DNA of 21,683 nucleotides from a virus. Shown here piece after piece: positions 1 to 21,683 of this stretch. Each line of letters begins with the position of its first letter. Positions within the stretch are counted from its first letter, which is position 1. A program made the translations under genes and the position numbers. The notes under the pieces are model-generated. The model was not told where the DNA came from. It did no database searches and was given only the letters and a program-made list of their open reading frames with translations. The stretch spans positions 1 to 21,683 of the IMG/VR virus record IMGVR_UViG_3300020317_000016; one strand, given 5' to 3'.

Positions 1-2
1 AT

Positions 3-620
3 CTTGCATCTAAGAAAGAAATGGAAGATGCAATCAACGAAAAGTCTGTAGCAGATATGTCAAGAGCAAAGGCACTTAAAGGTCTATTCAGAATGTGTAC
101 ACCATATTTGGCAATGAAGAATATTCCCATGATTGCAGTCAATCACACATACAAAGAAATTGGGTTATTTCCGAAAGATATTGTGTCTGGTGGAACTGGC
201 ATTTATTACAGTGCAAACAACATTTGGATTCTTGGTCGCAGACAGAATAAAAAGGGAACCGAAATTCAAGGATATGATTTTGTTATCAATGTTGAAAAAT
301 CTAGGTTCGTTAAGGAAAAGTCCAAAATTCCCATTACGGTTTCTTGGGAAGGTGGCGTTGCACCTTGGTCTGGATTACTAGAAGTTGCTCTTGCTGGTGG
401 ATATGTTGTCAAGCCAAGTAACGGTTGGTATAGTTCAGTTGATATGAATACTGGTGAAGTGTCTGAGAAGAAAGTTCGTGAGGCTGGTACTCTTGAAGAA
501 AGTTTTTGGAAGCCTATATTTGATAGCACAGACTTTGCTGAATTTATTAAAAAGCAGTATACTATTGGGTATCAGACAGAAATTGATATGGATGAAGTTA
601 TAATGAATGGGGATGAATAA
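3..620 (+). CDS. uvsX: UvsX-like RecA-family recombinase, 5' truncated by window edge
   Basis: This is the C-terminal part of a T4 UvsX/RecA-type strand-exchange protein, which coats ssDNA and drives recombination-dependent replication and repair. The frame is open to the window's left edge, so the Walker A region lies outside. Visible features are the core segment 'YLAMKNIPMIAVNHTY', the loop-2-like DNA-binding stretch 'DIVSGGTGIYYSANNIWIL', and the C-terminal 'TVSWEGGVAPWSGLLEVA' region typical of UvsX. An in-frame ATG at 21 is internal, not the true start. The helicase gene two positions downstream reproduces the T4 uvsX-40-41 order. The stop overlaps the next start (TAATG). The family call rests on recognised sequence pattern and gene order. 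Confidence 0.9.
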   Translation, partial: LASKKEMEDAINEKSVADMSRAKALKGLFRMCTPYLAMKNIPMIAVNHTYKEIGLFPKDIVSGGTGIYYSANNIWILGRRQNKKGTEIQGYDFVINVEKSRFVKEKSKIPITVSWEGGVAPWSGLLEVALAGGYVVKPSNGWYSSVDMNTGEVSEKKVREAGTLEESFWKPIFDSTDFAEFIKKQYTIGYQTEIDMDEVIMNGDE

Positions 621-922
621 TGCCAGAATTTAAAGAAAGTATAGACTATGAACATATTCCACATCCAAAAGACGATAGAGCATGGTCAATTAGAATTTTA
701 GAGGGTGTATATTCTGAAACAGTAGTTTCTTTTGGAACAATCACACTTGATGGTGAGGATAATGAGGATAGTCAAATGACATTTGACTTCACGCTAGAAA
801 GTTCGCCAATAGATGATCTTGATGAAGGTAGTTTGGAGTTCCAAGACTTTGTTGGTAATCTATTGACTTCTATTATAGAGACTGCTATAATCAATAAAAC
901 AGGTGAAATGAAGGAACTGTAA
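620..922 (+). CDS. Small acidic protein between uvsX and helicase (gp40 position)
   Basis: This encodes an unrecognised 100-residue acidic protein. Its start overlaps the uvsX stop (TAATG) and its stop directly abuts the helicase start, so it is translationally coupled to both. It has no membrane segment, cysteine motif or known domain that I can see. It occupies the place of T4 gene 40, but I see no residue-level resemblance to gp40, so the match is positional only. A role in recombination or replication follows from context alone. Confidence 0.75.
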   Translation: MPEFKESIDYEHIPHPKDDRAWSIRILEGVYSETVVSFGTITLDGEDNEDSQMTFDFTLESSPIDDLDEGSLEFQDFVGNLLTSIIETAIINKTGEMKEL

Positions 923-2296
923 TTGTCTAATATTGAACAAATAATTCTAAAAAACTTAATCTCTGATGAAAAGTATATGCGTAAGGTTTTACCTTTTATA
1001 AAACCAGAGTATTTTGAGGGCGTGTATCGGCAAATGTTTACCAATGTTGGCGTATATGCTGGTAAATACAATAGATTGCCCACTCAAGAAGCGTTTAGAA
1101 TTGAGATTGATGAATCAGATCGTTATACTGATGAGCAATATAGACATGCTATGGAGATTATACCACAAATCTTTGATGGAACACCCTCAGATGAAGAACA
1201 TCTTTTAGAGGTTACTGAGAAGTGGTGTCAAGACCGCGCACTATTCAATGCAGTGATGGAATCAATTAGTATCATTGATGGAAAGCATGAAACACTTTCT
1301 AAAAATGCTTTACCTGATATTCTAAGCACTGCATTGGGTGTTTCATTTGATACGAATGTTGGTCACGACTATCTTGGAAATTTTGAAGAACGCTATGAAT
1401 TTTATCATCGCACTGAAGAACGATTACCTTTTGATCTTGAATATTTTAATCTGATCACTAAAGGTGGTTTGCCTAAGAAAACCTTAAATATCATCTTGGC
1501 TGGTACTGGTGTGGGTAAATCCCTTTTTATGTGTCACCAAGCAGCGGCAGCACTTTCAGACGGTAAGAATGTTTTGTATATCACAATGGAAATGGCAGAA
1601 GAAAGGATTGCTGAAAGAATTGATGCAAATCTTTTAAATATCCCTATTGATCAAATTACTACTTTAAGTAGAGAAAACTTTTCTGAGAGAGTTGCCAATA
1701 TTTCAAAGAGAACAAATGGTAAATTAATTATTAAAGAATATCCTACTGGTCAAGCAAATGTTTCTCATTTTAGAAGTCTGCTAAGTGAACTTAAATTAAA
1801 AAAATCATTTGAGCCAGATATTATTTTTATAGATTATCTAAATATTTGCGCTAGTAGCAGAATGAAGGCTATGGGGGGATCAATAAATTCTTACACCTAT
1901 ATCAAAGCAATCGCGGAAGAAATGCGAGGACTCGCAGTTGAATTCAACGTACCGATTGTCTCAGCAACACAAACAACAAGATCAGGCTTTTCAAATTCTG
2001 ATATTGGATTAGAGGATACTTCTGAATCATTCGGCCTTCCAGCGACAGCAGATTTAATGTTTGCACTCATATCTAATGAAGAACTAGAAGAAATGGGGCA
2101 AATTGCAGTTAAACAGTTAAAGAATAGGTACAATGATCCTACATACAAAAAGCGGTTTGTTATAGGCGTTGACCGTTCTAAAATGAGGTTGTTTGATGTG
2201 AGTGATGATCAACAAACTCTAATGGATGATGGTCCAGTATTTGATAAAACCCCTCAAGGACAAGATGCTGAAAAATATAAGGATTTTAAACTATGA
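923..2296 (+). CDS. 41: Replicative DNA helicase, gp41/DnaB family
   Basis: This is a hexameric 5'-3' replicative helicase that unwinds DNA at the phage fork and works with primase. At 457 aa it is close to T4 gp41. The N-terminal ~150 residues match the DnaB-like helical domain, followed by a RecA-type motor. Walker A is GTGVGKS at residues 194-200. The next motif, 'NVLYITMEMAEERIAERID', is typical of DnaB H1a. Walker B lies in 'DIIFIDYLN' with Asp304, and 'VPIVSATQTTRSG' is the H3 motif with its Gln. The start is TTG at 923, immediately after the preceding stop; no ATG gives a full N-terminus. The stop overlaps the next ATG (ATGA). Confidence 0.93.
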   Translation: MSNIEQIILKNLISDEKYMRKVLPFIKPEYFEGVYRQMFTNVGVYAGKYNRLPTQEAFRIEIDESDRYTDEQYRHAMEIIPQIFDGTPSDEEHLLEVTEKWCQDRALFNAVMESISIIDGKHETLSKNALPDILSTALGVSFDTNVGHDYLGNFEERYEFYHRTEERLPFDLEYFNLITKGGLPKKTLNIILAGTGVGKSLFMCHQAAAALSDGKNVLYITMEMAEERIAERIDANLLNIPIDQITTLSRENFSERVANISKRTNGKLIIKEYPTGQANVSHFRSLLSELKLKKSFEPDIIFIDYLNICASSRMKAMGGSINSYTYIKAIAEEMRGLAVEFNVPIVSATQTTRSGFSNSDIGLEDTSESFGLPATADLMFALISNEELEEMGQIAVKQLKNRYNDPTYKKRFVIGVDRSKMRLFDVSDDQQTLMDDGPVFDKTPQGQDAEKYKDFKL

Positions 2297-2808
2297 ATAG
2301 AGCGAATTGGTTAGCAAATCAAATTAGATCAAACAATTATAAGATTGGTGTAGAACTAGGAGTGTTGAGAGGACCAACATTTAAGTTTATCGTGGAAAAT
2401 TGTAGAAACACAAACCATATTGGGGTTGATGTATTTTTAAACGATAAGATTTGGAAAGCAAAAGATATATCAACCACAGAGGAATTGTGTGAACAACCAC
2501 CTGTTGAATGGTATGGTGAACTTATTAAATTTTGTGAAGGTTTTGATGGTAGAGCAAAATTGATTAGAGACTTCACACATCTTGCACATAATCAGTTTGA
2601 AGATGGTTCTCTTGATTACGTTTTTGTTGATGCTTCACATGATGGTGATTCCGTAAAAAGAGATATTGAATTATGGACTCCAAAAATTAGAAAAGGTGGA
2701 TTGGTATCTGGACATGATATAAATCTTATTCAAGTAGCAATGGCTGTTGTGCAATCAACACCGAAACACGAAGTAGGTCCAGATAATGTATGGTGGTATG
2801 TAAAATAA
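2293..2808 (+). CDS. Class I SAM-dependent methyltransferase-like protein
   Basis: This 171-residue protein has a small Rossmann-type methyltransferase layout. 'IGVELGVLRGPTFKFI' resembles motif I (the SAM-binding glycine loop), 'HIGVDVF' fits the acidic end of beta-2, and 'DYVFVDASHDGDSVKRDIELW' followed by 'RKGGLVSGHDI' matches the Methyltransf_24-type 'vDg.H.y..v..Di..w' pattern. It starts in a 4-nt ATGA overlap with the helicase gene, so it is co-translated. The substrate cannot be told from the sequence; DNA, sugar or small-molecule methylation are all possible. The segment near 'ELGVLRG' is a relaxed version of the usual GxGxG loop. Confidence 0.7.
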   Translation: MNRANWLANQIRSNNYKIGVELGVLRGPTFKFIVENCRNTNHIGVDVFLNDKIWKAKDISTTEELCEQPPVEWYGELIKFCEGFDGRAKLIRDFTHLAHNQFEDGSLDYVFVDASHDGDSVKRDIELWTPKIRKGGLVSGHDINLIQVAMAVVQSTPKHEVGPDNVWWYVK

Positions 2809-2830
2809 TGAAATTGAAAAGTCAAATGAA

Positions 2831-2838
2831 TATAAATA
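2831..2838 (+). promoter_or_regulatory. TATAAATA box, possible T4-type late promoter
   Basis: This is an exact TATAAATA match in the short gap before the 2872 gene, with no TTGACA-like -35 at a suitable distance. T4-type late promoters consist of this -10 box alone. Since the neighbours are replication and metabolism genes, it could be a chance match in AT-rich DNA. Confidence 0.4.
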
Positions 2839-2871
2839 TAGTTGACCCAGAAAAATGGAGTAATCTTACAA

Positions 2872-3120
2872 ATGGATGATTTTTTAGATCAAGAGAGTGT
2901 AGATAAGATTTCTCAATTATGGGATAAATTTCATAAAGTAGTTGCGGATTTAAATGACGAAGAATTCAGTCATCTTGAAATTGCAGGACTAATGCAAGCA
3001 TATGCTTTAAAACTTTATAGAATGAAGTTAACTGACGATGAGTATCGGGGAATGTTAAACTATATATTCTTACAGCATAATCGTATCATGGAAGATAACG
3101 AGTCAAAAACACTACATTAA
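2872..3120 (+). CDS. Small helical protein of unknown function
   Basis: This encodes an 82-residue, mostly helical, acidic protein that I do not recognise. The ATG at 2872 is chosen because GGAG lies 11 nt upstream; an upstream TTG at 2842 in the same frame is disfavoured because it lies before this ribosome-binding site. It sits between the methyltransferase-like gene and thyX, with 11 nt to the latter. No catalytic motif or membrane segment is visible. Confidence 0.65.
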   Translation: MDDFLDQESVDKISQLWDKFHKVVADLNDEEFSHLEIAGLMQAYALKLYRMKLTDDEYRGMLNYIFLQHNRIMEDNESKTLH

Positions 3121-3131
3121 AGGACTATATT

Positions 3132-3815
3132 ATGAAAGCAGTTTTAAAAGCATACACGCAAGTACATGAATCGCCAGCCTTGGGTGATCTACAAGAATTT
3201 GTCGCATATTGCGCTAGGGTATCAAATCCTTCAAATCAAATCAATAGTGCTACTAGCGAAAAACTTCTACAATATCTGATCAAACATAAGCATTGGTCAC
3301 CGCTAGAAATGGTATCTGCTACAATGGAGATTGAAGCCACAAGAGATATTGCCCGACAACTCTTGCGGCATAGGTCATTCTCATTTCAAGAGTTTTCTCA
3401 GAGATATGCTAATGTTGATGAATTTGGCGATAATATGTTTGAACTTTGTGAAGCAAGACTTCAAGATACTAAAAATAGACAGAATAGTATAGAAACAGAT
3501 GATGCTGATTTACAATCTGCATGGTATATAATGCAACAAGAGGTGATTGATAAGGTTGAAGAAGCATATCTTTGGGCGATTGGTAATGGTATAGCCAAAG
3601 AGCAAGCAAGAAAAGTTTTGCCAGAAGGTCTTACAATGTCGCGTCTGTATGTCAATGGAACGCTAAGATCGTGGATTCATTACATTGAATTGAGAAGTGC
3701 AAATGGAACTCAAAAAGAACATAGAGAATTAGCCATACAATGTGGAAAAGCAATTTCTTTAATATTTCCACTGGCAAGTGACTTTTTTAACGAAATAGAT
3801 TTATACCCAACATAA
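3132..3815 (+). CDS. thyX: Flavin-dependent thymidylate synthase ThyX
   Basis: ThyX converts dUMP to dTMP using FAD, NADPH and methylene-tetrahydrofolate, supplying dTMP for phage DNA synthesis independently of ThyA. The diagnostic RHRX7S motif is complete: Arg79-His80-Arg81 and Ser89, followed by QRY (residues 90-92). The N-terminal 'SPLEMVSATMEIEATRDIARQLLRH' and the C-terminal 'TLRSWIHYIELRS' segment are also family-typical. The 227-aa length is normal for the family. A good ribosome-binding site (AAAGGA) precedes the ATG. No feature suggests inactivation. Confidence 0.95.
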   Translation: MKAVLKAYTQVHESPALGDLQEFVAYCARVSNPSNQINSATSEKLLQYLIKHKHWSPLEMVSATMEIEATRDIARQLLRHRSFSFQEFSQRYANVDEFGDNMFELCEARLQDTKNRQNSIETDDADLQSAWYIMQQEVIDKVEEAYLWAIGNGIAKEQARKVLPEGLTMSRLYVNGTLRSWIHYIELRSANGTQKEHRELAIQCGKAISLIFPLASDFFNEIDLYPT

Positions 3816-3828
3816 AAAGGAGAATAAA

Positions 3829-4071
3829 ATGGGAAAGAGACTTTCAACTTTTTGGTCCGATAACAGTAATGATTATTGCGAAATTCATTTTGATTATAAA
3901 GAAGAGTATGCGTATATAAAATATTTTACAGAAAATGGAACAAAATATTTTGAAGAAACCTTTCCCAACAATTCCCTAAGATATGTGGAAGATGCAGCAG
4001 AAAATTGGGCATTGGGTTATAAAGATTTATCTCCAGAGCATCACACACAATATACTTTAAAATTTGGTTGA
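3829..4071 (+). CDS. Small protein of unknown function
   Basis: This is an 80-residue protein rich in aromatic and acidic residues and not recognised. An AAAAGGAG ribosome-binding site precedes the ATG at 3829, 13 nt after thyX, so it is probably in the thyX transcript. Its stop codon is embedded in the -35 box of the next promoter (TTGACA at 4068). No membrane segment is seen; it looks like a small soluble beta-rich protein. Confidence 0.7.
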   Translation: MGKRLSTFWSDNSNDYCEIHFDYKEEYAYIKYFTENGTKYFEETFPNNSLRYVEDAAENWALGYKDLSPEHHTQYTLKFG

Positions 4072-4096
4072 CAAATGATTTGTAGTATGTCATAAT
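4068..4096 (+). promoter_or_regulatory. Sigma70-type promoter before cell-wall hydrolase
   Basis: TTGACA at 4068-4073, a 17-nt spacer and CATAAT at 4091-4096 form a near-consensus host-type promoter. TAATAT, 2 nt further on, is an alternative -10. The -35 overlaps the stop codon of the previous gene. The leader then carries GAATCA at 4109, a motif shared with the promoters of the 16.4-19.2 kb block, which suggests common early-type regulation. Confidence 0.7.
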
Positions 4097-4128
4097 ATAG
4101 GCATAAACGAATCAGAACAGGACAACAA

Positions 4129-4734
4129 ATGAAGCGTATAACAACTATCGGAATATTAGCAGTTAATTGTGCTATTGCCGCTGGTATTGGCTATGCTGTT
4201 TTTGAAGCAAAAAAGCAAGTATCTGATACTACTGAGGCAGTAGAACAACTAGCAGAAGAAAGAGCAAATGAAATTGCAGAAGAACATGCAATTGAACTTG
4301 CTTATCAAGCAGAACAAGTAAAACAAGTACAGTGTTTGGCAACAAACATATATTACGAAACTATGGCATCTTCTTTGGCTGATGCCATGGCTGTTACGGA
4401 TGTGGTTCTCAATAGAGTAGCACATGAAAAATATCCAAGCACACCGTGTGAGGTTGTTCATCAATCTTATCTAAACGATAAGGGTGTACCATTACTCAAT
4501 AAATGTCAATTCAGTTGGTATTGTGATGGTAAGGCAGATGAACCACAGAATGAAAATTCTTGGACAAAATCTGTTGATCACGCTGTTGCAATGTATAGTG
4601 GTGGAGATTGGCGTGGATTAACTGAAGGTTCAACACACTATCACGCAACATATGTTTCTCCATCATGGGCTAAAGAATTCACTAAAATAGTTCAGATTGG
4701 CGCACATATTTTTTATCGCATGGAAGATAAATGA
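4129..4734 (+). CDS. SleB-type cell-wall hydrolase (endolysin) with N-terminal membrane anchor
   Basis: This is a peptidoglycan hydrolase of the Hydrolase_2/SleB family (lytic transglycosylase-like), probably the phage endolysin. Residues ~1-25 form a hydrophobic segment with few polar residues, followed by an acidic helical linker (~30-65) and the catalytic domain. 'CLATNIYYE' carries the expected catalytic Glu77. Then come 'VVLNRV', 'CQFSWYCDG' and 'THYHATYVSPSWA', all hallmarks of the family. An N-terminal membrane segment on a lysis enzyme fits a signal-arrest-release (SAR) endolysin, though a plain membrane anchor or uncleaved signal is possible. It has its own promoter, and its stop overlaps the next start. 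The small membrane genes downstream are candidate holin and spanin partners. Confidence 0.85.
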   Translation: MKRITTIGILAVNCAIAAGIGYAVFEAKKQVSDTTEAVEQLAEERANEIAEEHAIELAYQAEQVKQVQCLATNIYYETMASSLADAMAVTDVVLNRVAHEKYPSTPCEVVHQSYLNDKGVPLLNKCQFSWYCDGKADEPQNENSWTKSVDHAVAMYSGGDWRGLTEGSTHYHATYVSPSWAKEFTKIVQIGAHIFYRMEDK

Positions 4735-5303
4735 ATATATTTATTTTAGATAATGACCCTACTATTGCTGCAAAATTGCAATGTGACAAGCACGTTGTAA
4801 AGATGATTGTGGAGAGCGCACAAATGCTCTCCACGGCACATCGTATGTTGGATGGTGATCAAGAGTTGCGTCCTTCTAAGTCTGGAAAAAGAATGGTTAA
4901 ATATTGGGTCTTGCCAGATAGTCGTGAAAATGTTATATATAAAGCAGTGCATATGGGTCATCCATGTACTGTTTGGACTATGAAGAATGATAACAACTAC
5001 AATTGGCATTATAATCATTTTGTTGCCCTTTGCAGAGAATATACATATCGGTATGGTAAAGTACATGCCACAGAAAAATTACTAAAAGAACCATTATCAA
5101 AACCACCTAAAAATATAAAATCAGGTTACAAATACTTGATGAGTCCATTCGCACTTGCTATGCAACATGAACCACAATGTATAAATGAGAGTGACCCAAT
5201 AAAATCATATCAAGACTACTACAACACGAAACAGAAAAATTTTAAGATGGTTTGGACAAAACGACAAATACCCGAATGGTTTAAGGAAAATATTAATGAG
5301 TGA
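4731..5303 (+). CDS. Conserved-looking phage protein of unknown function
   Basis: This 190-residue protein begins 'MNIFILDNDPTIAAKLQCDK', followed by 'HVVKMIVESAQMLSTAHR', and later has 'HPCTVWTMKNDNNYNWHYNH'. The pattern recalls an uncharacterised family that I associate with marine phages. It is rich in His, Trp and Tyr. The clustered His, Cys and Asp residues (D-P...CDKH...SAQML.TAH) could be a metal or catalytic site, but I cannot name a reaction. Some such proteins may be labelled DNA glycosylase-like; I see no DenV motif and do not adopt that. It overlaps the endolysin stop by 4 nt and the next gene by 8 nt. Confidence 0.75.
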   Translation: MNIFILDNDPTIAAKLQCDKHVVKMIVESAQMLSTAHRMLDGDQELRPSKSGKRMVKYWVLPDSRENVIYKAVHMGHPCTVWTMKNDNNYNWHYNHFVALCREYTYRYGKVHATEKLLKEPLSKPPKNIKSGYKYLMSPFALAMQHEPQCINESDPIKSYQDYYNTKQKNFKMVWTKRQIPEWFKENINE

Positions 5304-5469
5304 AGAACATAACTATTGTACCACAAAAGGTTTAGGATGGGCATTTCTTGTACTTGTCTTTATGATATTAGGATTACCTGTCATTATGCTAATGTTGACA
5401 GTAGGTCTTGAAGATTATGGTATGTACTGTAACATGAATTTACTGCCTTGTTTTGGATTAAGCGAATGA
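5296..5469 (+). CDS. Small membrane protein, 57 aa
   Basis: This short ORF starts at an ATG overlapping the previous stop by 8 nt. It has a hydrophilic N-terminus (~14 residues), one long hydrophobic segment (~residues 15-37, 'LGWAFLVLVFMILGLPVIML') and a short tail with two cysteines. One membrane helix and close linkage to the cell-wall hydrolase make it a holin, antiholin or inner-membrane candidate, but no signature proves this. Coding potential is supported by the coupled overlap and the membrane-protein composition. Confidence 0.6.
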   Translation: MSEEHNYCTTKGLGWAFLVLVFMILGLPVIMLMLTVGLEDYGMYCNMNLLPCFGLSE

Positions 5470-5473
5470 TACT

Positions 5474-5674
5474 ATGAAAACTGAAATGATTACGGATGTT
5501 CGCCCTAGATTTTGGGATAGAACTAAACGTAAATATCAGATAACTTATCCAGATGGAACAACAGACATATGGGAAAATATTACAATTTCAGAGTGTCTAA
5601 CAAAGTATAACAATTTGAGTCCATACGATAATGGATTGCAACTATTAGAGATATTAGAAGATGAAAAAGATTAG
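5474..5674 (+). CDS. Small soluble protein, 66 aa
   Basis: This is a 66-residue protein with a 'KYQITYPDGTTDIWENIT' stretch that looks like a short beta-hairpin domain. The family is not recognised. It lies 4 nt after the previous stop and overlaps the next gene by 14 nt. The phage genes on both sides are very small and tightly packed, consistent with one transcript. Confidence 0.6.
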   Translation: MKTEMITDVRPRFWDRTKRKYQITYPDGTTDIWENITISECLTKYNNLSPYDNGLQLLEILEDEKD

Positions 5675-5831
5675 GAATAAAGTAGCAGCATACAGAGTAC
5701 ATGAATATATCAGGCTCTTTGATTTTCATAAACCTCTACTATCACAGATGCCAGTTATTATGTTGATTGCAATGATATTTGGCATGTTGTTTCTTGCTAT
5801 ACCTGTAATATACTCAGAAGGTGGACACTAA
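5661..5831 (+). CDS. Small membrane protein, 56 aa
   Basis: The ORF opens inside the end of the previous gene. Its N-terminal ~30 residues are basic (MKKIRNK...), followed by one strongly hydrophobic segment ('MPVIMLIAMIFGMLFLAIPV') and a very short tail. This orientation predicts N-terminus in, one pass. Its stop overlaps the next ATG by one base (TAATG). It is a candidate lysis-related or membrane-remodelling protein; the function is not known. Confidence 0.6.
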   Translation: MKKIRNKVAAYRVHEYIRLFDFHKPLLSQMPVIMLIAMIFGMLFLAIPVIYSEGGH

Positions 5832-5953
5832 TGGCAATTGCTATTGGAACATTTTGTCTATGTTTTTGGTTTGCAATAATTTGTACTTTCTTGTGGGTAA
5901 GATATGAAGATAAAAAACAATACCCTGAAAAATATTTGAATTGGTTAAAATAA
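5831..5953 (+). CDS. Very small membrane protein, 40 aa
   Basis: This 40-codon ORF is joined by one-base TAATG overlaps to the genes on both sides, the main evidence that it is real. The N-terminal ~22 residues are hydrophobic ('IAIGTFCLCFWFAIICTFLW'), followed by a basic and acidic tail. The function is unknown. Together with its neighbours it makes a run of tiny membrane proteins. Confidence 0.55.
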   Translation: MAIAIGTFCLCFWFAIICTFLWVRYEDKKQYPEKYLNWLK

Positions 5954-6153
5954 TGAGTAAAGAAATAAAAGATGCGGCACAACAACAAGCAGAGCAAGCG
6001 TTTGATGGTTTTATGTTATGGATGAAAAGAGGCGCATATATATCTGTAGCGATATTATTGTTTGTAGTGGTTGGTTGTAATTCTGGGGTTGACACTGATG
6101 CATATCCAGCATATAATGGTGAACAATATGATCCTCAAGGTATGAGTGAATAA
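5953..6153 (+). CDS. Small lipoprotein-like membrane protein
   Basis: The ATG at 5953 overlaps the preceding stop; a TTG at 5941 in the same frame is disfavoured. Residues 1-25 are polar, then comes a hydrophobic stretch ending in a lipobox-like 'VVVGC' with Cys42, and a short acidic tail. Starting at the internal Met24 gives a classical lipoprotein signal (MKRGAYISVAILLFVVVGC). A small outer-membrane lipoprotein near an endolysin is what an o-spanin looks like, but the tail is short (~24 residues) and the role is inference. Confidence 0.6.
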   Translation: MSKEIKDAAQQQAEQAFDGFMLWMKRGAYISVAILLFVVVGCNSGVDTDAYPAYNGEQYDPQGMSE

Positions 6154-6392
6154 TGGTAAAGCCTAACTTAGATAATTGGAAATTAAACTTAGAAGATATT
6201 CATTGGATTGAAAATTCTCTTAGTTACAGACTACAAAGATTGACAATGAAAAGACTTACTGTAAAAAAACAAAGCAGTAAAGATAATATAGACAATGAAA
6301 TAAAACATATAACAGAACTACAAGGAAAAATGTTTAACCAAAAAGAATGGCGCAGAGCAAAAGTAGGTAATACACCTTATATAAGTGGATAG
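6153..6392 (+). CDS. Small basic protein of unknown function
   Basis: This is a 79-residue, lysine-rich, helical protein with no membrane segment, not recognised. Its start overlaps the previous stop (TAATG). The helix-rich 'NSLSYRLQRLTMKRLTVKKQ' portion suggests a short coiled coil. It lies just upstream of the phosphoribosyltransferase gene. Confidence 0.6.
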   Translation: MVKPNLDNWKLNLEDIHWIENSLSYRLQRLTMKRLTVKKQSSKDNIDNEIKHITELQGKMFNQKEWRRAKVGNTPYISG

Positions 6393-6401
6393 GAAAATTA
6401 G

Positions 6402-6848
6402 ATGATTACTAGTGGAATGTCTTTAGGTAATAATGAACCCTCAGAGCAAATAGATTTATTTCAACAGCAGAAATTTACTTCTCATGCTGGAATCCCTATG
6501 ACATGGAAAATTGAAATGGATGCCATATCAGACAAAGAGTGGGATTGTCTAGCAGCAATGATTATGGATCATCAAAAAGAGCCTTTTTCAAAAGTTGTCG
6601 GTATTCCCAGAGGTGGAGTAAAATTACAAAATGCACTCAGAAAATATTCTGAGTGGGAAGCAAAACATCCATGGTTGGTAGTTGATGATGTATATACAAC
6701 TGGTACATCTTTTAGAGAATTTTGCACCACAAAGGAAACAATGTTTGCATATAAGTGGGTGGTGTTTGCAAGACAACCTACAGATAAAGATAGCGGTGTA
6801 AGAGCATTATTTACAATGCCAGAAAAATTTGAGCATCCGGGTTATTAA
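6402..6848 (+). CDS. Type I phosphoribosyltransferase-fold protein
   Basis: The PRPP-binding signature is clear: 'WLVVDDVYTTGTSF' with Asp95-Asp96 and Thr99-Thr100-Gly101-Thr102, as in orotate and purine phosphoribosyltransferases. 'FSKVVGIPRGGVKLQNAL' corresponds to the substrate/PPi-loop region ('GIPRGG'). At 148 aa it is shorter than typical OPRTs and lacks a clear hood domain, so the base substrate is not determinable. It may act on PRPP in purine or pyrimidine supply, or be a PRTase-fold regulator. Its stop overlaps the purS start by one base, which supports a nucleotide-synthesis role. Confidence 0.8.
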   Translation: MITSGMSLGNNEPSEQIDLFQQQKFTSHAGIPMTWKIEMDAISDKEWDCLAAMIMDHQKEPFSKVVGIPRGGVKLQNALRKYSEWEAKHPWLVVDDVYTTGTSFREFCTTKETMFAYKWVVFARQPTDKDSGVRALFTMPEKFEHPGY

Positions 6849-7078
6849 TGAGATATAAAGCAATGATATGTATTCGTAGAGGAATACTTGATAACGCTGG
6901 ACAAACAGTAACTTATGCGTTACAATCATTGGGCTGGCCCGAAGTGCAAGATGTGAGGATAGATAAGGTGATTGAATTTGATTTAGAAGAAAGCGATTGG
7001 CAAAAAGCAGAAGCAATCGCAAAATCTCAAACTAATGAAGTTATGGAATATTATGAGTTGGAAGAAGTAAAATGCTAA
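6848..7078 (+). CDS. purS: PurS, small subunit of FGAM synthase
   Basis: PurS is the ~80-residue subunit that bridges PurL and PurQ in phosphoribosylformylglycinamidine synthase (step 4 of purine synthesis). The 76-aa protein shows the family's pattern: a beta-strand, then 'RGILDNAGQTVTYALQSLGW', then 'VQDVRIDKVIEFDLE' and a helix ending 'NEVMEYYELEEV'. No purL or purQ is seen in the window, so it would act on the host complex or on genes elsewhere in the phage. It overlaps the PRTase stop by one base and the following P-loop gene by 7 nt. Confidence 0.88.
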   Translation: MRYKAMICIRRGILDNAGQTVTYALQSLGWPEVQDVRIDKVIEFDLEESDWQKAEAIAKSQTNEVMEYYELEEVKC

Positions 7079-7650
7079 AGCCAAAATTATTAGTCATTGG
7101 ACATGGCAGACATGGAAAAGATACTGTATCTGAAATACTATGTAATGAGTTTAAATTAAGTTTTATTTCCAGCAGTATGTTTGCTTGCAAAAAGTTCATC
7201 TATAATGACTTAAAAGATAAGTATGAATACAAATCAATTGAAGAATGTTACGATGACAGGCATAATCACAGATCAGAATGGTATAATGCGATTGCAGAAT
7301 ATTGTGAAAATGATCCTTCTCAATTAGGTAAAGATATATTTTCTGAGCATGATATATATTGTGGTCTTAGAAATGTTAGAGAATTTACAGAAATGAAAAA
7401 GCAAAAAGTATTTGATGCTTGTATTTGGGTAGATAGATCACACCATTTACCCCCAGAGAATAGCCTTAGTATGACACTCATGCCAAACATGGCTGGATAT
7501 ATCATAGATAATAATAAATCTTTAGAAGATTTAGAGTTTGAAGTTAAGAAAACTTACAATGAGATACTTCGCGAGATGAAGTATCCAAGCCAACACAAAT
7601 CTTCTAATAGTTTTGATTACAATCATGTATCAGGCTATGCAAATGGTTAA
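7072..7650 (+). CDS. P-loop kinase, dNMP-kinase-like
   Basis: This 192-residue protein has a P-loop 'VIGHGRHGKDTVSEIL' (Walker A GxxxxGKD/T) near residues 8-23. It continues with 'SSSMFACKKFIYNDLKDKY', 'DRHNHRSEWYNAI', 'DIYCGLRNVREF' and 'ACIWVDRS', which resemble the deoxynucleoside monophosphate kinase family (T4 gp1-like) common in marine phages. The likely reaction is phosphorylation of dNMPs to dNDPs for phage DNA synthesis; the exact nucleotide is not shown by the sequence. It is in the overlapping PRTase-purS cluster. Confidence 0.75.
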   Translation: MLKPKLLVIGHGRHGKDTVSEILCNEFKLSFISSSMFACKKFIYNDLKDKYEYKSIEECYDDRHNHRSEWYNAIAEYCENDPSQLGKDIFSEHDIYCGLRNVREFTEMKKQKVFDACIWVDRSHHLPPENSLSMTLMPNMAGYIIDNNKSLEDLEFEVKKTYNEILREMKYPSQHKSSNSFDYNHVSGYANG

Positions 7651-7882
7651 TTATAATTGCTCAGTTGATGATATGGGTCCAGAAGAAATAAAGGAAGCAA
7701 ATCGTTTAATGTGGGCAGTTAAAGGTATGTTGATTCCAGATGGTTATTCTATAAAAGATGTACATGCAGTACTCAATGGATATTTTAAAAGGGTTTGGTC
7801 TAATTGTAACCCTATGCAGTTTGAAGGTTTTGAAGATGCTTGGGTAAAGAATGGTGAAAGAAAAACAAATCTATATAAATAG
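7643..7882 (+). CDS. Small protein of unknown function
   Basis: This encodes a 79-residue soluble protein. The ATG at 7643 is preferred because it overlaps the previous stop by 8 nt; ATGs at 7625 and 7637 and a TTG at 7613 lie further inside the upstream gene. Features are 'MGPEEIKEANRLMWAVKGML' and 'GYFKRVWSNCNPMQFEGF', with no recognised motif. Its last codons overlap the late promoter at 7874. Confidence 0.6.
   Translation: MVNYNCSVDDMGPEEIKEANRLMWAVKGMLIPDGYSIKDVHAVLNGYFKRVWSNCNPMQFEGFEDAWVKNGERKTNLYK
7874..7881 (+). promoter_or_regulatory. T4-type late promoter (TATAAATA)
   Basis: This is an exact TATAAATA 31 nt upstream of the first tail-like gene, with no -35 hexamer. In T4-like phages this box is recognised by RNA polymerase carrying the phage late sigma factor gp55 with the gp45 clamp. 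It overlaps the stop of the preceding gene and marks the start of the structural block. Confidence 0.75.
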
Positions 7883-7911
7883 TATTAAAGGATTTATATA
7901 AGGTTAGTTAA

Positions 7912-10638
7912 ATGGGTAGTTACTCTAGAAAAAGATATGCAACTGAATCGGTTAGTTTTCCTAAAAGCACAAACTCCACACCAGCATCATATTCATATGC
8001 AACTTTTGCTGATTTACCTGCTTCTGGCTCTACACCTGGAAATACTGCTTTTGTTGTCGCGACAAATAGGTTATATATTTGGAGCGGCGTAGGATGGTAT
8101 TTAATTGCTACTGTTACAAACGCATCTCCAACTGCAATTACTGGGGTTAGTGATACATATGCACTTGCAACAGATGGAACCGCCACAACTATTACAGCAG
8201 TATCCACAGACCCAGAAGGATTTACACTTAGTTGGTCCTATGCGGTATCATCTGGAGCATTAAATGGAACAACTGTTAGTCAAGCAGATAATGTTTTTAC
8301 TATTACACCACATGCAAGCAATCCCACAACCTTTAGTATTACTTTCAATGTTACTGATGGTTTGAATGGGACTGTTAGTAAAGTAGGCGCATTTACATTA
8401 TCATTTACTGTAACAAATTCTAGATACACTATATCGTTAGTTAAGGCGACTGCAACTGGTTCAAATCAAACTTTTGATGACGCTTCTACCTCAAATCATA
8501 CAATTACTGTCGCTGGTAACTCAACAGCATCAACATTCAGTCCACACCGTCATGGTGGATATTCATTGGGACTTGATGGAACTAACGATTACATAACAAT
8601 TCCTCAAACGACAGAGACAAATTTAACTGGTGACTTTACAGTAGAAATGTGGGTATATTTTAATCAATTAAAAAATCAAGGATTGATTGGCAAATGGAGT
8701 GGTAGTGGTCTCTTTGGTTGGAATCTATATAATACAGGCACATCACTTGTTTTTGCTAGTTCTTCTGGTTCAGGTGCTGGAACTTCTACTAACTTTACTC
8801 AGACTCCAGCGATAAAGGAGTGGCTGCACATAGCAGTATCTCGCACTTCAGGTTCAATTTCTACATATATAAATGGCACTAGAACTACTACTAATGCAGC
8901 AAGTGAAAATTGTACTGCTAATACAACACTTACTGTCGGAAGTGACGGCTCGTCTTTAAGTGCTTGGTCTTTTGATGGTTATATGAGAGATGTTCGTATA
9001 GTTAATGGAACAGGACTTTATACTGGAACAAGCATTACAGTTCCAACAGAACCTCTTACTGCTGTTACAAACACAAAATTTTTACTTGGCGATTTACCTT
9101 ATCTTAAAGATCAGTCTACATCAAATCATGCAATTACTGTTGGTGGTGATGCATCTCTAAAACCATTCTCATTATTTGATAATGGTGCATATTCAGAAGC
9201 ATCTCATGGTGCGTCTGCATATTTTGATGGATCAGGCGATTATTTAACTGTTCCAGATCATGCAGATTTTAATATGGCTTCTGAAAACTTTACTGCTGAA
9301 TGTTGGATATACCCAACAGGTTCCCCTAATCAACCAATTATTATGGGTCAATGGTCTGGAAGTTACTCTTGGGCGTTGCAAATGAGTAATAACAGTTCAA
9401 GACATTTAAGATTTCTTACTAACGCTGGTAGCATTGTTGACAATGTATCATCAACGGTAGTCCCTCTTAACCAGTGGTCACATGTTGCTCTTGTTAGATA
9501 CGGAAATTCTTTTGTAGCCTACTTAAATGGCACATCAGTCGTTTCTTCTACAGTTACCACTGCTTTAAATAACTCTACAGACGCTTTAACTATTGGTGGC
9601 GGTGTTAGTGGCGCACAACCATATCTAGGCTACATATCTGACGTAAGAGTAGTCAAAGGCACATCAGGTTATACATCTGCATTTACACCACCAACTGCGC
9701 CATTAACAAATTCTCCAACGTATCCAGCCATAGCTATAGGTGTGGCAAATTCTGGTGCTAGTGCATACACATTAAGTGGAGCAGTTACAGGCAATAATAC
9801 AACTGTAAATATGGTAATTGGTCAAACTGTAAACTTTACTGTAAATGCTTCAGGTCATCCATTTTATATTAGAGTGTCAAATGGAGGTTCAAATGTCAGT
9901 ACTCCAGCAGCAACAGGACAAGGAGCGACAAGCGGTGTAGTTAGTTGGACTCCTAATACAGCAGGTACATATTACTATCAATGTGGAAACCACGCTGCGA
10001 TGGTTGGAACAATAGTTGTAACTGCTAGTGCTAATAACGTCAAATTCTTACTTAATCCAGAAACATCTATTTCAGATTTGAGTCAATCAAGTAAGATAAA
10101 ATGTTTTGGTGATGCTGCAACGTCTACAAGTCAAGTAAAATTTGCTGGAACAAAATCAATATATGGTGATGGTTCTGGAGATTATGTTTCAATACCAATT
10201 GAACCTATTGGTACAGATGATTTTACAGTAGAGGCTTGGGTATACCCAACTTCTATGGGTTCGTATGCTACTGCTATTAGTGGGGCTACAATAGGAGGTG
10301 GTCTGGGTGTAGTCATGCGTATTGACCGATGGTTTATTGGAAATAATAGCACAAATCAGATGTTTACCAGCGCGGCAAATAAATTCGTTGTCAACCAATG
10401 GCAGCATATAGCAATGACCAGACAAGGAACCTCACTCAGACTCTTTTATAACGGGACACTATTTGATAGTGGAACAAACTCATATAATTTAAATCAAACA
10501 GATTATGTTTTATATGCAGCATATACCAATGGATCATATCTTTCTTTAGGAGGATATATACAAGATTTTAGAATTACAAAAGGTCTTGCAAGATATACCG
10601 CAACCTTTACCCCACCTACGGCAGAATTGCAAGGATAA
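7912..10638 (+). CDS. Large tail/adhesin-like protein: three LamG-like domains and a cupredoxin-like domain
   Basis: This 908-residue protein is probably a virion fibre, adhesin or decoration protein. Residues ~1-170 form a module shared with the next gene ('GNTAFVVATNRLYIWSGVGW' and an Ig-like beta domain). Three concanavalin/LamG-like domains follow, each with 'GDFTVEMWVY'/'NFTAECWIYPT'/'DDFTVEAWVYPT' and a 'DVRIV.G...YT' end strand: ~172-385, ~390-600 and ~708-908. Between the second and third lies a cupredoxin-like domain (~603-706) with 'SGHPFYI' (His649) and 'CGNHAAM' (Cys691, His694, Met697), the order of a type-1 copper site. LamG domains typically bind glycans. It starts 31 nt after a late promoter. 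That it is a virion protein is inferred from context and composition. Confidence 0.8.
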   Translation: MGSYSRKRYATESVSFPKSTNSTPASYSYATFADLPASGSTPGNTAFVVATNRLYIWSGVGWYLIATVTNASPTAITGVSDTYALATDGTATTITAVSTDPEGFTLSWSYAVSSGALNGTTVSQADNVFTITPHASNPTTFSITFNVTDGLNGTVSKVGAFTLSFTVTNSRYTISLVKATATGSNQTFDDASTSNHTITVAGNSTASTFSPHRHGGYSLGLDGTNDYITIPQTTETNLTGDFTVEMWVYFNQLKNQGLIGKWSGSGLFGWNLYNTGTSLVFASSSGSGAGTSTNFTQTPAIKEWLHIAVSRTSGSISTYINGTRTTTNAASENCTANTTLTVGSDGSSLSAWSFDGYMRDVRIVNGTGLYTGTSITVPTEPLTAVTNTKFLLGDLPYLKDQSTSNHAITVGGDASLKPFSLFDNGAYSEASHGASAYFDGSGDYLTVPDHADFNMASENFTAECWIYPTGSPNQPIIMGQWSGSYSWALQMSNNSSRHLRFLTNAGSIVDNVSSTVVPLNQWSHVALVRYGNSFVAYLNGTSVVSSTVTTALNNSTDALTIGGGVSGAQPYLGYISDVRVVKGTSGYTSAFTPPTAPLTNSPTYPAIAIGVANSGASAYTLSGAVTGNNTTVNMVIGQTVNFTVNASGHPFYIRVSNGGSNVSTPAATGQGATSGVVSWTPNTAGTYYYQCGNHAAMVGTIVVTASANNVKFLLNPETSISDLSQSSKIKCFGDAATSTSQVKFAGTKSIYGDGSGDYVSIPIEPIGTDDFTVEAWVYPTSMGSYATAISGATIGGGLGVVMRIDRWFIGNNSTNQMFTSAANKFVVNQWQHIAMTRQGTSLRLFYNGTLFDSGTNSYNLNQTDYVLYAAYTNGSYLSLGGYIQDFRITKGLARYTATFTPPTAELQG

Positions 10639-10641
10639 ATT

Positions 10642-11955
10642 ATGGGTAAGTATTCTGAAAGCCGATATGCATATGCACTTCCAACATTTGACCCAGCACC
10701 TCTATCCGCTTCAGAGGCGGCTGGCCCACAAAAATCTAGCATGAAAGTTTACGCAACTCTTGCAGCTTTACCTGCGGATTCTACAGAAAAAGGAAATACT
10801 GCATTTGTTGTAGCGACAAACAATTTATACGTTTGGAACGGTGTTGGTTGGTATCTAGTCGCTGAAGTGACAAATGCTTCACCTTCTTCTATTACTGGTG
10901 TAAATTCAGCATATGCTTTAGCAACTGATGGTACTACAGCAACTACTATTACTGCCGTTGCTACAGACCCAGAAGGAATGGCTTTAACATGGTCATCAAG
11001 TGTAACTGCTGGATCATTAAACGGAACAACAGTTTCAAATGTTGATAATGTGTTTACTATTACTCCCCATGCAAGTAATTCTACGACATTTACTTTGACA
11101 TTTAGTGTAACAGATGGTGTAAATTCAGCGGTTAGTTATCCATCTTCATTTGCGTTATCATTTGGTCCTGCTGCTTCTAGTTATTTATTTTCAACATCAG
11201 GAACACACTCTTGGACATGCCCATCTGGACTTACTAGCGTATCAGTAGTGGCTGTTGGTGCTGGCGCAGAAGCGGGGGCGCAAGCAGGTGGTGGTGGCGG
11301 TCTTGGTTGGAAAAATAATATATCAGTCACGCCCGGCCAATCTTATACTGTAGTTGTTGGTGCTGGTGGTCAAAATAAAGCAAATCAACATAGTTATTTT
11401 ATAAACACATCAACCGTAATGGGTGAAGGTGGTAATGCCGCAACAGGTGGTGGTTATGTTGGAGATGGTGGTGGTAACGGCGGTGATGGTCAAGGTTCTG
11501 GAACGTATCAGTATTGCGGTGGCGGTGGGGCCGCTGGCTATTCTGGAGATGGCGGTGACGGAAAATCTGGTCAAACTGGACAGGCTGGAAATGGTCAAGG
11601 GGGTGGTGCTGGGGGATCAATGGCTAACTCAGGTGGATATACTTGTGGCGGTGGAGGCGTTGGTGTCTATGGTCAAGGATCAAATGGTGTCGGCGGTGTT
11701 GCTAACATACATCCAAATCAACATCCTACAACTACGGGTGCAGGTACAGGTGGTTCTGGTGGTGAAGATGCCACTAGTAGTTATGGTCATACAAATGCAG
11801 GAAATTACGGCGGCGGTGGCGGCGGCGGCGGGTCAGGCGCAGGTGGAGGTAACTCAGGTTCTGGCGCAGTAAGACTTCTTTGGGGTTCTGGTAGATCATT
11901 TCCTTCTACAAATGTTAGTAATGCTAGTAATGTTGCCACAGAAACAGTAGTATAA
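10642..11955 (+). CDS. Tail/adhesin-like protein with shared N-terminal module and glycine-rich C-terminus
   Basis: This is a 437-residue paralogue of the preceding gene over its N-terminal ~170 residues ('GNTAFVVATNNLYVWNGVGW', 'DNVFTITPHASNSTTFTLTF'). The C-terminal half is a different domain: after 'GTHSWTCPSGLTSVSVVAVG' comes a ~190-residue glycine-rich stretch with runs of G and N/Q/S, ending 'SGAVRLLWGSGRSFPSTN'. The ending is typical of glycine-rich domains in marine phage virion proteins, and the composition recalls the polyglycine-sandwich adhesins (gp38-like) of T-even phages. Host-receptor binding is a reasonable inference. The start lies 3 nt past the previous stop. The stop comes 34 nt before the tmRNA promoter. 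Confidence 0.78.
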   Translation: MGKYSESRYAYALPTFDPAPLSASEAAGPQKSSMKVYATLAALPADSTEKGNTAFVVATNNLYVWNGVGWYLVAEVTNASPSSITGVNSAYALATDGTTATTITAVATDPEGMALTWSSSVTAGSLNGTTVSNVDNVFTITPHASNSTTFTLTFSVTDGVNSAVSYPSSFALSFGPAASSYLFSTSGTHSWTCPSGLTSVSVVAVGAGAEAGAQAGGGGGLGWKNNISVTPGQSYTVVVGAGGQNKANQHSYFINTSTVMGEGGNAATGGGYVGDGGGNGGDGQGSGTYQYCGGGGAAGYSGDGGDGKSGQTGQAGNGQGGGAGGSMANSGGYTCGGGGVGVYGQGSNGVGGVANIHPNQHPTTTGAGTGGSGGEDATSSYGHTNAGNYGGGGGGGGSGAGGGNSGSGAVRLLWGSGRSFPSTNVSNASNVATETVV

Positions 11956-11989
11956 TCTGTTAAAAAGGTCAATAAAAACTATTTCTCTA

Positions 11990-12018
11990 TTGACAAGAAT
12001 CAAAATTTATGATATAAA
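11990..12018 (+). promoter_or_regulatory. Sigma70-type promoter for tmRNA, overlapping a TATAAATA late box
   Basis: TTGACA at 11990-11995, a 17-nt spacer and TATAAA at 12013-12018 make a near-perfect sigma70 promoter. The -10 continues as TATAAATA (12013-12020), the T4-type late box. Host polymerase early and late-modified polymerase late could both read it. The expected transcription start is about 12025, shortly before the acceptor RNA. Confidence 0.75.
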
Positions 12019-12029
12019 TAAAAATGTAG

Positions 12030-12087
12030 TTGATGATATCAACTTGATGCATACTGGACCGTGGGGCAGTACCACGCATCTCCACCA
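12030..12087 (+). ncRNA. ssrA: tmRNA acceptor piece
   Basis: This piece contains the P2 strand (12037-12043), a T-arm-like hairpin with stem CGTGG (12060-12064) and CCACG (12072-12076) around a 7-nt loop GGCAGTA, the acceptor-stem strand CATCTCC (12077-12083), discriminator A12084 and CCA at 12085-12087. The 5' end is uncertain. Bases 12029-12043 can also fold on themselves (GTTGAT/ATCAAC), an alternative to the P2 pairing. Confidence 0.87.
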
Positions 12088-12102
12088 TAAGGATACTAAA
12101 GA

Positions 12103-12291
12103 ATGGAAATTATTTGGCAAATACTACTCACAGTTTGTTCTGGATCAACTTGTTTAGAGCAAGATGTGCAACAGTTTGAGACTAAATTGAAGTGTGAAAC
12201 TATGCTCATAGAATATACAGAATTACCAAATGATGGTCATTGGGATACAGTTAAATATATCTGTAAACCTTTAGGTTCAGTTTCTTTATGA
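12103..12291 (+). CDS. 62-aa protein nested in the tmRNA intervening segment
   Basis: This ORF fills the spacer removed from the permuted tmRNA. It begins 15 nt after the acceptor CCA and its TGA ends 1 nt before the first G of the coding piece. The sequence AAGGAT (12089-12094) serves as ribosome-binding site, 8 nt before the ATG. The protein has a hydrophobic start ('MEIIWQILLTVC'), four cysteines (12, 17, 31, 54) and an ending 'DTVKYICKPLGSVSL'. The Cys spacing suggests two disulfides in an exported small domain, but there is no recognised family. Transcription is shared with the tmRNA. Whether it is translated from the precursor or from the excised spacer is open. Confidence 0.7.
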   Translation: MEIIWQILLTVCSGSTCLEQDVQQFETKLKCETMLIEYTELPNDGHWDTVKYICKPLGSVSL

Positions 12292-12292
12292 T

Positions 12293-12475
12293 GGGGATGA
12301 AATAGGATAGACAGGTGTTGATAGGAAAATGGAGACTTCCCCGTACTTAGCTGGGTTAACGCGAAGAAAATACTAAATGCAAACGATAATTTTGCACCTT
12401 CTGGTTACGCACTCGCTGCATAATTAAGGGGGTTGGTCACTTACCTAGCAACAGAAAAGTGACACTATATCACAT
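12293..12475 (+). ncRNA. ssrA: tmRNA coding piece with tag reading frame
   Basis: This begins GGGGATG (acceptor strand), then a D-arm-like segment and the P2 strand (12317-12323). CTTC (12336-12339) and GAAG (12363-12366), with CCC/GGG in between, fit pseudoknot 1. The resume codon is GCA at 12379; the frame reads ANDNFAPSGYALAA and stops at TAA (12421-12423), giving the tag AANDNFAPSGYALAA with the alanine from charging. A downstream stem GTCACTT/AAGTGAC (12436-12442/12457-12463) follows. The 3' end is near 12465-12480. Confidence 0.88.
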
Positions 12476-12481
12476 TTTATT

Positions 12482-12512
12482 AAGAGGAAGAGTTAATCAC
12501 TCTTCCTTTTTT
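12482..12512 (+). terminator. Intrinsic terminator after tmRNA
   Basis: A perfect 9-bp stem, AGGAAGAGT (12485-12493) with ACTCTTCCT (12499-12507), has a 5-nt loop and is followed by a run of T to 12512. The A's before the stem also pair with the T's. It ends the tmRNA transcript just before the next late promoter. Confidence 0.9.
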
Positions 12513-12515
12513 GTA

Positions 12516-12523
12516 TATAAATA
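12516..12523 (+). promoter_or_regulatory. T4-type late promoter (TATAAATA)
   Basis: This is an exact TATAAATA directly after the terminator and 27 nt before the ATG at 12550, with no sigma70 -35. It restarts late transcription for the secreted-protein pair. Confidence 0.75.
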
Positions 12524-12549
12524 GTAGGTAATATTTTGGAGATTTTTTC

Positions 12550-13125
12550 ATGTTTAGAAAATTATTGAGTATTTTATGTATTGTTATGGTATTTGGATTT
12601 ACACAAATGCTTTTTGCTCAGACCGTAGTAGAAACTACAACTGATAGCAATAGTAGAGTTAATTCTGAAGGAAGAACAATTGTAATATCGCCACCACCTT
12701 CTGCAATTTCTCCTAGTGCGGGAGGAAGTTCTCAAGACCTTTGCACAGTTGGTATTTCTGGTGCTGTTCAGACTCAAATACTTGGCATTTCTACTGGCGA
12801 AACTGTAACAGATCAAAACTGTGAAAGACTTAAAATTTCAAAAACACTCTATGATATGGGTATGAAAGTTGCTGCTGTTTCTGTAATGTGTCAAGATAAA
12901 AGAGTATTTGATGCAATGGGTATGGCAGGAACACCTTGCCCATATGAAGGTAAAATTGGTGAAGAAGCAAAAGAAGCATGGAAAACTTGGAGTGGTAAGA
13001 AAAAAGTTCCTATAGAGTTTAACCCGGAGACAAAGGCAGATGTTCAAAAAAGGCAATGGGAAACTGGTAGATCAGTTATTAGTGGTGCTTTGTTGTTTGT
13101 ACTTCTTTTGGTCGCTGCCAACTAA
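12550..13125 (+). CDS. Exported protein with signal peptide and C-terminal membrane segment
   Basis: This is a 191-residue protein. Residues 1-23 are a signal peptide (MFRKLLSILCIVMVFGFTQMLFAQ, cleavage probably after FAQ or LFA). A Ser/Pro-rich stretch ('TIVISPPPSAISPSAGGSSQ') is followed by a compact region with four cysteines, and the C-terminus is a single membrane helix ('ISGALLFVLLLVAAN'). It is expressed from a late promoter. Similar proteins in marine phages are called structural or unknown; the function is not established here. Its last 86 nt also encode the signal peptide of the next gene in another frame. Confidence 0.75.
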   Translation: MFRKLLSILCIVMVFGFTQMLFAQTVVETTTDSNSRVNSEGRTIVISPPPSAISPSAGGSSQDLCTVGISGAVQTQILGISTGETVTDQNCERLKISKTLYDMGMKVAAVSVMCQDKRVFDAMGMAGTPCPYEGKIGEEAKEAWKTWSGKKKVPIEFNPETKADVQKRQWETGRSVISGALLFVLLLVAAN

Positions 13126-14959
13126 CGCTACAACAGAAAGTATAACAGTTGATAGTGGAGTAACTACCACTATACCAGAAATCGTAGATTTAAGTGGTGG
13201 TACAATAACTAATGGTACTTGTGTAGGTGGTTCATCTCATTTGAATCTATTGTCTGGTAGTAGTGAAGCATGGAGTGGTTCACCAACTTTGCAATGGGGA
13301 GCATGTTCTGATACGTTTGCAATGACTATGGCAATAAATGAAGTATTATCAGATGCTGGTACAGGCATAAGTTTAGATAAAATTCATTATCGTTGGAAAT
13401 GGATTAATGGTTGTTTCAATATAACAAAAGCAAATGGTGATAAAGTATGGTGTTCAACAGATATTGAGAACCGACTTGATGGAAATATGAAACCCACTGG
13501 AGAATATGCAGATCAGTTTGATGCTCTTAATATTGTGATAGAGATTACTGACAGTAATGGAACTATTATAGAAACAAAAACTTACGATTATGATACTTGG
13601 TATCATTGGAGTGAATCAAATTCTCATAGTACAAATGAAACCACAGATGGTGAAGGTGCTGTTTGGCAAATAACCGAAGATCATATAGAACTTTTTAATC
13701 ATATCACTGGTACTGGAACAATATACACTCCAAATCAATTGGGAAATATTAGTTTTGTTGCCAATGCACAAGATAATGGACAGTGGGAAGGATACTATGG
13801 TCCTGTTGCAAGAGATGGTGAAATGTGGTTTACATATCGCAATAATCCATGTGATTTAGATACTCTATATAATCCATCGTGTATTGGTTACGCTGAAGCG
13901 TATGCGACACACCTTTATGATCAGTCATGTATTGCAGACTCTTTATATGATATTGGCTGTCCAAATTATGTGACCGCATATCAAGACCAACAATGTAAGA
14001 TTAATCCATTGTATAGTGTTCAATGTCCTAATTATCAAACGGCATATTTCAATCAGCAATGTGATGTTGATCCGCAATATGATATTGGTTGTCCTAACTA
14101 CTCTGTACCTACTGTCATGGAAGAAATTGTGGTAACTGATCCTGTTGCAGAAATTATTAATCCAAATATAACGATAACCGAAACTATACCAGAAATTGTT
14201 ATGCCAGAAATCAATGTAACCGAAGAAATTGTTGTACCACAAATTGATATAGTTTCTCAAATAGCACCAGTAGAAGAAATTACCACTCAATCTATTGAAA
14301 TAGAACTCGCAGCAATGGAGGCAGAATTAAATGAGCAAATCGTTGAAACAACAGTTGCTGAACCAGACTCAGGAGAAACCTCTGAAGAAAGAGGAAATAC
14401 CACAGACCAAGAAACCGAGAAACCCAAGCCAGAGAAAAACAACAAATCTAAGTCCGACTCTGATGGAAAAGGTGAAGAATCATCCGATGATGAACCGAGC
14501 GAGTCCAAGGACGATGGTGGAAAAGAAAAAGACACTGGGGAAAATACTGGCTCTGAGGATGGTAATGGAAAGGATAAAGAGGTAGATGCTGACGAAGCCG
14601 TTGAATCTGAAAAAGATGTTGTTAGACCTAAGAAAAAAGAAGAAAACTCATCCCCCACAGAAGCAGAAAAAAAGAATTCTAGGAAAGAAAAGATAAGAAG
14701 ATTGATTGCAGATAAAGTAAACAGTCTTACTAAGAAAGTTGAAGAGGCATCAACTTTAGAAGAACAAGTGGCAGTACAGTCACAATTAGCAGCACTAATT
14801 GCATTTGTACCAGATTTTGATTATGGAGATATGGAAGTACCAGATATTTATTTTTATCCACCAGTGCCGACAGTAGATCATGCATTTTCAAGATGGTTCG
14901 TGAATGACCCGACATTTGGGATAATGGAGGATTTACAATATCCAAGTTTAAGGCAGTAA
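13040..14959 (+). CDS. Large secreted/virion-type protein with Cys repeats and acidic region
   Basis: This 639-residue protein starts inside the previous gene. The start at 13040 is supported by an upstream AAAGG and by a good signal peptide (residues ~1-32, '...LLVVLCCLYFFWSLPTNA'). Residues ~33-270 form a beta-rich domain. Residues ~271-356 hold four units of a Cys repeat (C-x9-C followed by 'PNY..AY..QQ'). A Pro/Glu/Val-rich hinge leads into a charged low-complexity region (~431-551, D/E/K/S/G). After it comes a helical coiled-coil-like segment (~551-595) and a Pro/Tyr-rich end. The function is unknown; late transcription and architecture suggest a virion or periplasm-acting protein. Confidence 0.75.
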   Translation: MFKKGNGKLVDQLLVVLCCLYFFWSLPTNATTESITVDSGVTTTIPEIVDLSGGTITNGTCVGGSSHLNLLSGSSEAWSGSPTLQWGACSDTFAMTMAINEVLSDAGTGISLDKIHYRWKWINGCFNITKANGDKVWCSTDIENRLDGNMKPTGEYADQFDALNIVIEITDSNGTIIETKTYDYDTWYHWSESNSHSTNETTDGEGAVWQITEDHIELFNHITGTGTIYTPNQLGNISFVANAQDNGQWEGYYGPVARDGEMWFTYRNNPCDLDTLYNPSCIGYAEAYATHLYDQSCIADSLYDIGCPNYVTAYQDQQCKINPLYSVQCPNYQTAYFNQQCDVDPQYDIGCPNYSVPTVMEEIVVTDPVAEIINPNITITETIPEIVMPEINVTEEIVVPQIDIVSQIAPVEEITTQSIEIELAAMEAELNEQIVETTVAEPDSGETSEERGNTTDQETEKPKPEKNNKSKSDSDGKGEESSDDEPSESKDDGGKEKDTGENTGSEDGNGKDKEVDADEAVESEKDVVRPKKKEENSSPTEAEKKNSRKEKIRRLIADKVNSLTKKVEEASTLEEQVAVQSQLAALIAFVPDFDYGDMEVPDIYFYPPVPTVDHAFSRWFVNDPTFGIMEDLQYPSLRQ

Positions 14960-14975
14960 TTAAAGGAATTAAGAT

Positions 14976-15617
14976 ATGGCAGAGATAGAATATGGTGGAG
15001 TCAAGGCGAGTGGTTCAAAAATACTCCTAATTGTACCATTATTAGGTACAATATGTGGTGGTCTTTGGGGTGGATTTGAATTCTACAAAGATTACCAAGA
15101 TATGAAAGAGCAAATACAAAGTTATGTTGCTCCAGATTTATCAGGATTTGATAAACAAATTGCAATACAGCAAGAGCATCAAGTGACTGTTGAGAGACAT
15201 ATGGATTTCGTATCAGAAGAATTAGAATTATTTAAAGGTGAATTTGCTGGGGTTCGTGATCGTATCACAGAAAATACTGATTATCTCAGAGATGCAAAGC
15301 ATGATCTGAAAGATGAAATGGTTCGTATGGAAAAACATCTTGATCGTATTGAAATTGAGGTTACCAAAGCAGAAGATGAAATGAGGCTTATTTCAGATAA
15401 ACTTAATGATGATGTGCGAGAATTAATGGACGAAGGTGAAACCGAGCAAGACAGACTCAAGACTGATGTTCGTGCAATGATTGACGATGCCAACAATCGT
15501 TTTAATGATAAAATATCTGGACTTGAAGGTTATGTTAAACGAGAATTAAGTTCTCTTGAGGAAAGACTCAACGCTAAACTAACAAAGGCACTTGATAACC
15601 CACTCGCTAATCGGTAG
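14976..15617 (+). CDS. Membrane-anchored coiled-coil protein
   Basis: This 213-residue protein has one hydrophobic segment near residues 15-35 ('SKILLIVPLLGTICGGLWGG') and then almost entirely charged heptad-like helix (~55-205), as in long coiled coils. AAAGGA precedes the ATG. It ends convergently with the minus-strand gene, overlapping it by 11 nt. It could be a structural or membrane-tethering protein expressed late; no family is recognised. Confidence 0.75.
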   Translation: MAEIEYGGVKASGSKILLIVPLLGTICGGLWGGFEFYKDYQDMKEQIQSYVAPDLSGFDKQIAIQQEHQVTVERHMDFVSEELELFKGEFAGVRDRITENTDYLRDAKHDLKDEMVRMEKHLDRIEIEVTKAEDEMRLISDKLNDDVRELMDEGETEQDRLKTDVRAMIDDANNRFNDKISGLEGYVKRELSSLEERLNAKLTKALDNPLANR

Positions 15618-15885
15618 AGGCCAGCATACCATTAGGTGGTGCTGGTGGTTTAGGGTAGTATGAAGGTTCAACATGAGTTTTTATTACAGGTGTTCCTTCT
15701 GGAACACTTACAGGTATACAATATGCAGTCGCCTGATCTTTTGCTGACCAATGACCCCATCTTTTAGATAACGCTTCAGCGGTTGAGTTACAATATTCTA
15801 CTGAATAGAAATATAGTTTTTCTTCAACTTCTATTCTACTTTCACCAATTCCTATGAAAAGCATGAGTGCAAAAACTTGTACCAT
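15607..15885 (-). CDS. Small secreted-type protein, minus strand
   Basis: The 92-residue protein is read from ATG at 15885, one base past the stop of the upstream minus-strand gene. A longer frame from 15918 exists but would overlap that gene. Residues 1-15 are hydrophobic ('MVQVFALMLFIGIGE', signal-like); the rest has two cysteines and a Pro-rich end ('PSYYPKPPAPPNG'). The function is unknown. It is co-transcribed with the gene at 15887-16375. Confidence 0.65.
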   Translation of the reverse strand: MVQVFALMLFIGIGESRIEVEEKLYFYSVEYCNSTAEALSKRWGHWSAKDQATAYCIPVSVPEGTPVIKTHVEPSYYPKPPAPPNGMLASTD

Positions 15886-15886
15886 A

Positions 15887-16375
15887 TTACCACCAAGGCG
15901 GTTGTTGAACCGTACCAATTAACCATACACCACCAAAAATAGTGGTCAAAATACCAAGAGATAATGCTATCATTATTCCACCATTCAGTATGGCATGTTT
16001 AAATTCTTCAGCGGCGTAAACAGTATCCTCACGTTCTTTTTTTATAGCGCGTCTTAATTCCATCATTTCATCCCAGGTATTTGGCCCGAACCTCATATTC
16101 AACATGAACATGATTTCCTTCTGTTGCTCTGCCATTTTTTTCTTGTGAGTTAATATAGCAAATGCTTCTTCTTCTATGGAACCCGAACCCATAAGTTTTG
16201 CATGTAATGGTGGTCTTTTTCTTTGTTCTTCTGCTCTATTAATATCATTAAGCGCACCAAACCATTTCCCTAATTGGTCAGTACAGTTTTCCAATTCCTG
16301 CCCCGCTTGGACAATTTTGGTAAGCCCTTTATATGCAGCAGATGCAGCGGCTATAGCCGTAAGTGGATCAATCAT
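15887..16375 (-). CDS. Phage protein with C-terminal membrane segment, minus strand
   Basis: This 162-residue protein has an N-terminus 'MIDPLTAIAAASAAYKGLTK', followed by 'QLGKWFGALNDINRAEE', which resembles a protein widespread in marine T4-like phages and usually listed as structural or unknown. The middle is a charged helix; one membrane segment lies near residues 131-152 ('GGIMIALSLGILTTIFGGVW'). It is read from a minus-strand late promoter at 16446-16453. That it is a virion protein is inference. Confidence 0.75.
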   Translation of the reverse strand: MIDPLTAIAAASAAYKGLTKIVQAGQELENCTDQLGKWFGALNDINRAEEQRKRPPLHAKLMGSGSIEEEAFAILTHKKKMAEQQKEIMFMLNMRFGPNTWDEMMELRRAIKKEREDTVYAAEEFKHAILNGGIMIALSLGILTTIFGGVWLIGTVQQPPWW

Positions 16376-16445
16376 AACTTTATCTTTCTTCTAATATACT
16401 TTTAATATAATATAAACCAATAAAAAATTATGTATCTCATAATAC

Positions 16446-16453
16446 TATTTATA
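16446..16453 (-). promoter_or_regulatory. Minus-strand T4-type late promoter
   Basis: TATTTATA on the plus strand reads TATAAATA on the minus strand, about 70 nt upstream of the 16375 start. It explains expression of the only two complete minus-strand genes. It lies 10 nt from the divergent sigma70-type promoter at 16464. Confidence 0.7.
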
Positions 16454-16463
16454 ACTTTAAGGG

Positions 16464-16492
16464 TTGACATTTGTTATAGAGAAGGTTAGGTA
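16464..16492 (+). promoter_or_regulatory. Sigma70-type early promoter
   Basis: TTGACA (16464-16469) and TAGGTA (16487-16492) have a 17-nt spacer. The -10 is weak, and TATATC 4 nt later is an alternative. The leader carries GAATC at 16504 and AAAGGGG before the ATG, the same layout as the promoters at 17.4-19.2 kb. Confidence 0.55.
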
Positions 16493-16525
16493 TATCATAT
16501 AACGAATCTTAAAGGGGCGTGAAAC

Positions 16526-16756
16526 ATGAATGAAGTATTACAAGACATTGAGACACTTGAGAATGCAATCATTAACTTGACTGAAGGTGCGAGTGATGAA
16601 AAGCGCATGGCGATCAATAGCCTGTCTGCAATGATTGAACTCAAGCGTATGCAAGTAGAGCAACTTGAGCAAGAGGCTCATGATGAAAAGATTGATGATA
16701 TACTTCTTCAATCCATCTGGGAAGAAGAAATTTGGATTGAAAGTAGGGGTTGGTAA
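16526..16756 (+). CDS. Small acidic helical protein
   Basis: This is a 76-residue, strongly acidic protein, nearly all helix by composition ('DIETLENAIINL', 'MIELKRMQVEQLEQEAHDEK'), probably a short coiled coil. AAAGGGG precedes the ATG. It is the first gene of the early-type block. No family is recognised; small acidic proteins in such blocks often alter host functions, but that is speculation. Confidence 0.7.
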   Translation: MNEVLQDIETLENAIINLTEGASDEKRMAINSLSAMIELKRMQVEQLEQEAHDEKIDDILLQSIWEEEIWIESRGW

Positions 16757-16764
16757 GAATCATG

Positions 16765-16792
16765 TTGACAAATCTTTTGAGTAATGTAATAA
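16765..16792 (+). promoter_or_regulatory. Sigma70-type promoter before 16846 gene
   Basis: TTGACA is at 16765-16770 and TAATAA at 16787-16792 with a 16-nt spacer. A second -10-like TATAAT (16803-16808) lies downstream without a clear -35. Confidence 0.6.
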
Positions 16793-16845
16793 ACCTAATT
16801 GTTATAATAGCAATCATAGAAATATTAATGTAAAGGAAAAGAAAA

Positions 16846-17052
16846 ATGAAAAGCGTAAATATCGGAAGTGTGGAAATGGAATGTATTGATATGAATGATT
16901 ATCCAGATTTTTGTGATGCATACATTTCATTTGCAGAATATGAAGATGGTGAAATCCTATCAGATGCCGAATTGGAAGATTTGCAGTCTGATATAGAAAA
17001 TAATGGTGACATTTGGGAAATTATAAACAATCAATTATGTAGGAATTTTTAA
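16846..17052 (+). CDS. Small acidic protein of unknown function
   Basis: This is a 68-residue acidic protein ('EYEDGEILSDAELEDLQSDI'), with AAAGGAAA upstream of the ATG and a promoter ~55-80 nt upstream. No recognised motif. The stop is TAA at 17050-17052, with the next ATG one base later at 17054. Confidence 0.65.
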   Translation: MKSVNIGSVEMECIDMNDYPDFCDAYISFAEYEDGEILSDAELEDLQSDIENNGDIWEIINNQLCRNF

Positions 17053-17053
17053 T

Positions 17054-17227
17054 ATGAATGATCTATCAACATATGTAATAGCACTCACTGGGCCAGTTAT
17101 ATCTAGTGGTGGTCCTATAAGTAGAAGGGTAACGGTGAAAGATCGTAAAGAGGCTATAAAACATGCGAAAATGTTTTATGGTAATAGAAAGGTGTCTATC
17201 ATCAAAATCGGAAAAGGGATAGTATAA
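17054..17227 (+). CDS. Small basic protein, 57 aa
   Basis: This short ORF begins one base after the previous stop, and its own stop overlaps the next start by one base (TAATG). It is basic ('ISRRVTVKDRKEAIKHAKMF') with a predicted beta-alpha-beta pattern. The tight coupling to both sides is the main support. The function is not known. Confidence 0.6.
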   Translation: MNDLSTYVIALTGPVISSGGPISRRVTVKDRKEAIKHAKMFYGNRKVSIIKIGKGIV

Positions 17228-17436
17228 TGCAAGTTGTAACAGTTAGATTTGTAGGATCAATGGTTCAACCTTCACACCATGATTGTCAAATTGTAGAGGG
17301 TTCTATGAGTATGAGGCATAATGAACGCTGCGATGATACTAATCCACCAGTATGTAAAATTATCTCACCATTTGGTAAAGATAATACATTAGAAGCATTT
17401 TATATGCATGAACAATGGAATTGCATTTTAGATTAG
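17227..17436 (+). CDS. Small protein of unknown function, 69 aa
   Basis: This encodes a 69-residue protein with four cysteines (residues 20, 35, 43, 66) and several histidines. They are not spaced as a standard zinc finger, though metal binding is possible. It starts in a TAATG overlap and ends just before the inverted-repeat promoter at 17439. Confidence 0.6.
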   Translation: MQVVTVRFVGSMVQPSHHDCQIVEGSMSMRHNERCDDTNPPVCKIISPFGKDNTLEAFYMHEQWNCILD

Positions 17437-17438
17437 TG

Positions 17439-17479
17439 TTGACAAACCTCTACTTTTATATTAGTTTATAAGAGTAGAG
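17439..17479 (+). promoter_or_regulatory. Early promoter with inverted repeat over the -10
   Basis: TTGACA (17439-17444), 17 nt, TAGTTT (17462-17467). A 13-nt inverted repeat, CTCTACTTTTATA (17448-17460) and TATAAGAGTAGAG (17467-17479), spans spacer and -10. All positions pair if one G-T is allowed. It could be an operator or an RNA hairpin. Confidence 0.65.
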
Positions 17480-17501
17480 AGAATCACTGAAAGGGTTCAC
17501 A

Positions 17502-17648
17502 ATGCTTCGTATTCAACAAATTTCTGATCTTTTGAATTGCTCCAAAGCTGTCGCAGAAGAAGTTTTGAGTAAGATTTCCCATATGGACCTGAGTGAGATG
17601 GGTCAAGAAGAATGGGAATTTTGGGTTAACTTTTACGGGAAGGTGTAA
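17502..17648 (+). CDS. Small protein, 48 aa, with HTH-like start
   Basis: This short ORF follows the promoter and a leader GAATCACTGAAAGGGTTCAC that is nearly identical to that of the 19235 gene. That shared leader and ribosome-binding site are strong evidence for the start. The protein reads MLRIQQISDLLNCSKAVAEE, then 'VLSKISHMDLSEMGQEEWEF'. The first half resembles a helix-turn-helix recognition of the 'I.d.L.cS...a' type, possibly a small DNA-binding regulator, but it is too short to be sure. It is followed by the 17653 gene after 4 nt. Confidence 0.65.
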   Translation: MLRIQQISDLLNCSKAVAEEVLSKISHMDLSEMGQEEWEFWVNFYGKV

Positions 17649-17652
17649 TAGC

Positions 17653-17955
17653 ATGGCATACGCTCCAGATTCAGTAGGTTTCACTTATGGTGATGGTTCA
17701 ATCGCTGGTTCTTTTACTGAAAAGGATTGTGACAATCTTTTTGAGTTTTCCACCAATCATGAAGAAATGACAGATGAGTGGGATTTTCCTCATTTGATTT
17801 GGGTTTCTCATAATGCGGTAGGCCAATGGAATTATAGATATGGTAAAGTCTTAAAGACTGTCGCTTACATTGCCGTTGATGAGGATGAGTATGGCAATCC
17901 TGTTGTTGAAAAGTGGGATATTAAAAAGTATCGGAAATATTCTAAAATGGCTTGA
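17653..17955 (+). CDS. Small protein of unknown function, 100 aa
   Basis: The ATG at 17653, 4 nt after the previous stop, is chosen over an ATG at 17593 that lies inside the preceding gene. The protein is rich in aromatic and acidic residues ('GFTYGDGSIAGSFTEKDCDN', 'HNAVGQWNYRYGKVLKTVAY') and looks like a beta-rich soluble domain. Its stop codon lies inside the next promoter's -35 box. Confidence 0.65.
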   Translation: MAYAPDSVGFTYGDGSIAGSFTEKDCDNLFEFSTNHEEMTDEWDFPHLIWVSHNAVGQWNYRYGKVLKTVAYIAVDEDEYGNPVVEKWDIKKYRKYSKMA

Positions 17956-17989
17956 CAAACTCCTACTCTTATACTAGATTATAAGAGTA
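17952..17989 (+). promoter_or_regulatory. Early promoter with inverted repeat over the -10
   Basis: TTGACA (17952-17957), 17 nt, TAGATT (17975-17980). A perfect 10-bp inverted repeat TACTCTTATA (17964-17973) and TATAAGAGTA (17980-17989) flanks CTAGAT. GAATCA at 17993 and GAAAGGA follow in the leader. Confidence 0.7.
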
Positions 17990-18021
17990 AAGAGAATCAC
18001 TTAGTCTTGAAAGGACACAAA

Positions 18022-18375
18022 ATGACTTCAGCAGTTTCAATCGTTTCAAACCTTCCCGGTTCTCTCGTAGTGAGCAATGCAGATGCTGTTTTGCCTTTGG
18101 ACCGTGAAGGTGCTGGTGACTCGCTTATGTCATCCATCAACATTACCATTCGGGCATTCGCCAATGATAAATATGAGTGGGTGCGGAACTATACTGTTGG
18201 CTGGGACAGTGAAGATGGTCACTGGGCCTTTGGTAATGGTTCAATGGTAACATCCTCTAAGACTGAACAGAAAGTCTACCTTGGATATGAGATTGGTGAT
18301 ACGATCAATATCGCTGGTGAGGTTCTTACTATTTGTGCCGCAAGCAACCACAACATTAAATTTGTAGGAGCGTAA
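18022..18375 (+). CDS. Small protein of unknown function, 117 aa
   Basis: Translation from ATG at 18022 is supported by GAAAGGA 7 nt upstream; a TTG at 18007 in the same frame overlaps this site and is rejected. The protein has 'ITIRAFANDKYEWVRNYTVG', 'DGHWAFGNGSMVTSS' and 'VYLGYEIGDTINIAGEVLTI', a beta-rich pattern. Not recognised. Two nt separate it from the next gene. Confidence 0.65.
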   Translation: MTSAVSIVSNLPGSLVVSNADAVLPLDREGAGDSLMSSINITIRAFANDKYEWVRNYTVGWDSEDGHWAFGNGSMVTSSKTEQKVYLGYEIGDTINIAGEVLTICAASNHNIKFVGA

Positions 18376-18377
18376 AA

Positions 18378-18725
18378 ATGAGAGTGGAAGTCTATTACAA
18401 TCTCCACAAACATATCTTTTCTGTCAGACATAAGGGGCGTGTCATCGCTCATATGTCTGATGTGACAATTATGAACCCAACTTATGTGGTTCGTCAGGCT
18501 GGACGTTTAAAGGTTCTAAAAGAGGGCCGCAAGAATGTTCACGCGATGGTTCGTGGAGAAATGTCTGAAGAAATTTTCGGTTTAAATAATGGTGTTGCAG
18601 TCACATATGACCCCTACAAATACAGTTCATTTGTAACAAAGGCAGATGAACAGCCCATCCTTGAAAGCAAAGTTGCTGTTCTCCATAAGCCAGAAGTTGG
18701 TGGTCCAAAGATTATGGCATATTAG
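18378..18725 (+). CDS. Conserved-looking phage protein, 115 aa
   Basis: This basic protein begins 'MRVEVYYNLHKHIFSVRHKG', followed by 'RVIAHMSDVTIMNPTYVVRQ' and 'AGRLKVLKEGRKNVHAMVRG'. The pattern recalls a small protein seen in many T4-like and other phages with no assigned function. GGAG precedes the ATG. It is in the transcript begun at 17952. Confidence 0.7.
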   Translation: MRVEVYYNLHKHIFSVRHKGRVIAHMSDVTIMNPTYVVRQAGRLKVLKEGRKNVHAMVRGEMSEEIFGLNNGVAVTYDPYKYSSFVTKADEQPILESKVAVLHKPEVGGPKIMAY

Positions 18726-18727
18726 GG

Positions 18728-18756
18728 TTGACAATCACCTCAACATATACTAGATT
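18728..18756 (+). promoter_or_regulatory. Early promoter of the same family, degenerate inverted repeat
   Basis: TTGACA (18728-18733), 17 nt, TAGATT (18751-18756), then TATAAGAGTAAAGAGAATCA as in the 17952 promoter. The right arm is kept but the left arm has diverged, so the stem is mostly lost. Confidence 0.65.
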
Positions 18757-18793
18757 ATAAGAGTAAAGAGAATCAGTCTTGAAAGGACATACC

Positions 18794-19138
18794 ATGCAAG
18801 TTTATGTTTATCATGCAGAGCGCAATCGTGAAACTGGCGATGTTGAAGGTCAGAATTTAGTTGCAGAAGTAAATCTGCCAAGTTCTATCACTGATCAGAA
18901 TGAGGCTCTTGAGTATGCCTATCGCTGGACACAAAATATCATGGGTTCTTGGAGCCGTGATGATATTGCTGATAATTCAGACTATAACCCTAACCATGTT
19001 AATCGCATTGCACCACTAAATGAAGGTGGTATGGGTTTGCGTAGTTCAATGATGGGTGATTTGTTTGAGATTGAAACCGCCTTTGGGCAGTCCTTGCATG
19101 AAGTTGGTATGATGGGCTTCACAGAGTGTGTAGGGTAA
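18794..19138 (+). CDS. Small protein of unknown function, 114 aa
   Basis: ATG at 18794 follows GAAAGGA by 7 nt; a TTG at 18779 in frame overlaps that site. The protein starts 'MQVYVYHAERNRETGDVEGQ' and ends with 'GMMGFTECVG'; its mid-section 'EALEYAYRWTQNIMGSWSRDD' resembles a conserved phage protein. The function is unknown. It is the only gene of its promoter unit. Confidence 0.65.
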   Translation: MQVYVYHAERNRETGDVEGQNLVAEVNLPSSITDQNEALEYAYRWTQNIMGSWSRDDIADNSDYNPNHVNRIAPLNEGGMGLRSSMMGDLFEIETAFGQSLHEVGMMGFTECVG

Positions 19139-19141
19139 TTT

Positions 19142-19212
19142 AAATGAAATGAAAACAAATGCTTGACAAGTGTTTGTTTTTATCGTATAATATACAAATG
19201 AAATGAAAACAA
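19142..19212 (+). promoter_or_regulatory. Strong promoter flanked by 17-nt direct repeats, with inverted repeat over -35
   Basis: TTGACA (19163-19168), 17 nt, TATAAT (19186-19191) is an exact consensus. AAATGAAATGAAAACAA occurs at 19142-19158 and again at 19196-19212. An inverted repeat of 14-nt arms (19152-19165 and 19167-19180, 12 of 14 pairs) covers the -35. A T-run at 19177-19181 after the stem could also terminate the upstream transcript. Confidence 0.7.
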
Positions 19213-19234
19213 CGAATCACTGAAAGGGTTCAAA

Positions 19235-20209
19235 ATGGCACATGAAGTAGAATTTGTAGACGGTGTAGCGCAAATGGCTTATGCGGGAGATGTTCCTTGG
19301 CATGGGTTAGGCACACCAGTTAGTAATGATCTAACACCAGTTCAAATGATGCAAAAGGCTGGTCTTGATTGGGAAGTGCAAAAGGTTCCATCATTTATTG
19401 AAATCAATGGCGAAAAAATCAAAACTGGTCAAGAGTCTTTGGTTCGTCTGAGCGATAACAAGGTTCTGACAAATGTTGGCGAAGGATGGAATCCTTGTCA
19501 AAATTCAGATGCTTTTGATTTCTTTGCAGAGTATGTCGCCGCTGGTGACATGGAAATGCATACTGCTGGTTCGCTCAAAGGTGGACAGATCACTTGGGCA
19601 TTGGCAAAAGTCAAAGAGTCATTTGATGTATTTGGTGAGGATACTGTTGAATCATTCTTACTTTTCAGTAATCCACACCAGTATGGGAAATCTATTGACG
19701 TTCGTTTCACTCCAGTTCGTGTTGTTTGTAATAACACTCTTACAATGTCACTTAGTCGTAACGCAACGAATGCAGCAAAAGTTGGTCATCGCGCAGTGTT
19801 CAATGCAGACAATGTGAAAACAACTCTTGGAATTGCATCTGAAAAGTTTGCAAAGTACAAAGACATGGCGCAATTCTTGGGTTCCAAGCGCGTTACTGCC
19901 GACTCCTTGATCCAGTTCTATAATGATGTATTTCCGAATACTTCACGCACCAAAGAACAAAATCAAGTTGATAAACTGGCAGACTTGTCACGCAATGCAA
20001 AACTTTGCTACGATGTTCTAGAGACACAACCTGGTGCAGAGTTTGCTCCTGGTACATGGTGGAGCGCATTGAATAGCGTCACGTATGTTACAGATCATAT
20101 GCAAGGGCGCAATGCTGAAAATCGCTTGCACAGTCAGTGGTTTGGTGTTAATCAAACTCGCAAAGTAAAAGCGGCAGAAAAGGCAGTTGAACTCGCTAAC
20201 GCTGCATAA
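19235..20209 (+). CDS. DUF932 phage/plasmid-type protein
   Basis: This is a 324-residue protein of the DUF932 family (found in phages and plasmids). Key segments are 'AQMAYAGDVPWHGLGTPV', 'SLVRLSDNKVLTNVGEGWNPCQN', 'GGQITWALAKV', 'FTPVRVVCNNTL' and 'QNQVDKLADLS'. The biochemical role of the family is not established. It is driven by the only exact-consensus promoter in the window, so high expression is likely. Its leader GAATCACTGAAAGGGTTCA repeats that of the 17502 gene. A hairpin follows the stop. Confidence 0.88.
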   Translation: MAHEVEFVDGVAQMAYAGDVPWHGLGTPVSNDLTPVQMMQKAGLDWEVQKVPSFIEINGEKIKTGQESLVRLSDNKVLTNVGEGWNPCQNSDAFDFFAEYVAAGDMEMHTAGSLKGGQITWALAKVKESFDVFGEDTVESFLLFSNPHQYGKSIDVRFTPVRVVCNNTLTMSLSRNATNAAKVGHRAVFNADNVKTTLGIASEKFAKYKDMAQFLGSKRVTADSLIQFYNDVFPNTSRTKEQNQVDKLADLSRNAKLCYDVLETQPGAEFAPGTWWSALNSVTYVTDHMQGRNAENRLHSQWFGVNQTRKVKAAEKAVELANAA

Positions 20210-20216
20210 AAGAATT

Positions 20217-20240
20217 TGGGAGAGATTAGTTTCTCTCCCA
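20217..20240 (+). terminator. Hairpin after DUF932 gene (no T-run)
   Basis: TGGGAGAGA (20217-20225) pairs perfectly with TCTCTCCCA (20232-20240) with a 6-nt loop. It lies 8 nt after the stop. No T-run follows, so it may be a transcript-stabilising or weak terminator structure. Confidence 0.5.
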
Positions 20241-20244
20241 TCAC

Positions 20245-20459
20245 TTGACCTGCTAGGCTAGTTACCTAGATAGTCCTGGAGTTGTACTCTGACGAAGTGA
20301 ACCGTCTAACTGAACGGAAACAAAGCACGATCACAAGTAGTGCGGCATTGAGATTGCCGATAGAAGATAAGCAGTGAGAGAGGTCTACTCCATTAGAACT
20401 AGACCTTCAAGGAGAGACACTTTCACAAGCTGAGTACTCGGCGGTAAAGTGTGATTTTT
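20245..20459 (+). ncRNA. Putative structured non-coding RNA
   Basis: Together with the flanking bases to 20582, this is the longest stretch without a protein gene in the window. A promoter-like TTGACC (20245-20250) and TAGATA (20267-20272, 16-nt spacer) start it, and a hairpin with T-run ends it. Between are local stems: CTAGG/CCTAG near 20254-20269, GGAGT/ACTCT (20278-20282/20286-20290), CCGT/ACGG (20302-20305/20314-20317), CGGCA/TGCCG (20343-20347/20355-20359) and AGGTCTA/TAGACCT (20381-20387/20400-20406). It is GC-richer than its surroundings and has no good ORF. No known RNA family is recognised; tRNA and tmRNA are excluded by lack of their features. Confidence 0.5.
20417..20459 (+). terminator. 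Terminator-like hairpin ending the putative ncRNA
   Basis: ACACTTT (20417-20423) pairs with AAAGTGT (20446-20452), enclosing a second stem GCTGA/TCGGC (20429-20433/20438-20442) with a GTAC loop. A T-run (20455-20459) follows. Confidence 0.55.
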
Positions 20460-20506
20460 GTTTGCTCAATGATACTGTTTATCTTCTCTCACATTTCACA
20501 AAACTG

Positions 20507-20536
20507 TTACACGAATTTCAGTAATTTTCATATAAA
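20507..20536 (+). promoter_or_regulatory. Possible promoter for permease gene
   Basis: TTACAC (20507-20512), 18 nt, TATAAA (20531-20536, continuing as TATAAATT). It may be a weak sigma70 promoter or an imperfect late box. No other candidate is seen in the 120 nt before the gene. Confidence 0.35.
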
Positions 20537-20582
20537 TTGCAATGTTAAATCAATACTTAAAACCTCAAAAAAGGAGAGTATA

Positions 20583-21578
20583 ATGGAAGTTATGAGTATC
20601 TGGATGCTGATCGGATTTCTATTCGCGGCATATGCGGTTATCGCAAACGATTCAGTTCAAACATTGGGAACATGGATTGCATCAAATAATGAGAGATTTA
20701 GTTGGCAGACTATGTGGATTGCAGCATCGTCTGTTTTGTTGTGGGCATTATGGTATGGGTGGTATTATAATGGTGGTGATATTAGTTATGGGAGATTAAA
20801 CAAAATACCATGGCAAGAGATACAGTGGTATCACGCTTGCGCTCCTGGCGTCTTATTGCTATTAACAAGGTTTGGTGTACCAGTAAGCACATCATTTCTT
20901 GTTCTTTCGGCATTCGCTTCATCGTTTGTATTAGAGAAAATGTTGATGAAATCCATGTTAGGTTATGCAGTTGCAGCGATTGCGGCATATGCTATATGGA
21001 TGATAGTAAGCAGATTGCTTGATGAGGCGAAACCTGTAAAAGAAAATCATAAGAACTATTGGCGTGTTGGTCAATGGATAACAACTGGATTCCTATGGTG
21101 GACTTGGTTATCTCATGATATGGCAAACATTGCCGTTTTTCTTCCAAGGGAATTGTCGGTTGAATTGATGATTATGATATCTGTTGTGTTTGTTGCTGGT
21201 CTTGGCTTTATGCTAAGAGAGGGTGGTGGTAAAATTCAACAGATTGTTTTATCAAAGCATAACACTCGCTATGTCAGATCAGCAACAATTATTGATTTGG
21301 TTTACTTCTTAATTCTATATTTCTTTAAGGAATTGAATGATATTCCAATGTCAACCACATGGGTCTTTGTTGGACTGTTATGTGGGCGAGAACTTGCTAT
21401 GGCGACAGTAACTGGTAAGGAGAAGTTTAAAGTAGTATTTCCATTGATTGGCAAAGACTTCCTTAAAATGATGGTTGGGCTTGCGGCATCACTCGCTATT
21501 GTTCTTTCAATTCATTATGTGATTGTACCTCTTGAAGATGCTCAGAAAGAGATTGGGGTTGAGAATATATCTCAATAG
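20583..21578 (+). CDS. PiT-like inorganic phosphate permease
   Basis: This 331-residue multi-pass membrane protein resembles the PiT/PHO4 family of cation-coupled phosphate transporters. The family's internally repeated 'ND..(N)..G' motif appears as 'IANDSVQTLGTW' (Asn22-Asp23) and as 'SHDMANIAVFLP' (Asp179, Asn182) in the second half. 'FGVPVSTSFLVL' (from Phe97) matches the family's 'G.P.STTH' segment. About nine hydrophobic segments are visible. The second motif has His-Asp rather than Asn-Asp. The start at 20583 is chosen because AAAGGAG precedes it; the same frame extends to 20451, but that part runs into the ncRNA terminator and is not protein-like. The gene would raise phosphate uptake during infection. 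Function is inferred from motifs. Confidence 0.65.
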   Translation: MEVMSIWMLIGFLFAAYAVIANDSVQTLGTWIASNNERFSWQTMWIAASSVLLWALWYGWYYNGGDISYGRLNKIPWQEIQWYHACAPGVLLLLTRFGVPVSTSFLVLSAFASSFVLEKMLMKSMLGYAVAAIAAYAIWMIVSRLLDEAKPVKENHKNYWRVGQWITTGFLWWTWLSHDMANIAVFLPRELSVELMIMISVVFVAGLGFMLREGGGKIQQIVLSKHNTRYVRSATIIDLVYFLILYFFKELNDIPMSTTWVFVGLLCGRELAMATVTGKEKFKVVFPLIGKDFLKMMVGLAASLAIVLSIHYVIVPLEDAQKEIGVENISQ

Positions 21579-21584
21579 GCTATG

Positions 21585-21615
21585 ATAGGGGGGATTTTCC
21601 CCCCTATTTTTTTTT
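21585..21615 (+). terminator. Strong intrinsic terminator
   Basis: ATAGGGGGG (21585-21593) and CCCCCCTAT (21599-21607) form a 9-bp GC-rich stem with a 5-nt loop, followed by a run of nine T (21607-21615). It ends the permease transcript between convergent genes. Confidence 0.93.
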
Positions 21616-21683
21616 ATTTACGTGACCAGATTTCGTATAGAATCCAGACCGCGATAAGACCGATTACACCTTGTGCGCCCAAT
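21614..21683 (-). CDS. C-terminus of a minus-strand membrane-protein gene, cut by window edge
   Basis: On the minus strand the last 22 codons read LGAQGVIGLIAVWILYEIWS, then RK and a TAA stop (21614-21616). The hydrophobic helix with a basic end looks like the C-terminal membrane segment of a small protein. The gene runs beyond the right edge. It converges with the permease gene, whose terminator sits between them. The short length limits certainty. Confidence 0.5.
   Translation of the reverse strand, partial: LGAQGVIGLIAVWILYEIWSRK

Follow-up and report, generated by a model that had tools for sequence, protein, structure and literature searches.

Results

A cluster of three overlapping genes in a marine virus record

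The window, by which we mean the whole stretch of DNA analysed, comprises the entire IMG/VR virus record IMGVR_UViG_3300020317_000016 and is 21,683 bases long. On its plus strand lie three overlapping genes that encode a compact PRTase-fold protein of 148 amino acids (positions 6402-6848), a PurS-family protein of 76 amino acids belonging to a clade with the motif LDNAG (6848-7078), and a P-loop dNMP-kinase-like protein of 192 amino acids (7072-7650). The first junction reads TAATG, with an overlap of 1 nt, and the second ATGCTAA, with an overlap of 7 nt; coordinates and junctions are thus as the initial annotation had given them. Upstream on the same strand is thyX (3132-3815), encoding an FAD-dependent thymidylate synthase (TIGR02170, 151.8 bits against a cut-off of 87.9; PF02511), a gene that is also found near PurS in related records.

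Two small plus-strand reading frames of unassigned function flank the cluster. The one immediately upstream (6153-6392, 79 amino acids) is conserved with the cluster, its relatives preceding the PRTase-fold gene in many related loci and directly following PurS in two (L013 and L014), and it matched no family above cut-off in Pfam or the other family profiles searched. The one directly 3' of the kinase gene (7613-7882, with an ATG start at 7643) has relatives in the same position in several loci and no convincing match in Pfam, PHROGs or other profiles.

The product of the third gene matched phrog_139, deoxynucleoside monophosphate kinase (E 3.6e-9), and phrog_38514 (1.3e-44), and its translation contains the P-loop GHGRHGKDT. 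A tblastn search with this protein matched 35 phage records, one of them annotated as a dNMP kinase (45.3%). Because the Pfam DNMK model PF21448 was matched in the P-loop region only and did not reach its cut-off (16.5 against 27.1 bits), we refer to the protein as dNMP-kinase-like.

Profile searches identified two T4-like genes in the window, a UvsX-type recombinase (C-terminal part) and a DnaB-like helicase, and the window also carries, besides thyX, genes for a large protein of virion type and for a hydrolase resembling endolysins. The helicase has its best match in phage C48C1 (69.1%), with mostly cyanophages next in the list. The best explanation is that the source is an uncultured marine T4-like tailed phage and that the cluster is part of its nucleotide-supply operon. 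The 21.7-kb record is probably a fragment of a phage genome that, judged against its relatives, would be several times longer. No DNA match to the cluster was found among isolate phages.

The viral PurS proteins form a separate clade

PurS is a non-catalytic subunit of the split form of FGAM synthase. The window protein exceeds the cut-offs of Pfam PF02700 (E 7.4e-14; 52.1 bits, cut-off 22.2) and TIGR00302 (48.5 bits, cut-off 39) and falls under that of the stricter NF004630 (50.5 bits, cut-off 75), and we therefore class it as a diverged PurS-family member rather than a canonical equivalog. At E <= 1, a profile built from 13 relatives matched eight different sequences of solved structure; B. 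subtilis PurS (1t4a) came first at 8.3e-13, and the T. maritima complex 3d54 was matched through its PurS at 2.6e-4. The initial annotation of the 76-amino-acid protein as PurS thus holds by PF02700 and TIGR00302 and by the match to PurS sequences in the PDB.

Pattern searches of viral contigs yielded 36 PurS loci and later 76, which include those 36. The LDNAG patterns returned 76 PurS relatives among 130 pattern matches and the cell-type patterns 2 among 29, a comparison that is only indicative because each search was limited to its own short patterns. One of the two contigs with a cell-type PurS (LDPQG; L259, 173-415) has neighbouring genes that look phage-like by eye.

In a phylogenetic tree, 20 representatives of the viral PurS proteins formed one clade (support 100/99), apart from 11 cellular sequences and from three cyanophage-type PurS that made up a clade of their own (100/100); the tree is small, with 7 of 31 inner branches well supported. 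Descent from an alphaproteobacterial purS, for which such a phylogeny had been proposed as a check, was not seen in this small tree, since the five alphaproteobacterial sequences do not enclose the viral clade; they require two changes in the tree even among themselves.

Two features of the protein accompany this separation. LDNAG is present in all 45 unique full-length PurS of the viral clade, a count that owes something to the search patterns, which favoured this motif, and that omits the truncated L037; nine of the 11 sampled cellular PurS have LDPQG, and the other two RDPRG and LNPEG. The motif lies 45-49 from a conserved Asn in the viral clade, and 51-55 from it in the PurS of the 11 cellular sequences and of two cyanophages; unlike LDNAG, this shorter spacing does not stem from the patterns used in the search. 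The Gly and Asn positions themselves are invariant in an alignment of 33 PurS sequences. The PurS of cellular split FGAM synthases (1t4a, 3d54 and the alphaproteobacterial purC-purS-purQ arrangement) share family and, by profile, fold with the viral proteins and differ from them in having mostly LDPQG, a longer segment before the Asn and another gene context.

Searches of isolate phages by tblastn with the window PurS gave no match at 1e-5. Up to E 10, nine records were matched (four Listeria, two Staphylococcus, two Pseudomonas and one Erwinia), and the PurS of loci L091 and L086 matched five and six records, respectively; we read the Listeria, Staphylococcus and Enterococcus matches as putative host DNA inside those records. 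These queries missed the PurS of the cyanophages P-SSM2 and Syn33 in the same collection, so the searches exclude close relatives only. Within that limit, no close relative of the viral clade was found among 50,697 phage records. A description of the clade was likewise not found in the available parts of a limited literature set (PMC9983427, PMC9004378, PMC3815217, PMC3261824, PMC9599517, PMC5083919, PMC7029224). Judged from these alignments and searches, the viral PurS is a separate, little-known clade whose protein itself differs from known phage PurS.

PurL and PurQ were not found in the PurS-bearing records

The initial annotation had regarded the phage as supplying PurS alone. This description agrees with what we found in the window and the 76 other PurS-bearing virus records, most of which are fragments: the AIRS_C domain (PurL/PurM) and the GATase_5 domain (PurQ) were each found in none of the 77, in searches for which 14 of 14 control genomes were positive in each case. 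The 77 records total 1.68 Mb; 20 are at least 30 kb long and three exceed 90 kb. Since the window covers 21.7 kb of what is probably a much longer genome and most related records are likewise partial, the phage might encode its own PurL and PurQ elsewhere. We consider this very improbable. If genomes of 150 kb had one extra gene at a random position, about 11 matches would be expected where none was observed, a rough figure because the records are related, and the three longest records (96-117 kb) contain neither a PurL/PurM nor a PurQ domain.

Solitary PurS genes are found in known phages as well. Among nine phage records searched with PF02700, PurS was present in three (P-SSM2, Syn33 and AG-345-O18) and not in P-HM2, S-SM1, S-SSM7, HTVC008M, C48C1 or P-TIM68. 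The same three had one AIRS_C match each; that of P-SSM2 is its annotated purM, and the match frames in Syn33 and AG-345-O18 contain stop codons. P-SSM2 and Syn33, whose genomes are complete, have PurS, as the window record does, and lack PurQ, and neither appears to encode a PurL with catalytic domains. PurS without PurL and PurQ therefore already exists in known phages; the arrangement is not new, and what differs is the protein variant. The cyanophages are T4-like marine phages too, P-SSM2 with an annotated purM in addition, and their PurS form the separate clade described above, with a cell-like length of 54-55 before the Asn and without LDNAG.

These cyanophage genes (PSSM2_173 in P-SSM2, L174 4051-4374; Syn33_151 in Syn33, L175 3004-3282) are annotated purL, 5-phosphoribosylformylglycinamide amidotransferase, and phrog_1282 is described in the same words, a label that hides the presence of the small subunit only. 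PMC9983427 lists purS among the host genes of cyanophages. Other isolated purine-pathway genes are known from phages, namely purM in pelagiphages and GMP reductase (PMC9599517 and PMC7029224); both encode catalytic enzymes, in contrast to the PurS subunit.

The overlapping upstream gene encodes a compact PRTase-fold protein

Taken alone, the window protein matched PF00156 below threshold (E 0.013), and 49 of 55 aligned family members matched it at E <= 0.1 (best 5.3e-5). A structure predicted from the 55 sequences (pLDDT 87.5, pTM 0.79) matched orotate PRTases (2yzk_C, Foldseek E 2.2e-6; 2yzk_A, Z 11.6 over 127 residues at 3.4 A); an earlier model from 19 sequences was discarded (pLDDT 53.6). 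Across the family the GIPRGG and DDVYTTGTSF regions, the latter represented in the window by VVDDVYTTGTSF, are almost invariant, and G67, P69, G71, G72, D95, D96, T99, T100 and G101 are wholly so. The 55 sequences therefore combine a PRPP motif containing two adjacent acidic residues with a pyrophosphate loop, as type I PRTases do, and the predicted core fold is of that type. Orotate, adenine and xanthine-guanine PRTases share with the family this predicted fold, the PRPP motif and a pyrophosphate loop like GIPRGG.

The type I enzymes compared differ in having a longer spacing between the motifs. The GG-to-DD distance is 23-24 in all 55 sequences against 45 in 2yzk, and the RG-to-DD distance is 25 in the PRTase-fold protein against 60 in the adenine PRTase of a related phage. 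In type I PRTases, a flexible loop between the pyrophosphate loop and the PRPP motif closes the active site. As this loop is missing here, we use the name PRTase-fold protein. The PRPP handling that the initial annotation had ascribed to the cluster is thus unproven as catalysis, the inter-motif stretch of the compared enzymes being missing.

Contigs of marine viruses frequently encode a relative of the protein (291 stretches). Isolate phages gave no match at 1e-5, and the PRTase profile (A2) found none in the nine phage records, including P-SSM2 and Syn33, in a search run without a positive control. Within 3 kb of the PRTase-fold gene in 80 distinct contigs, we found PurS in 21, GMP reductase in 15, adenine PRTase in 8, a PF00860 permease in 7 and a PnrA-like protein in 7, each neighbour family being identified from one representative and extended by similarity to it. 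At least one of these five purine genes is present at 45 of the 80 loci and none at 35. In a permutation analysis, the last four families formed 25 pairs within 1 kb, where placing the genes randomly in those loci gave 15.4, so that the apparent excess of purine genes near the PRTase-fold gene is modest, suggestive but not strong.

Individual members of these families include an adenine PRTase (L053, 10410-10931) that exceeds the NF002636 cut-off and lies near the PRTase-fold gene in a related phage, a PF00860 nucleobase permease (L107, 2282-3574) with a relative 61 bp from the PRTase-fold gene in L132, and a PnrA-like binding protein (L123, 1900-2997), again near the PRTase-fold gene of a related phage. 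A QueE-like protein within 3 kb at 10 of the 80 loci fell far below its family cut-offs and was not used.

Gene neighbourhoods and selection

Neighbours of PurS were counted in the 76 other records as raw record counts, uncorrected for relatedness; a set of 47 loci with both genes was discarded because several were one contig under different locus ids. Of the 76 records, 30 have the PRTase-fold gene immediately before PurS, overlapping it in 29 and separated by 1 nt in L032 when the first possible start codons are used, an adjacency that exceeds chance. The two proteins might form a complex of their own, independent of PurL and PurQ, as the overlap in those 29 records and the occurrence of both genes in reverse order, 362 bp apart, in L057 and L058 would suggest. 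We judge this very unlikely, because within the stretches covered the PRTase-fold gene was not seen in 44 of the 76 PurS records and 59 of the 80 PRTase-fold loci lack PurS. The pairing is thus confined to part of the PurS clade.

Other neighbours of PurS vary among lineages. The dNMP-kinase-like gene follows PurS within 13 nt in 9 of the 76 records; GMP reductase lies downstream in 11, one of them with a partial gene; and nrdB, together with glutaredoxin, lies within 3 kb in 14, of which 13 also have nrdA. Relatives of the permease encoded at 20451-21578 of the window are within 263 bp of PurS in eight records, abutting it in L035, L036 and L059-L062 and standing about 263 bp away in L013 and L014. 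These varied nucleotide contexts across lineages argue for a role of PurS in nucleotide supply. Neighbours without an evident tie to nucleotides also occur, such as ClpP, which comes directly after PurS in L010 (10230-10820), and in L013 (8795-9901) a UV endonuclease resembling UvdE, which stands just ahead of PurS.

The GMP reductase of L019 (4250-5365) exceeds two equivalog cut-offs; it and its relatives lie 3' of the PRTase-fold gene and PurS. Annotated GMP reductases occur in the isolate phages XacN1, RAS14 and Cr30. In AT-rich phages the enzyme could serve to shift GMP through IMP to AMP.

Both proteins are under purifying selection. The dN/dS ratio of PurS is 0.055-0.132 in six of seven pairs, the seventh being saturated, and that of the PRTase-fold protein is 0.031-0.281 in five of five pairs. 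PurS could in principle be a passenger gene without effect; its low dN/dS and its presence across diverged lineages make this extremely improbable.

A proposed role for the phage PurS

We propose, with moderate confidence, that the phage PurS joins the FGAM synthase of the host as one of its subunits and is encoded in a nucleotide-supply operon. With PurL and PurQ not found in the 77 records, most of them fragments, PurS would act on the host complex, the host's PurL and PurQ being the simplest working partners. Such economy is also seen in the complete cyanophage genomes. The phage protein would enter the split host enzyme, composed of small PurL, PurQ and PurS, and there, in the infected cell, support the fourth step of purine synthesis de novo, presumably raising flux through the pathway; the large catalytic subunits would then not need to be phage-encoded. 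Homologues of the split enzyme are inefficient without PurS (PMC3815217 and PMC3261824). For the PRTase-fold protein, whose gene overlaps PurS, the probable role is to bind PRPP and to act in purine salvage or nucleotide sensing, and the P-loop protein, together with the upstream ThyX, probably contributes by phosphorylating deoxynucleoside monophosphates. We presume that the cluster is transcribed as a single operon.

The LDNAG motif and the shorter segment before the conserved Asn mean that the fit of the phage protein into the host complex is not assured; these changes may raise affinity, allow escape from regulation or block the enzyme. As far as sequence goes, the phage protein may tune or replace the host subunit, the two options named in the initial annotation, or boost it. 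It could also displace the host PurS and alter, uncouple or block FGAM synthase, perhaps saving glutamine and ATP or diverting purines into salvage. The clade-wide change of LDPQG and the shortened segment would accord with such a regulator or decoy, as would the fact that related phages carry salvage genes (adenine PRTase, PF00860 permease, GMP reductase) close to the PRTase-fold gene. In several lineages, however, PurS stands beside the supply genes nrdA, nrdB, thyX and the dNMP kinase gene, suggesting that more nucleotides are wanted, and no inhibitory feature could be identified in the phage protein; we therefore hold a regulator or decoy to be unlikely.

Should the phage PurS enter the host complex as proposed, a lytic phage would be steering a multi-subunit biosynthetic enzyme via the smallest of its components. 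This would be an inexpensive way of taking over metabolism, and one that the purL labels in cyanophages would have masked. A more far-reaching version, which we put forward tentatively and regard as doubtful, is that the widespread viral PurS clade evolved as a dedicated handle on FGAM synthase that takes over or re-sets the host complex, and that in some of its members it is coupled in translation to a loop-less, PRPP-binding PRTase-fold protein reporting PRPP or purine status. The clade signature makes viral PurS searchable, and the loci described here point to purine gene sets in uncultured marine phages that comprise PurS, GMP reductase, adenine PRTase, a nucleobase permease and the PRTase-fold protein.

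A permuted tmRNA gene and other features of the window

At positions 11986-12514 the plus strand carries a tmRNA gene that is permuted (in two pieces) and of alphaproteobacterial type; its tag is ANDNFAPSGYALAA, and a 62-amino-acid reading frame (12103-12291) lies within its intervening segment. SAR11 myophages and the OM43 phage Melnitz are known to have permuted tmRNA genes (PMC9004378). The type of the window tmRNA is a weak hint of a host group that has PurS as a separate protein. When genome contigs were scanned for the tag-coding pattern, a single locus emerged, L095, from a metagenome-assembled genome that bears the label Muricauda; its tmRNA matches that of the window at 74% in a stretch of 143 bases and at 77% in one of 44 bases. 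A translated comparison of the window with the 8-kb locus matched only at the tmRNA, PurS is not present in that genome, and we assigned no host.

Several other plus-strand reading frames of the window were examined. The product of 4731-5303 strongly matched phrog_624, 'DNA binding protein' (7.5e-57), and, below threshold, also matched Pfam Pyr_excise (pyrimidine dimer DNA glycosylase). Reading frames 12550-13125 and 13040-14959 share an 86-nt overlap, and the longer of them (639 amino acids) matched nothing in PHROGs at 0.001 or in Pfam at 0.01. The product of 20451-21578, which had no Pfam match at 0.01, is a phosphate-permease-like membrane protein with a weak match to the solved phosphate transporter 6l85 (E 0.011).
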